Assembly: GCA_003212925.1 (NCBI GenBank)
Contig: QCOL01000001.1
Coordinates: 1-64,000 of the forward strand
Length of the DNA: 64,000 bases
Reading direction: 5' to 3'
Origin: Pelagibacteraceae bacterium AG-430-P08
Lineage (GTDB): Bacteria > Pseudomonadota > Alphaproteobacteria > Pelagibacterales > Pelagibacteraceae
Positions within the stretch are counted from its first letter, which is position 1, and each line of letters starts with the position of its first letter. The notes under the pieces were generated by a model. That model made no database searches, was not told the DNA's origin, and worked only from the letters and a program-made list of their open reading frames with translations. Shown here one piece after another: positions 1 through 64,000 of the stretch. The position numbers were made by a program, and so were the translations under genes.

Positions 1-2
1 AA

Positions 3-308
3 GGTGGTTGTGTAGAAACAAGTAAACCGACGACTTTTAATGATCCGACTTTTATAGTTGATAATGTTGTTCATTATTGTGTTGCTAACATGCCAGGAGG
101 GGTTCCTAGAACATCAACTATCGCATTAAACAAAGCAACACTTCCTTACTTAGTCAAATTAGCTAATAAAGGTTATCAAAAAGCTCTTAGTGAAGATAAA
201 AACTTTTTAGCAGGATTAAATGTTCACAAGGGTCATGTGACTTATAAAGCTGTTGCAGATGTATTTGGACATGAATATGTTAACCCAGGAGATGCAATCA
301 AAAATTAA
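3..308 (+). CDS. ald: alanine dehydrogenase, C-terminal part (truncated by window start)
   Basis: Open frame continues upstream of the listed ATG to the window edge (GGCVETSKPTTFNDPTFIVDNVVHYCVANMPGGVPRTSTIALNKATLPY); NMPGGVPRTST is typical of alanine dehydrogenase. Confidence 0.9.
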   Translation, partial: GGCVETSKPTTFNDPTFIVDNVVHYCVANMPGGVPRTSTIALNKATLPYLVKLANKGYQKALSEDKNFLAGLNVHKGHVTYKAVADVFGHEYVNPGDAIKN

Positions 309-312
309 TTAA

Positions 313-2757
313 ATGGAAAAAAAACTTCCAAGTAGCACCAAAGTTGTTGTTATCGGAGGTGGAGTAGTTGGTTGTTCAGTCGCTTACCATTTAGCTAAAT
401 TTGGTTGGAAAGATACAATCCTTTTAGAAAGAGATCAATTAACATCAGGTACGACTTGGCATGCAGCTGGATTAGTAAGTCAACTAGGTCCATCTGCAGC
501 AATTACTAAAATTAGAAAATATACTTTAGATCTTTATAAAGAACTTGAAAAAAAGGTTGATCATTCAGCTGGATTAAGATTAAACGGTGCACTTTCAATT
601 GCTGAAAATAAAGGTAGATGGCAGGAACTTCAAAGACAAGCAACAACCGCACAACTTTTTGATGTTGATGTTAGAATCTTAGATAAAGAACAAATTAAAA
701 AAAATTATCCAATTGTTAATACTGATGAAGTTTTAGGAGGGATTTTGATGCCAGGCGACGGTGCTGCAGATCCATCTGGAGTAACCCATATGTTAGCAAA
801 AGCAGCAAGAATGGAAGGGGCAAAGATTTTTGAAAAATCTCCCGTTGATGAGATCATAACAAAAAATGGAAAAATTTCTGGTGTAAAAGTAAATGGTCAA
901 AAAATTGATTGTGAGTATATAGTTTTAGCATCAGGAATGTGGTCCCGCCAAATTGGAGAAAAAGCTGGAGTAAGCATTCCTCTTTATCCAGCAGAACACT
1001 TCTATATTATCACTGAGCCGATTGAAAATCTTTCTAAAACCTTACCAGTGATAAGAGACTTTGATAACAGAACTTATATAAAAGAAGATGCTGGAAAAAT
1101 ATTAGTCGGAATTTTTGAGTCTCAATCAATCCCAGCATGGGATAAAATTAATAAAGTTCCAGAAGATTTTTCCTTTGGAGAATTTCAAGAAAATTTTGAG
1201 CATTTTGAGCCTTATTTAGCTACAGCAATTAAAAGATTTCCAGTTTTAGAGACAGCAGGAATTAGAAAATTTTTTTCAGGTCCAGAGTCATTTACTCCAG
1301 ATACAAATACATTGCTTGGAGAAGTACCCGAGGTAAAAAACTTCTTTGTATGCTGTGGTTTAAATAGTATTGGAATTGGAAGTGGGGGAGGCGTTGGTAA
1401 AGTTACAGCCGAATGGTTGATTAATGGACATATAAATGAGGATATTTTCTGTTATGACATTAAAAGATTTCAAAAATTTCACTCTGAATTAGGTTTTATA
1501 AAAAAAAGAATTACAGAATCGTTAGGAGATTTATATGGCATGCATTGGCCGTTTAAACAGCATAAAACCTCTAGAAATATAAAAACACTTCCATATCACG
1601 ATGAATTAAAAAGTTTCGGTGCGTGTTTTGGTGTTTCTGGTGGATACGAAAGACCAATGTGGTTTGCATTAGATGGAGAAAAGACAGAATATGAATACAG
1701 TTACAACTATCAAAATTGGTACCCTTCAGCAGAATATGAAACAAATAATACTATAAAAAATGTTGGTTTATTTGATTTAACTCCTTTTTCAAAATTTGAG
1801 ATAAAATCTGGTGACGCACACAAGGAATTACAAAAAATTTGTACATCAAATATTAAAAATGAGATTGGAAAATGTGTTTATACACATATGTTAAATCCTG
1901 ATGGTGGTATTGAAACAGATCTAACAGTTGTTTGTATTGATAAAGATCATTTTAGAATAATAAGCTCTGCAGCTACACGAGAAAGAGACAAATTTCATAT
2001 AAATAAATACCTTGCAAAAGATGTTGAGTTAAAAGACGTTACTGATGATTATTGTGTTTTTGGAGTTTTTGGACCAAAAAGTAGAACTTTAATGAAATCA
2101 ATTTCAAAAGATAATTTTGAAAATGATAATTTTAGATTTAATACAGCAAAAAATATCACTATTGAGGGGGTTAAAATTTGGACTCAAAGATTGTCATATG
2201 TTGGAGAATTAGGTTACGAATTATATGTTGAATCAAAAGATGCTAAAAAAATTTATGAATTACTGATTAATACAGGTAAAGATTTTAACCTGTCTAATTG
2301 TGGTATGCATGCCATGGATATTATGCGAATGGAAAGTGGATTTTTACATTGGGGACATGATATTTCACCAGAGGAAAATCAATATCAAGCAGGTCTAAAT
2401 TTCACAATTAGCTATAAAAAAGAGGATGAATTTATTGGCAAAAAAGCTTTAGAAAAAATTAAAAAAGAAAAAATTAAAAGTAGATTTGCAATGTTTATTC
2501 TAAAAGATAGCAAACCAGGTGAGCCATTATTACTTCATGATGAGCCTCTTTATTTAGAAAATAAAATAATAGGTAGATCAACATCTGGTAATTATTCTTT
2601 TAATTTTAGGAAAAATTTAGCATTTGGTTATATTAATAATGACATTTCAAATGATGAACTTCACAAAAAAGATTTATTTATTGAAGTAGAGAAAAAAAAA
2701 TATCCAATAGAGGTAATTAATAAACCTTTAAAACAAACAAATTTTAAAAATAATTAA
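313..2757 (+). CDS. FAD-dependent oxidoreductase with GcvT-like C-terminal domain (dimethylglycine/sarcosine dehydrogenase family)
   Basis: N-terminal GGGVVGCSVAYHLAKFGW dinucleotide-binding motif, SGTTWHAAGLV flavin-attachment-like motif, C-terminal aminomethyltransferase-like region (GYELYVESKDAKKIYELL, GMHAMDIMRMESGFLHWGHDISPEENQYQAGL). Confidence 0.85.
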   Translation: MEKKLPSSTKVVVIGGGVVGCSVAYHLAKFGWKDTILLERDQLTSGTTWHAAGLVSQLGPSAAITKIRKYTLDLYKELEKKVDHSAGLRLNGALSIAENKGRWQELQRQATTAQLFDVDVRILDKEQIKKNYPIVNTDEVLGGILMPGDGAADPSGVTHMLAKAARMEGAKIFEKSPVDEIITKNGKISGVKVNGQKIDCEYIVLASGMWSRQIGEKAGVSIPLYPAEHFYIITEPIENLSKTLPVIRDFDNRTYIKEDAGKILVGIFESQSIPAWDKINKVPEDFSFGEFQENFEHFEPYLATAIKRFPVLETAGIRKFFSGPESFTPDTNTLLGEVPEVKNFFVCCGLNSIGIGSGGGVGKVTAEWLINGHINEDIFCYDIKRFQKFHSELGFIKKRITESLGDLYGMHWPFKQHKTSRNIKTLPYHDELKSFGACFGVSGGYERPMWFALDGEKTEYEYSYNYQNWYPSAEYETNNTIKNVGLFDLTPFSKFEIKSGDAHKELQKICTSNIKNEIGKCVYTHMLNPDGGIETDLTVVCIDKDHFRIISSAATRERDKFHINKYLAKDVELKDVTDDYCVFGVFGPKSRTLMKSISKDNFENDNFRFNTAKNITIEGVKIWTQRLSYVGELGYELYVESKDAKKIYELLINTGKDFNLSNCGMHAMDIMRMESGFLHWGHDISPEENQYQAGLNFTISYKKEDEFIGKKALEKIKKEKIKSRFAMFILKDSKPGEPLLLHDEPLYLENKIIGRSTSGNYSFNFRKNLAFGYINNDISNDELHKKDLFIEVEKKKYPIEVINKPLKQTNFKNN

Positions 2758-3605
2758 GTTTTTCTTCTTAAAAAAAATACAAAAAAAACAGAAGTCATCA
2801 TCATAATCAAAGCATATGCTGCAGTCGGAACCATATAAGTCATATTTTGCCCAAACAATTGAGTTCCTACAAAAACAGCCAACGTTCCATTTTGTAATCC
2901 ACACTCAAGAGATATACATCTTTGTTGAGCAACACCTGATGCGAAAAATTTAGCAACATAGAAACCTATGACCATCATGGAAATATTTAAAATTAAAGCA
3001 ATAGTTCCTGCTGTAGTGAGGAACATTATAATACTATCCCATTCTTGAATATAGATAGCAATAAAAACAATTGAAAATAATCCTATAGATATTTTCTCAA
3101 TAATTTTCATATTATTTTCTATAAAATCACTAAAAAATTTTCTAATAATCATTCCAATTATCACAGGCACAGTAACCACAAAAAACATCTTCAATGATAT
3201 ACCAAGCATTGAAACTTCTTTTTCAACATAATTAATATCAAATAAATCAATTGATAAAAAAACAATATAAGGAACTGATACAATACTTATTAAACTGGTA
3301 AAAGCTGTAAGAGATATAGAAAGTGCAACATCACCATCTGCAAATTTAGTAAGTACATTCGATGTTACTCCACCAGGTGCAGCTGCAATCAGCATTACCC
3401 CTAATGCCAACTCTACCGGAGTTTTTAAAATAATTATTAATATATAACCTATAATTGGAAGAACAACTAATTGACAAATTAAACCAACAAAAAATTCTTT
3501 TGGATGCTGAAAAACTCTAGTGAAATCTTTTACTGTTAATGAAGCACCAAGTCCTAACATTATAAGTGCTAGCGCAAATGGCGCTATTGTTGTTACTATA
3601 CCCAT
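2754..3605 (-). CDS. bile acid:sodium symporter (BASS) family transporter
   Basis: 283 aa, many TM helices, AAAPGGVTSNVLTKFADGDVALSISLTAFTSL and ECGLQNGTLAVFVGTQLFG motifs. Confidence 0.85.
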   Translation of the reverse strand: MGIVTTIAPFALALIMLGLGASLTVKDFTRVFQHPKEFFVGLICQLVVLPIIGYILIIILKTPVELALGVMLIAAAPGGVTSNVLTKFADGDVALSISLTAFTSLISIVSVPYIVFLSIDLFDINYVEKEVSMLGISLKMFFVVTVPVIIGMIIRKFFSDFIENNMKIIEKISIGLFSIVFIAIYIQEWDSIIMFLTTAGTIALILNISMMVIGFYVAKFFASGVAQQRCISLECGLQNGTLAVFVGTQLFGQNMTYMVPTAAYALIMMMTSVFFVFFLRRKT

Positions 3606-3645
3606 GACCCCTCTGCGTAATACTCGAGGAGAATCTATTAAAGAT

Positions 3646-4623
3646 TTAAGAAATTACAAGAAGATTTAAAACTTTACGAATAAATTTAGCTTTGTACTTA
3701 AAAATTTCTGTTTGATAAGGTAAAATTTTTCTAAAATTCATAGAAGTTAGTACATATTGTTTTTTTTCATTTAACTTTATCAAATCTTCTTTAATTAAAT
3801 ATTTACACTTTCTAATTATTGTTGCTCGAGGAATCTTTGTCATATCAGAAATTGACATTGCACTTATACCAGTATTTGTGCCAAGATTTTCTATGAGAAT
3901 ATTATTAGTAGCAAAGTAATCTAATGAAGGTTTTTCATTATCTGAATTTAATTGGCTTGAAACATTTAAAACCTGATTCATGCAAATTGTCCCCCAAATA
4001 TGAAAAGTTGTCAAATCTTGAAAAAATTTATGATATCCTATAATTAAAGGTATCTGCATTCTGTAAAACCATCTCCACGATAATGAAAATTTTTTTTTTA
4101 TAATATTCTCAATAGTTTTTTGATCTAGTTTTTTTGAATAAATTTTATCTTTATTTAAAGCTTGTGAAACTAAGTAAATATATTTTGCAGAAAATTTTAT
4201 TTGATTATCAGGTTTGACAAATGTAAATGCTTTTCTATCAATTATAATTTTTTTTTTATTACGTGTTATTACACCTTCATTTTCAAGTTCTAAAACTTTT
4301 CTTCTAACTGTTTCTTTAGGTAAATCTAATTTTTCACAAAGTTCTGTAATGTTAAACTTTTCAATTTGAAGATAGGATTTCGAGTAATATTCATCATAAG
4401 TATATTGAACATTCATCTGGTCATAAAATTGGAGTGTCTTTTCAATTAAAGAAATTATTATCATATATTTATAGTGATCATTAAATGTTTGATAAACATT
4501 ATTCATCCAATTCCACTGATGACTTATCCAATCTTTACTAAGAGTAGAATAATGAGACATAATAGACTCATATACTTGATCATCAGTAAGGGTTTTAGAA
4601 AAATCTATTTCTTGGATATTCAT
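3646..4623 (-). CDS. putative transcriptional regulator with two winged-HTH-like segments
   Basis: LCEKLDLPKETVRRKVLELENEGVITR and ISDMTKIPRATIIRKCKYLIKEDLIK are both HTH/wing-like; divergent from the next genes. Confidence 0.65.
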   Translation of the reverse strand: MNIQEIDFSKTLTDDQVYESIMSHYSTLSKDWISHQWNWMNNVYQTFNDHYKYMIIISLIEKTLQFYDQMNVQYTYDEYYSKSYLQIEKFNITELCEKLDLPKETVRRKVLELENEGVITRNKKKIIIDRKAFTFVKPDNQIKFSAKYIYLVSQALNKDKIYSKKLDQKTIENIIKKKFSLSWRWFYRMQIPLIIGYHKFFQDLTTFHIWGTICMNQVLNVSSQLNSDNEKPSLDYFATNNILIENLGTNTGISAMSISDMTKIPRATIIRKCKYLIKEDLIKLNEKKQYVLTSMNFRKILPYQTEIFKYKAKFIRKVLNLLVIS

Positions 4624-4649
4624 AAATTATTAAAAGGGCAGTAAAGACC

Positions 4650-4688
4650 CAAATTGGACATGTGTCAATTTATTATTGACCCAATTTG
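4650..4688. promoter_or_regulatory. Inverted repeat in divergent intergenic region (candidate operator or hairpin)
   Basis: CAAATTGG(4650-4657)...GTCAA(4664-4668)-TTTATTA-TTGAC(4676-4680)-CCAATTTG(4681-4688). Confidence 0.6.
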
Positions 4689-4736
4689 AACTTTCAAAAA
4701 AATTGTTTTTTTTAAATATTATGATTTAATAGGTCC

Positions 4737-4967
4737 ATGACATCTAAAGGCTTTACAGAGAATACTAATGATATCGAGACCCCAAATGATATTAACGTAA
4801 TTGAAAAGCCTTTAAATTCAAACAAAATTAGCTCAGGTAGAGTCGACATCAATGTTTTAAAATCAAAATTAGAGGCTGAGCAAGGCAAAGAGTTTAGGAA
4901 AAATATTTTTATTTTTTCATTTTGTGTTCTTCTATTAGGATCAATTGGAATATTCCTCTCTTTATAA
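4737..4967 (+). CDS. small protein with C-terminal TM helix
   Basis: 76 aa; RVDINVLKSKLEAEQGKEFRKN then hydrophobic IFIFSFCVLLLGSIGIFLSL. Confidence 0.6.
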   Translation: MTSKGFTENTNDIETPNDINVIEKPLNSNKISSGRVDINVLKSKLEAEQGKEFRKNIFIFSFCVLLLGSIGIFLSL

Positions 4968-5009
4968 TTTTATTTGCTAATAGACACAAAGGATGATTAA
5001 TTACATCAA

Positions 5010-5219
5010 ATGAAAAATCTGACTGACTCTCTTAAACAAAAACTTACTTCAAAATACACAGTTTCTGATACTCCACAAACTACTCCTAGAAGTACAGATA
5101 TAAATGTTCTTTTAAACAGAGTAAAATCGGATAAGAAACAGGAAATTAAAAAAAAGTTTTATTTTTCTGCTGCCGCTTCAACAGGTCTAATTTTGTTTGG
5201 TTTAGTTATTTTTTCTTAA
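5010..5219 (+). CDS. small protein with C-terminal TM helix, related to the upstream ORF
   Basis: 69 aa; STDINVLLNRVKSDKKQEIKKK then hydrophobic tail; same layout as 4737-4967. Confidence 0.6.
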   Translation: MKNLTDSLKQKLTSKYTVSDTPQTTPRSTDINVLLNRVKSDKKQEIKKKFYFSAAASTGLILFGLVIFS

Positions 5220-5332
5220 ATAATTCAAAAATTCTCTTATAGAAAGTCATTAATTATTAAATTCTCTAAAAATATTTAAATATTAAAGTATTTTTATAAA
5301 GCCATTTTAAGGTTAAATTAATTCCTATCAAA

Positions 5333-7057
5333 ATGACAGATTTTTTAAAAAAAATTATCGATCATCTTAACAATAATAATTTATCTGAAGCTTTTGAATT
5401 ATGTGAAAATAACAAAGATAACAAAATTAAACATGTAATTTTAAACATAAAAGGCGTTATTTTTTTTAAGCAACAGAAGTTAGAACAAGCAAAAAAAGAA
5501 TTTTTAAATTCAATAGAGGTGAATAAATCTTTTGTAGACCCATATAAAAATCTATTTAAGTTAAATCTTAAAGCTCAAGATTATAAATCTGCTATTAAAA
5601 ACGGTAAAAAAGTTATAGAGCTTGAAATTAAAAAAAATTCAGTTTCATATTTTAATTTAGCCTTAGCCTATGATCTGAACAAGGATTATAAAAAAGCAAT
5701 AGATCTATACAAAGCCGTTGAAATTTCAAATTTTAAAGAAAAAAAAATTTTATTTAATAACATTGCAAAATGTTTTTTAGGGGCTCAAAATATTGACGAG
5801 GCGAAAAATTATTATCTTAAAGCATTGGGGTTTGATAATAGAGATAAGTTAATAATTAATAATCTTTTAATATTATTCTTAAGAATAGGTGATAAGGATA
5901 ATGTTGAATATTTTTATAAAAAAGCACAGGAGATCGATAAAGATTATATTGAATTCAAACTAAATAAATCTGAGTATTTATTATTTAATGATAAAATTGA
6001 AGAAGCAATTGATTGTTTAAAAAATATAATTATTGAGTCGAAAAATTATGTTGCTTACACTAAGTTATATAAAATTTATTCAATGATAGGTGATTTAAAA
6101 AAATCTGTTGAAATAATTGATCAAGCTATTATTGAGCATCCCAACCAAAAAGATTTGAAATTTACTAGAGGTACACAACATTTGATTGAGGGGGAATTTG
6201 AAAAGGGTTGGGAATTTTATGAATTTAGAGACTCAATTATAAAAGATGATTCTTTCAAAAACTTAAAAACTTGGCGAGGTGAAAATTTAAAAGATTCTAA
6301 TATTCTAGTTACAAGTGAACAAGGAATGGGAGATGTTGTTCAGTTTTCCAAATTTTTGATAAATTTATCTCCTATATGTAAAAAGATAGATTTTTTAATT
6401 TTTGATAAACTTTCAGCGATTTTTAAGAAGAAATTTAAAAATATCAATATTTGTAACAAAAGTGAAATTTCTCAAAATAAATATGATTATAAAATTCCCT
6501 TAGGTTCTCTTAATAAATATTTTTTTAAAGAAAAAAATCCCAGTTCATCAGACCTTATTAATTTTAATGAAGATAGAAAAAAATATTGGGAAACAATTAT
6601 AAAAAATAAAAAAAAGAATATCGGTTTAGTTTGGTCAGGAAATTTTTTTGGTCCAAAAGAGCCTTCAAGATCTATTGAATTAAAAAAGTTGAATGAATTA
6701 TTGAAATTAGATTTGAATTTTTACTCTTTCCAAAATGAAATTTGGGACAGAGATAAAAAATTTTTTGAAAACTCAAATTTAATTGATTATAGTAAAGAGA
6801 GTTTTGTTGATATAATAAGTATAATTCAAAATTTAGATTTATTTATTTCCACAGACACTTTTTTCCTACATTTAGCTTGCACTTGTAACAAAGAAACTTG
6901 GGGCTTGATTTCAGCTAATTCAGACTGGAGATGGTATGAATATTACAAGTATAATCCCTATAAATCTCTTAAAATTTACAGGCAAACAAATTATAAAAAT
7001 TGGGATGATATAATTGATCTTTTACAAAAAAATCTTACAGATAAATTCTTAATTTGA
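5333..7057 (+). CDS. TPR-repeat protein with C-terminal glycosyltransferase-9-like domain
   Basis: Repeated TPR-like helices (YFNLALAYDLNKDYKKAIDLYKAV etc.) followed by KNIGLVWSGNF...ISTDTFFLHLACTCNKETWGLI, typical of TPR/GT9-like proteins. Confidence 0.75.
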   Translation: MTDFLKKIIDHLNNNNLSEAFELCENNKDNKIKHVILNIKGVIFFKQQKLEQAKKEFLNSIEVNKSFVDPYKNLFKLNLKAQDYKSAIKNGKKVIELEIKKNSVSYFNLALAYDLNKDYKKAIDLYKAVEISNFKEKKILFNNIAKCFLGAQNIDEAKNYYLKALGFDNRDKLIINNLLILFLRIGDKDNVEYFYKKAQEIDKDYIEFKLNKSEYLLFNDKIEEAIDCLKNIIIESKNYVAYTKLYKIYSMIGDLKKSVEIIDQAIIEHPNQKDLKFTRGTQHLIEGEFEKGWEFYEFRDSIIKDDSFKNLKTWRGENLKDSNILVTSEQGMGDVVQFSKFLINLSPICKKIDFLIFDKLSAIFKKKFKNINICNKSEISQNKYDYKIPLGSLNKYFFKEKNPSSSDLINFNEDRKKYWETIIKNKKKNIGLVWSGNFFGPKEPSRSIELKKLNELLKLDLNFYSFQNEIWDRDKKFFENSNLIDYSKESFVDIISIIQNLDLFISTDTFFLHLACTCNKETWGLISANSDWRWYEYYKYNPYKSLKIYRQTNYKNWDDIIDLLQKNLTDKFLI

Positions 7058-7106
7058 ATGATTTATGTATTATAAAATATGATTTTTTTTGATAACTTAA
7101 AATATT

Positions 7107-7931
7107 TTAATTTCCTTTATTTTTTTTTGAAATAATAATTTTGATTAAGCTTTTTTTGAAGTTATTATTAGGTTTAAAATTAAATTCTTTTTTTATTCTG
7201 TTTATATTAATTATTGGCTCATTATAAATTTTTTTTTGATTAATATAATTTATTCTGCATTTAGTATGTTTTTGGATAATTTGTGATATGAAATCTAAAG
7301 AGTATCTTTTGCTAGAAGCTATATTGTACAATCTATACTTACTATTTTTTATTATCTTAAATATAATTTTTACAGCATCTACTACATCAAGATAATTTTT
7401 TTTTGAATTTTTATTAATAGTTAAACTAATTGATTTTTTTTTAATAGAATTTTTTATTAAATTAGGTAAAAAATATTTTTGTTCTTCAAAAAAATTACCG
7501 TATAAATTAGAAATTCTAACAACTTTAATTCTTTTATTATTTTGAGATAAGCAAAAGTTTTCAGCTGCCAATCTAATTGAGTTAAAAAAATAATCTCTAC
7601 TATTAGGATTTATACAAATTTTGTCATTTTCATTGGTTTTTTCTGAATTTAAATACAATCTTGTGCTAGATATAAGAGTAAAACTTTTAAATTTATTTCC
7701 TAATACTATTTTACTTAATATTTTTAAACTTGCATCGATAGATCTTATAGGTTCCTCTAAAACATTATAAATACCTATACAGTAAATAATATGACCTAAA
7801 TTGTGGGAAAATTTTATCTTTTTTTTTTGTGGTAAAAAATATTTTATTTTGTTTTTTTTTAAAATATTAATTATATTTTTTCCTAAAAAACCGGAATGCC
7901 CGAATATAGTATATTTGTCATTAAGCCTCAT
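7107..7931 (-). CDS. NAD-dependent epimerase/dehydratase (extended SDR) family, degenerate active-site motif
   Basis: FGHSGFLGKNIINIL Rossmann motif; listed ORF runs to 7970 but an internal Met (MRLNDKYTIFG) is the more plausible start. Confidence 0.65.
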   Translation of the reverse strand: MRLNDKYTIFGHSGFLGKNIINILKKNKIKYFLPQKKKIKFSHNLGHIIYCIGIYNVLEEPIRSIDASLKILSKIVLGNKFKSFTLISSTRLYLNSEKTNENDKICINPNSRDYFFNSIRLAAENFCLSQNNKRIKVVRISNLYGNFFEEQKYFLPNLIKNSIKKKSISLTINKNSKKNYLDVVDAVKIIFKIIKNSKYRLYNIASSKRYSLDFISQIIQKHTKCRINYINQKKIYNEPIININRIKKEFNFKPNNNFKKSLIKIIISKKNKGN

Positions 7932-8100
7932 ATTTATATTATATGGTATTAAAGTGAGTTTTTGCACCAATTAAATTTCTTCTTATAAATGTAAAAAAAA
8001 TTTAAGAAAAATCCACTAATGAAAAAAAATTATTACATAATAAAAATAAGATCTAGATTGCAAGATAAAATAAAAGTATTATAAAACATCTATAATTAAT

Positions 8101-8177
8101 GGCGGGGTAGCTCAGTTGGTTAGAGCGCAGGACTCATAAGCCTGAGGTCAGTGGTTCGATCCCACTTCCCGCTACCA
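8101..8177 (+). tRNA. tRNA-Met (CAT anticodon), elongator type, CCA encoded
   Basis: Cloverleaf read by eye: GGCGGGG/TCCCGCT acceptor, D arm GCTC-AGTTGGTTA-GAGC, anticodon loop CTCATAA, T arm AGTGG-TTCGATC-CCACT, 3' ACCA. Confidence 0.92.
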
Positions 8178-8178
8178 T

Positions 8179-8886
8179 TTAAAAAAGAATTTTTTTAAGT
8201 TTAAATATATTCATTGATGGATTTGGGGGATAAAACTTTTTTCCAGAAGCTTTTTTAACATTTTTATTATATTTTTTTGCGAAATTAAAAAGATTTTGAA
8301 TTTTACCACCTACATTCAAAATACCTTTTTGATGAATTATTTTTGGAATCATTTGAGCAACTTCCTCGTGAAATATAAAGTTTGTTTTAATATCAGAAAA
8401 AGCACTTTTATGTACAAATGGTTTTTCACACATAATTAATCTAAGTATTAAGGAATTTTTATATAATTTAACAGCACACTCACCTCCTAGTTTCGACCAA
8501 GCATAACTGTTAAACGGAAGAACAGCCTCACCTTCCTTATAATTACCTCTTTTTCCTTCATAAACATAGCCTGTTGAAAAATAAATTAATTTAACGTTAA
8601 ATTTTTTACAAGCTATAACAATGTTTGATGTGCCAATAATGTTAAGATTTATACTTCTTTCAATATGTTTGTCATGTACGTCCATTGGTCTTGATAGACC
8701 TGCACAATGAATAAGAAACTTAGGTTTTTTTTTTCTTAAATAATTTTCTATACTTTTAATGATTAAAATATCTAGTTCACTTTTTTTTGGATAAAGACAT
8801 TTTTTTCCAAAACTTGTTTTTTTTAAAACCTCACAGAACCTTCCAGTTCCACCAGTAACTACTATTTTGTTAGAATTTAATTTCAA
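8179..8886 (-). CDS. RmlD-like NDP-sugar 4-ketoreductase (SDR)
   Basis: VVTGGTGRFCEVL, LIHCAGLSRPMDVHDKHIERSINLNIIGTSNIV, intact YAWSK (YxxxK). Confidence 0.75.
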   Translation of the reverse strand: MKLNSNKIVVTGGTGRFCEVLKKTSFGKKCLYPKKSELDILIIKSIENYLRKKKPKFLIHCAGLSRPMDVHDKHIERSINLNIIGTSNIVIACKKFNVKLIYFSTGYVYEGKRGNYKEGEAVLPFNSYAWSKLGGECAVKLYKNSLILRLIMCEKPFVHKSAFSDIKTNFIFHEEVAQMIPKIIHQKGILNVGGKIQNLFNFAKKYNKNVKKASGKKFYPPNPSMNIFKLKKILF

Positions 8887-8947
8887 TTTTTATTTGCTTT
8901 TTGATAACTTTATATATTAATGGTAGCTATCTTTGAACTAACAAGTT

Positions 8948-10135
8948 ATGAAAAAAATATTTTTAAATTTAGGTAGACAACCATTAGCTAATTCTTTTTT
9001 AAAAGACATTAGTAAAAAAACAATAAAAAGAGAGTTTTTTTATAACCTCAAGATTTGTTTTGATACATCAAATTTTTTGGTCTCAATTCAAAGGCCTGTA
9101 AATCCAAAAAAGCAATATACAAATGAATATGCACATAGAGCGTCCGAATCACAAACTATGAGAACTGCTTTTAAAAATATTGCATTTAATCTTAAAAAAA
9201 AATTTAGACCTAGTACAATATTGGAGATTGGGAGCAATGATGGAGTTTTTCTTAAAAATTTTAATCCAAAAAAAGTTATAGCTGTTGAGCCATGTAAAAA
9301 TTTAGCAAATATTACCAAGAAAAAATTTAAAACTTATCCTGAATTTTGGAATTTAAAATTATCAAAAAAAATTACTAAAAACAAACAAAGAAAAATAGAT
9401 TTAGTTTTTTCAGCAAATACAATTTCCCATATTCCAAATCTGAAGGAGTCTTTATCGTCACTTTATAATGTTTTATCCGAAAATGGAGTTATAGTAATAG
9501 AAGATCCATCTTTATTATCAATTTTGAAAAATAATTCATACGATCAATTTTATGATGAACATGTTTATGTTTTTTCTGCGATAGCGATAAAATGTCTTGT
9601 AAAAGATTATAATTTAAGATTATTTGATGTAGATAAAATTTCAACACATGGCGGTTCATTGAGATATTATATATGTAAAAACACTGCAAAATATAAATCA
9701 ACTTCTAAATTAAAGAAATATTTAGAAACAGAAAAAAAAAATAATTTGAATAAATTTGAAACTTATAAAAAATTTTCAAATAGAGTAAAAAAATCGAAAA
9801 AAAATTTATATGAATTATTTAAAAAAATTAAACGTCAAAATAAAAAAATAATTAGCTATGGAGCTACTTATAAATCAACAACAGTTTTTAATTATTGTAA
9901 AATAGATAATAAAATTTTTGACTATGTAACTGATACAACAAAAAATAAGCAGGGTAAATTTACACCGGGCACACATATTCCAATAATTTCTCCAGAGAGA
10001 GGAATTAATGAAACTGTTGATTATGCTTTTTTAGGTGCTTGGAATTTCAAAAAAGAAATTTTAAAAAAAGAAAAAGAAAGAATTAAAAGTGGGTTAAAGT
10101 TTATTACCCATGTACCTTATCCCAGAATAATTTAA
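8948..10135 (+). CDS. sugar C-methyltransferase (TylC3/KijD1/NovU-like class I SAM methyltransferase)
   Basis: NLGRQPLANSF near N-terminus, ILEIGSNDGVFLKNF SAM motif, FYDEHVYVFSAIAIKCLVKDYNLRLFDVDKISTHGGSLRYYI, C-terminal ISYGATYKSTTVFNY...YAFLGAWNFKKEIL. Confidence 0.85.
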   Translation: MKKIFLNLGRQPLANSFLKDISKKTIKREFFYNLKICFDTSNFLVSIQRPVNPKKQYTNEYAHRASESQTMRTAFKNIAFNLKKKFRPSTILEIGSNDGVFLKNFNPKKVIAVEPCKNLANITKKKFKTYPEFWNLKLSKKITKNKQRKIDLVFSANTISHIPNLKESLSSLYNVLSENGVIVIEDPSLLSILKNNSYDQFYDEHVYVFSAIAIKCLVKDYNLRLFDVDKISTHGGSLRYYICKNTAKYKSTSKLKKYLETEKKNNLNKFETYKKFSNRVKKSKKNLYELFKKIKRQNKKIISYGATYKSTTVFNYCKIDNKIFDYVTDTTKNKQGKFTPGTHIPIISPERGINETVDYAFLGAWNFKKEILKKEKERIKSGLKFITHVPYPRII

Positions 10136-10136
10136 A

Positions 10137-11399
10137 ATGATTACAAAAAAGTATAAAAATTGGATTAAGAGTCAAAGAAATAAACAAAAAATTAAAATTA
10201 AAATAACTAAAATTTCAGAACTAGATAAATGGAAACTTGATAAAACAAAACTATCACATTTAAGTAAAAAATTTTTTAAAATAATTGGTATAAATATTAA
10301 AACAAACTTTTTTACCAAAGGATGGGATCAACCAATAATTAAGCAAAATGAAGTCGGTATATTAGGTATAATTAAAAATGATAAGGATAATAAATATCTA
10401 CTTCAAGCTAAGATAGAGCCTGGGAATATAAATAAATTACAGCTTTCTCCAACTGTTCAAGCAACAAAAAGTAACTATTCAGTAGTACATGGAGGCAAAA
10501 AAGTTTTATTCTTAAATTTTTTTTTAAAGAAACAGAAATTTAAGTCATTTCAGTCAGAGCAAGCTTTTAGATATTACAATAAGCAAAATGCTAATATTAT
10601 TTTTCATACAAATAAGAAAATACAGAAGGCTGATGAATTTATGTGGTTTAAGAAAGAAGAAATATATTTTTTATTAAAAAAAAAGAATTTAATTAATATG
10701 GATACTTTATCGGTATTCTCTTGTTTTGTAAAAAAAAAAACTTTTGATAAACCATTAAATTCTTTGAGTGATATTAATGATTGGATTTTGAAAAATGATA
10801 CTAAATATTTTTTAAAAACTAAAATTAAAGAACTTTCTAGACTTAAAGAATGGAGAATAACTAACGAAAAAATTTACCATAAAAATAATAATTTTTTTTC
10901 AATTATAGGATTGAATGTTGTTTCCAACACTAGAGAGGTAAATAAATGGTCACAACCAATTATTAAAGGAAAAAATATGTCACTTGCTGGATTTATTATG
11001 AAAGATTTTAATAATACCAGGCATTACTTATGTAGATATATCTTAAAACCTGGTTCCAAGAAAAGTACAATTTCTTGTACAGTAAATACATCTGATATTG
11101 ATAATTATAAGCACCTTTTTTCTTTATCAGATTTCCAGAAAAAAATTATTAAAAATTATTTTTTAAATAAAAAAAAATCTTTTATTTATAATAATATTTT
11201 ATCCGAGGAAGGCGGTAGATTTTATCATTCGCAGATTAATTATAAGGCATTATACTTAAACAAAAACGAAGAAATAAACAAACCAAATACTTATATATGG
11301 TTATCACATAACCAAATAGTTAATTTTATTAAAAAACAACAAATTGATATTGAGGCAAGGCTACTTTTTGGCATAATAAATTTTAAGGAAACAATTTAA
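10137..11399 (+). CDS. NDP-hexose 2,3-dehydratase (EvaA/TylX3 family)
   Basis: Two homologous halves (GWDQPIIKQNEVGILGIIKN / KWSQPIIKGKNMSLAGFIMK), LLQAKIEPGNINKLQLSPTVQAT, SEEGGRFYHSQINY. Confidence 0.85.
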   Translation: MITKKYKNWIKSQRNKQKIKIKITKISELDKWKLDKTKLSHLSKKFFKIIGINIKTNFFTKGWDQPIIKQNEVGILGIIKNDKDNKYLLQAKIEPGNINKLQLSPTVQATKSNYSVVHGGKKVLFLNFFLKKQKFKSFQSEQAFRYYNKQNANIIFHTNKKIQKADEFMWFKKEEIYFLLKKKNLINMDTLSVFSCFVKKKTFDKPLNSLSDINDWILKNDTKYFLKTKIKELSRLKEWRITNEKIYHKNNNFFSIIGLNVVSNTREVNKWSQPIIKGKNMSLAGFIMKDFNNTRHYLCRYILKPGSKKSTISCTVNTSDIDNYKHLFSLSDFQKKIIKNYFLNKKKSFIYNNILSEEGGRFYHSQINYKALYLNKNEEINKPNTYIWLSHNQIVNFIKKQQIDIEARLLFGIINFKETI

Positions 11400-12308
11400 T
11401 TGAAAATTTTAATTTTAGGTTACTCCAATATAGTTAGAAGAAGAATTTTAAATGTATTCAAAGAAAAAAAAATAGAATTATTTATAGCCTCAAAATCACA
11501 CAAAAATCAAATTAAAGGTATTAAAAAACAATTTAAATCATATGAAATTGCAATTAAAAAATGTAGACCAAATTTAGTTTATATTTCTTTACCAAATTCA
11601 AAACATTTTTATTGGGCAAAAAAATCTTTAAATAATAAATGTAACACCATTGTTGACAAGCCAATTACTGTTAACAGAAAACAGTTGAATAAATTAATAT
11701 TTTTATCAAAAAAAAATAAAAAGCTTTTGGTTGAATCAACTTTTTTTAACTATCACTTACAAATGAAAAAAATTATAAAAATTCACAAGAACGATGAATT
11801 TAAAAAGATTAATGCTACTTTTATCATTCCAAAACCAAGTAAAAAAAGCATATTAATGTCGAAAAAACTTCAAGGTGGAGTTTTGATGGATATGGGACCT
11901 TATATTTCTTCTATACCAAGATTATTTAATCTAAAAAAAATATTAAGTAAAAAAATTGAGATTAAAAGAAATAAAGAAAATCTAATTATATCTATTAAAT
12001 TTTTCTTTAAATTCAAGGAGGGAAAATATAATGGAGTTTTTAAATTTGGTGGTAAATATAAAAATCAACTTAAGATTTCAAATAAATATAATACAAGTAT
12101 TATTGATAGAGTTTTTTCACCTCCAGAAGATGAAAACTTAAATTTGAAATTAGTTACTAAAAAAAGAAAAAAAAATATTATAATAAAAAAAGATAATTGT
12201 TTTAGAAATTTTTTTATGGAAGTTTTAAAAATTATAAAAGATAAAAAATATAGTTTTTATTACAAAAGAATGGAACATGATGTAATTTTTAGGTCAATTC
12301 TAACTTAA
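11400..12308 (+). CDS. Gfo/Idh/MocA family oxidoreductase, likely NDP-hexose 3-ketoreductase; TTG start
   Basis: ILGYSNIVRRRILNVF, VYISLPNSKHFYWAKKSLNNKCNTIVDKPITVNRKQLNKL (EKP-like motif reads DKP), GGVLMDMGPYISSIPRLF. Confidence 0.8.
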   Translation: MKILILGYSNIVRRRILNVFKEKKIELFIASKSHKNQIKGIKKQFKSYEIAIKKCRPNLVYISLPNSKHFYWAKKSLNNKCNTIVDKPITVNRKQLNKLIFLSKKNKKLLVESTFFNYHLQMKKIIKIHKNDEFKKINATFIIPKPSKKSILMSKKLQGGVLMDMGPYISSIPRLFNLKKILSKKIEIKRNKENLIISIKFFFKFKEGKYNGVFKFGGKYKNQLKISNKYNTSIIDRVFSPPEDENLNLKLVTKKRKKNIIIKKDNCFRNFFMEVLKIIKDKKYSFYYKRMEHDVIFRSILT

Positions 12309-12830
12309 AAGATCATCTATATAATGATTTAGACTGGTTGCATTTTTATCTTTAAAACTTATATTTGGTTTTTTAACGGGCCATTTTATCTTAAGTTTTG
12401 GATCATTATATTTAATTGATCTTTCATTTTTTGGTGATCTATATTCAGTGCAGCTATAACATACAATGTTTTCTTTTTTTAAAGTTAAAAATCCGTGCGC
12501 AAATCCTGGCGGTATAAATACTGAGGAACAGTTTTTTTCATTTAATTTTATTGAAAAATGCTTTCCAAATGTTTTTGAGTTTTTTCGCAAATCTACTGCC
12601 ACATCAAAAATTTCACCTTTAATAACAGAAATCAATTTTCCTTGTGGTTTTTTTATTTGAAAGTGTAAACCTCTAAGAACATTTTTCTTTGATACCGATG
12701 TAATTTGAAATTTAAATTTTTTTTTAATTAATTTCTCTAAATATAATTCTCTTAGATAACCTCTTTTATCACGATGTTTTACTCCATCCAAAATAACAAG
12801 ACCTTTAAATTTAGTTTTTTTTATATTCAT
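12300..12830 (-). CDS. rfbC: dTDP-4-dehydrorhamnose 3,5-epimerase family (RmlC/TylK-like)
   Basis: VLRGLHFQIKKPQGKLISVIKGEIFDVAVDLRKNSKTFGKH, FIPPGFAHGFLTL, KYNDPKLKIKWP. Confidence 0.9.
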   Translation of the reverse strand: MNIKKTKFKGLVILDGVKHRDKRGYLRELYLEKLIKKKFKFQITSVSKKNVLRGLHFQIKKPQGKLISVIKGEIFDVAVDLRKNSKTFGKHFSIKLNEKNCSSVFIPPGFAHGFLTLKKENIVCYSCTEYRSPKNERSIKYNDPKLKIKWPVKKPNISFKDKNATSLNHYIDDLLS

Positions 12831-13627
12831 TTTCTAATATCATGAAACATAATAGGCCATTCCAAATAGTTCGTGTTTTCTTTAAACCAATAAGATAAAA
12901 ATCGCTCACCTAAAAAAGCGTATAAACGGGTCTTTCCATAACCATCTAAATTAAAGCCAAAAATATCCTCACATTTTCTCAACCAATCAAAAAGCACTGT
13001 ATAGTAATTGTTCATAATTTTTTTAGATTTAGTTACAAACATATTTCCTTGATTAAAAGAAGTTTGAGTTCGTACAAAATCAGAAAATTTCTTTTTATCT
13101 TGTAAATTTAGTTGTCCAATGGCTTTATCCAATATTCCATTACCATGAAACATATCAAATTGGAATCTTATATTTCTATATTTTTTATTCAAAATTATTT
13201 TTGGATTTCGAAAAAAAGCTTTTTTCCCATATTTCAAAACTTTAATCCATTTTATTTCTTTGAGACTTAATTCATCTCCAATTATAACATCATAACCATT
13301 CCATTCCTCAGGAATTTCTTTAATTACCATATCCTCAAATGTTTTAGCGTAATTTATTTTCTTTTTCCAAAATCTTCTATAGCCACAAAATCCTATCCAC
13401 TCGTTATTAGGTATTTTATGAAGTAAATTTTTCCAAAGATAATAATGAAAAGTGTATTCACTATAAAATTTATTTTTATTTGCAATATTTTCACCATCTT
13501 TGTCTGTAATCCACCCATCTGAAAATTCAGAGTCTCCCAATCCTACTGGCAAATAACCTAAATTTGATATTTTATTTAAAAGATTGTTATCTATAGCAAC
13601 ACAATACATATAATTTATCTTACCCAT
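12827..13627 (-). CDS. DUF4422-like putative glycosyltransferase
   Basis: GDSEFSDGWITDKDGENIANKNKFYSEYTFHYYLWKN...WIGFCGYRRFW. Confidence 0.55.
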   Translation of the reverse strand: MGKINYMYCVAIDNNLLNKISNLGYLPVGLGDSEFSDGWITDKDGENIANKNKFYSEYTFHYYLWKNLLHKIPNNEWIGFCGYRRFWKKKINYAKTFEDMVIKEIPEEWNGYDVIIGDELSLKEIKWIKVLKYGKKAFFRNPKIILNKKYRNIRFQFDMFHGNGILDKAIGQLNLQDKKKFSDFVRTQTSFNQGNMFVTKSKKIMNNYYTVLFDWLRKCEDIFGFNLDGYGKTRLYAFLGERFLSYWFKENTNYLEWPIMFHDIRK

Positions 13628-13641
13628 ACTTAGAAATTTAA

Positions 13642-14505
13642 TTATATCAGTTTTTTTATGTAATCAGAATAAGAGCAATTTCCATAAAACATAATAGCAT
13701 TTTTTAGTTGTTTTTTATTTATCCACTTATTATTGAACGCAATCTCTTCTAAACAAGCGATTTTGAAACCTTGTCTATTTTCAATTGCAGATACAAACGC
13801 ACTTGTTTTATAAAAATCTTCAATGGACCCTGTATCTAGCCATGCTCCTCCTCTTCCAATTAATTCTCCTGATAATTTTTTATTTTTCAAATAGAAATTT
13901 AATAAATCTACAATTTCTAATTCACCCCTTTTTGACGGTTTAAGTTTTTTTGCATAATTACAGACTTTTTTATCAAAAAAATATAATCCAGTAATCGCTA
14001 AATCAGATAAGAATTTTTTTGGTTTTTCTTTAATACTTTTAATTTTTTTGCCTAAAACTTTCGCCACTCCAAAATTTTCTGGATTATTTACTCTATGAAG
14101 CAAAACTTTAGCGCCGTTTTTTAATTTTGAACAATTTTGAAGAATTTTTGATAAGTTTTGCCCATAAAAAAAATTATCACCTAATATCAAACAAACATTT
14201 TGGTTATTAATAAATTTTTCACCTAATATAAATGCTTCAGGTAAACCATTTGGATTTTTTTGTTCAAGATACTCAATTTTGATACCAAAGTTTTTCCCAT
14301 CAGGAATAATTTTTTTGTATTGTGGTAATTGACCTTTGTTAACTATAATTAAAATATCCTTTATACCTGCAAGCATCAATATAGATAATGGATAGAATAT
14401 TAGTGGTTTATCATGAATTGGAAGCAATTGTTTATTTACTGCTTTCGTTAAAGGACTCATCCTTGTTCCTCTACCTCCAGCTAAAATAATTCCTTTTTTT
14501 ATCAT
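13642..14505 (-). CDS. rfbA: glucose-1-phosphate thymidylyltransferase
   Basis: KGIILAGGRGTRMSPLTKAVNKQLLPIHDKPLIFYPLSILMLAGIKDILII, LILGDNFFYGQ. Confidence 0.96.
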   Translation of the reverse strand: MIKKGIILAGGRGTRMSPLTKAVNKQLLPIHDKPLIFYPLSILMLAGIKDILIIVNKGQLPQYKKIIPDGKNFGIKIEYLEQKNPNGLPEAFILGEKFINNQNVCLILGDNFFYGQNLSKILQNCSKLKNGAKVLLHRVNNPENFGVAKVLGKKIKSIKEKPKKFLSDLAITGLYFFDKKVCNYAKKLKPSKRGELEIVDLLNFYLKNKKLSGELIGRGGAWLDTGSIEDFYKTSAFVSAIENRQGFKIACLEEIAFNNKWINKKQLKNAIMFYGNCSYSDYIKKLI

Positions 14506-15521
14506 TTTTTTCCTAATCTTTTAACTATATCTTTTTTTGAAAAATTTTTAAAATATTTTTGATTTTCCACATACCAATTAAATGTTTCTATAATGCCTTT
14601 TTCAAAATTATATTTTGGCATCCATTTTAATTTTGATTTAATCTTATTGCTATTTAGTGCATATCTTAGATCGTGACCTGGTCTATCTTTTACAAATTTT
14701 ATTTTTACAATTTTTTTTTTGTTCAATATTTTCTTAGCAATTATAAGAAGTTTTTTCGAAATTTGTGAATTATCTAAATTGTAATTCGAACCAATATTAT
14801 AAAATTCACCATTTTTTCCTTTTTGAAAAACTTTAAGTAATGCTTCACAATGATCTTGAACATAAATCCATTCTCTAGAATTTTTTCCTTTGCCATAAAT
14901 TGGTAGGTCCAAACCATTTAATATATTGTAAATTAATTTAGGAATTAATTTTTCAGGATGTTGTCTTGGTCCATAATTATTAGAGCAATTAGTAACTATA
15001 ACTGGCAAATTGAATGTTCTAAAATAAGAAAATACAATATGATCGGAGGAAGCTTTGCTTGCTGCGTATGGTGAACTAGGTTTATAAGGCCAAGTTTCTG
15101 TGCTTCGACCTTTAAGCACATCACCATAAACCTCATCTGTAGAAATATGAATTAATTTTGTTTGTTTGTATTTTTTATAAAATTTTTTAAATGCTTCTAA
15201 CAAATTAAAAACACCTAAAGTATTTGAGTAAAAGAATTCTCTAGGCCCATCTATAGACCTGTCTACATGAGTTTCAGCAGCTAAATTAAAAATACCTTGA
15301 GGTTTAAATTTTTCAAAAATTTGTAGAATCTTTTTTTGATTATTTATGTCAGTTTTTATATAAGAGTATTTTTTATTTTTTGAAAAATCTTTTACATTGT
15401 AAACATTTGCTGCATAATTTACTTTATCAATATTTAATACAACGAAACCTTTTGACAAAAGTAATTTAATTAAATTACTACCAATAAATCCAAGACCACC
15501 AGTAACTATAAATCTTTTCAT
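14502..15521 (-). CDS. rfbB: dTDP-glucose 4,6-dehydratase
   Basis: VTGGLGFIGSNLIK, NLAAETHVDRSIDGPREF, HISTDEVYGD, YAASKASSDH, NNYGPRQHPEKLIPKLI. Confidence 0.96.
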   Translation of the reverse strand: MKRFIVTGGLGFIGSNLIKLLLSKGFVVLNIDKVNYAANVYNVKDFSKNKKYSYIKTDINNQKKILQIFEKFKPQGIFNLAAETHVDRSIDGPREFFYSNTLGVFNLLEAFKKFYKKYKQTKLIHISTDEVYGDVLKGRSTETWPYKPSSPYAASKASSDHIVFSYFRTFNLPVIVTNCSNNYGPRQHPEKLIPKLIYNILNGLDLPIYGKGKNSREWIYVQDHCEALLKVFQKGKNGEFYNIGSNYNLDNSQISKKLLIIAKKILNKKKIVKIKFVKDRPGHDLRYALNSNKIKSKLKWMPKYNFEKGIIETFNWYVENQKYFKNFSKKDIVKRLGKK

Positions 15522-15548
15522 ATAATTTTTTTACATCAATAAAAAAAA

Positions 15549-16478
15549 ATGTATATAAATAAGTTATACGAATTTATGTTAAAAAATTTGCCTAAATTAT
15601 CAGTTAATATCTTAACATTTAAAACTAATAAAAATATTTTAAAAAGATGTATTAGCTCAATTGATAAATCAATTCCAATTAATATTATTGAAAATTCTAA
15701 AAATTTTGATCACTCGAAATATTTTAAAAAGATTAGAAAAAATGTGAAAATTTATTGCACTGGTGAAAATTATGGTTATGGAAAAGGTCATAATTATGGT
15801 TTTTCTAAAACTAGCAGCAGATATGTTCTAATATGCAACCCAGATGTAATATTTAAAAAAAATTATTTCAAAAATTTGATTAAATATTTAGGTCAAAAAT
15901 TAATTTTTAATATCTTAGGTTCTCAATATGAAAAAAAAGAAATGTATAAACCAGCTTATGGATTATTTGATAATAAAAAAATAAATCCAAAATTAAAAAA
16001 AGATAAATTTGGTTTTCAAAGAGTTAATTGGGTAGTTGGTTGCACAATGATATTTGATTTGAATAGATTTAAAACAAAAAAAATATTTGATGAAAATTAT
16101 TTTATGTTTTATGAAGAAACCGATTTGTGCAAAAGAGTTATTTCTAAAAACGGCATTATATATAGTGGAAGTAAATTAATAATAAATCATCTTGGTGAAA
16201 AAAGTTCATTTGGAGTAATACCAAAACACAAAATTGATTACATTAAATTGAGAAATTGGCATTTGATGTGGTCATCATTTTACTTTTCAAAAAAACACTT
16301 TGGTTTTTTTTATTCTTTTATAACTCATTTTTACTCTTTAATGAAAAATATTATTAAGTATTTTATTTTTTTACTCTTTTTCCAGAAAGAAAAATCTACG
16401 AAACACCTTTATAGATATTTGGGTTTATTAAATTCTATGTTAGGTAATAAATCTTTATTTAGAGTTCAAATTAAATGA
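15549..16478 (+). CDS. glycosyltransferase family 2 (rhamnosyltransferase-like)
   Basis: LSVNILTFKTNKNILKRCISSI, ENYGYGKGHNYG, RYVLICNPDVIF, VGCTMIFDLNRF, DENYFMFYEETDLCKRV. Confidence 0.82.
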   Translation: MYINKLYEFMLKNLPKLSVNILTFKTNKNILKRCISSIDKSIPINIIENSKNFDHSKYFKKIRKNVKIYCTGENYGYGKGHNYGFSKTSSRYVLICNPDVIFKKNYFKNLIKYLGQKLIFNILGSQYEKKEMYKPAYGLFDNKKINPKLKKDKFGFQRVNWVVGCTMIFDLNRFKTKKIFDENYFMFYEETDLCKRVISKNGIIYSGSKLIINHLGEKSSFGVIPKHKIDYIKLRNWHLMWSSFYFSKKHFGFFYSFITHFYSLMKNIIKYFIFLLFFQKEKSTKHLYRYLGLLNSMLGNKSLFRVQIK

Positions 16479-17173
16479 AAAAAATTTTGATAAAATCTAA
16501 GTTTTTCTATTATTTCTACAAAATTTTAAAGATATTAAAAAATTCAAAAAAAAAAACGCATCTAGGTGAATTTGGCGAAGATGTTTTTGTAAGAAGATTT
16601 TTTAAAAAAACTTCAAAAGGATTTTATGTAGATGTTGGAGCCTATCATCCAATTAAAGGTTCTTTAACTTATGATTTATATAAAAATAATTGGACGGGAA
16701 TAAACATAGATCTTAGCAAAATATCAGTAGATCTCTTCAAAATATCTAGACCAAAAGATATTAATATTAGAACTGCGATAACAGATTTCGATGGTAAAAC
16801 TTTTTTCTATGAAAATTCACCAATAAACCAACAAAATTCGTTAATAGAAAATTCCAATGCTGAAAAAATCGAAATTGATTGCTACAAATTAAATACGATT
16901 TTAGAAAATTATAAAATTCAAAAGGTTGATTATTTAAATATAGATGCAGAAGGAAATGATTTTAAAGTCATTTCAACTTTTGATTTTAAAAAATATAAAC
17001 CTTCTTTAGTCTCTATAGAATATAATAATTATAATTTTGAAGATCTAATGGACTCCAACATCAATATTTTGATGGAAAAAAATGATTTCAAAATTGTTTC
17101 TAAGTTTGGTGTAACTTGTTTTTATGTCCATAAAGAAAATATTGAAAAAATTGAGGGATTTATGAAAGTTTAA
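16475..17173 (+). CDS. FkbM family methyltransferase
   Basis: GFYVDVGAYHPIKGSLTYDLYKNNWTGINID, YLNIDAEGNDFKVISTFDF. Confidence 0.85.
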   Translation: MKKILIKSKFFYYFYKILKILKNSKKKTHLGEFGEDVFVRRFFKKTSKGFYVDVGAYHPIKGSLTYDLYKNNWTGINIDLSKISVDLFKISRPKDINIRTAITDFDGKTFFYENSPINQQNSLIENSNAEKIEIDCYKLNTILENYKIQKVDYLNIDAEGNDFKVISTFDFKKYKPSLVSIEYNNYNFEDLMDSNINILMEKNDFKIVSKFGVTCFYVHKENIEKIEGFMKV

Positions 17174-17177
17174 AAGT

Positions 17178-17705
17178 TTAGTGCCCAGGAAATTCAATTA
17201 AATTTTCAACTTTATAGCCTTTGTTAATCAAATTATCACATCCATTTAAATCAAAAAGATTTATCACAAAAACAAAACATGCAACTTTACCACCAGATAT
17301 TTCTACTAGTTTTGCTGCAGCTTCTGCTGTTCCCCCAGTAGCTATTAAATCGTCAATTATCAAAATCTCATCATTTTTTTCAATAGAGTCTTTATGTGAC
17401 TCAATGGTAGCAGTCCCATATTCTAGCTCAAAATCAACTGAATAGACATCAGCGGGTAATTTATTTTTTTTTCTAAACATTATAAATGGTTTTTTTAACA
17501 AATAGGAAACAGCAGATGCAAACACAAATCCTCTCGACTCAATAGCTGCAATTTTATCAAATTTAAATTTCTTTGATTTATTTACTATTTGATTAATTGT
17601 TTCTTCAAATGCTTTTTCATCCTTAATTAATGTTGTTATATCTCTAAATAAAATACCTTTCTTAGGATAATCTGGAATGGATCTAATAAAGTCTTTTAAA
17701 TTCAT
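17178..17705 (-). CDS. apt: adenine phosphoribosyltransferase
   Basis: IRSIPDYPKKGILFRDITTL, AAIESRGFVFASAVSYLL, EILIIDDLIATGGTAEAA. Confidence 0.97.
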   Translation of the reverse strand: MNLKDFIRSIPDYPKKGILFRDITTLIKDEKAFEETINQIVNKSKKFKFDKIAAIESRGFVFASAVSYLLKKPFIMFRKKNKLPADVYSVDFELEYGTATIESHKDSIEKNDEILIIDDLIATGGTAEAAAKLVEISGGKVACFVFVINLFDLNGCDNLINKGYKVENLIEFPGH

Positions 17706-17746
17706 AAGAGTAAATTATAAAAGTATAAATAAATTAATTTTATAAC

Positions 17747-18619
17747 ATGACAATAAATAAATTAGCAATTATAGGTGGTAGTGGCCTTTATGATGTTGAG
17801 GAGTTCAAAAATAGAGAATTATTAGATTTAACTACCCCTTGGGGAAAACCCTCAGACCAAATTTTAAAAACTAATTACAATAATAAAGAAGTTTATTTCT
17901 TACCAAGACATGGGAGGGGTCATTTTATTTCTCCTTCGAAAATAAATTTTCGTGCAAATATTGATGCTCTTAAACAATTAGGTGTAACAGATATTATATC
18001 AGTATCAGCAGTTGGATCTTTAAAAGAAGATTTGCATCCTGGAAAATTTGTTATAGTTGACCAATTTATTGATCGGACATTTGCAAGAGAAAAAACATTT
18101 TTTGATGATGAAATTGTTGCTCATGTTTCTATGGCTCATCCTACATCAAATGGTCTAATGAATGCATGTGAAGATGCTATTAAAAAAGAAAAAATTGAAT
18201 ATCAAAGAAATGGAACTTATGTTGTTATGGAGGGACCACAATTTTCAACATTAGCAGAGTCAAATTTATATAGATCTTGGAAAGCAGATGTAATCGGAAT
18301 GACAAACATGCCTGAAGCAAAATTAGCAAGGGAGGCAGAAATAAGATACGCATCTGTTTCAATGGTCACAGATTATGATTGTTGGCATCCAGATCATGAA
18401 AATGTTGATGTTCAACAAGTAATAAAAGTTTTATTTGATAATGCTGCTAAAGCAAAAAATATGATAAAAAACTTAATAGAAAATTTTGAAAATCATATTG
18501 ATCCTAACGACCCAACCAATAATTGTTTAGATGTTGCAATTATTACTGCACCTGAAAAAAGAACAAAAAAAACTATAGAAAAATTAAATACTGTTGCTGG
18601 TAGAGTTTTGAATAAATGA
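17747..18619 (+). CDS. mtnP: S-methyl-5'-thioadenosine phosphorylase
   Basis: LAIIGGSGLYDVEEF, LPRHGRGHFISPSKINFRANIDAL, VVMEGPQFSTLAESNLYRSW, IGMTNMPEAKLAREAEI. Confidence 0.96.
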   Translation: MTINKLAIIGGSGLYDVEEFKNRELLDLTTPWGKPSDQILKTNYNNKEVYFLPRHGRGHFISPSKINFRANIDALKQLGVTDIISVSAVGSLKEDLHPGKFVIVDQFIDRTFAREKTFFDDEIVAHVSMAHPTSNGLMNACEDAIKKEKIEYQRNGTYVVMEGPQFSTLAESNLYRSWKADVIGMTNMPEAKLAREAEIRYASVSMVTDYDCWHPDHENVDVQQVIKVLFDNAAKAKNMIKNLIENFENHIDPNDPTNNCLDVAIITAPEKRTKKTIEKLNTVAGRVLNK

Positions 18620-19686
18620 GAATAGAAGGAAAAGAATATCGTACTATTTGGTTTGAAAATAATGTTGTAAAAATTATCGATCAAACAAAACTTCCACACC
18701 AATTTATTATTAAAGACCTAAAAACTGTTAAGGACTCAATAAATGCGATTAAGGTAATGGAGGTAAGAGGCGCACCTCTAATAGGAGCTACAGCAGCTTA
18801 TGGAATGGTTTTAGCTATTATTGAAAATAATGATCAATCATTTTTAAAGAAATCTGCAGAAGATTTAATTAATTCAAGACCAACAGCAATCAATTTAAAA
18901 TGGGCTGTTGATAGAATGGTGAATAAATTATCAGGTGTTAATAGCAATAAAATTTTAGAAATAGCTTTGAATGAGGCAAAAGATATATGTGAAGAGGATG
19001 TGAAATTTTGTGAAAATATAGGATTAAATGGACTAAAAATTATTGAAGAAATCTATAATAAAAAAAAAGGTACAGTTAATATATTAACTCATTGTAATGC
19101 GGGTTGGCTTGCAACAATAAATTGGGGAACAGCAACCTCTCCAATTTATCATGCACATAAAAAAGGAATACCTGTTCATGTGTGGGCAGATGAAACTAGA
19201 CCAAGAAATCAAGGAGCAAATCTTACATCTTATGAATTAAATGAAGAAGGAATTAAGAACACAATCATTGCAGATAATACAGGTGGAATATTAATGCAAA
19301 GAGGTGAAGTTGATATGTGTATTGTTGGAACAGACAGAACTCTAGCTAATGGAGATGTTTGTAATAAGGTTGGAACTTATCTTAAAGCACTAGCAGCTCA
19401 TGATAACAAGATTCCTTTTTATGTTGCACTACCAAGTTCAACAATTGATTGGAATATAAAAGATCATAAAGATATTCCAATCGAGGAGAGAAATTCAGAT
19501 GAATTATCTCAGATTGAAGGTTTAGATGAAAAAGGAGATATAAAAAAGATTCAAATATATCCAAAAAAAAGTAAAGCTATGAATTTAGCTTTTGATGTAA
19601 CCCCAGCAAAATATGTTACGGGATTAATTACCGAAAAAGGTGTATGTGAAGCATCTGAAAAAGGACTTAAAGAATTATTTAAATGA
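18616..19686 (+). CDS. mtnA: S-methyl-5-thioribose-1-phosphate isomerase
   Basis: IKVMEVRGAPLIGATAAYGM, LTHCNAGWLATINWGTATSPIY, VWADETRPRNQGANLTSYEL, VGTDRTLANGDVCNKVGTY. Confidence 0.96.
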   Translation: MRIEGKEYRTIWFENNVVKIIDQTKLPHQFIIKDLKTVKDSINAIKVMEVRGAPLIGATAAYGMVLAIIENNDQSFLKKSAEDLINSRPTAINLKWAVDRMVNKLSGVNSNKILEIALNEAKDICEEDVKFCENIGLNGLKIIEEIYNKKKGTVNILTHCNAGWLATINWGTATSPIYHAHKKGIPVHVWADETRPRNQGANLTSYELNEEGIKNTIIADNTGGILMQRGEVDMCIVGTDRTLANGDVCNKVGTYLKALAAHDNKIPFYVALPSSTIDWNIKDHKDIPIEERNSDELSQIEGLDEKGDIKKIQIYPKKSKAMNLAFDVTPAKYVTGLITEKGVCEASEKGLKELFK

Positions 19687-20339
19687 AGAATTTAAATCAA
19701 AGAAATCAGATTATTGAATATTCGCTAAAATTAAATTCTACAAATCTTTCACCTCTAAGATCTGGCAATATATCATTGAGAGGAATAGAGGATGATACAG
19801 AAGGATACTTAATTACTCCATCAGGAAAAAAATACGAAACACTAAAACCTGAAGATATTGTTTTTATGGGTTTAAATGAAGAGGAAGAAGAAAACGATGC
19901 AAGCAACAAACCATCATCAGAATGGAGATTTCATCGAGATATTTATATAAATAAAAAAGAAGCACAAGCTATTGTTCATGCTCATTCTCCACACGCAACG
20001 GCTGTATCTTCACATGGAAAACCCATTCCACCTTTTCATTATATGATTGCTCTTGCAGGCGGAGATGACATTAAATGTGCAGAATATGCTACTTTTGGAA
20101 CAGAAGAGTTATCTAAAAATGTTATCAAAGCTTTAGAAAATAGATCTGCTTGTTTAATGTCTAATCACGGCCAGGTTGCTTTTGGAAAAAATTTAGAGGA
20201 TGCATTTGAACTAGCACAAGAGATAGAAAATATTTGTCATCAATACACTATTGCTTTAAAATTAGGACAACCTAAGATACTTTCATTTAAAGAAATGAAA
20301 AAAGTTTTAGATAAGGCTAAAAACTATAAAAAAGGGTAA
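19683..20339 (+). CDS. class II aldolase/adducin family protein (candidate 5-methylthioribulose-1-phosphate aldolase, Ald2-like, or MtnB-like dehydratase)
   Basis: SGNISLR, ITPSGKKYETLKPEDIVFM, PSSEWRFHRDIYINKKEAQAIVHAHSPHATAVS, CLMSNHGQVAFGKNLEDAFELAQEIE. Confidence 0.85.
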   Translation: MKNLNQRNQIIEYSLKLNSTNLSPLRSGNISLRGIEDDTEGYLITPSGKKYETLKPEDIVFMGLNEEEEENDASNKPSSEWRFHRDIYINKKEAQAIVHAHSPHATAVSSHGKPIPPFHYMIALAGGDDIKCAEYATFGTEELSKNVIKALENRSACLMSNHGQVAFGKNLEDAFELAQEIENICHQYTIALKLGQPKILSFKEMKKVLDKAKNYKKG

Positions 20340-20340
20340 A

Positions 20341-21381
20341 ATGATTAAAGTTGGGGAGCATATTACTTTAGATATTATAGGTACTACAAAAGAGTACGAT
20401 CCTTCAATCTATGAAAAAGTCATAAATAAAATCGCGAAAGCAGCAGATGTAACTATCCTTAATATTTCTAAATATAAATTTGAACCTCAGGGCTTTACAA
20501 TTTTAGCTTTATTAGCTGAAAGTCACATCAGCTTTCATACATTTCCAGAAAAAGGAATAATAAGTTTTGATTTTTTTACCTGTGGGAAAATAAGTCCATC
20601 AGTAGCAATTGATATTGTTAAAAAAGAATTTGAACATAAAAGAATTGTTAAAAAAGAATTTAATAGAGATACCAGATCTCTTTACCATGATATCTATAGT
20701 TCACCTGGATTACAAAAATCATATGTTGTAAATGAAGTTTTAGAGGATTTTAAATCAAAAGTTGGTCAACATATTGAAATTTTAGAATTAGAACAATTTG
20801 GAAAATCTTTATTTATTGATGGTGAAATACAGGTAGCGGCGTCAGATGAACATTTGTATAGCTCAACTTTTGTTGGTGCTGGTTTAAAATTAAACAAAAA
20901 AAATGAGAGAGCTGCAATAATTGGCGGTGGTGACGGTGGCGTTGCAAGAGAATGCATTTCAAAAAAGTTTAATTTTATAGATTGGTATGAATTAGATCCA
21001 GAAGTTGTAGATGTTTGCAATAAACATTTGGGTGATATTGGAAAAAAAGCTACAGAAAAAAATTCTGTAAAATGTGTTTGGGGTGATGCTTTTGAGAGTA
21101 TAAAGTCGGTTAACGAGGATACATATGATCATATTTTTGTTGATCTAAATGATGACCAGTTTTGTATAGATCTTGCTGCTAAAAATATGGACTCTTTAGT
21201 AAGAATACTCAAACCTAAAGGAGTTATAACTGCTCAAGTTGGTAGCCAAGATAAAAAACCTCTTCAAGTTGAAAATTGGTTGAATGTATTCAATCATCAT
21301 TTTGGAAATACTAATTTATCTAGAGTTTACATACCTAGTTTTGATTGTTCTTGGAATTTCTCCTCTTCGATAAATCATTAA
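20341..21381 (+). CDS. fused S-adenosylmethionine decarboxylase + spermidine synthase
   Basis: N-terminal AdoMetDC motif LAESHISFHTFPEKGIISFDFFTCG; C-terminal spermidine synthase GGGDGGVARECISKKFNFIDWYELDPEVVDVCNKHL, VDLNDD. Confidence 0.9.
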   Translation: MIKVGEHITLDIIGTTKEYDPSIYEKVINKIAKAADVTILNISKYKFEPQGFTILALLAESHISFHTFPEKGIISFDFFTCGKISPSVAIDIVKKEFEHKRIVKKEFNRDTRSLYHDIYSSPGLQKSYVVNEVLEDFKSKVGQHIEILELEQFGKSLFIDGEIQVAASDEHLYSSTFVGAGLKLNKKNERAAIIGGGDGGVARECISKKFNFIDWYELDPEVVDVCNKHLGDIGKKATEKNSVKCVWGDAFESIKSVNEDTYDHIFVDLNDDQFCIDLAAKNMDSLVRILKPKGVITAQVGSQDKKPLQVENWLNVFNHHFGNTNLSRVYIPSFDCSWNFSSSINH

Positions 21382-21443
21382 TTTTTTCTTTTTAATATCC
21401 ACAATCTGTGAAATACTATTTTTTTTTATTAAAGGAGATAACA

Positions 21444-22271
21444 ATGAATATATTCAAGAAAACTATTTTTTCAGTTTTACTTTCTCTATTGGTAATAGGA
21501 AATGTAAATGCTGATAAAATAAGAATTGGAACAGAGGGAGCTTATCCACCATGGAACTCAAAAAATGAAGCAGGTAAGTTAATAGGATTCGAAGTTGAAT
21601 TAGCTTACACGTTATGTAGATACATTGGACAACAATGCGTAATAGTTGAGCAAGATTGGGATGGAATGATTCCAGCGTTAATCATGAGAAAGTTTGATGC
21701 AATAATGGCAGGTATGTCAATTACTGCAGAAAGACAAAAAGCTATTAGCTTTTCTCAAGGATATGCAGATGAAGTTGCATCTTTAGCAGTCATGAAAGGT
21801 TCTAGCCTAGAGGGTTTAGATACATCTGCTGGGATAAATCTTACAAAACCAAATGCTGCAGCTAAAAAAGATCTTAAAACACTTACTGCTGCATTAGCAG
21901 GTAAAACTGTTTGTGTACAAACTGCTACAATTCACCAAAACTTTTTAGACTCTGGTGATGTTGGAAAAGTAAATGTAAGAACTTATAAAACACAGGATGA
22001 AGTTAACTTAGATTTAGCATCAGGTAGATGTGACGCTGCATTAGCTGCTGCAGTCGCATTCAGTGATTATGCAGAAAAATCTGGTAAGCCAGTTGTCTTA
22101 ACTGGACCAACTTTCTCAGGTGGTGCATTTGGAAACGGTGTTGGAGTAGGTATTAGAAAAGATGATACTGAACTTTTGAAAAAGTTTAACGCCGCTATTA
22201 ATAAAGCGAGAAAAAACGGAGACATTAGTAGAATTGCTACTAAGTGGTTTGGTTTCGACGCTTCTATGTAA
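21444..22271 (+). CDS. amino-acid/opine-type ABC transporter substrate-binding protein
   Basis: Signal peptide MNIFKKTIFSVLLSLLVIGNVNA after RBS AAAGGAG; IRIGTEGAYPPWNSKNEAGKLIGFEVELA, GMSITAERQKAISFS. Confidence 0.9.
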   Translation: MNIFKKTIFSVLLSLLVIGNVNADKIRIGTEGAYPPWNSKNEAGKLIGFEVELAYTLCRYIGQQCVIVEQDWDGMIPALIMRKFDAIMAGMSITAERQKAISFSQGYADEVASLAVMKGSSLEGLDTSAGINLTKPNAAAKKDLKTLTAALAGKTVCVQTATIHQNFLDSGDVGKVNVRTYKTQDEVNLDLASGRCDAALAAAVAFSDYAEKSGKPVVLTGPTFSGGAFGNGVGVGIRKDDTELLKKFNAAINKARKNGDISRIATKWFGFDASM

Positions 22272-22280
22272 TTAAATTTT

Positions 22281-22314
22281 AGATTTGGCGACTATCATGT
22301 ATAGTCGCCAATCT
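22281..22314 (+). promoter_or_regulatory. Strong RNA hairpin between SBP and permease genes
   Basis: AGATT(T)GGCGACTAT - CATGT - ATAGTCGCCAATCT: 14-bp stem with one bulged T, ending 2 nt before ATG at 22317. Confidence 0.85.
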
Positions 22315-22316
22315 GT

Positions 22317-23009
22317 ATGGAACTTCTAGCATTTGGAGATACTGGTTGGGGTGATGAACTTTTTTACGCAACACTGATGACTATAGCTGTTTCAATAACA
22401 GCAATGTTTATAGGTTTTCTTTTTGCATTAATCTTTACTCCATTAAAATTATCCAAAAACAAGTTTTTAAATTTTATAGCAAATTCTTACACAACCATCA
22501 TCAGAGGTGTTCCGGAATTATTAGTAATTTATCTTTTCTTTTTTGGTGGAACTGGTGCAGTAATGTATGTTGCATCAATATTTGGTTATAATGAGTATAT
22601 TGAGATAAATGCATTTATCACAGGCGCATTTGCAATTGGGATAATCTCTGGCGCTTATTCTACAGAGGTTTTTAGAGGAGCAATACAATCAATTGATAAA
22701 GGCCAGTTTGAAGCTGCTAATGTGTTAGGTCTCAATAAGTTTGGAAAATTTTTTAAAATAATTTTACCTCAAACATTAAGATTAGCTATTCCAAATCTAA
22801 GTAATGTTTGGCAGATAACGCTCAAAGATACTTCATTAATTTCAGTTACTGGTTTAGTTGAAATCATGAGACAGTCGTATATTGCTGCTGGATCAACGAG
22901 AGATCCATTATTCTTTTATTCATTTGCTGCAGTTTTATATTTATTACTCACTTTTGTAAGTATGAAATTGATCAACAGATTAGAAGTCAAATATAGTAGG
23001 GGGTACTAA
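22317..23009 (+). CDS. amino-acid ABC transporter permease (HisQ/ArtQ-like)
   Basis: TIIRGVPELLVIYLFFFG, AIGIISGAYSTEVFRGAIQSIDKGQFEAANVLGLNKFGKFFKIILPQTLRLAIPNLSN. Confidence 0.92.
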   Translation: MELLAFGDTGWGDELFYATLMTIAVSITAMFIGFLFALIFTPLKLSKNKFLNFIANSYTTIIRGVPELLVIYLFFFGGTGAVMYVASIFGYNEYIEINAFITGAFAIGIISGAYSTEVFRGAIQSIDKGQFEAANVLGLNKFGKFFKIILPQTLRLAIPNLSNVWQITLKDTSLISVTGLVEIMRQSYIAAGSTRDPLFFYSFAAVLYLLLTFVSMKLINRLEVKYSRGY

Positions 23010-23683
23010 TGGATCTTGAATTAATGATTAATAGTTTCCCAAAGTTACTTAATGCAGCTGTAATAACTTTAAAACTTCTCTCAGTTTCTTTAATAATTGG
23101 ATTGTTCATTGGCTTATTTTTTGCAATTCTAAGATTAAATAAAAATATATTTATCAATAGATTTGCTTATGGATATTCGTATGTATTTAGAGGCACTCCG
23201 CTTTTAGTACAGATTTTTATAATTTATTTTGGATTAGGTCAGATTGAATATTTAAGATCAACAGTTTTGTGGGTAATTTTAAAAGAACCATATTGGTGTG
23301 CAATTATTGCTTTTGCTCTAAACACAGGTGCTTATACTTCAGAGATATTAAGATCAGCATTTCAAACAATTAAACCTGGAATAATAGAGGCAGGTAAAAG
23401 TTTAGGTATCTCAAATAAAGTAATCTTTTATAAAATTCAGATACCTATAGCTATAAGACAATCTTTACCAGCTTATGGAAATGAAATTATCCTGATGATG
23501 AAAGGAACTTCTTTAGCGAGCACTGTCACCATAATGGACCTAACAGGTGTTGCCAAATATATAATTTCAACAACTTTTAAACCAATTGAAGTATTTATAG
23601 TTGCTGGTGGAATTTATCTATTTATGACTTTTATTATTCACAACGTAATTAAATTTTTAGAGAAAAAATATAGTTTTAATTAA
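23009..23683 (+). CDS. amino-acid ABC transporter permease (HisM/ArtM-like)
   Basis: YVFRGTPLLVQIFIIYFGLGQ, LNTGAYTSEILRSAFQTIKPGIIEAGKSLGIS. Confidence 0.92.
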   Translation: MDLELMINSFPKLLNAAVITLKLLSVSLIIGLFIGLFFAILRLNKNIFINRFAYGYSYVFRGTPLLVQIFIIYFGLGQIEYLRSTVLWVILKEPYWCAIIAFALNTGAYTSEILRSAFQTIKPGIIEAGKSLGISNKVIFYKIQIPIAIRQSLPAYGNEIILMMKGTSLASTVTIMDLTGVAKYIISTTFKPIEVFIVAGGIYLFMTFIIHNVIKFLEKKYSFN

Positions 23684-23750
23684 TGATATTGTTCTTAAGT
23701 AATGTTCTAGGATATTATAGGAAAAACGGCACAAGACCGACACATAGAGA

Positions 23751-24902
23751 CTAAAGAACAACCAAATCCAACTTTTGTTTACCCAATCTTTCATTACCAT
23801 TTTCTGTTACAAGATACGTTTCCCCTAGATTCATTGCTAAATTACTTTGTGAATCCATAAGTATCATGTGCATAAAGAACACATTACCAGGTTCTATTAC
23901 ATACGGATTGCCAGTGTATAGCATAGGCCAATCCATCCAATTTGGAGAAAAAGTATTTCCTAACGAGTAACCACAAGCATTCATTCGAGCTTTGTTGTAA
24001 CCAAGGTCATCAAACGTTTTTGCATGAATATCAAAAACTTCTCCAATTTTGTTTCCTGTTTTCAACTTACCTTCACAATTTTTAAGAGCTTCAACACATG
24101 CTTCATGCATTTTATAATGTTTAGGATCTGCTTTACCAATAGGAATAGTTCTAAACATTGCAGAATGGTAATGCCTATAAGTACCAGCCCATTCAATAGT
24201 TAATTGATCTTGTTTATCTAAAACTTGTTTTTCTGCTTGATAACGACAAAGCAATGCATTTTTACCAGAACCAATTATAAATTCATTTGCAGGATAATCT
24301 CCACCACCCTCAAATATTACCCTGTTCATTTCTGCTAATATCTTAGACTCACTAACACCAGCTTTTGCATGTTTCCATACTTCGTCTAAAGCTTTATCCG
24401 CAAGCTCTGCAGCCTTTTTAACATAAACAATTTCCTCTTTGGATTTTACAACTCGTAATTTTGTTATTAAGTCTGATTTATCTTCAATAGAACAATAATT
24501 TTCTAAAGATTTGTTTAATCGAAGAGCATTACGACCAGTTAAACCATAAGCTTCATATTCAATTCCTAAATTTTTTCCTTTAAGATTTAATTCATTCAAA
24601 ATAGTTTTAAGATTATCGGTTGGATTTGATCCATCTTTATCAACCCATATTCTAATATCTTCTATGTTGGATGTATTATGAGCTTGTCTTAAATCAGGAG
24701 CTCTTGTGAGTAGTATTAAATTTCCGTTTTTATCTAGAACTAATGTCTGAAAAAAAACATAACCAAAGGTGTCATATCCGGTTAACCAATACATGGACTC
24801 TTGTCTAAACATTAAAAGAGCATCTATATTTTGCTCTTTCATTGAATTTAAAACTTTATTTTTTCTGCTAGAAAACTCCTCTTTTGAAAAATGAAGCGCC
24901 AT
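23751..24902 (-). CDS. M24-fold hydrolase lacking most metal ligands (creatinase/ectoine-hydrolase-like)
   Basis: N-terminal creatinase-like domain plus pita-bread fold; LTIEWAGTYRHYHSAMFRT, ACGYSLGNTFSPNWMDWP, YVIEPGNVFFMHMILMD. Confidence 0.75.
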   Translation of the reverse strand: MALHFSKEEFSSRKNKVLNSMKEQNIDALLMFRQESMYWLTGYDTFGYVFFQTLVLDKNGNLILLTRAPDLRQAHNTSNIEDIRIWVDKDGSNPTDNLKTILNELNLKGKNLGIEYEAYGLTGRNALRLNKSLENYCSIEDKSDLITKLRVVKSKEEIVYVKKAAELADKALDEVWKHAKAGVSESKILAEMNRVIFEGGGDYPANEFIIGSGKNALLCRYQAEKQVLDKQDQLTIEWAGTYRHYHSAMFRTIPIGKADPKHYKMHEACVEALKNCEGKLKTGNKIGEVFDIHAKTFDDLGYNKARMNACGYSLGNTFSPNWMDWPMLYTGNPYVIEPGNVFFMHMILMDSQSNLAMNLGETYLVTENGNERLGKQKLDLVVL

Positions 24903-24911
24903 TAGAATTAT

Positions 24912-25301
24912 TTAATAACTCGTATATTCTTTTATCTCTTTTATAACTGAACCGGTGTGATTATTAATTTCTAATTTTATTTTTGCACGATCATCATTAA
25001 GAAAATGGACGTCTCTTGAAAGTTTAATAAATTTTTCGCCAAAATCTTTATCTTTTTCACATTGTCTTTTATCATCCTCAATAACCCATAGTTTAGAATT
25101 TATTTCTTTTAATGATTGATAAAGATCATTAAGTTTATCATCAGATTTTACATTCTTATCCAACTGATTTTTTAGAATAGAGTGTTCGTTATTGATAAAT
25201 TTTAGTTTTTCTGAATCTTTAATTTTTCCTTGTTTGATTTCTAAAATTGAAATTTTATCTAAAAGTTCACCTATCGAAACTTCAACTATAATTTTATTCA
25301 T
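24912..25301 (-). CDS. conserved small protein (DUF6165-like)
   Basis: VEVSIGELLDKISILEIKQGKIKDSEKLKFINNEHSIL; 129 aa, helical. Confidence 0.55.
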   Translation of the reverse strand: MNKIIVEVSIGELLDKISILEIKQGKIKDSEKLKFINNEHSILKNQLDKNVKSDDKLNDLYQSLKEINSKLWVIEDDKRQCEKDKDFGEKFIKLSRDVHFLNDDRAKIKLEINNHTGSVIKEIKEYTSY

Positions 25302-25333
25302 AAAATTTAATACTGTGCTATCTTGTTATAAAT

Positions 25334-26275
25334 ATGTCTAATATTTTAATTATTAAACACGGATCATTAGGAGATATAGCTCAAGCAAGTGGTGCAATTC
25401 AAGACATATCTGAAAATCATAAAAATGATCGAATTTATTTACTAACTACAAAAGCTTATTTAGAAGTTTTTAAAAAAAATCCATTTATTCATGAAGTAAT
25501 TCTAGATAAAAGGTTGCCAAGATATAATCTTATATACTTATATTTCTTAATGAGGGAACTTAAGAAACATAGTTTTTCAAAAGTTTTCGATCTTCAAAAT
25601 TCCTCAAGATCAAATTTTTATAAAAATATTCTTTTTCCTAAAGCAAAAAAAGAAACATGGTCTAGCTCAATTACTACTTTGCCAGATGTAATAGATAAAA
25701 AGGAATTTGATAAACACTCTGTTCTAGATAGATTTAATCATCAATTACAAACCTCAGGACTAAAAACATCTCATACTTTAAATCCTAATTTTAGTTGGGC
25801 TGGTTCTGAGATCAGTAAAATTAAAGATCATTTCAAGTTGGATAAATTTATTTTATTATTTCCTTTTTGCTCACCTCACTTACATATTAAGAAATGGCCT
25901 TATTATAATGATCTAATAAAACTTATTTTAGATAAATTTGGTAACGAATATAAAATTGTTTTAGCTCCAGGCCCATCTGAGATAAATGATGCAAAAGAAA
26001 TAAATGCTGAAGTTTTATTAGATGATGGAAAAGCGCTTGATATTTCTCAATTAACTTCTTTGATCAAAGATAGTTCTTTTATTATTGCTAATGACACAGG
26101 TCCTGCTCATATTGCAGCTCATATTGGAGCTAAAGGTTTAACTTTATTTGGAAAACATACTACAGCTTACAAAGTTAGCATTGAAAGAGAAAATTTTAAA
26201 GCAATCGAAGTAACTGACTTGAATAATTTAAGTGCAGAAAAAGTTTTTGAAAGATTAGTTAATTCTCTAAGTTAA
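25334..26275 (+). CDS. glycosyltransferase family 9 (heptosyltransferase-like)
   Basis: ILIIKHGSLGDIAQASGAIQDI, KVFDLQNSSRSNFYK, FIIANDTGPAHIAAHIGAKGLTLFGKH. Confidence 0.88.
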   Translation: MSNILIIKHGSLGDIAQASGAIQDISENHKNDRIYLLTTKAYLEVFKKNPFIHEVILDKRLPRYNLIYLYFLMRELKKHSFSKVFDLQNSSRSNFYKNILFPKAKKETWSSSITTLPDVIDKKEFDKHSVLDRFNHQLQTSGLKTSHTLNPNFSWAGSEISKIKDHFKLDKFILLFPFCSPHLHIKKWPYYNDLIKLILDKFGNEYKIVLAPGPSEINDAKEINAEVLLDDGKALDISQLTSLIKDSSFIIANDTGPAHIAAHIGAKGLTLFGKHTTAYKVSIERENFKAIEVTDLNNLSAEKVFERLVNSLS

Positions 26276-27354
26276 TTAAGAATTTTTTTGTATTCTTCAA
26301 AAGTTTTATCCCATTGAAATTTTGAAACATATTCTTTGGCATTTTTTCCAAGCTCAATATATTTTTTATGTTCAATCATTGAATTTAATGATGAATAAAT
26401 CTCATCTAGATTGTTCCCATCACAAATTAATCCAGTTTTATCATGATCTATTGCATCTGATGCACCACCATCTTTTCCTCCTAACGAAGGAATTCCATAT
26501 TGTGCAGCTTCAACATAAGCTATCCCAAAACCCTCTACAGAAGTTTTATGTATTATAGATGGCATAACAAAGATATTAGACTTAGCCACTAAGGCATTTT
26601 TTAAATCATTGCTGATATCTTTAAAGAACATTACTTGTGAAGTTAGATTTAATTCTTCAACTAATTTTTTTATATTCTCCTCCTCATCGCCATAACCAAT
26701 ACAAATATAAACAATATCAGGGTATAGTTGTTTTAAATTTCTTAATGCCATAATTACTTTTTCATGATTTTTTCTTTTATCAAATCTAGAAACAGTAATT
26801 AGTCTCGGTGTTTTTACTTTTAATAGACTTTCAACTTTCTCAAGAGATTTTTTATTTAATTCCTGAACTGGATCAGCTCCAGGGTTTATGACTATAACTC
26901 TATCTTGGTCTACACCATTATTTATTGCTAAATTTTTTGTATATTCAGAATTTGCAATTATTTTCTCTACATTATTAAGAACTTTTATAACTCTTTTATT
27001 TAATGAGCTTCCTACAGGGTGGTTGATTTCCTTACCATGAATTAAACAAAACTTTTTTTTATCAGTTTTAATTAATTCTAAACTTTTCCAGTGATCAGCA
27101 ATAATACCTTCAACTTTATTTTCTTTTAAAAATTCATTTATTAATTGAGCTTTTCTTATTTTTCTTAAAAATTTTATTCCACCAACTCTTTCAATTGAAA
27201 AGCTAGCTTGTTCATCAAAATCTTTATGATTTTCGTGATAATCTGCAAAAACTTTAATCATGAAATTTTTTGACATCTCACGAGATAAACCCCACATCAA
27301 ACTTTGCATCCCACCTAATTCTGGCGGGAAATTTCTGGTAACAATAATGTACAT
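26272..27354 (-). CDS. glycosyltransferase family 4
   Basis: TRNFPPELGGMQSLMWGLSREM, LITVSRFDKRKNHEKVIMAL, MPSIIHKTSVEGFGIAYVEAAQYGIPSLGGKDGGASDAI. Confidence 0.9.
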   Translation of the reverse strand: MYIIVTRNFPPELGGMQSLMWGLSREMSKNFMIKVFADYHENHKDFDEQASFSIERVGGIKFLRKIRKAQLINEFLKENKVEGIIADHWKSLELIKTDKKKFCLIHGKEINHPVGSSLNKRVIKVLNNVEKIIANSEYTKNLAINNGVDQDRVIVINPGADPVQELNKKSLEKVESLLKVKTPRLITVSRFDKRKNHEKVIMALRNLKQLYPDIVYICIGYGDEEENIKKLVEELNLTSQVMFFKDISNDLKNALVAKSNIFVMPSIIHKTSVEGFGIAYVEAAQYGIPSLGGKDGGASDAIDHDKTGLICDGNNLDEIYSSLNSMIEHKKYIELGKNAKEYVSKFQWDKTFEEYKKILN

Positions 27355-27908
27355 TAATTAGTTTTCCACTTAATACCACATCCAGCACTAGGAATTTGGT
27401 TCTCAGGTCCCTTATTAGTTTCAGCAATTTGCGTCATAGCTTTGAAAAGATCACTATCGCCATCTCTAACTGGAATTAATTTTTTTAGTTCTCTTAATCT
27501 TCCTCTGTATTGAAGCTCTAAATCTTTGTTGTATCCAAAAAAATCTGGAGTACATACTGCATCATAAGTTTTTGCTACTTCTTGTGTTTCATCAACTAAA
27601 TAAGGAAAACCAAATTGATTTTCTTTTGAAAATTTTATCATATTTTCAAATGAGTCCTCAGGATAATTTTCTGCATCATTAGCGCAAATAGCTACTGAAT
27701 TGATACCGATATCTTTTAATTTTTTACAATCCTCAACAATGTCATTCGTCACTGCTTTTACATATGGGCAGTGATTACAGATAAACATTATTAACGTTCC
27801 TTTTTCACCTTTAACATCTGCTAAGGAAAGAATTTTACCCTCTGTTGATTTAAGCTTAAAGTCATGAGCTTTTTGACCAAAATCACATATTGGAGTTTGT
27901 ATGGGCAT
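27354..27908 (-). CDS. thioredoxin-fold (AhpC/TSA-type) protein
   Basis: CDFGQKAHDFKLKSTEGKILSLADVKGEKGTLIMFICNHCPYVKAV. Confidence 0.85.
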   Translation of the reverse strand: MPIQTPICDFGQKAHDFKLKSTEGKILSLADVKGEKGTLIMFICNHCPYVKAVTNDIVEDCKKLKDIGINSVAICANDAENYPEDSFENMIKFSKENQFGFPYLVDETQEVAKTYDAVCTPDFFGYNKDLELQYRGRLRELKKLIPVRDGDSDLFKAMTQIAETNKGPENQIPSAGCGIKWKTN

Positions 27909-27928
27909 AATGTAATAATATATAAATT

Positions 27929-28441
27929 ATGTTTTACGATTTAAAAGATAAAAAACCAAAAAACTCTGGCGAAAATTGGGTAGCACCTAATGCAACTATA
28001 ATAGGTGATGTTACTTTAGAAAAAAATTCTAGTATCTGGTTTAATGCAACTTTAAGAGGTGATGTAGAAAATATTCATATTGGTGAAGGATCTAATATTC
28101 AAGACGGGAGTGTTTTACATACAGATCCAGGTTATCCATTAAAAGTTGGAAAGAATGTTACCGTTGGACATATGGTTATGCTTCACGGCTGTACCATAGG
28201 AGATAATAGTTTAATTGGTATTGGAGCAGTAATTTTAAATAATGCAAAAATTGGAAAAAACTGTTTAGTCGGCGCAAAAGCATTAATTACAGAAAACAAA
28301 GAAATTCCAGACAACTCTTTAGTGATTGGTTCACCTGGAAAAATTGTAAGAGAAATTACTGAGGAAGAAAAAAAAGCAATTATTGAAAATACAAAACATT
28401 ATCAAGATAATTGGAAGAGATACTCCAAATCAATTTTTTAA
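27929..28441 (+). CDS. gamma carbonic anhydrase family hexapeptide-repeat protein
   Basis: NATLRGDVENIHIGEGSNIQDGSVLHTDPGYPLKVGKNVTVGHMVMLHGCTIGDNSLIGIGAVILN. Confidence 0.92.
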   Translation: MFYDLKDKKPKNSGENWVAPNATIIGDVTLEKNSSIWFNATLRGDVENIHIGEGSNIQDGSVLHTDPGYPLKVGKNVTVGHMVMLHGCTIGDNSLIGIGAVILNNAKIGKNCLVGAKALITENKEIPDNSLVIGSPGKIVREITEEEKKAIIENTKHYQDNWKRYSKSIF

Positions 28442-28447
28442 TAATTT

Positions 28448-29083
28448 ATGAAAAAACTTTTAGGGATCGTTATCCTAAGTTTAACTTCTATTTTATTAAT
28501 AAGTTGCGGTGAAAAAAAAACACAAATTAAATTAGAAAAAGTATTATTATTTGGTGACAGCCTAATGTCAGGCTATGGCTTACCTGAGGAGTATCATTTA
28601 TCTATAATTTTAGAAAAAAGTTTAAATTCTGAAGGATATCAAATTCAAGTTTTTAATGGCAGTGTCTCTGGTGACACTTCTTTAGATGGTTTAGATAGAA
28701 TCGAAGATGAATTATCAGGTGAAAGTTATGACTTGATAATTATTGGTCTTGGAGCGAATGACATGTTAAGAAGAATTAACCCAAATCAAACCAAGCAAAA
28801 CTTGGATAAGATTATTGATATTATACTAGATAATAACATTAAAGTAATTCTTGCAGGTATGGTTGCCTCACATACAAATGGATTAAGTTATAAAAAAAAA
28901 TTTGATAAAATTTATCCTGATTTATCAAAAAAATTTGAATTAGAATTAATTCCATTTCTATTAAAAGGTGTTGCTCTTAACCCAAACTTCAATCAGGATG
29001 ATGGATTACATCCAAATGAAAAAGGGGTATTAATTATTGCTGAAACGATAAAAAAAAGTATTACTAATTTTTCAAAGAAATAG
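28448..29083 (+). CDS. TesA-like arylesterase/GDSL hydrolase, lipoprotein
   Basis: Lipobox LLISCGEKK; LLFGDSLMSGYGLPE, NGSVSGDTSLDGLDRI, IIGLGANDMLRRI, DGLHPNEKG. Confidence 0.92.
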   Translation: MKKLLGIVILSLTSILLISCGEKKTQIKLEKVLLFGDSLMSGYGLPEEYHLSIILEKSLNSEGYQIQVFNGSVSGDTSLDGLDRIEDELSGESYDLIIIGLGANDMLRRINPNQTKQNLDKIIDIILDNNIKVILAGMVASHTNGLSYKKKFDKIYPDLSKKFELELIPFLLKGVALNPNFNQDDGLHPNEKGVLIIAETIKKSITNFSKK

Positions 29084-29115
29084 CTTTTAAGCTTTGTTTA
29101 ACTAATAATTAGTTA

Positions 29116-29715
29116 TTAAGGAACTAACCACTCATTTTTGTTATTTTCTAAATCAAACTTTGCTCTTCGATGTCCTTTTGCTGCAAGATACAGCCACTCA
29201 ATTGATTTTATTTTACATTTTATAACTGTAAAATTTTTATAACCTTCCTCACTTTGTTCCATAGTGTAATCAAAATCTTCTAATTTAGATATCATTCCAG
29301 AAGTTGGATTTTCTGATGAAGTTCCAGGAGGGCTATCAGTTAAATAACAACGTCTACTGATATGTTGAGTTTTTTTCCATGACTCTTTAGTTGTAGAATT
29401 TTGATTATTAACTTCACATTCTACTTTTACTCTTAATTGTATCTTTTCTTCTTTATCGTAGAAGACTAAAGAGGCATTCTTATTTTTTTTAAGTATGTCT
29501 ACTTTTGGGGATCTTAAATCAGTATGAAACTGTAACAGATTATTTTTTCTATCTGATTTACGTAAAACAACTATTCTACCATCAACTTCATTTTGATCAG
29601 TGCAAATAAAAACTGGAATTCTAAATGGTGAGCCTCTATTGGTTACAGCATCATCTAACATAGACCAATACTTATTTTGAATTTCTGCAAAATCTTCATA
29701 GTATGCTGGGTGCAT
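29116..29715 (-). CDS. pyridoxamine 5'-phosphate oxidase family protein
   Basis: PVFICTDQNEVDGRIVVLRKSDRKNNLLQFHTDLRSPKVDILKKNKNASLVFYDKEEKIQLRVKVECEV, EWLYLAAKGHRRAKF. Confidence 0.82.
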   Translation of the reverse strand: MHPAYYEDFAEIQNKYWSMLDDAVTNRGSPFRIPVFICTDQNEVDGRIVVLRKSDRKNNLLQFHTDLRSPKVDILKKNKNASLVFYDKEEKIQLRVKVECEVNNQNSTTKESWKKTQHISRRCYLTDSPPGTSSENPTSGMISKLEDFDYTMEQSEEGYKNFTVIKCKIKSIEWLYLAAKGHRRAKFDLENNKNEWLVP

Positions 29716-29718
29716 ACT

Positions 29719-30588
29719 TTACTTTCTAAATCTTTTTATTAAGCTTGAAGTATCCCAACGATTACCACCCATGCCTTGTACTTCACCATAATATTTATCA
29801 ACAAGTTCAGTAACAGGTAACAATGAGCCATTATTTTTAGCTTCATCCATCGCAATTTTTAAATCTTTTCTCATCCAATCCACTGCAAAACCAAAATCAA
29901 ATTTGTTATCAATCATTGTTTTATATCTATTCTCCATTTGCCAAGATTGAGCAGCACCTTTTGAAATAACTTCAATGACATCTTCCATGTTCAATCCAGC
30001 CTTCATTCCAAAATTAATAGCCTCAGATAAGCCTTGAACTAAACCTGCAATACAAATTTGATTAACCATTTTAGCTAGCTGTCCATTGCCAGGACCACCA
30101 AGTAATTTCATTTTTTTACTGTAACAATCAATTTTATCTTTTGCTTTATCAAAGTCTGCTTGATCACCACCGATCATAACTGTCAGTGCTCCATTTTCTG
30201 CACCAGCTTGCCCTCCTGATACAGGAGCATCTAATGCACCAAATCCATTTTTTTTTGCATAAGCATGAATCTCTCTTGCAATTGTTGCAGAAGCAGTTGT
30301 GTTATCAATATAAACAGCACCTTTTTTAATTGTTTTAAATGCACCGTTGTCTCCAAAAGTTACTTCTCTTAAATCATTATCATTTCCAACACATGTAAAA
30401 ATGTATTCAGCATCTTTTGCAGCTTCAGCTGGAGTATCAGCTATATTACCTTTGTATTCTTTAATCCATTTTTCAGCTTTGGATTTTGTTCTGTTAAAAA
30501 CAGTTACATTGTGTCCACCTTTTGATATATAACCAGCCATTGGATAACCCATGACACCAAGACCTATGAAAGCAACATTACAGCTCAT
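29719..30588 (-). CDS. NAD(P)-dependent beta-hydroxyacid dehydrogenase (3-hydroxyisobutyrate dehydrogenase family)
   Basis: VAFIGLGVMGYPMAGYISKGGHNVTVFNRT, DAPVSGGQAGAENGALTVMIGG, GNGQLAKMVNQI. Confidence 0.92.
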   Translation of the reverse strand: MSCNVAFIGLGVMGYPMAGYISKGGHNVTVFNRTKSKAEKWIKEYKGNIADTPAEAAKDAEYIFTCVGNDNDLREVTFGDNGAFKTIKKGAVYIDNTTASATIAREIHAYAKKNGFGALDAPVSGGQAGAENGALTVMIGGDQADFDKAKDKIDCYSKKMKLLGGPGNGQLAKMVNQICIAGLVQGLSEAINFGMKAGLNMEDVIEVISKGAAQSWQMENRYKTMIDNKFDFGFAVDWMRKDLKIAMDEAKNNGSLLPVTELVDKYYGEVQGMGGNRWDTSSLIKRFRK

Positions 30589-30599
30589 AATTAATTAAT

Positions 30600-31805
30600 A
30601 TGTTTAAAAGTTTAAGTTTAAAAGTAATTATATTTGGTTTTATATTTACATTTTTTTCTAGTTTTGGACAGAGTTTTTTTCTTGGTCTTTTTAATTCTAG
30701 CATACGAGAGGCATTATCTATCACCCAGGGACAATTTGGAACAATTTATGCATCCGCAACTTTGTTGAGTAGTTTTTTATTAATTTGGGTTGGAAAAAAA
30801 ATAGATGATATCAATATTTTTAAATTTGCATTTTTTGTAACAATACTTTTATCTTTTTCGTGTTTTTTCTTTTCAAAAATTTCTTCAATTACTTTTTTAT
30901 TTATTTCAATTTTTCTCATGAGATTTTCAGGTCAAGGTATGATGTCTCATACTGCAACAACGACAATTTCAAGATATTTTACAAAATCTAGAGGAAAAGC
31001 TTTAAGTACAAGCTGGTTTGGTCTCTCTACTGCTGAATTTATATTACCTGTTTTAATTGTATATTTACTTACTATTACTTCTTGGCAAAATTTATGGATA
31101 TATATTTCAATATTAGTTTTAATATTTCTTCCAATTACTTCTTTTATCTTGGTAAGGAATTTAAACTTTGAGTCTAGAGAAGAAACAAATCAAAATGAGT
31201 CTAGTGAAAATATAAAACAGTGGAAAAGAATTGAAGTTCTTAAAGATTATAGATTTTATATCGTTTGTTTGAATATGTTAGCAATGCCATGGATTGCAAC
31301 AGGTGTATTTGTTTACCAATCTTTTATTACTGAGTCTAAAGGGTGGGGCACTTATGTAATTGCCCAGTCTTTTATGGGTTATTCTGTTTTGTCAGTAATA
31401 ACTTTATTAGTTGCAGGTTTTTTGATTGATAAATTTACTAGCAGAAAATTACTTATTTTTATGAATATTCCGTTGTTAATCTCAACAATAGTTTTAATGT
31501 ATTTTGATATTTCATTTTCAGCTTTCTTATTTTTAGGTTTAATTGGTATATCAAATGGACTTGCAAACGTATTAGGCTCTTCAACATGGGCAGAAATTTA
31601 TGGTGTAAGGCACATCGGATCTATAAAAGCCTTAACTACTGCATTAATGGTTTTTTCAACCGCTTTTGGTACTGCATTATTTGGTCTTTTAATTGATACA
31701 GGATTTTCAATAGAACAAGTTGCACAAGTATCATTTATCTATATCGCTATAGCTACAGTTTTGTTATTTTTTGTTAGAAATAAGCTAAATCCTCAGTATT
31801 TATAA
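30600..31805 (+). CDS. MFS transporter
   Basis: 12 TM-like segments, SFGQSFFLGLFNSSIREALSITQGQFGTIYASATLLSS. Confidence 0.88.
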   Translation: MFKSLSLKVIIFGFIFTFFSSFGQSFFLGLFNSSIREALSITQGQFGTIYASATLLSSFLLIWVGKKIDDINIFKFAFFVTILLSFSCFFFSKISSITFLFISIFLMRFSGQGMMSHTATTTISRYFTKSRGKALSTSWFGLSTAEFILPVLIVYLLTITSWQNLWIYISILVLIFLPITSFILVRNLNFESREETNQNESSENIKQWKRIEVLKDYRFYIVCLNMLAMPWIATGVFVYQSFITESKGWGTYVIAQSFMGYSVLSVITLLVAGFLIDKFTSRKLLIFMNIPLLISTIVLMYFDISFSAFLFLGLIGISNGLANVLGSSTWAEIYGVRHIGSIKALTTALMVFSTAFGTALFGLLIDTGFSIEQVAQVSFIYIAIATVLLFFVRNKLNPQYL

Positions 31806-31848
31806 AATTCTCCTTGATTTTTTAAAGTTCACTGTATAGATACTCCGC

Positions 31849-32382
31849 ATGGCTAGAGTAACAGTAGAAGATTGCATCGATAAAGTAGAAAGTCCTTATG
31901 AATTAGTTTTAGTTGCCAAAGAAAGAGCAACTCAACTTAACACTGGAATAGAACCAACTTTAGATAGAGATAACGATAAAAATACAGTTATTGCTCTTAG
32001 AGAAATTGCAGAAGAAAACATTAAAGTAAATGAACTTACTGAAAGTGCAGTTTACAAATTAAGAAAACATGTAGAGCAAGTTGATGATGGTGCTGAAGAT
32101 GATGAAGATGTTGGTGATGATTTTGAAAGTCTTTATAAAGGTGAAATTTCAAAAAGCGGTACACCTATTTTACCATCTAAGAGAGCAAGAAAAACTCCAG
32201 AAAAAATTCAAGTTTCTAACGAAGATTTAGCAGAACTATCTCAAACTGCTAAACCGGATATTGATACAGCTGCAACTGATGAAACAGGTGATGAGCAAGG
32301 GGATGTTTCGTTAGATGAGGTGACTGAAACAGAAAATCAAGCTACTGATCAAGATACTTCAAACGAAGCTGAGAATAATTAA
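31849..32382 (+). CDS. rpoZ: DNA-directed RNA polymerase subunit omega with long acidic C-terminal extension
   Basis: [33 protein letters not shown]...[13 protein letters not shown]. Confidence 0.95.
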
Positions 32383-33521
32383 GTAAATTCTTTTAAAATT
32401 TTTTCCCTATGTTCGTCTAAATCAGGGATATCACCTCTAGTTTTTTCATCCTCATAAGTAGACATTTTAATTGGATTACCTGCTAATTTAAAATCTCCAA
32501 TTTCTTTATGAAATGCTTTAACAATCATGTTTCTTGCATCTACTTGAGGATTTTCTACTGCTTCTTTAATATTGAATATTGGACCACATGGAATCTTTTC
32601 TTTTTCCATATCTTTAACCCATTCACTTGTAGATCTAGAAACTAATTTCTTTTCAAGTATATTTTTAAGTTCATCCATATTTTTGGCTCTAGATGAATTA
32701 TCAGAAAATTTAGAATCTTTACTCATTTCAGGCATTGATAAAAGTTCACAAAGTTTTTCAAATAATCTATCGTTTCCTGCCGCTATAATAATGTAACTAT
32801 CTTTTGTTTTAAAAGCTTCGAACGGTGCAATTGATGGATGACGTGATCCCATTGGTTTTGGTATTTCATTTTTTGCCAAGTAACGAGCTATAGCATTTTC
32901 TAAAATTGCTATTTGACAATCTAGCATCGAAACATCTATAAACATTCCTTTACCTGTTTTTTGTCTATCATAAAGAGCTGCATTAATTCCAATTGCTGTA
33001 AATAAACCTGCAGTGATGTCACCAATTGATGTCCCAACTCTAGTTGGTTCAGAATTAGGCTGTCCAGTCACACTCATTAATCCACCCATTCCTTGAACAA
33101 CCATATCGTAAGCAGGTAATTCTTTGAGAGGACCAGTTTGTCCAAATCCAGAGGCAGAAGCATAAATTAATTTAGGATATTTTTTGTTTACATCTTTCCA
33201 ACCGTAACCCCATTTTTCTAAAGTACCTGGTTTAAAATTTTCAACTAAAATATCTGCTTTAGATAAAATTTTATCAAAAATTTTTTTATCGTCACTGTTC
33301 TTTAAATTCAGCGCAATACTCTCTTTACCTCTATTTAAAGACATAAAATAAGCTGAGTAATCTTTTATGAATGGTCCAAATTTTCTTGAGTCATCTCCTA
33401 TTTCTGGGGCTTCAACTTTAATTACTCTTGCACCAAGATCTGATAATATCATTGTGCAGTAAGGACCTACCAATACCCTTGTTAGATCAACAACTAGAAG
33501 GTTTTTTAAAGGTCCATCCAT
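32379..33521 (-). CDS. CaiB/BaiF family III CoA-transferase
   Basis: [74 protein letters not shown]; listed ORF extends to 33575 but the internal Met start fits the family. Confidence 0.92.
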
Positions 33522-33616
33522 ATAATTACGTATATCATGAGTTTTTGTCGACTTGACTCTTATTAATAAGTTCACTTTAATTCAATTATTAAAAATAACA
33601 ATAGAGGGAAAAAATA

Positions 33617-34627
33617 ATGTTTAAAAAGATATCTTTATATTTAACTTCATTAGTTTTTGTTTTTACTACTATTGGTTCTGCTTATGCGGTTACGCTGAAA
33701 GCTAGTCACCAATGGCCTGGTACACCAAGAGCTGATGGATCTTATGATCCACGTCATGAAATGGTTCAAATCATTGCTGACGAGGTTAAAAAAGCAAATG
33801 TTGGAGTAGATATTAGAATTTACCCAGCTAAATCATTATACAAACCAAAAGAACAGTGGAAACCAATGACTACTGGTCAATTAGATATTTCTGCTTTTCC
33901 ATTAGCATATGCTTCTAAATTCCATCCAGAATTTGATGCAACTTTAATGCCTGGAACAGTGAAAAATCATGACCACGCATTAAGATTTAATAAAGGTCCA
34001 ATGATGACTGAAATTAAAAAGATTATTAATGATGCAGGTGTTGTAGTTTTATCTGATGCTTGGTTAGGTGGTGGTTTTGCTTCAAAAACAAAATGTATCA
34101 AAAATCCTAGCGATGCTAAAGGTCAAGTTATGAGAGCTGCAGGAAAAGCATTTAACCAAATGTTAGAGGCAGCAGGAGCTGGTATACAAAGTATGCCTTC
34201 ATCTGAAATTTACACAGGTTTACAAACTGGTGTATTAACAGGTGCTAACACAAGTTCAGGAAGTTTTGTAAGTTACAAAATTTATGAACAAGTTTCATGT
34301 GCTACTCCTCCAGGAAAATTTGGTCTATGGTTTATGTATGAGCCAATTTTGATGTCGAAAAAGTCTTTTGATGCTCTAAATTCTAAGCAACAAAAAGCTT
34401 TAATGAAGGCAGGAAAAGTTGCTGAGAAATACATGACAGCTCAAGTAGAAAACTTAGATAAAAAGTTTGAAGATGCTTATAAAGCTGCAGGTGTAAAATT
34501 AGTATACATGGACGCAAAAGACCATGCTGCATGGGTAGAGATTGCGAAAAAATCTTCTCATAAAGCATTTGCTGATAAAGTTCCAGGTGGCGATAAGCTG
34601 ATGGAAATGGCTTTAGCAGTTAAATAA
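33617..34627 (+). CDS. dctP: TRAP transporter substrate-binding protein (DctP family)
   Basis: Signal peptide; LKASHQWPGTPRADGSYDPRHEMVQIIADEVKK, VDIRIYPAKSLYKPKEQW. Confidence 0.92.
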   Translation: MFKKISLYLTSLVFVFTTIGSAYAVTLKASHQWPGTPRADGSYDPRHEMVQIIADEVKKANVGVDIRIYPAKSLYKPKEQWKPMTTGQLDISAFPLAYASKFHPEFDATLMPGTVKNHDHALRFNKGPMMTEIKKIINDAGVVVLSDAWLGGGFASKTKCIKNPSDAKGQVMRAAGKAFNQMLEAAGAGIQSMPSSEIYTGLQTGVLTGANTSSGSFVSYKIYEQVSCATPPGKFGLWFMYEPILMSKKSFDALNSKQQKALMKAGKVAEKYMTAQVENLDKKFEDAYKAAGVKLVYMDAKDHAAWVEIAKKSSHKAFADKVPGGDKLMEMALAVK

Positions 34628-34641
34628 AATAATATATAAAG

Positions 34642-34678
34642 AACCCCTATTTATTCATATTAAATAGGGGTTTTTTTT
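34642..34678 (+). terminator. Intrinsic terminator-like hairpin between dctP and dctQ
   Basis: AACCCCTATTTA (34642-34653) - TTCATAT - TAAATAGGGGTT (34661-34672) with T8 tract ending at 34678; perfect 12-bp stem. Confidence 0.93.
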
Positions 34679-35173
34679 ATGAAAAAAAAGTATCTTCAAT
34701 TTTGTGATCTAATAGCTAAAGCATGTGGTGCCTTCGCTGTGTTAGCATTACTCTTATCAATCTTAGTAATTGTTGAACTTGTTTTTGAAAGATATTTTTT
34801 TCAAAGAGCAATCACATGGCAAACAGAACTTGTCACAATGTTGTTAGTTGCTTCAACTTTTATAGGAAGTGTGTACGTTCTAAGTGAGAAAGCTCATGTG
34901 AGCATGGAATGGATTTACGATTTTTTATCAAAAAAAAATGTAATTAAATTAAAAATTTTTACATCTTCTATTAGTTTGTTATTTTTCCTAATTTTATTTT
35001 ATTTTGGATTCTTAATGTTCGAAGAAGCATTTACCAAAAATTATTCAACAGGAACTGTCTGGGATCCACCACTTTGGATACCATATTCATCAATGATGTT
35101 GGGTGCTTTATTAATGATATTACAGTATATCGCAGAAATTATAAAATTAACTGATGAAGAGGATTTTAAATAA
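34679..35173 (+). CDS. dctQ: TRAP transporter small permease (DctQ family)
   Basis: Four TM segments, AITWQTELVTMLLVASTFIGSVYVLSEKAHVSMEWIYDFL; between dctP and dctM. Confidence 0.92.
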   Translation: MKKKYLQFCDLIAKACGAFAVLALLLSILVIVELVFERYFFQRAITWQTELVTMLLVASTFIGSVYVLSEKAHVSMEWIYDFLSKKNVIKLKIFTSSISLLFFLILFYFGFLMFEEAFTKNYSTGTVWDPPLWIPYSSMMLGALLMILQYIAEIIKLTDEEDFK

Positions 35174-36505
35174 ATGGATCCATTAATTATAGCATTAATT
35201 GTTGCGGTTTTTACTTTATTGGTACTTTTTTCTGGAATTCCAATTGCATTTGGTTTGAGTTTTGTTTCGATAGCTCTTTTGGTTACATTTGAAGGCTTTC
35301 AAATGCTCGACGTCTTTGCTGAAACATTTTTTGCAGGATTAAACTCTTTTGTTTTACTTTCTATACCAATGTTTATTCTTATGGGAATGGCTGTTGCTAA
35401 TTCTCCTGCTGGAAAAGATTTGTATACTGGATTAGATAGATGGCTTTGGAGAGTGCCAGGTGGATTGGTGATTTCAAATATTGGAGCTTGTTCAATTTTT
35501 GCAGCTTTAAGTGGATCTAGTCCTGCAACTTGTGCTGCAATTGGAACAATGGGAATACCTGAAATGAGAAAAAGAGGTTATTCTGATCAAATCGCAACAG
35601 GAACCATTGCGGCTGGTGGAACCTTAGGAGTTTTAATTCCTCCTAGTATTGTTTTGATAGTCTACGGAATCGCAACAGGTACATCAATTGGAAGATTATT
35701 TTTATGTGGTCTTATACCAGGTTTTATGTTGGCAGGTATGTTTGCAATATGGGCTTTAATTCATAGTTATTTTATTGATAAAGATGCAGCAAAAGCTTTA
35801 AGAAATAGAGTAAGACCAACTCTAAAAGAAAAACTTGAAGTTTTACCAAGAATTCTTCCTTTCTTAGCGATTATAGCAGGAGTTCTGTATGTACTTTATG
35901 GAGGAGTTGCAACACCATCAGAGGCATCTGGAGTGGGGGCATTTTTAGTGTTTGTTTTAATTGCTGTTGTTTATAAAATTTATCAGCCGAAAAAGATCTG
36001 GAACATTGTTAAAGTTTCTATGAAGGAAAGTGTAATGATAATGTTTATTATTGCTGCTTCATATCTTTTTGCATTCACTCTTTCACAATTGTATGTAACT
36101 CAGTCATTAGCACAGAGCATGGTCGAATTGAGCTCTAATAAATGGGTTGTGTTCATTCTAATAAACATATTTCTTTTAATAGCTGGTTTCTTTTTACCGC
36201 CAGTTGCAGTTATTGTAATGACTTCAGCTATATTATTGCCAGTTATTACTACTTTAGGTTTTGACCCATACTGGTTTGCAATAGTGTTTACAATCAATAT
36301 GGAGATTGGCTTAATTACACCACCAGTTGGATTAAATCTTTATATTATAAAAGGAATTACCCCAGACGTTAGTTTGTCAGAAATTTTAAAAGGATCTATA
36401 CCGTTTATGATAATTATGGCTTTAGCTATAGTAATTTTATGTATTTTTCCTGAGATTGTTACATGGTTACCTGATAAAATAATGGGTAAAGACCTTGGAT
36501 TCTAA
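35174..36505 (+). CDS. dctM: TRAP transporter large permease (DctM family)
   Basis: IPMFILMGMAVANSPAGKDLYTGLDRW, GTIAAGGTLGVLIPPSIVLIVYGIATGTSIGRLF, TPSEASGVGAF. Confidence 0.95.
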   Translation: MDPLIIALIVAVFTLLVLFSGIPIAFGLSFVSIALLVTFEGFQMLDVFAETFFAGLNSFVLLSIPMFILMGMAVANSPAGKDLYTGLDRWLWRVPGGLVISNIGACSIFAALSGSSPATCAAIGTMGIPEMRKRGYSDQIATGTIAAGGTLGVLIPPSIVLIVYGIATGTSIGRLFLCGLIPGFMLAGMFAIWALIHSYFIDKDAAKALRNRVRPTLKEKLEVLPRILPFLAIIAGVLYVLYGGVATPSEASGVGAFLVFVLIAVVYKIYQPKKIWNIVKVSMKESVMIMFIIAASYLFAFTLSQLYVTQSLAQSMVELSSNKWVVFILINIFLLIAGFFLPPVAVIVMTSAILLPVITTLGFDPYWFAIVFTINMEIGLITPPVGLNLYIIKGITPDVSLSEILKGSIPFMIIMALAIVILCIFPEIVTWLPDKIMGKDLGF

Positions 36506-37499
36506 AAAAAAAATAAACAGAAAAATATCAGTCGCCCCAATGATGGATTGTACTGATAGGCATGATCGTTTCTTTTTAAGACTGATGAGTAAAAATGTAA
36601 TGCTCTATACTGAGATGGTTGCAACAAAATCTGCAATTCATGGCGACAGAAAAAAAATTTTATCTTTTAGTCCTGAGGAAAAACCATTAGCTTTACAAGT
36701 AGGTGGATCTAATAAAGAGGAATTAGCAGAAGTAGCTAAAATTGCAGAGGATATGGGTTATGATGAAGTTAATATTAATCTTGGTTGTCCTAGTAAAAAA
36801 GTTCAAAAAAATAAATTTGGTGCATGTCTAATTAAAGAGCCTGATTTGGTTGCTGAATGTATTAATTCAATGGTAAATGCATGTAGAATTCCTATTACAG
36901 CTAAGACAAGAATTGGTTTCGATGATACAGAAGAGTTCGATTATTTAAATAATTTTATTCATAAGATGAGAGATGCTGGTTCAAAAACATTTATATTGCA
37001 TGCAAGGAAAGCAATCTTGACAGGTTTATCTCCCAAACAAAATTTAAACATTCCAAAACTAAATTATAAAATGGTTTATGATATTAAAAAAGAAAATCCT
37101 AATTTAGAAATAATTATAAATGGAGGGATAACAAAAATTGAGGAAATAAATAATCATTTAAACTATTGTGATGGTGTAATGATAGGAAGATCAATATATC
37201 AAAATCCATATTCCTTAATTGAAATTGAAAAAGAAATATTCAAGACAAAGAGTAGTCCTACAAGGGAACAAGTTGTAGAAAAACTTTTAGAGTATGCTGA
37301 TAGAGAAGTAAAATTAGGAACAAAAATTAATCATATCATGAGACATACAGTAGGTTTATATCATGGACAAGTTGGTTCAAAAGAATGGAAAAGATATTTA
37401 AGTGATAACATGATGGCAAGAGACTCTGATTTTCAAAAAGCAAAACATATTATGACTATTGTTCAGAATAATGAGAAAGCAATTCAGGCTAACTCATAA
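36495..37499 (+). CDS. dusA: tRNA-dihydrouridine synthase A
   Basis: SVAPMMDCTDRHDRFFLRLMSKNVMLYTEMVATKSAIHGDR, LQVGGSNKEELAEVAKIAEDMGYDEVNINLGCPS; TTG start overlapping dctM. Confidence 0.93.
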   Translation: MDSKKKINRKISVAPMMDCTDRHDRFFLRLMSKNVMLYTEMVATKSAIHGDRKKILSFSPEEKPLALQVGGSNKEELAEVAKIAEDMGYDEVNINLGCPSKKVQKNKFGACLIKEPDLVAECINSMVNACRIPITAKTRIGFDDTEEFDYLNNFIHKMRDAGSKTFILHARKAILTGLSPKQNLNIPKLNYKMVYDIKKENPNLEIIINGGITKIEEINNHLNYCDGVMIGRSIYQNPYSLIEIEKEIFKTKSSPTREQVVEKLLEYADREVKLGTKINHIMRHTVGLYHGQVGSKEWKRYLSDNMMARDSDFQKAKHIMTIVQNNEKAIQANS

Positions 37500-38335
37500 T
37501 GGAAACCTTAGACATAAATGAAATTATAAATCTTTTATTTGTTTTATCTTTAGCTGCATCTGTTGCTGGTTTTATGGCAGGATTATTAGGAGTTGGTGGT
37601 GGTATAATAATAGTGCCTGCTCTTTATTACGCTTTTACCGTTTTAGATTTTGATATTGCAACAAGAATGCATCTTTCAGTTGGTACTTCACTAGCAATTA
37701 TAATTCCAACTTCTATCATATCAACAAAAACTCATATGGAGTATGATGCAGTTGATTTTAAACTCATAAAATCCTTTGGCATATTTATTTTATTTGGAGT
37801 TATTGGGGGAACATTTTTAGCAGTAAATTTAAAAACACCAGCTTTCGTTTTGTTCTTTTCCATTATGGCTTTTATAGTTGGTTTATTCTTTATCTTTTTT
37901 AGAGAACAACTTTTAAAAAATCCAAAAATGATTTCTGACTCAGCTAAAAATATTTCAGGAATTATTATAGGTTTCATATCTGTATTACTGGGGATTGGTG
38001 GTGGTTCATTAATGGTTCCTTTTATGAGAACTTTTGGATATGATATTAGGAGATCGATAGGAACTGCAGCAGGAGTTGGTTTTCTGATTGCTGTATTTGG
38101 TACAATTACAATGATTACTGGAGGTAAAATTGTAGATAATATTAATACGCCCTACAGTCTTGGATATGTGAATTTACTTGGATTTCTAGTTTTCGTGCCA
38201 GTGACAATGATAATGGCTAGAGTAGGCGCTAAAGCAGTTTATAAAATAGATAAAAATATATTGAGTAAGATCTTTGGAATATTCTTAATTATCGTATCGA
38301 TCAGATCTTTTTTTGAATACTTATCAATAAATTAA
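37499..38335 (+). CDS. TauE/SafE family sulfite exporter-type permease
   Basis: GFMAGLLGVGGGIIIVPALYYAF and second copy GFISVLLGIGGGSLMVPFMRTFGYDIRRSIGTAAGVGFLI. Confidence 0.92.
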   Translation: METLDINEIINLLFVLSLAASVAGFMAGLLGVGGGIIIVPALYYAFTVLDFDIATRMHLSVGTSLAIIIPTSIISTKTHMEYDAVDFKLIKSFGIFILFGVIGGTFLAVNLKTPAFVLFFSIMAFIVGLFFIFFREQLLKNPKMISDSAKNISGIIIGFISVLLGIGGGSLMVPFMRTFGYDIRRSIGTAAGVGFLIAVFGTITMITGGKIVDNINTPYSLGYVNLLGFLVFVPVTMIMARVGAKAVYKIDKNILSKIFGIFLIIVSIRSFFEYLSIN

Positions 38336-38337
38336 TA

Positions 38338-38538
38338 TTAACCAGTTCCCCATTTAACCTTGTTCCAGATTCTCTCATGAAAATAGTAAAAAAAAAGTGG
38401 AACTATAGATCCAACACCGAGTATTCCTGCACCAGTGAATGTTCCAGTGTATATGTATCCAAAAATTACCCAATAAACAAAAATGATAAATCTCCAAGAA
38501 AAAGTTTTAGCTATTGATCTAATTTTTTTATCTGCCAT
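38338..38538 (-). CDS. DUF2061 family small membrane protein
   Basis: RSIAKTFSWRFIIFVYWVIFGYIYTGTFTGAGILGVGSIVPLFFYYFHERIWNKVKWG. Confidence 0.88.
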   Translation of the reverse strand: MADKKIRSIAKTFSWRFIIFVYWVIFGYIYTGTFTGAGILGVGSIVPLFFYYFHERIWNKVKWGTG

Positions 38539-38577
38539 AAAAAAAAAGAGGTGACTTCAGTCTCCCTCCATCACCTC
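38539..38577 (-). terminator. Terminator-like hairpin with T9 directly upstream of the DUF2061 start codon
   Basis: Minus strand GAGGTGA...TCACCTC (7-bp stem, 16-nt loop) followed by T9 then ATG (38538). Confidence 0.75.
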
Positions 38578-38641
38578 ACAAATATAGTTTAAATGATTCT
38601 TTACAGTTTTATGAACACTTTTTAGTTGAATCTTTCCCTTA

Positions 38642-40096
38642 TTAAATTTTTTGATCGTACTCACCAATCTTGCCAGTTTTCATTAATGTTTTATCAATGA
38701 ATTTAAAAATATTTAATTTTCTTTCATCAGAAGTAGGGCTTTCTGTTACTACAACTAATGAGGGTTTATTAGAGGATGCTCTAATTAAACCCCAAGAACC
38801 ATCTTCAAAAGAAAATCTAACTCCATTTACTGTTATAATTTCCTTTATTTCTTGATTATCTATTTTAATTTTTTGGTCTTTTATTTTTTTAAATTCCCTT
38901 ACCATTTCGTCAACTACATTGTATTTTTCCTCATCTTTACAAAAAGGCGCCATTGTTGGTGATTGGTAGGTAATTGGAAGTTCTTCAATTATTTCACTCA
39001 TTTTCTTATCTTGATTATTTAATAAGTGACAAACTTGAATTGCTGAATTAATTCCGTCGTCGTAACCATAACCTAATGGTTGATTGAAAAAAAAGTGCCC
39101 ACTTTTTTCAAATCCAGCCAAAGCTTTTTCGTTATGCACTTTTCTTTTGATGTGAGAATGACCTGTTTTCCAATATAAAGTTTCACATTGATTTTTGTTT
39201 AAAATTTTGTCAGTTGAATAAAGACCAGTAGATTTTACATCTACAATGAACTTTGAATTTTTATGTGAATTGGACAAATTTCTAGCGATCAATAAGCCTA
39301 TTTTATCAGAAAAGATTTCGTTTCCCTCATTATCAATTACACCAACTCGATCACCATCTCCATCAAAACCAAAACCAATATCAGCATTGTTTTCTTTTAC
39401 TGATTTAACAATTGCATGGAGCATTTCTAAATCTTCAGGGTTTGGATTATATTTTGGGAAATTCCAATCTAAATTACAGTCTAATTCTATTACTTCACAC
39501 CCAATACCTCTTAGTATATCAGGAGCAAAAATCCCTGCTGTACCATTACCACAAGCAACAACAGCTCTTATTTTCTTTTTTAACTTATTCTTACTTATTA
39601 AATCCTCTTTATAAATCTTATCAAAATCTCTAATTTGTTTTTCATTACCTTCACCTTTAGTAAAATTTTGGTTTAAAGTGATTTCTTTTAATTCTTTCAT
39701 TTCCTCAGGGGCATGGGTTAATCCTTTTTTGATGCCCATTTTTACTCCCGTCCAGCCGTTTTCATTATGACTAGCTGTTACCATAGCAACTGCATCAGCA
39801 TCTAAATTAAATTGTGCAAAATAAACCATTGGTGATAGAGATAAACCAACATCTTCAATGAAACACCCAGTCGATACTAAACCCTTTTTTAAAGCTGACT
39901 TTATTTTTTCGCTGTATGATCTGTAATCATGTCCAACTATTACTCTTGGGTTTTCTTTTTTAGTATGTTCTTTAATTTGAGTTCCTAGACCTTTTCCAAG
40001 ATTCGTGATTCCTGGCTCATTTATATCTTTTTCATAAATCCATCTTGCGTCATATTCCCTAAAGCCGAAGGGATCTATTTTTATTGATTGAGACAT
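38642..40096 (-). CDS. phosphomannomutase/phosphoglucomutase
   Basis: FREYDARWIYEKDINEPGI, AMVTASHNENGWTGVKMG, GFGFDGDGDRVGVIDNEGNEIFSDKIG, GFEKSGHFFF. Confidence 0.93.
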   Translation of the reverse strand: MSQSIKIDPFGFREYDARWIYEKDINEPGITNLGKGLGTQIKEHTKKENPRVIVGHDYRSYSEKIKSALKKGLVSTGCFIEDVGLSLSPMVYFAQFNLDADAVAMVTASHNENGWTGVKMGIKKGLTHAPEEMKELKEITLNQNFTKGEGNEKQIRDFDKIYKEDLISKNKLKKKIRAVVACGNGTAGIFAPDILRGIGCEVIELDCNLDWNFPKYNPNPEDLEMLHAIVKSVKENNADIGFGFDGDGDRVGVIDNEGNEIFSDKIGLLIARNLSNSHKNSKFIVDVKSTGLYSTDKILNKNQCETLYWKTGHSHIKRKVHNEKALAGFEKSGHFFFNQPLGYGYDDGINSAIQVCHLLNNQDKKMSEIIEELPITYQSPTMAPFCKDEEKYNVVDEMVREFKKIKDQKIKIDNQEIKEIITVNGVRFSFEDGSWGLIRASSNKPSLVVVTESPTSDERKLNIFKFIDKTLMKTGKIGEYDQKI

Positions 40097-40149
40097 GCTG
40101 TTAATTACTTACATTTTTTTGATTTTTATAGTTGAATTTTTTTTTCACT

Positions 40150-40164
40150 GTTCTATAAATGTTC
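40150..40164 (+). promoter_or_regulatory. Candidate alphaproteobacterial LexA (SOS) box
   Basis: GTTC-TATAAAT-GTTC, exact GTTC-N7-GTTC in the nrdA upstream region. Confidence 0.45.
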
Positions 40165-40206
40165 TGTTGATTTACATAATATTTAGTATATTAACACTCA
40201 GCGCAC

Positions 40207-40246
40207 ACAACATATAGTTGTTTTCGCTATATTAACAAGATATAAT
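40207..40246 (+). promoter_or_regulatory. Candidate nrdA promoter with overlapping palindrome (NrdR-box-like)
   Basis: Palindrome ACAAC-ATATA-GTTGT (40207-40221); -35 TTGTTT (40218-40223), 17-bp spacer, -10 TATAAT (40241-40246); ATG at 40255. Confidence 0.6.
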
Positions 40247-40254
40247 AACAAAAA

Positions 40255-42195
40255 ATGAATAAAATACTATCGCAGGCATTAAAGAAAGCTGTCTCTGAAT
40301 TAAGCCCTGAGGTTAAAGAAGTCCAAAAAAGCAATAGACCAGATTTATTCTCTTTAAATAATGAAACTGAGCTGTTTCAAAATGATAAAGGCATAATAAT
40401 TAAAATTGACCGATCAAAAGATACAAACTTAACTGATTTTGGTAAGGCAACTTTAAAAGACAGATATCTTGGTCACAACGAATCTTTTCAAGATTTATTT
40501 GCGAGAGTAGCTAGTACTTATGCTGATGATAATTTACATGCGCAAAGAATTTATAATTATATTAGTAATCTTTGGTTCATGCCAGCTACACCGGTTTTAT
40601 CTAATGGTGGAACTAAAAGAGGATTACCAATTTCATGTTTTTTAAACGAAGCATCTGATAGCTTGGGTGGCATTTTAGATCTTTGGAGCGAAAATGTTTG
40701 GTTAGCTGCAAAAGGTGGAGGTATAGGAAGTTATTGGGGCAACCTAAGATCAATAGGTGAAAAGATAGGAAGAGTTGGAAAGACTTCAGGAATTATTCCT
40801 TTTATAAAAGTTATGGACTCATTAACTATGGCAATAAGCCAAGGTTCTTTAAGAAGAGGGTCTGCAGCATGTTACCTTCCAATAGATCATCCTGAAATAG
40901 AAGAGTTTATGGAAATGAGAAGACCTACAGGCGGTGATCCAAATAGAAAAGCATTAAACTTACACCATGGTGTTTTAGTTTCGGACGCATTTATGCGAGC
41001 TGTAGAAAATGATGAACAATGGGCATTAAAGAGTCCAGTTGACGGAACTGTTCAGCAAACTTTATCTGCTAGAAATTTATGGATTAGACTATTAACTGCA
41101 AGAATTGAAACAGGTGAGCCTTACATCATTTATATTGATACAGTTAACAGACAAATTCCACAACATCATAAGTTAGCAAATCTTACTGTTAAGACCTCAA
41201 ATCTTTGCAGTGAGATAACATTACCTACTGGTTTAGACAAAGATGGAAGAGATAGAACCGCTGTTTGTTGTTTGTCTTCGTTAAATTTAGAAAAATATGA
41301 TGAGTGGAAAGATGATCCAGATATGATCGGAGATGTGATGAGATTTTTAGATAATGTCTTATCCGATTTCATTAAAAAAGCGCCTGAACAATTTAAAGAC
41401 GCAAAATACTCAGCTGAAAGAGAGAGAAGCGTTGGGTTAGGAGTAATGGGCTTTCATTCTTTTTTACAGAAAAAAAGAATTCCACTTGAGTCTGTGATGG
41501 CAAAGTCATGGAATAAAAAGATTTTTAAAAATATTCATGAAAAAGTAAATCAAGCCTCAAAAGATTTAGCTGAGGAAAGAGGTGCATGTCCTGATGCTGC
41601 AGAATATGGTTTTAACGAAAGATTCTCAAATAAAACTGCAATAGCACCAACAGCATCTATATCAATTATTTGTGGTGGAGCATCACCAGGAGTAGAACCT
41701 ATTGCGGCTAATAGCTATACTCACAAAACTTTATCAGGATCTTTCAATGTCAGAAATAGATATCTTGAGGAGATTTTAGAAAGTCACGGCAAGAATGATG
41801 ATGAAACATGGTCAACAATAACTACTAATCAAGGTTCAGTTTCACATCTAAATTTTTTAACTGATTTAGAAAAAGATGTTTTCAAAACTGCATTTGAATT
41901 AAATCAGAAATGGATTATAGAGCTGAGTGGTGATAGAACGCCATTTATTTCTCAAGCACAATCTGTCAACTTATTTTTGCCAGCAGATATTCATAAAAAA
42001 GAATTACATAGAATTCATTTTGATGCATGGAAAAAAGGTCTGAAAAGCCTTTATTACTGCAGATCAAAATCAATTCAAAGAGCTGAAAATATCAATAATG
42101 CTCAATCAACTGATATTACAGCCAATGTATATAAATCTAAAAATCAACAAACTAACGAGGAACAAGAATACGAGGAGTGTTTATCATGTCAGTAG
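40255..42195 (+). CDS. nrdA: ribonucleoside-diphosphate reductase, alpha subunit
   Basis: MPATPVLSNGGTKRGLPISCFLNE, AAKGGGIGSYWGNLRSIGE, CSEITLP, C-terminal CLSCQ. Confidence 0.95.
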   Translation: MNKILSQALKKAVSELSPEVKEVQKSNRPDLFSLNNETELFQNDKGIIIKIDRSKDTNLTDFGKATLKDRYLGHNESFQDLFARVASTYADDNLHAQRIYNYISNLWFMPATPVLSNGGTKRGLPISCFLNEASDSLGGILDLWSENVWLAAKGGGIGSYWGNLRSIGEKIGRVGKTSGIIPFIKVMDSLTMAISQGSLRRGSAACYLPIDHPEIEEFMEMRRPTGGDPNRKALNLHHGVLVSDAFMRAVENDEQWALKSPVDGTVQQTLSARNLWIRLLTARIETGEPYIIYIDTVNRQIPQHHKLANLTVKTSNLCSEITLPTGLDKDGRDRTAVCCLSSLNLEKYDEWKDDPDMIGDVMRFLDNVLSDFIKKAPEQFKDAKYSAERERSVGLGVMGFHSFLQKKRIPLESVMAKSWNKKIFKNIHEKVNQASKDLAEERGACPDAAEYGFNERFSNKTAIAPTASISIICGGASPGVEPIAANSYTHKTLSGSFNVRNRYLEEILESHGKNDDETWSTITTNQGSVSHLNFLTDLEKDVFKTAFELNQKWIIELSGDRTPFISQAQSVNLFLPADIHKKELHRIHFDAWKKGLKSLYYCRSKSIQRAENINNAQSTDITANVYKSKNQQTNEEQEYEECLSCQ

Positions 42196-43202
42196 TAGAG
42201 AAAATCAAAGTAGAAAAAAAAGAAATTATCCAACCAAAAAAAATGGGTCTTTTAGTTGAAAATCCAGTTTACAAACCTTTTAGATATCCATGGTGTTATG
42301 ATGCGTGGTTAACGCAACAAAGAATTCATTGGTTACCTGAAGAGGTGCCACTTGGTGATGATGTTAGAGACTGGCAGAAAAATTTATCACAACCTGAAAA
42401 AAATCTTTTAACTCAAATTTTTAGATTTTTCACACAAGCTGATGTTGAAGTTAATAACTGTTACTTAAGACATTACACAACCGTTTTTAAACCAACTGAA
42501 GTTTTAATGATGATGACAGCTTTTGCTGCAATGGAAACGGTTCATGTTGCTGCTTATTCTCATTTATTAGATACTATTGGAATGCCAGAGTCAGAATACT
42601 CTGCATTCATGAAGTATAAAGAAATGAAAGATAAATATGACTACATGCAAGGGTTTAATGTTAACTCAAAAGAAGATATTGCTAAAACAGTTGCAGTCTT
42701 TAGTGCTTTCACTGAAGGTTTACAATTATTTGCAAGTTTTGCGATCCTTTTAAATTTCCCAAGACATAATAAGATGAAAGGAATGGGACAAATAGTTACT
42801 TGGTCTGTAAGAGATGAAACTCTTCACTGCAATTCTATGATTAGAATTTTTAAAGAATTCATCAAAGAGAATCCAGAAATCTGGACACCAAAATTGAAAA
42901 AAGAATTATATGAAGCTTGCAGAACTATTATTGAACATGAGGATGCCTTTATAGATTTAGCTTTTGAAATGGGTCCAATGGAAGGATTAACTGCAAAAGA
43001 GGTAAAAGACTATATTAGATTTATTGGTAATAGAAGACTAGTTCAATTAGGCTTGGAACCAATTTATGATGTACAAAAAAATCCTCTTGGATGGTTAGAT
43101 ACAATGTTAAATGCAGTTGAGCATATGAATTTCTTTGAAGGTCGTGCAACAGAGTATTCTAAAGCATCTACACAGGGAACTTGGGTCGAAGCTTTTAGTT
43201 AA
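42186..43202 (+). CDS. nrdB: ribonucleoside-diphosphate reductase, beta subunit
   Basis: DVEVNNCYLRHYTTVF, AAMETVHVAAYSHLLDTIG, WSVRDETLHCNSMIRIF; internal Met (MSVVEK) taken as start. Confidence 0.95.
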   Translation: MSVVEKIKVEKKEIIQPKKMGLLVENPVYKPFRYPWCYDAWLTQQRIHWLPEEVPLGDDVRDWQKNLSQPEKNLLTQIFRFFTQADVEVNNCYLRHYTTVFKPTEVLMMMTAFAAMETVHVAAYSHLLDTIGMPESEYSAFMKYKEMKDKYDYMQGFNVNSKEDIAKTVAVFSAFTEGLQLFASFAILLNFPRHNKMKGMGQIVTWSVRDETLHCNSMIRIFKEFIKENPEIWTPKLKKELYEACRTIIEHEDAFIDLAFEMGPMEGLTAKEVKDYIRFIGNRRLVQLGLEPIYDVQKNPLGWLDTMLNAVEHMNFFEGRATEYSKASTQGTWVEAFS

Positions 43203-44327
43203 TTATCTTTGATTTAATTGTAAAACTTTTCTGTGCTTGTTACCTTTGTAACTTGCAAGAGGTCTGATCAGTTTATTTGCAGCATGTTGCTCCATTATAT
43301 GTGCTGACCAACCAGTTATTCTTGAAATGACAAATATCGGTGTGAAAAAATCTGTGTCAAAACCCATTAAATGATATGTCGGGCCTGTAGGGTAATCCAC
43401 ATTTGGATGAATGTTTTTTCTCTCAATCATCACTTTTTCAACAATGTCATAAATTTTTTCAAATTTTTTATCTTTTTTAATTTTTGCTACTTTAGCAAAA
43501 TATTTTCTCATTGTAGGAACTCTTGAGTCTCCACTTTTGTAAACTCTATGACCAAAACCCATAATAACTTCTTTATTGTCTAATGCATCATTTATCCATT
43601 TAAGAGCATTTCCAGGATCCTTAATTTTATTCATCATATGCATCACTTCTTCATTTGCTCCTCCATGTAATGGACCTTTTAAACTTGCTATTGCTCCAGT
43701 AATTGCACCATGAATATCAGATAAACTGCTGGTAATAGTTCTTGCAGTAAATGTTGAGACATTAAAGCTATGCTCTGCATACAATATTAAAGATACATCA
43801 AAAGCTTTTACTATTTCTTTTTGAGGAACTTTTCCAAAACACATATAAAAAAAGTTTTCTGCTATATTTAAATTTTTTTTGGGTTTGATAATTTTTTTCC
43901 CTTTTCTAATTCTGTAGAAAGCAGCTAATGCAGTAGGAGTTTTTGCGAGGATTCTAATTGCTTTTCTCATATTTGCTTCAGGAGAGGAGTCGGTTGTTTC
44001 TTTATCCTCTAAACCCATAATACTTACTGCGGTTCTGGCCACATCCATAGGATGGGATTTTTTAGGCATTTTTTTTATAACTGAATATAAATCTTTTGAT
44101 AATTCTCTATTATTTTTCTCTTCCTTTTCAAATTTTCTAAGCTGGATAGTATTGGGCAAATCTTTATTTAAAATAAGATAAGCAACCTCCTCAAATCTAC
44201 AATATTCACAAAGATCTTGAGCAGCATAACCTCTATAAGTAAGAGAGTTTATTTCAGGCATTACTTTTGAGACTTCTGTCTCGTCTACAACAATTCCTAA
44301 TAAGCCTTTTTTAATATCATCACTCAT
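43203..44327 (-). CDS. prpC: 2-methylcitrate/citrate synthase
   Basis: LLGIVVDETEVSKVMPEINSLTYRGYAAQDLCEYC, GPLHGGANEEVMHMM, MGFGHRVYKSGDSRVPTMRKYF; adjacent to prpB and prpD. Confidence 0.92.
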   Translation of the reverse strand: MSDDIKKGLLGIVVDETEVSKVMPEINSLTYRGYAAQDLCEYCRFEEVAYLILNKDLPNTIQLRKFEKEEKNNRELSKDLYSVIKKMPKKSHPMDVARTAVSIMGLEDKETTDSSPEANMRKAIRILAKTPTALAAFYRIRKGKKIIKPKKNLNIAENFFYMCFGKVPQKEIVKAFDVSLILYAEHSFNVSTFTARTITSSLSDIHGAITGAIASLKGPLHGGANEEVMHMMNKIKDPGNALKWINDALDNKEVIMGFGHRVYKSGDSRVPTMRKYFAKVAKIKKDKKFEKIYDIVEKVMIERKNIHPNVDYPTGPTYHLMGFDTDFFTPIFVISRITGWSAHIMEQHAANKLIRPLASYKGNKHRKVLQLNQR

Positions 44328-45223
44328 TATTCGTGACCATCAGTGTTAAAGTTATAAATTTTTTCATCCAAACTATTATATTTCTCATAATCCACAAGAT
44401 CATATAAACGCTTTCTAGTTTGCATTTTATCAATAATGTTGTTTTGATGTCCATTTGCATAAATGTCCCTCAAACCATCCTCAACATTTTTCATTGCTAA
44501 CCTTTGAGTTGTAACAGGATAAATAACTATATTGTAACCCAGTTCTTCTAGTTGTTTATAATTTAATAATTTAGTCTTTCCAAATTCAGTCATATTGGCT
44601 AACAAATAACACGATAATTCTTTTCTAACTTTTTCAAAATCCTTTTCATCATGAAGAGCCTCAGGAAAAATAATTTCTGCTCCAGCATCGATATATGCTT
44701 TACATCTCTCGATCATTTTATCAATGCCCTCAACACTTTTTGCATCAGATCTTGCAATAATCTTAAAATTTTCATCTTTTTTAGTTGAAACACATTCTTT
44801 AATTTTTTTCACCATTGCATCAGTAGATATCAATTCTTTATTATCCAGGTGCCCACATCTTTTTCTTTCAATTTGATCTTCTATATGAACCCCAGTAATT
44901 CCGAACTCCTCAAAAGTTTCTATGGTTTCCTTGCAAGATTTAAATCCTGTATCTATATCTACAATGGTAGGAAGGTTTGTAACTCTAGAGATTAAATATG
45001 ACCGCGTACTAACATCTTGCAGTGTAGTTAATCCAATATCTGGAAATCCAAGATCATTTGCCATAACACCTCCTGAAACATAAACGGCATCATAACCAAT
45101 TTCCTCAATTAATTTTGCTGTTAAAGGATTATAAGCACCAGGAACTCTTAATATTTTTTTTGATTTTAATTTCTCTGTAAAATCTTTTCTTTTTTGAATT
45201 GGTTCTTTTTCAACAAAATGCAT
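44327..45223 (-). CDS. prpB: methylisocitrate lyase
   Basis: VPGAYNPLTAKLIEEIGYDAVYVSGGVMANDLGFPDIGLTTL, VDIDTGF, VHIEDQIERKRCGHLDNKELIS. Confidence 0.95.
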   Translation of the reverse strand: MHFVEKEPIQKRKDFTEKLKSKKILRVPGAYNPLTAKLIEEIGYDAVYVSGGVMANDLGFPDIGLTTLQDVSTRSYLISRVTNLPTIVDIDTGFKSCKETIETFEEFGITGVHIEDQIERKRCGHLDNKELISTDAMVKKIKECVSTKKDENFKIIARSDAKSVEGIDKMIERCKAYIDAGAEIIFPEALHDEKDFEKVRKELSCYLLANMTEFGKTKLLNYKQLEELGYNIVIYPVTTQRLAMKNVEDGLRDIYANGHQNNIIDKMQTRKRLYDLVDYEKYNSLDEKIYNFNTDGHE

Positions 45224-46725
45224 TAAAAAATTCCTTTTTTAAAATTTCGTTTAATCTTGCTTTTTTTTACAACAATATTCAATTTATCTAATTGACCTGA
45301 CTTTAGATTTCTCAAATTTTGCACTGTCTTTAAAAATCTTTCAATTTCTTTTTTATCTAATATATCCTCAGTAAGTGTTAAAAATTTGTTTATATAGTTT
45401 TTTCTCTTGAATGGTCGTGAACCATAAGGATGAGCATCAGCAACTCCTTGTTCCTCACTAATTTTTTTTCCATTTTTAAGTGTTATTGTGACTTTTGCAC
45501 CAAAAGCCTTTTTACTAGGGTTTGGATCATGATATCTTTTGGTCCATTTTTTATCCTCATGCGTTTTAATTGATCTCCATATTTTAATTGTACTTTTTCT
45601 TTTTGCTCTTGCTTTCGAATAAGATTTGACATGATGCCAATTCCCATCTTCTAGTGCTACAGCAAAAATATACATTATTGAATGATCTAATGTTTCCCTA
45701 CTTGCATTTGGATCCATTTTTTGGGGATCATTTGCACCTGTACCAATTACATAATGAGTATGATGACTGGTATAGATATCAATTTTCCTAATTTGATTTA
45801 GATTTGATACTTTCTTTCTAAGTTTTTTTGCAAGATCAATTAACGCTTGAGATTGATATTCTGCAGAATATTCTTTTGTGTAAGTTTCAAGTATAGCTTT
45901 TTTAGTCTCGTTTTTTTTTGGAAGAGAAACTTTATATGAAGCTTTTTTTCCATCTAAAATTCTTGCTATTACACTATCTTCACCTTCATAAATTGGACTT
46001 GGAGCACCTTCGCCACGCATAACTCTATCAACAGCTTCGATTGCAAGTTTACCAGCATGTGCTGGAGCATAAGCTTTCCAACTGGAGATTTCTCCTTTTC
46101 TAGACTGTCTAGTTGAAATGGTTGTATGAAGAGCTTGTTGAACAGCTTGATAGATCGTTTCTGTATTTAGTCTTAACAACGATCCAATACCAGCAGCAAC
46201 ACTTGGTCCTAAGTGAGCAATGTGGTCTACTTTATGTTTATGTAAACAAATTCCTTTTACCAGATTAACTTGCACTTCATAGGCAGTAATTATCCCTCTT
46301 AAAAGATCTAATCCACTTTTTTTATTTTGTTGTGCAACACTTATAATTGGTGGAATATTATCACCAGGATGACTGTAATCAGCTGCTAAAAATGTGTCAT
46401 GAAAATCAAGTTCTCTTACAGCTGTTCCATTGCTCCATGCCGCCCATTCACAATCATATTTTAATTTACTATCAACTCCAAATAAAGTTGCTCCATTTTT
46501 TTTAAAATGCTTTAGAGCCATTTCTCTAGATGAAATAACTGGACGTCTGTTTAAGGATGCTATTGCAACTGAAGCATTATCAATAATTCTATTAATCACC
46601 ATTTCTATTGCGTCTTTATCTAATTTCGCATTATCACTAGCAATTTCAGCGATTTTCCAAGCTAGTTGTTTTTTTTTGGGTAAGTGAACTTTAGATGGGA
46701 AAACTTTTACGTTATGTATGATCAA
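45223..46725 (-). CDS. prpD: MmgE/PrpD family 2-methylcitrate dehydratase
   Basis: [72 protein letters not shown] start preceded by AGGAG. Confidence 0.93.
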
Positions 46726-46776
46726 ATTAACTCCTAATAGAAAACTGTTCTAATAGTTAAAAAAAAATAATCAATA

Positions 46777-47460
46777 TTAAAGATATTTTGTTACGATTTT
46801 TTCAATACCAATAAAGTCTTTTATTAAGTGATTATGGTAAATTTCAGTAGTATTTTTTTCTGTATAACCATCCTCAAGTAAAATAACTGGAATTCCCGCA
46901 GCTTTTGCTGCGTTAGCATCTGTTTCACTATCGCCAATCATCAAAGTTTTTTTAAGATCTCCATCTAAAATTTCAACTACAGAGGTTAAATGTCTAGGAT
47001 CAGGCTTACAATAATCAAATGTATTGTGACCTGCTACATATTCAAAAAAATCGTAAATTCCAATTTTTTTTAAAAGATCAATTGCAAGATGTTCTTGTTT
47101 ATTTGTACAAACACCCATTGAAATTTTTTTTTCCTTAGACCAGATTAAAAAATCTTTTACACCATCAATTAGTTTACTTTCATTAACAATATTTTTTCCA
47201 TAATAATCTACAAACTCTTTAACCATTTCTTTTTTGATTTTTTCATCTTGAACTTTTCCAAATTCTTTTTTAGCCTGACCCCATATTGAGCGACCAAGCA
47301 TAGCACCAGCTCCTTGACCCACCAAGTTTCTTATTTCCTCGGTAGATTTTGTAGGATATCCAAATTTATTCATTACATAATTGTGGGCTCTCATCAAGTC
47401 TGGGGCTGTATCTACTAAAGTGCCATCTAAATCAAAAAGAATTGTGTAAATTTGTTTCAT
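46777..47460 (-). CDS. gph: HAD hydrolase, phosphoglycolate phosphatase-like
   Basis: ILFDLDGTLVDTAPDLMRAHNYVM, MGVCTNKQEHLAIDLLKKIGI, KTLMIGDSETDANAAKAAGIPVILLEDGY. Confidence 0.9.
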   Translation of the reverse strand: MKQIYTILFDLDGTLVDTAPDLMRAHNYVMNKFGYPTKSTEEIRNLVGQGAGAMLGRSIWGQAKKEFGKVQDEKIKKEMVKEFVDYYGKNIVNESKLIDGVKDFLIWSKEKKISMGVCTNKQEHLAIDLLKKIGIYDFFEYVAGHNTFDYCKPDPRHLTSVVEILDGDLKKTLMIGDSETDANAAKAAGIPVILLEDGYTEKNTTEIYHNHLIKDFIGIEKIVTKYL

Positions 47461-47531
47461 AAATAAAAGTATTTTTAAGAAATATTTTGTGAATTAAGTA
47501 AGATATATACTTAATGTAATTAATTTTCTAG

Positions 47532-48155
47532 ATGAAACAATTGAAAATAAATAAGCTTCAGAATTCTCTAAGAAATAAATTCTTAAAATCTAATGTAAAT
47601 ATGATAGCTCCAGAAACAATCTATTTCTCTCAAGATACTAAAATTGGAAAAAATGTGACTATAGAACCATACGTGGTTATTGGAGCAAAAGTGAAGATTG
47701 GAAGCAATGTTACTATAAAATCTTTCAGTCATTTAGAGAATTGTAGAATCGAAAATAAAGTTGAAATAGGCCCTTATGCAAGAATAAGACCTGGTACAAC
47801 TTTAAAAGAGGGATCTAAAATTGGAAATTTTGTTGAGATTAAAAAAAGTACTATTGGAAAAAAATCCAAGATAAATCATTTAACTTATGTTGGTGATACC
47901 TCAATTGGTAAATCAGTCAATGTTGGAGCTGGGACAATAACATGTAATTATGATGGCATAAAAAAATACAAAACTAGAATAAAAGATAGAGTTTTTATTG
48001 GTTCCAACTCTTCATTAGTGGCTCCACTAACACTTGAGGAAAATAGCATAATTGGAGCTGGATCAGTAATTACAAAAAGTGTGAGTAAAAAATCTCTAGC
48101 GTTAACTAGAAGTCAACAACTAGAGGTAAAAAACTATAAAAGAAAGTCTAAATAA
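47532..48155 (+). CDS. glmU: GlmU C-terminal-type glucosamine-1-phosphate N-acetyltransferase, lacking the N-terminal uridylyltransferase domain
   Basis: IGPYARIRPGTTLKEGSKIGNFVEIKKSTIGKKSKINHLTYVGDTSIGKSVNVGAGTITCNYDGIKKYKTRIKDRVFIGSNSSLVAPLTL; 207 aa only; directly upstream of glmS. Confidence 0.8.
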   Translation: MKQLKINKLQNSLRNKFLKSNVNMIAPETIYFSQDTKIGKNVTIEPYVVIGAKVKIGSNVTIKSFSHLENCRIENKVEIGPYARIRPGTTLKEGSKIGNFVEIKKSTIGKKSKINHLTYVGDTSIGKSVNVGAGTITCNYDGIKKYKTRIKDRVFIGSNSSLVAPLTLEENSIIGAGSVITKSVSKKSLALTRSQQLEVKNYKRKSK

Positions 48156-48157
48156 CT

Positions 48158-49978
48158 ATGTGTGGAATAATTGGAATTAATAGTAATAGACCTGTTTCAT
48201 CTACAATTATTAATTCTCTAAAAAAATTAGAATACAGAGGGTATGACTCAGCAGGTATAGCAACACTCTCAAAAAACGAAATTAATGAAGTTAAGTCTGA
48301 AGGGAGAGTTGATAATCTTGAAAATAATCTACTAGTTCAAAAAATGGAAGGAACCATTGGTATTGGACATGTTCGTTGGGCTACACATGGTTTGCCAAAT
48401 AGTGTGAATGCTCATCCTCACTCCTCACAAAATGTTTCAGTGGTTCACAATGGAATTATTGAAAATTCTACTTTGTTAAAAAAATTTTTAATAAGCAAAG
48501 GTCATAAATTTAAATCACAAACTGATACTGAGGTGATTGTACATTTAATCACAGAAAATTTAAAAACTGAAAATATTGTAAATTCAATTAAAAAAACTCT
48601 TAAATCTCTTCATGGTAGTTTTGCACTAGGTATAATATTTAAAGATCAGCCTGATTTGATTGTTGGTGCTAGAAGAGGATCTCCATTAGCTGTGGGGTAT
48701 GGTCCAAATGAAAATTATTTAGGTTCAGATTCATATGCACTTAAAGCAATGACGAATAAGATTACTTATTTAAATGATGGTGAATTTTGTATTATAAAAA
48801 AAGATCATGTTGAATTTTTTAATGAGCATGGAGATAAGATAAATAAAAAAGTTTTAGAATTATCTCTTGAAGATGAAAAATATGACAAAGGTGATTACAA
48901 ACATTTCATGGCCAAAGAAATAGAGGAACAACCAACAACATTAAAAAATGGAATTAATGAATATGTAGATACATTAAATAATGATATTAATATTTATAAT
49001 TTTCCTTGGAAAACAAATGAAATTTCCTCAGTAACTCTAATTGGTTGTGGAACAGCTTATCATTCTTGTCTACTTGCAAAATACTGGTTCGAAGAATTAA
49101 CCTCATTAGATGTTAATGTAGATATTGCTTCAGAATTTAGATACAGAAAAAACAGATTTAAAAAAGAAACTTTATATATATTTGTATCTCAATCTGGTGA
49201 AACGGCAGATACTTATGCGGCATTAGATTTATGTAATCAAAATGATATGAAAACATGTGCGGTTGTAAATGTAATTGAGAGTTCGATTGCTAGAGACTCT
49301 AAATTTGTTTTACCAATACATTGTGGGACTGAGATAGGAGTTGCATCTACTAAAGCCTTTTTGGGTCAAATCCTAATTTTATATATTTTAGCTTTGAAAT
49401 TGGGATTATTGAGAAAAGATTTAAAAAAAGAGCTGTTTAATGAAAAACTTAAGGACCTTAAATCTCTTCCAAAATTAGCAGAAAAGACTTTGTTGACCGA
49501 TAATAAAATACAGACAATATCTAATACCTTTAATGTAGCTAAAGGTTCAATGTTTCTAGGTAGAGGTTTTTCTTTTCCAATAGCATTAGAGGGTGCTTTA
49601 AAATTAAAAGAGTTATCTTATATTCATGCAGAAGGCTATCCAGCCGGTGAAATGAAACATGGACCTCTTGCCCTTATTGAAGAAGGAATGCCAGTTGTTG
49701 TGTTGGCACCTAGGGACAATTATTATAAAAAAACTATTTCTAACATGCAGGAGGTTATTGCAAGGGGTGCAAAAGTTTTATTAGTAACGAATAAAAGTAG
49801 TGATGAAGTTGTTTCTGAAAATATTTGGGAAAAAATAGAAGTTGAAAGTGCTAATGAGGACCTTTTACCCTTTCTTTTAACTATACCATTACAAAAATTA
49901 GCTTATTATTCAGCTCTTAAAAAAGGATTTGATATAGATAAGCCCAGAAATTTAGCTAAGTCAGTAACCGTTGAATAA
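48158..49978 (+). CDS. glmS: glutamine-fructose-6-phosphate aminotransferase
   Basis: MCGIIGINSNRPVSSTIINSLKKLEYRGYDSAGIAT, GHVRWATHGLPNSVNAHPH, FVSQSGETADT. Confidence 0.97.
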   Translation: MCGIIGINSNRPVSSTIINSLKKLEYRGYDSAGIATLSKNEINEVKSEGRVDNLENNLLVQKMEGTIGIGHVRWATHGLPNSVNAHPHSSQNVSVVHNGIIENSTLLKKFLISKGHKFKSQTDTEVIVHLITENLKTENIVNSIKKTLKSLHGSFALGIIFKDQPDLIVGARRGSPLAVGYGPNENYLGSDSYALKAMTNKITYLNDGEFCIIKKDHVEFFNEHGDKINKKVLELSLEDEKYDKGDYKHFMAKEIEEQPTTLKNGINEYVDTLNNDINIYNFPWKTNEISSVTLIGCGTAYHSCLLAKYWFEELTSLDVNVDIASEFRYRKNRFKKETLYIFVSQSGETADTYAALDLCNQNDMKTCAVVNVIESSIARDSKFVLPIHCGTEIGVASTKAFLGQILILYILALKLGLLRKDLKKELFNEKLKDLKSLPKLAEKTLLTDNKIQTISNTFNVAKGSMFLGRGFSFPIALEGALKLKELSYIHAEGYPAGEMKHGPLALIEEGMPVVVLAPRDNYYKKTISNMQEVIARGAKVLLVTNKSSDEVVSENIWEKIEVESANEDLLPFLLTIPLQKLAYYSALKKGFDIDKPRNLAKSVTVE

Positions 49979-50007
49979 TAGAAAAACTCTGATACAACAA
50001 TCCTGAG

Positions 50008-51393
50008 TTGAACATGAAAAATTGGAAAGTAAATAGCTGGAGAAAGTATCCTGTCAAACACATACCAACGTATGGTGATGAGAAGGAACTTGATAGTGTT
50101 TTAAATAAATTAAAAACATTTCCACCACTTGTATTTGCAGGTGAGACTAGACATTTAAAAGATCAATTATCTAAAGTAGTTGATGGTAAAGCTTTTTTAT
50201 TGCAAGGCGGTGACTGTGCTGAGAGTTTTGCAGAATTTCATCCCGATAATATAAGAGATACTTTTAAAGTAATTCTTCAAATGGCTTTGGTGATGACATA
50301 CTCTGCGTCTTTACCTATTGTAAAACTTGGTCGGATTGCAGGACAGTTTTCTAAACCAAGAAGTGCCCCTACAGAGAAACAAGGTGATATAGAATTACCA
50401 AGTTATTTAGGTGATAACATTAATGCAATAGACTTTAATGAAAAAGCTAGAAGACCTGATCCAAAAAGAATGTTTAAAGCATATTCTCAATCAGCTTCAA
50501 CACTCAACCTTTTACGAGCATTTTCAAAAGGTGGTTTTGCAGATTTGAACAAAGTTCATTTATGGAATTTAGATTATATAAAAAAAAGTCCTCAAGCAAA
50601 AAAATTTAAAGACTTAGAGGATAAAATCGCCGATGCTTTAGCATTCATGGAAGCATGCGGAATAACTTCAGACTTTAATAATAGATTATACACTGTAAAT
50701 TTCTGGACATCACATGAAGCGCTACACTTACCATTTGAGGAAAGTATGACTAGAGTAGACTCTACTACTGGTGAGTACCATGATACATCTGCTCACTTTG
50801 TTTGGATCGGAGATAGAACAAGACAATTAGATGGCGGACATGTCGAATTTTGTCGAGGAATAGAAAATCCGATTGGAATAAAATGTGGTCCCACTTCTAA
50901 ACCTGAAGAGATTGCCAAAATTTGTGAAGTATTAAATCCAAAAAATGAGAAAGGAAAAATAACCTTAATTTCAAGATTTGGTCATCAGAATGTTGAAAAG
51001 TTTTTACCAAAATTAATTAGAAGAATTAAAAAAGAAGGACTTAATGTTATTTGGTCATGTGACCCAATGCATGGGAATACAATTGTATCAACTACTGGTT
51101 TTAAAACGAGACCATTTAACAATGTAGTTAATGAAGTCAAAAATGTTTTTGGCGTTCATCAGTCTGAGGGATCTTACGCTGGTGGTTTACATGTTGAAAT
51201 GACTGGTCAAGATGTGACAGAGTGCACAGGTGGAGCTAGAAAAATATCCGATGCTGATTTATCAAGTAGATACCATACACATTGTGACCCTAGATTGAAT
51301 TCAGACCAGGCTTTAGAATTAGCCTTTTTAATTTCTGATGAAATTAAAAAGAATAGCAGCTATTCTAAAAATGCTATTCAAGCGGCATCTTAA
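50008..51393 (+). CDS. class II 3-deoxy-7-phosphoheptulonate synthase
   Basis: LLQGGDCAESFAEFHPDNIRDTFKVILQMALVMTY, KLGRIAGQFSKPRSAPTEKQGD, GGLHVEMTGQDVTECTGGA; start TTG 50008 or ATG 50014. Confidence 0.96.
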   Translation: MNMKNWKVNSWRKYPVKHIPTYGDEKELDSVLNKLKTFPPLVFAGETRHLKDQLSKVVDGKAFLLQGGDCAESFAEFHPDNIRDTFKVILQMALVMTYSASLPIVKLGRIAGQFSKPRSAPTEKQGDIELPSYLGDNINAIDFNEKARRPDPKRMFKAYSQSASTLNLLRAFSKGGFADLNKVHLWNLDYIKKSPQAKKFKDLEDKIADALAFMEACGITSDFNNRLYTVNFWTSHEALHLPFEESMTRVDSTTGEYHDTSAHFVWIGDRTRQLDGGHVEFCRGIENPIGIKCGPTSKPEEIAKICEVLNPKNEKGKITLISRFGHQNVEKFLPKLIRRIKKEGLNVIWSCDPMHGNTIVSTTGFKTRPFNNVVNEVKNVFGVHQSEGSYAGGLHVEMTGQDVTECTGGARKISDADLSSRYHTHCDPRLNSDQALELAFLISDEIKKNSSYSKNAIQAAS

Positions 51394-51432
51394 ACTATTG
51401 CTATCTGTTGTAAGATAATTAAATAAGATCAT

Positions 51433-52170
51433 ATGAGTCCTAAAGAAAAAACAAAATTTATATCAAATTTGATTAAATCTTATGTAGAAGGAATGCCCTC
51501 CAAAGCACAATCTTTGGTAATTGGTATTTCTGGTGGTATAGATTCTTCTGTCTCAAGCACATTAAGTGCTATGACCGGTCTAAGAACAATTGTTCTCACT
51601 ATGCCTATTAAACAAATAGAAAATCAACATGATCTTAGTTTAAAACATCAACAATGGCTGGTAAAAAATTTTAAAAATGTCGAAGCTCACACAATTAGCT
51701 TAGATAAATTATTTGAAACTTTTTCTTTAACATTAAATAAATTTGATAATGAACATGGTTTTGCAAATTCTAGAGCAAGATTGAGAATGACAACACTTTA
51801 TCAAGTGGCAGCTGCAAACAAAGGTATTGTTGTAGGCACAGGTAATAAAGTAGAAGATTTTGGTGTTGGATTTTATACAAAATATGGAGATGGTGGAGTA
51901 GATATTTCTCCTATAGCAGATTGTAATAAAACTGAAGTTTGGGAATTAGGTAAAGAATTGGGAATATTAAAGGAGATTATAGACGCTCCCCCAACAGACG
52001 GTTTATGGGACGACGGTAGAACTGACGAAGGTCAATTAGGTTTTAGTTATAATGAATTAGAGGATGCAATGAGTAATCCCGACTCACCCCACAAAGCTAA
52101 ATACGAAAAAATTAGAAATCAAAACTTGCATAAAATGGAGCCAATTCCAGTCTGCAAGATTCCTAGTTAA
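51433..52170 (+). CDS. nadE: NAD(+) synthetase
   Basis: VIGISGGIDSSVSSTLSAMTGLRTIVLTMPI, NSRARLRMTTLYQVAA, VGTGNKVEDFGVGFYTKYGDGGVDISPIAD. Confidence 0.95.
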   Translation: MSPKEKTKFISNLIKSYVEGMPSKAQSLVIGISGGIDSSVSSTLSAMTGLRTIVLTMPIKQIENQHDLSLKHQQWLVKNFKNVEAHTISLDKLFETFSLTLNKFDNEHGFANSRARLRMTTLYQVAAANKGIVVGTGNKVEDFGVGFYTKYGDGGVDISPIADCNKTEVWELGKELGILKEIIDAPPTDGLWDDGRTDEGQLGFSYNELEDAMSNPDSPHKAKYEKIRNQNLHKMEPIPVCKIPS

Positions 52171-52221
52171 TCAATTAGATTAACAAATCACTAAATAAGG
52201 TATATTTCTTAATCAGCTGAT

Positions 52222-53565
52222 ATGGATATTTTTTTAACAAATAATTTAAGTAATAAAAGAGAACTCTTTGTTCCAAAAGAAAAAAAAAATGTTGGAATGT
52301 ACGTTTGTGGACCTACAGTTTATGATGATCCTCATATAGGAAACGCAAGACCCTTAGTAATTTTTGATATTTTATTTAAATTATTAAAAAATGAATTTCG
52401 GACAGTAACATATGTGAGAAATATAACTGATATTGATGACAAAATAATTAAATCCTCAAAGGAGCAAAAAATTTCTACAACAGAACTCACAGGAAATGTA
52501 ACTTCAAGTTTTTTTAAAGATTGTGAATTTTTGAATTGTGAAAATCCTACTCATCAGCCAAAGGCAACTGAACATATTGAGCTAATGATTAAAATGATAA
52601 ATGATTTAATCAAAAAAGGATTTGCATATGAAAATAAAAGGCATGTTTATTTTGAGGTTAAAAAATTTTCCGATTATGGAAAATTGTCAAACAAAAATTT
52701 AGAGGATTTAGTTGCTGGATCTAGAGTAGAAATTAGTAAAAATAAAAAAAATTCAGAGGATTTTGTTTTATGGAAACCATCAAATACTGATGAACCTGCA
52801 TGGGATTCACCGTGGGGCAAAGGTAGACCAGGTTGGCATTTAGAGTGTTCAGCTATGTCAAAGAAATTCTTAGGTAATGAATTTGATATTCATGGTGGAG
52901 GTATAGACCTAATTTTTCCCCATCATGAAAATGAAATAGCTCAATCTAGATGTGCCAATGATACAAAAATTTTTGCAAATTATTGGGTCCATAATGCATT
53001 TATTACCATGTCTAATGAAAAAATGGCTAAATCGCAAGGGAACATCCTAAAGATAAAAGATTTTAGAAACAAGATTAGTGGTCAAATAATAAGATTAGCT
53101 TTAATGAGTGCACACTATAAACAGCCATTAGATTGGAACGATAAATTATTAAGTGATTGTGAAAGTACTTTGGATAAGTGGTATAAAGTATATTCATCTA
53201 ATCTTAAATCTGTCAAAGTTTCAGATGAAATTTTAAAACCGCTTTATGAAGATTTGAATACGCCTGGATATATCGCCAATCTTCACAAATTATATGAAAA
53301 AGCTAATAAAGGTGAAAACATAGATTTATTTATTTCAGCATGTAAATTTATTGGGTTAATGAACGAAACTAGTCAGCAATGGAATGAATTTAAAAAGAAA
53401 AGAGTTTCTTTAACTGAGTCAGAAATTGAAAATATGCTTAGTTTAAGAGATAAAGCTCGAGAAAATAAGAATTATAAAGAAGCAGATAGAATTAGAGATG
53501 AGCTCTTAGACAAAGGTGTTTTAATAGAGGACAAAGATGGTAAAACACTCTGGAAATTTAAATGA
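52222..53565 (+). CDS. cysS: cysteinyl-tRNA synthetase
   Basis: MYVCGPTVYDDPHIGNARPLVIFD, PGWHLECSAMSKKFLG, DIHGGGIDLIFPHHENEIAQSRC, MAKSQGN. Confidence 0.97.
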   Translation: MDIFLTNNLSNKRELFVPKEKKNVGMYVCGPTVYDDPHIGNARPLVIFDILFKLLKNEFRTVTYVRNITDIDDKIIKSSKEQKISTTELTGNVTSSFFKDCEFLNCENPTHQPKATEHIELMIKMINDLIKKGFAYENKRHVYFEVKKFSDYGKLSNKNLEDLVAGSRVEISKNKKNSEDFVLWKPSNTDEPAWDSPWGKGRPGWHLECSAMSKKFLGNEFDIHGGGIDLIFPHHENEIAQSRCANDTKIFANYWVHNAFITMSNEKMAKSQGNILKIKDFRNKISGQIIRLALMSAHYKQPLDWNDKLLSDCESTLDKWYKVYSSNLKSVKVSDEILKPLYEDLNTPGYIANLHKLYEKANKGENIDLFISACKFIGLMNETSQQWNEFKKKRVSLTESEIENMLSLRDKARENKNYKEADRIRDELLDKGVLIEDKDGKTLWKFK

Positions 53566-55163
53566 GCAAAGAAAGATTATACATATTTGATACAACACTA
53601 AGAGATGGAGCTCAAACGCAAGGAGTTGATTTTTCTTTAGAAGATAAAGAGAAGATTGCCTTAGCTTTGGATAATCTTGGTGTAGACTATATAGAGGCAG
53701 GATGGCCTGGGGCTAACCCAACAGATACGGAATTTTTTCAAAAGAAACATGATTTTAAAAATTCAAAACTCACATCTTTTGGGATGACAAAAAAATCTGG
53801 GCGAAGTGCAGAAAATGACACTGGTTTATCTGCACTTATGAATTCCAATACTTCTGCAGTATGTTTGGTAGGTAAGTCCTGGGACTTTCATGTCGATGTT
53901 GCTTTAGGAATAACAAATGATGAAAATCTAGATAATATTTCAGAGAGTGCCAAACATTTTGTTAAAGCAAAAAAAGAATTTATGTTTGATGCGGAACATT
54001 TTTTTGATGGTTATAAAGCAAATCCAAAATATGCACTTTCATGTATCAAAGCTGCTTATGATCAGGGTGCAAGGTGGGTGATACTATGTGATACAAATGG
54101 AGGTACACTTCCACATGAAGTTGCACAGATAGTAAGTGAAGTTACGAAAGTAGTACCAGGAAAAAACTTAGGAATCCATGCACATAACGACACTGGTAAT
54201 GCGGTTGCAAATTCATTAGCAGCGGTATTGTCTGGTGTTCGTCAAATTCAAGGTACAATAAATGGATTAGGTGAACGATGTGGAAATGCAAATTTAATGT
54301 CATTAATACCAACATTTTTTTTAAAGAGAGATTTTTCATCTCAATTTGAAATTGGTATAAAATCAAAAAACATCAAAAATTTAACTGATTGTTCAAGACT
54401 TTTAGATGAAATTTTAAATAGAAAACCAAACCAACATTTACCTTATGTGGGTGCTGCAGCTTTTTCACACAAAGGAGGATTGCATGTATCCGCTGTACAA
54501 AAAGATCCAAAAACTTATGAACATATCAACCCAGAAGAGGTTGGTAACACAAGAAATATTGTTGTCTCTGATCAGTCAGGAAAATCAAATATTATCTCAA
54601 GATTAAAAAGTATTAAAATTGATATTCAAGAGAATGATCCAAAAATTAAAAAATTATTAGACGAAGTAAAAGACAGAGAATTCATCGGTTATAGTTATGA
54701 TGGTGCTGATGCATCATTTGAATTATTAGCTAGAAGAATTATTGGAGAAATCCCAAGGTACATTTCTATTAATGAATATGATGTTTCGGTTAAAAAAAAT
54801 AAGTCTGGCGAAATAGTTTCTTCCGCAAAAGCCCAATTAGAAGTTGATGGAGAAAAAATTATGTGTGAAGGAGAGGGGAATGGTCCAGTAAATGCTTTAG
54901 ATAATGCCATCAGACAAAACGTTGATAGACTAGCAAAATACTCAAATTATTTAAAAGATTTGAAGCTGGTAGATTATAAAGTTAGAATCTTAAATACGGG
55001 AACTGAGGCTGTAACAAGAGTTTCAATTGAAAGCACAGATTCTCAAGGAAAAAATTGGTTTACTATTGGTGTCTCAACAAACATTATCGATGCTTCTTTC
55101 AAAGCATTAATTGACAGTTTGGATTATAAATTATTTAAAGATAATGCACCTGCAAGTAAATAA
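53562..55163 (+). CDS. cimA: (R)-citramalate synthase (LeuA-like)
   Basis: IFDTTLRDGAQTQGVDFSLEDKEKIALALDNLGVDYIEAGWPGANPTDTEFF, GIHAHNDTGNAVANSLAAVLSGVRQIQGTINGLGERCGNANL. Confidence 0.93.
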   Translation: MSKERLYIFDTTLRDGAQTQGVDFSLEDKEKIALALDNLGVDYIEAGWPGANPTDTEFFQKKHDFKNSKLTSFGMTKKSGRSAENDTGLSALMNSNTSAVCLVGKSWDFHVDVALGITNDENLDNISESAKHFVKAKKEFMFDAEHFFDGYKANPKYALSCIKAAYDQGARWVILCDTNGGTLPHEVAQIVSEVTKVVPGKNLGIHAHNDTGNAVANSLAAVLSGVRQIQGTINGLGERCGNANLMSLIPTFFLKRDFSSQFEIGIKSKNIKNLTDCSRLLDEILNRKPNQHLPYVGAAAFSHKGGLHVSAVQKDPKTYEHINPEEVGNTRNIVVSDQSGKSNIISRLKSIKIDIQENDPKIKKLLDEVKDREFIGYSYDGADASFELLARRIIGEIPRYISINEYDVSVKKNKSGEIVSSAKAQLEVDGEKIMCEGEGNGPVNALDNAIRQNVDRLAKYSNYLKDLKLVDYKVRILNTGTEAVTRVSIESTDSQGKNWFTIGVSTNIIDASFKALIDSLDYKLFKDNAPASK

Positions 55164-55877
55164 ATGAGTAAAGATAATATCTCATTTATTCTTCATAAAC
55201 CTCAATTATCAGAAAATATAGGAGCCTGTGCAAGAGCAATTAAAAACTTTAATTTTAAGAAATTGATTTTAATTAATCCAAAACCTGTCTTTCCTAATGA
55301 TAAAATTCTCGCCACATCGGTTGGAGCTAAAGATATTATCAAAAAAAGTAAAAATTATGACAATTTGGAAAAGGCAATCAGTAAAATTGACATTGTTATT
55401 GCTACTTCTGCAAGATTTAGAAATAAAAATGTCAAACATATTAACTTAGATGATTTAAAAAAAATTAATTATAAAAAGAAAATTGGTTTTTTGTTTGGTT
55501 CAGAGGCATCAGGTTTATCAAACGATGAAATCAGTTATGCTAATTATACTTTACAAATTCCAACTAATCCTGATTTTAAATCATTGAATTTATCTCATAG
55601 TTTGATCATAATTGCCCAATATGTTGCTAGTCTAATCAAAATTAATAAAACCCCATTTAAAAAATCTAAAAAGATTAAACCAGCCAGCAAAAAAGAAATT
55701 CAATTAATGTTAAGTCTTTGCATTAAAAAATTGGATGAAATTAATTTTTTTAGACCCAAGGAAAAGAGACCAAAAATGCTCGAGAACCTCAGAAATATCT
55801 TTTATAAAATGGACTTATCAGATAAAGAAACACGTATTTTATCAGGAGTATTTGCAAGTTTGGGTAAAAAACGTTGA
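55164..55877 (+). CDS. trmJ: RNA methyltransferase, TrmJ/TrmH (SPOUT) family
   Basis: FILHKPQLSENIGACARAIKNFNFKKLILINPK, GFLFGSEASGLSNDEISYANYTLQIPTNPDFKSLNLSHSLIIIAQYV. Confidence 0.88.
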   Translation: MSKDNISFILHKPQLSENIGACARAIKNFNFKKLILINPKPVFPNDKILATSVGAKDIIKKSKNYDNLEKAISKIDIVIATSARFRNKNVKHINLDDLKKINYKKKIGFLFGSEASGLSNDEISYANYTLQIPTNPDFKSLNLSHSLIIIAQYVASLIKINKTPFKKSKKIKPASKKEIQLMLSLCIKKLDEINFFRPKEKRPKMLENLRNIFYKMDLSDKETRILSGVFASLGKKR

Positions 55878-55905
55878 TTGACAAAATAATGAGTAAGTTT
55901 ATAAA
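55878..55905 (+). promoter_or_regulatory. Candidate sigma70-type promoter of rpsD
   Basis: TTGACA (55878-55883) - 16 bp - TATAAA (55900-55905); ATG at 55918. Confidence 0.6.
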
Positions 55906-55917
55906 CCCCAATACTAA

Positions 55918-56535
55918 ATGACAAAAAGATTAAACTCTAAACATAAAGTAGATAGACGACTTAAGGTAAATCTTTGGGGTAGACCTAAAAGCCCTTTTAA
56001 CAAAAGAGCTTATGGTCCTGGACAACATGGTCAAACTAAACCAGCTAAACCATCAGATTATGGAATTCAATTACAAGCTAAACAAAAGCTTAAATCATAT
56101 TATGGAAATATTAATGAAAGACAATTTCGAAATATTTATAAAAAAGCATCAATGCTAAAAGGTGATACTAGCGAAAATCTTATTGGTCTTTTAGAAAGAA
56201 GACTAGATGCGGTTATCTACAGAGCTAAATTTGCAACTACCATTTTTTCAGCGAGACAATTAATAAATCATGGTCATGTCAAAGTTAATGGAAAAAAAGT
56301 TAATATTTCTAGTTACTTGGTGAGAGAAGAAGACACAATAGAGATAAGAGATAAATCTAAACAACTTGCAATAATCGATATTGCTTTAGCTAGTAAAGAA
56401 AGAGAAGCACCAGAATATATTCAGCTAGATCAAAAAAATAAAAAATTCAAATTCGTAAGAATACCAAAATTTGAGGAAGTTCCTTATCCAATAGTTATGG
56501 AGCCAAATCTAGTAATTGAATATTACTCTAGATAA
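55918..56535 (+). CDS. rpsD: 30S ribosomal protein S4
   Basis: [72 protein letters not shown]. Confidence 0.98.
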
Positions 56536-57148
56536 AAACTTGATTAAAAGAACATCAAAAAACTATATACAAACTACTTTATCAAAAAATAGCGACTGGA
56601 AGATTTTAGATATTGGCTGTGGTTATAGTGCAAATGAATTTGCAAACACAATCTGTGATGTTCAAGATTTATCAAAGTTTTATAAAGATAAAAATTTCAT
56701 AAAATTAGAAAATAAACAGTTACCTTTTAAAGATAATGAATTTGATTTTGTAATTGCTAGCCATGTATTGGAGCATGTGGAAGATTTTAAATTTTTTATT
56801 AATGAACTAGAGAGAGTATCAAAAAAAGGCTATATAGAATTACCTACTAAACTTGAAGATAATCTGGTATTTGAAAATAAAAAAGATCATTTGTGGCATA
56901 TGGATTTTGACGATGTGAACTCAAAATTGTTAATCTCAAATAAACTTCAGTATATAGAACCTATTTTAACTGTATCAATGATACAGAACCTACGTGAAAA
57001 TTTTAAAGGTAGTTTGGTTTTAGAATTATATTGGGAGGATAAAATTGATTACGATTTTGTTGAAAATAATCAGAATATTAAGAAACACAATTTATTAAAT
57101 TTATTTAGAAAATTTATTTCAAAAAAATTAAGATCTATTTACAATTAA
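56516..57148 (+). CDS. class I SAM-dependent methyltransferase (start uncertain; non-ATG, overlaps rpsD)
   Basis: [67 protein letters not shown]. Confidence 0.82.
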
Positions 57149-57480
57149 TTTTTTTTGTAGGTTATACCTTTGTCATCCAAAAATTTTTTTAATTCGCCAT
57201 TCTCATACATTTCTTTAACAATATCGCATCCCCCAACAAATTCCTTTTTTATATAAAGTTGAGGAATAGTAGGCCAATCACTAAAAACTTTAATGCCCTC
57301 TCTAATTGATTGATCTTCAAGAACATTTACGCTTTTAAAATTTACCCCAAGTATTTTAAGCATATTTGAAACAGCCATTGAGAAACCACATTGGGGAGCA
57401 TCTGGTGTTCCTTTCATAAATAAACATACTTCGTTATTATCAATATGGTTTTGAATTAAACTTTTTATTTTTTCATCCAT
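57145..57480 (-). CDS. grxD: monothiol glutaredoxin, Grx4 family
   Basis: VCLFMKGTPDAPQCGFSMAVSNMLKILG, VFSDWPTIPQLYIKKEFVGGCDIVKEMYENGEL. Confidence 0.96.
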   Translation of the reverse strand: MDEKIKSLIQNHIDNNEVCLFMKGTPDAPQCGFSMAVSNMLKILGVNFKSVNVLEDQSIREGIKVFSDWPTIPQLYIKKEFVGGCDIVKEMYENGELKKFLDDKGITYKKN

Positions 57481-57710
57481 TATTGTTCCTTTGTTTTAAT
57501 TGCTAATGCGTGTAATTCATTTCCCATTCTTCCTTTTAATGAATTATAAACCATTTTATGTTGATCAATTTTACTTTTACCTGCAAAATGACTAGATGTT
57601 ACTGTCGCTGAATAATGATTTCCATCGCCAGCTAAATCTTGTATCTCAACAGAGGCATCAGGCATAGCCTCTTTGATAAATTTTTCAATTTCTTTTAAAT
57701 CCATTGCCAT
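57480..57710 (-). CDS. bolA: BolA family protein
   Basis: IKEAMPDASVEIQDLAGDGNHYSATVTSSHFAGKSKIDQHKMVYNSLKGRMGNELHALAIKT. Confidence 0.95.
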   Translation of the reverse strand: MAMDLKEIEKFIKEAMPDASVEIQDLAGDGNHYSATVTSSHFAGKSKIDQHKMVYNSLKGRMGNELHALAIKTKEQ

Positions 57711-57714
57711 AATA

Positions 57715-59904
57715 TTAAGCCATATACTTTTTTAACCAACTTTTATTATAAGATCTTAATTCGTCAATTGTTACTTTTGTCTTTTGATTTATTTCAATAT
57801 CATTTTCAATTATAGTGCCTATTTCATCGTAGTGAACTGAATTTTTATTTAGAATATTTATAACTTCTTTTAAATCTTTAGGATTTACCTCAATTAAGTA
57901 TCTACCTTGATCCTCTCCAAAAAAATATTCTATTTCACTTATTAAATATTTTGGTTTTTTCAACTTAATTCCTTTGTTTCCTTTAATACACATTTTACTT
58001 ATAGCAGTCAGCATTCCTCCTAATGAAATATCATGTGCACTTCTAATGTAATTTTTTTCTATTAAGTTGAGTAATGTTTCACCATTATTTTTTTCATTAA
58101 ACAAGTTTACCTCTGGAGGAGGGCCCTTTTTTTCATCTAATATAACTCTTGCAAACAAACTTTGATCAATATGACCTTCAGTTTTTCCAATTAATAAAAC
58201 TTGATTACCTATATCTTTAAAACTCATCGTAATCATGTTTTTATAATTTCTTAGTAAGCCAACGCCACCTATTGTTGGAGTTGGTTTAATACCTACATCT
58301 TTTGTTTGATTATAAAAAGACACATTTCCTGAAACAACAGGGTAATCTAGGTATTTACAAGCTTCACTTATTCCTTGAACACACTCAACAAACTCACCCA
58401 TGTTTTCCTCATTTTCAGGACTTCCAAAATTTAAACAATTTGTTATAGCGATTGGTCTTGCTCCAACTGAAATCAAGTTTCTCCATGTTTCGCAAACAAT
58501 TTGCTTACCACCTGTTATTGGATGGGCCCAACAATATACTGCCGACGAATCTACAGTAGCTGCAACAGCTTTTTCAGTGCCATGGACACGAACTACACCC
58601 GAATCTCCACCTGGTTTTTGGATTGTATCTCCCATTACTGTGTGATCATATTGTTCCCAAATCCAATCTTTACTGCAGATATTTGGGTTAGATAATATTT
58701 TTTTTAAAACATCTTTAATCTTAAAATTATTGAATTCAGTTTTATTAATTTTATTTTTTTTTGGCAATTTTGATTTTTTCCATTTCCGATCGTACATAGG
58801 TGAATTTTCAACAAGTGTATTTACAGGTATTTTAGCTACAGATTTTTTATCAAAAAATAATTCAATATTTTTAGTATTTGTTGTTTTTCCAATTACAGCA
58901 AAATCCAAGCCCCATTTATCAAATATTTTTTTTGCTTGATCCTCTTTTCCATTTTCAAGAACAATCAACATTCTTTCCTGACTTTCTGAAAGCATTATTT
59001 CATAAGGGGTCATTTTTGTTTCTCTACATGGGACTTTATTTAAATTAATTTCAATTCCTAAATTTCCTTTAGAGGCCATCTCTATACTTGAGGATGTAAG
59101 ACCAGCTGCTCCCATATCCTGAATGGCAATAATTGAATCTCCTGCCATCAATTCTAAGCACGCCTCTAATAAAAGTTTTTCAGTAAAAGGATCTCCAACT
59201 TGAACTGTGGGTTTTTTTTCCTCAATTTTATCATCAAAACTTGCTGAGGCCATACTAGCACCATGAATTCCATCTCTTCCAGTTTTTGAGCCAACGTATA
59301 TTACTGGTTTATTTAATCCTGCTGCTTTTGAATAAAATATTTTGTTTTTTTTAACTAATCCTAAGGTCATTGCGTTAACTAGGATATTACCGTTGTAAGA
59401 GCTATCAAATGATGTTTGTCCAGCAATCGTTGGAACACCCATACAATTACCATAACCACCAATACCATGAACAACTCCTCTTAATAGATTTTTTGTTTTT
59501 TTATTTTGAGAAGAACCAAAATGGATAGAATTTAAATTAGCTATAGGTCTTGCTCCCATAGTAAAAACATCTCTCATAATTCCTCCAACACCTGTTGCAG
59601 CTCCTTGATACGGTTCAATAAATGATGGATGATTATGACTTTCTATTTTAAAAACTATTGCATCTCCATCTTCAATATCAATAACGCCAGCATTTTCCCC
59701 TGGTCCTTGAATTACTTTTTTTCCTTTAGTATGCAATTTTTTTAAATGAATTCGTGAAGATTTATAGGAGCAATGTTCATTCCACATTGCAGAAAATATA
59801 CCCAATTCAGTAATATTAGGTACTCTCTTCAATAATTTACAAATTTTTTTATACTCATCTGATTTTAAACCATGTTCAATTGCAATTTTCTCGTCAACAA
59901 GCAT
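57715..59904 (-). CDS. purL: phosphoribosylformylglycinamidine synthase subunit PurL
   Basis: [80 protein letters not shown]. Confidence 0.98.
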
Positions 59905-60587
59905 TATTTAATATTATTTAAAAGATTTTTAAAAAAGATTGATCCATCTTCCCCAGATAAACTTTCATCTATCATTCTTTCAGGATGAGGCATCATACCT
60001 AAAACATTTTTTTCTTTGTTAAAAATACCCGCGATATTTTTAATTGAGCCATTAGGATTTATTTGATCATTTGTATTACCATTTTGATCACAATAATAAA
60101 TGGCTATTTGATTGTTATCTTCAATCTCTTTGAGTTGATCGTTGGTACAAAAATAGTTACCCTCATTATGGGCTATGTGAAATTCCAAAACTTGTTTATC
60201 TAGGTTTTTAAAAAAAGTGTTTTCTTTGTTGTCAACTTTTACGTGGACATTTTTACAAATAAACTGAAGGTATTTATTTCTTAATAATACTCCTGGCACC
60301 AATCCAGCCTCAACCAAAATTTGAAAACCATTACAAATTCCCATCACTAATCCACCCGATTTTGCAAAGTTAATTACTGAGTGCATAATTTTTGACTTTG
60401 AAGCCATACTTCCACAACGCAAATAATCACCATAAGAAAAACCTCCAGGTAAAACAATTAAATCACTTTTGGGCAATTCTTGATCATCATGCCAAACCAT
60501 TTTATTTTTAAATCCAAATTTTGTAAGAGCAACATCCATGTCTCTATCACAATTTGAACCAGGGAAGGTTATAACCGATGATTTCAT
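59904..60587 (-). CDS. purQ: phosphoribosylformylglycinamidine synthase subunit PurQ
   Basis: [55 protein letters not shown]. Confidence 0.98.
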
Positions 60588-60590
60588 TAA

Positions 60591-60833
60591 TTATTGTGTT
60601 TCAATAATTTTGTAGTTTTCAATAACAAGATTAGCTAAAAGTTTTTTACACATATTTTCTACAAGATCTTTAGCTTTTTTTGGATCATTTTCTTTAACAT
60701 CAATCTCAAAATATTTGCCTTGTCTAACCTCATTCACAGAATTAAAGCCCATACCATCTAATGTCTCATGGATTACTTTGCCTTGTGGATCCAAAACATC
60801 CTTTTTCAGAGTTATTATTGCAGAAACTTTCAT
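60591..60833 (-). CDS. purS: phosphoribosylformylglycinamidine synthase subunit PurS
   Basis: VSAIITLKKDVLDPQGKVIHETLDGMGFNSVNEVRQGKYFEIDV. Confidence 0.96.
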   Translation of the reverse strand: MKVSAIITLKKDVLDPQGKVIHETLDGMGFNSVNEVRQGKYFEIDVKENDPKKAKDLVENMCKKLLANLVIENYKIIETQ

Positions 60834-61615
60834 TTTCGCTTCTTTTTAATTGAGGAAAGTTTAGTAACATTTACTGCAGAAACATTCGATTGCTCATGTA
60901 GAATTCCGAGTCTTTTAGCAACCTCGGTATACGCAGGCAATAAATCTCCTAAATCTTTTCTAAATCTATCTTTATCAAGTTTTTTGTCAGTTGCTGAGTC
61001 CCATAGTCGACAAGTATCAGGACTTATTTCATCAGCCAAAATAATATCTTTCCTTCCATCAATTTTAGTTCGTCCAAATTCTAATTTAAAATCAATTAAT
61101 TTTATTCCTACTCCTCTAAACATTCCAATCATGAAATCATTAATTCTAAAGATAGTTTTTTTTATCTTTTCAATTTCTTTTTTATTTGCCCAATCAAATG
61201 CGTAAATATGATCCTCTGAAATTAAAGGATCACCAAGTTTGTCATCTTTTAAACAATACTCAATTAAAGGTTCTTTTAATACAGTTCCATCTTCTATTCC
61301 AAGTCTTTTAGTTAAAGATCCTGTTGCCACATTCCGAATAATAAATTCAATTGGAATTATCTCTACAAATTTAATTAATTGTTCTCTCATGTTTAATCTT
61401 TTGACTAAATGATTTTCAATACCAATTTGCGATAAATTTGTAAGTATATGTTCAGAAATTCTATTATTTAAAACTCCTTTACCCTCAATAGTTGTTCTTT
61501 TTTCATTATTAAATGCTGTAGCATCATCTTTAAAATATTGGATTACTAAATTTTTATCTGAGGTCGAATAAATTATCTTGGCTTTTCCCTCGTAAAGTTT
61601 TTTACCTTTTTTCAT
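60830..61615 (-). CDS. purC: phosphoribosylaminoimidazole-succinocarboxamide synthase
   Basis: KLYEGKAKIIYSTSDKNLVIQYFKDDATAFN, IPIEFIIRNVATGSLTKRLG, LADEISPDTCRLWDS. Confidence 0.97.
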   Translation of the reverse strand: MKKGKKLYEGKAKIIYSTSDKNLVIQYFKDDATAFNNEKRTTIEGKGVLNNRISEHILTNLSQIGIENHLVKRLNMREQLIKFVEIIPIEFIIRNVATGSLTKRLGIEDGTVLKEPLIEYCLKDDKLGDPLISEDHIYAFDWANKKEIEKIKKTIFRINDFMIGMFRGVGIKLIDFKLEFGRTKIDGRKDIILADEISPDTCRLWDSATDKKLDKDRFRKDLGDLLPAYTEVAKRLGILHEQSNVSAVNVTKLSSIKKKRK

Positions 61616-62907
61616 TATTTGAAAACCCGCCTAAAAATTAGATTTACATTTTTAAAGTGTTTAGAATAACTAAAGATAGACTTCAGTTTTTTGATTGAAA
61701 TTTTACTCATTATTAACTTGTCAGACTGGATAACATTAAACAAATCTAAATTTTCAGCAAAACATTTTTTTGCATATCCTTGTACTAACTTATAGGATTT
61801 TTCTCTTGTGATACCAGTTTTTGTAAGTTCTAGCATCACCTCTTGTGAAAAAATTAAACCTTTAGTTAGATTAAGATTTTCTAGCATTTTTTTTGGATAA
61901 ACAATCATATTATCTAAAACATTTGCTAATCTTGTAAGAGCAAAATCTAGAGTAATATTTGCATCAGGCCCAATATATCTCTCTACACTTGAATGTGAAA
62001 TATCTCTTTCATGCCATAAAGCAATATTTTCAAGCGCTGGGACAACAGAACTTCTAACCATTCTTGCAAGACCTGTTAAATTTTCACTTAATATTGGATT
62101 TTTTTTATGGGGCATTGCAGAGGAACCCTTTTGACTTTTAGAAAAGTATTCTTGCAATTCATAAACTTCTGATCTTTGTAAATGTCTTATTTCTATAGCA
62201 ACTCTCTCTATACTTCCTGCAATGATGCCTAGAACTGAAAAATAAAATGCATGTCTATCTCTTGGGATTATTTGTGTAGAGATCGGTTCAACTTTTAATC
62301 CAAGTTTTTTTGCAACATGTTTCTCAACATTAGGGTTTACATTTGCAAATGTACCAACAGCACCAGAAATTGCACAAGTTGATATTTGATCGATAGCATA
62401 AACTAATCTTTCTCTATTTCTTTTAAACTCTTCATAAAAGGAAGCTAATTTTAATCCAAATGTTATTGGCTCAGCATGAATGCCATGACTACGACCAATG
62501 CATGGGGTAAACTTATATTTTCTTGCTTGTTTTTTTAATACTTTTAAAATTTGATCTACGTCTTTTAAGATAATTTTTCCTGACTGAACTAACTGAATAT
62601 TAAAACTTGTATCTACTACATCCGATGAGGTCATGCCGAGATGGAGGTATCTAGCTTTAATTCCTGCCTTTTCAGTTACGGAGGTTAAAAAAGCAATTAC
62701 ATCATGTTTAACTTTACTTTCAATCTGATGAATTCTTTTTACATTTATCCTCGCTTTTTTTCTAACTATTGATGAGACACCTTTTGGAATTTGACCAAGT
62801 TTTTCCATTGCTTGAGCTGCAGCAATTTCAACATCTAACCATATTTTGTATTTATTTTCTTCAGACCAAATAACTGTTAATTCTTTTCGAGAGTATCTTT
62901 TAATCAT
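61615..62907 (-). CDS. purB: adenylosuccinate lyase
   Basis: KHDVIAFLTSVTEKAG, LHLGMTSSDVVDTSFNIQL, RSHGIHAEPITFGLKLASFYEE, GSSAMPHKKNPILSENLTGLAR. Confidence 0.98.
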   Translation of the reverse strand: MIKRYSRKELTVIWSEENKYKIWLDVEIAAAQAMEKLGQIPKGVSSIVRKKARINVKRIHQIESKVKHDVIAFLTSVTEKAGIKARYLHLGMTSSDVVDTSFNIQLVQSGKIILKDVDQILKVLKKQARKYKFTPCIGRSHGIHAEPITFGLKLASFYEEFKRNRERLVYAIDQISTCAISGAVGTFANVNPNVEKHVAKKLGLKVEPISTQIIPRDRHAFYFSVLGIIAGSIERVAIEIRHLQRSEVYELQEYFSKSQKGSSAMPHKKNPILSENLTGLARMVRSSVVPALENIALWHERDISHSSVERYIGPDANITLDFALTRLANVLDNMIVYPKKMLENLNLTKGLIFSQEVMLELTKTGITREKSYKLVQGYAKKCFAENLDLFNVIQSDKLIMSKISIKKLKSIFSYSKHFKNVNLIFRRVFK

Positions 62908-62910
62908 TAA

Positions 62911-63684
62911 TTATAAGTATGGGGGCTTTGAATAACCTTTAACAGATTCTGTAAATATTTCATATCCATTTTCTGTAATTCCTACAGTATGTTCAAATTG
63001 TGCAGATAAAGATTTATCTTTAGTGACTGCAGTCCACCCATCATTAAGCACTTTTACATTAAATTTTCCAGCATTAATCATTGGTTCAATTGTAAATGTC
63101 ATTCCAGTTTTTAATTCCATACCTGTATTCTTTGTTCCATAATGTAAAATATTTGGTGCCTCATGAAATGTTGTGCTTATACCATGCCCACAAAAATCTC
63201 TTACAACCGAAAAACCTTTTTCTTCAATATAAGATTGAATTTCATATCCTATATCTCCTAGTTTTATTCCAGGTCTTAAAATTTTTATAGCTTTCATCAT
63301 TGATTGGTAAGTAGCATCAATAAGATTATTCAATTTTACAGATGTTTTTCCTATACAAAACATACGACTTGTGTCACCATAGTGATCATTAATTATTGCA
63401 GTCACATCAACATTTAGTGCGTCACCCTCAACTAAAATTCTATCTTCTGTTGGAATACCATGACATACAACATGATTAAGAGATGTGCATAAAGATTTAG
63501 TAAAACCACGATAGTAAAGTGGGGCAGAGTGGCCACCATTATCTCTTATAAACTCATAGCCAAGCTTATCAATATAGGCTGTTGAAACACCCTCTTTAAT
63601 ATTTTCAGTTAACATGTCTAAAGTTTGTGCAGCTAACTTTCCTGCTATTCTCATTTTTTCAAATTTTTCAGTATAATTATTCAT
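62911..63684 (-). CDS. map: methionine aminopeptidase, type I
   Basis: MRIAGKLAAQTLDMLTENIKEGVSTAYIDKLGYEFIRDNGGHSAPLYYRGFTKSLCTSLNHVVCHGIP, FCGHGISTTFHEAPNI. Confidence 0.97.
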   Translation of the reverse strand: MNNYTEKFEKMRIAGKLAAQTLDMLTENIKEGVSTAYIDKLGYEFIRDNGGHSAPLYYRGFTKSLCTSLNHVVCHGIPTEDRILVEGDALNVDVTAIINDHYGDTSRMFCIGKTSVKLNNLIDATYQSMMKAIKILRPGIKLGDIGYEIQSYIEEKGFSVVRDFCGHGISTTFHEAPNILHYGTKNTGMELKTGMTFTIEPMINAGKFNVKVLNDGWTAVTKDKSLSAQFEHTVGITENGYEIFTESVKGYSKPPYL

Positions 63685-64000
63685 CTATAATTTTAATTTT
63701 TTTATCAATATCAATTTTTTTAGAACTAATGTTACATCTATAAGCCAAAAAATTTACTCCTGCTTTTTTGGCTTTTAAATAATTTTCATAATATTTGTTA
63801 TCTATATCTTTTGCTATTCTAAAGTATTCCATATTTTGTATTTGAACTAAAAAAATTAAGTAAGATTTGTAGCCCTTTTTTATGGCATCAATAAGGGTAA
63901 GTAAATGTTTTGACCCCCTAGTAGTAATCGCATCAGGAAACTCAGCAATTTTTTTGTCTCTAAAGAGAGTTACATTTTTTACTTCGAGGAAAATTTTTTG
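63677..64000 (-). CDS. sfsA: SfsA family protein (DNA-binding/sugar fermentation stimulation), C-terminal part; runs off window
   Basis: Manual minus-strand translation: KIFLEVKNVTLFRDKKIAEFPDAITTRGSKHLLTLIDAIKKGYKSYLIFLVQIQNMEYFRIAKDIDNKYYENYLKAKKAGVNFLAYRCNISSKKI..., overlapping the map start; absent from the ORF track. Confidence 0.88.
   Translation of the reverse strand, partial: QKIFLEVKNVTLFRDKKIAEFPDAITTRGSKHLLTLIDAIKKGYKSYLIFLVQIQNMEYFRIAKDIDNKYYENYLKAKKAGVNFLAYRCNISSKKIDIDKKIKIIDE

What the first reader, a model, noticed from the sequence alone, without database searches (positions are those of the whole stretch)
34642..34681. Perfect intrinsic terminator whose T-tract touches the dctQ start codon inside a TRAP operon
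AACCCCTATTTA-TTCATAT-TAAATAGGGGTT-T8-ATG. The dctQM genes have no other obvious promoter gap, so partial read-through would set an SBP:membrane ratio, and dctQ would have to initiate without a free upstream Shine-Dalgarno. The arrangement parallels the hairpins at 22281 and 38548.
Basis: partly seen in the sequence, partly recalled or inferred. Interest (0 to 1): 0.6.

Follow-up and report, generated by a model that had tools for sequence, protein, structure and literature searches.

The report
SAR11 terminator fused to start codon
In the ocean bacterium SAR11, a conserved RNA hairpin that looks like a transcription stop signal lies between the gene for a nutrient-binding protein and the genes for its membrane pump, ending exactly at the pump's start codon, and most likely makes the cell produce much more binding protein than pump.

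Summary
The hairpin is real. A perfect 12-bp stem (34642-34653 / 34661-34672), a 7-nt loop and a run of 8 T (34671-34678) directly precede the dctQ ATG (34679) in a Pelagibacteraceae dctPQM operon. All 110 orthologous junctions examined (69 distinct) and all 80 named records (largely overlapping genomes) keep hairpin plus T-rich tract at the ATG. Stem-to-ATG distance is always 7-9 nt, while loop and spacer vary. Six of 12 stem pairs show compensatory change, so the RNA structure is under selection.
In a complete 1.2-Mb relative only 18 of 880 co-directional junctions carry a strong intrinsic terminator; 10 of the 18 follow a substrate-binding-protein (SBP) gene. E. coli (first 100 kb): 12 of 63 junctions, mixed genes.
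Best reading: a constitutive, leaky terminator that makes SBP exceed translocator, a known device (ABC operons of Clostridia), here in TRAP operons, squeezed onto the start codon. Termination and read-through are inferred, not measured.
Corrections: a Shine-Dalgarno-like AGGGG exists but is buried in the stem; the 22281 hairpin has no U-tract; 38548 is a minus-strand, probable ncRNA terminator, not a transporter junction.

The parts
33553..33581 (+). probable dctP sigma-70 promoter TTGACT-N17-TTTAAT
   Evidence: hexamers invariant or nearly so in 87 relatives; consensus match, not a mapped start site
33617..34627 (+). dctP, TRAP substrate-binding protein (336 aa), SD-like GAGGG at 33604-33608
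   Evidence: Pfam DctP 1.7e-40; NCBIfam TRAP_S1; PDB relative 4mco E=1.9e-57
34633..34641 (+). conserved leader TATATAAAG upstream of the stem; can pair with the U-run and the dctQ AUG, or could be a -10-like element (unresolved)
   Evidence: major-allele frequency 0.93-1.00 against means of 0.71-0.82 at third codon positions; pairing
34642..34672 (+). terminator hairpin: 12-bp perfect stem, 7-nt loop
   Evidence: covariation
34666..34670 (+). AGGGG, Shine-Dalgarno-like, sequestered in the 3' arm, 8 nt before ATG
   Evidence: anti-SD duplex -6.4 kcal/mol; spacing 7-9 nt in 69/69 distinct junctions
34671..34678 (+). U-tract (T8) ending at the start codon
   Evidence: T-rich tract at the ATG in all relatives examined
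34679..35173 (+). dctQ, small TRAP membrane subunit; ATG abuts the U-tract
   Evidence: Pfam DctQ 1e-25
35174..36505 (+). dctM, large TRAP membrane subunit; no gap after dctQ
   Evidence: Pfam DctM 6.6e-94
22285..22311 (+). related but U-less hairpin between an SBP_bac_3 gene and its permease (ATG 22317)
   Evidence: hairpin at the same place in G298 and G012

Best explanation
The element is a constitutive, leaky intrinsic terminator inside the dctPQM operon. RNA polymerase starting at the dctP promoter transcribes dctP; at the hairpin plus U8 most complexes stop, leaving a monocistronic dctP mRNA with a protective 3' hairpin. A minority read through into dctQM, so binding protein is made in excess over the membrane subunits. 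In read-through RNA the same hairpin holds the AGGGG and, in its extended form, the AUG of dctQ, which probably lowers dctQ translation further. The T-tract touches the ATG because streamlining has squeezed the junction to about 50 nt, close to the shortest that still holds a full terminator. Shown: structure, conservation, covariation, fixed stem-to-ATG spacing, concentration of strong terminators at SBP junctions. Inferred: termination, read-through, protein ratio, translational damping.
For: Anatomy and stability. Hairpin plus T-rich tract at the ATG in 110/110 orthologous junctions (69 distinct; a few with 1-3 extra nt) down to 82% dctP and about 66% dctQ identity and in 80/80 named Pelagibacteraceae records (largely the same genomes, so not independent). 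Covariation: 6 of 12 pairs with two-sided change, 30 such cells against 7.7 in shuffles, slid controls fail. In G298, 18 of 880 co-directional junctions have strong terminators and 10 of these follow SBP genes. Hairpins with or without U-tract at 12 of 14 SBP junctions against 14 of 211 other gaps of 30 nt or more, Fisher p = 3e-11; repeated in G012, 5 of 6 against 6 of 140, p = 5e-6. E. coli control with nearly the same detector: 12 of 63. No alternative fold that would make it a switch. Precedent: hairpins after SBP genes act as leaky terminators in Clostridia, U-rich type over 90% efficient (PMC9045158). Need: a model predicts high binding-protein:transporter ratios in SAR11 (PMC8168909).
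Against: No RNA or protein measurement was available. A T8 tract predicts strong termination, so dctQM supply might rely on something else. Several SAR11 SBP junctions carry equally stable hairpins without a U-tract, many 5-8 nt from the ATG, so termination cannot be the only function of such hairpins. The leader TATATAAAG is conserved beyond what termination needs. Orthologues within one genus are related, and conservation counts are not independent events.
Confidence: 0.7

Rival explanations
1. Decay barrier: the hairpin mainly blocks 3'-to-5' exonucleases after cleavage in dctQM, stabilising dctP mRNA as in malE-malF, with little true termination.
For: U-less hairpins at the same place in other SAR11 SBP junctions, including window 22285-22311 and many DctP paralogues. 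Known for malEFG and four other ABC systems in E. coli (PMC5927463). A terminator hairpin would also give this protection.
Against: Here an uninterrupted U-tract of 6-9 is kept in the orthologues of the main clade, and a T-rich tract in the divergent clade; a decay barrier does not need it.
Confidence: 0.13
2. Full terminator plus separate dctQM promoter: transcription ends at the hairpin and dctQM are driven from a promoter whose -10 is the conserved TATATAAAG, possibly starting inside the stem and freeing the AGGGG.
For: TATATAAAG at 0.93-1.00 conservation, largely retained in relatives where its pairing with the U-run is disturbed (L046, L091); raised third-position conservation in the last dctP codons.
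Against: No -35 match at 16-18 nt (direct reading); promoter-like hits in the region no more than in shuffles; the leader is not kept in the divergent clade L093-L107, where hairpin, T-rich tract and ATG are.
Confidence: 0.12
3. Purely translational device: the hairpin sets dctQ translation by hiding AGGGG and AUG; the U-run is only a spacer.
For: Stem-to-ATG spacing 7-9 nt in all 69 distinct junctions; mean pairing probability of the AUG 0.69; anti-SD energy -6.4.
Against: SAR11 makes little use of Shine-Dalgarno sequences. Most other SBP terminators in G298 stand 8-124 nt from the next ATG. The U-run is exactly what a terminator needs.
Confidence: 0.05

Closest known systems
Internal intrinsic terminators downstream of SBP genes in ABC importer operons of cellulolytic Clostridia (Wu et al. 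2022, PMC9045158)
   Same: Stem-loop plus U-tract right after the SBP gene, before the translocator genes; no antiterminator; matches their Type I (U-rich).
   Different: TRAP rather than ABC system; SAR11; U-tract fused to the start codon with a Shine-Dalgarno-like sequence inside the stem; leakiness demonstrated there, only inferred here.
Intercistronic malE-malF stem-loop and other differential-decay hairpins in E. coli (PMC5927463)
   Same: Stable hairpin at SBP/channel boundary giving SBP excess.
   Different: Works by mRNA decay and needs no U-tract; closest to the U-less SAR11 hairpins such as window 22285-22311.
Structured RNAs described in Ca. Pelagibacter ubique (Meyer et al. 2009, PMC2704228)
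   Same: Conserved RNA hairpins in SAR11 intergenic regions, one with a poly-U track of 6-9 in about half of examples, read as possible terminator or regulator.
   Different: A term search of the main text found no mention of TRAP, and no SBP-junction hairpin appeared in the passages shown; no Rfam family matches this hairpin at gathering score.

Membership tests
Intrinsic (Rho-independent) terminator | stable stem-loop with G+C-rich base immediately followed by a U-tract of about 7-8 | tested here: met
   T-rich tract in relatives
Intrinsic (Rho-independent) terminator | structure maintained by selection | tested here: met
   compensatory changes in 6 of 12 pairs, slid and shuffled controls fail
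Intrinsic (Rho-independent) terminator | transcripts end in the U-tract | not testable with these tools
   no RNA 3'-end data
Leaky internal terminator at an SBP-translocator junction | located after the SBP gene and before translocator genes, same strand | tested here: met
   DctP, DctQ and DctM by Pfam; dctQ-dctM gap 0
Leaky internal terminator at an SBP-translocator junction | no separate promoter for the translocator genes | tested here: inconclusive
   no above-chance promoter, but conserved TATATAAAG leader
Leaky internal terminator at an SBP-translocator junction | partial read-through giving SBP excess | not testable with these tools
   would need Term-seq, RNA-seq or proteomics
Riboswitch / attenuator | conserved alternative (antiterminator) structure or ligand-binding domain | tested here: not met
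   no fold competing with the terminator helix is supported in a 94-sequence alignment; no Rfam match at gathering score
REP-like / U-less decay barrier | hairpin without U-tract | tested here: not met
   U-tract present; this does describe 22285-22311

The most novel reading that the evidence does not exclude
A composite terminator-initiator: one hairpin ends most SBP transcripts and, in those that read through, also hides the AUG and AGGGG of the first membrane subunit, so the pump is attenuated twice by about 50 nt of DNA. SAR11 would use much of its scarce intrinsic termination for this fixed, unregulated stoichiometry control at SBP genes.
Probability: 0.33. Interest if true: 0.65.

Novelty: new variant of a known kind. 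Interest (0 to 1): 0.48.

Why it matters
[quoted passage not shown] A genome-encoded ratio setter at nearly every SBP junction, in a genome that otherwise has few strong intrinsic terminators between co-directional genes, gives a concrete and testable basis for that ratio. It also offers a simple genomic predictor of which SAR11 genes are kept in excess.

Tried and rejected
Riboswitch/attenuator: no supported alternative fold and no Rfam match at gathering score. Chance hairpin: z = -4.85 and covariation exclude it. Later dctQ start: no start codon before TM1. SBP-only rule for hairpin-T-ATG: rejected; the touching arrangement is rare (3 gene starts in G298) and one of them follows a probable ncRNA, not an SBP. 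Shine-Dalgarno as the reason for the fixed spacing: possible but weak, as other hairpins close to an ATG lack one. Class-level comparison of DctP junctions is not informative in GC-rich genomes, where strong hairpins arise by chance. Leads that gave nothing: literature for SAR11 stem-loops at transporter junctions and for a Rhodobacter dctP-dctQ stem-loop.

Full report
OBSERVATION. The sequence is as described at 34642-34681: a perfect 12-bp stem, a 7-nt loop, T to 34678, then the dctQ ATG. One correction: the T run is 8 in total (34671-34678), not TT plus T8. The core folds at -17.3 kcal/mol, z = -4.85, with no shuffle as stable. In a longer piece the A-rich leader pairs with the U-run and the AUG itself. 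The genes are DctP, DctQ and DctM by Pfam. The dctQ ATG is the first start codon after an in-frame stop, and none follows before the first membrane span.

ORTHOLOGUES. Of 300 same-genus genomes, over 130 carry a close dctP orthologue (82-100% identity). 110 junctions were extracted. All keep a hairpin followed by a T-rich tract at the ATG; a few have 1-3 nt between T-tract and ATG. Among 69 distinct sequences the last G of the junction (the base of the stem) stands 7-9 nt from the ATG in every one, while loops vary from 3 to 9 nt and the whole gap from 44 to 53 nt. A divergent clade (dctQ about 66% identical) has a changed stem and tail (TACCCCTGC...GCAGGGGTA-TTTTTC-ATG) with the same layout. 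All 80 named records from the genome collection, annotated Pelagibacteraceae or Ca. Pelagibacter ubique, show T7-9 within 1 nt of the ATG; these overlap with the genomes above and are not an independent sample.

COVARIATION. On 52 distinct junctions, 98.7% of cells pair, 6 of 12 pairs change on both sides, and 30 cells do so against 7.7 in shuffles; slid controls fall to 34-64% paired. Examples: A-U to G-C at column pair 29/47 (9 sequences), U-A to C-G at 30/46 (11), and A-U to U-A at 22/54 (7). The extended pairing with U-run and AUG is kept in most sequences but does not covary, so it is not proven. The leader TATATAAAG is conserved at 0.93-1.00, above loop and third codon positions; whether it serves pairing or as a -10-like element is open. 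No fold competing with the terminator helix is supported by a 94-sequence alignment reaching 150 nt into dctP. Rfam gives no match at gathering score here.

GENOME CENSUS. The complete relative G298 (1.2 Mb, 29% GC) has a median co-directional gap of 2 nt with the simple gene caller used. With a hairpin-plus-U detector (hairpin at or below -14 kcal/mol) 18 of 880 co-directional junctions pass. Upstream genes of 10 of the 18 are SBPs: Peripla_BP_4, NMT1, OpuAC, SBP_bac_6, SBP_bac_3, PBP_like_2 (PstS-like), SBP_bac_8 and three DctP (for the dctP of the finding). The rest include proteorhodopsin (before a ferredoxin), HU (before amtB), an OmpA-family lipoprotein and a cold-shock protein, mostly genes expected to be highly expressed. 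The downstream gene of the OpuAC case has no Pfam match, so it is an SBP junction but not a proven SBP-permease one. Counting any strong hairpin, 12 of 14 SBP junctions have one, against 14 of 211 other gaps of at least 30 nt (p = 3e-11); a thirteenth is hidden behind a probably spurious 57-aa ORF, and one (712262) truly lacks it. The second genome G012 gives 5 of 6 against 6 of 140 (p = 5e-6; a PstS junction with a terminator was counted as 'other', which makes the test conservative), and further SBP junctions outside the first 800 kb mostly carry hairpins too. Nearly the same detector (threshold -12) finds 12 of 63 in the first 100 kb of E. coli MG1655, so strong terminators between co-directional genes are rare in SAR11 and concentrated at SBP genes. 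In Pelagibacteraceae of five genera 28 of 29 DctP junctions have a hairpin of -14 kcal/mol or stronger, but many lack a U-tract and stand 5-8 nt from the ATG.

CONTACT WITH THE ATG. Only 3 gene starts in G298 have a terminator hairpin whose T-tract touches the ATG: dctQ, the permease after an SBP_bac_6 gene, and the 66-aa ORF of window 38338-38538. The last lies behind a 30-nt hairpin that is nearly identical in 43 of 151 genomes and is followed by different sequence in several of them, so that contact is not a conserved arrangement. Contact is therefore best seen as the compact extreme of a common device, kept in this operon. SAR11 makes little use of Shine-Dalgarno sequences (10% of genes at or below -5 kcal/mol against 5% in shuffles); dctQ has a good one by energy (-6.4), but it lies in the stem.

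MECHANISM. Best reading: a leaky terminator that sets SBP excess, with likely 3' protection of dctP mRNA and possible damping of dctQ translation. Structure and conservation are shown; termination, leakiness and ratios are inferred. Precedent and need come from PMC9045158, PMC5927463 and PMC8168909. In Ca. P. ubique, transcript increase under iron limitation declines along the sfu operon, 16-fold for the SBP gene, 10.4 for the permease, 5.0 for the ATPase (PMC2864753), which is compatible with polarity but concerns another operon and says nothing about absolute ratios.

KNOWN OR NEW. The kind is known. New, as far as the papers searched show, are its presence in TRAP operons of SAR11, the fusion of U-tract and start codon with fixed spacing and a covarying stem, and the genome-wide bias of strong terminators to SBP genes. 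The library lacks most subscription papers, so earlier reports may exist.

Noticed in passing
window 38536-38577 (-), continuing upstream to about 38622: A 30-nt hairpin GAGGTGATGGAGGGAGACTGAAGTCACCTC plus T9 after pgm is identical or 1 mismatch off, loop included, in 43 of 151 same-genus genomes, with a second conserved block upstream; no Rfam match at gathering score. Probably a conserved non-coding RNA with its own terminator.
   Followed up: partly
window 22285-22311: Strong hairpin without a U-tract between an SBP_bac_3 gene and its permease; a hairpin at the same place is kept in G298 and G012, with a different stem sequence in G012, within a few nt of the ATG.
   Followed up: partly
window 33553-33581: Almost invariant TTGACT-N17-TTTAAT upstream of dctP, a likely sigma-70 promoter usable as a SAR11 promoter reference.
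   Followed up: no
L132:10165-10248 (G298): Strong terminator between proteorhodopsin and a ferredoxin gene, also in G012: another highly expressed gene cut off from its neighbour.
   Followed up: no
L316-L319, L321-L324 (DctP paralogue junctions): U-less hairpin CAGGCCCTC...GAGGGCCTG placed 7-8 nt before the dctQ ATG in several genomes: a decay barrier or translational damper rather than a terminator.
   Followed up: partly
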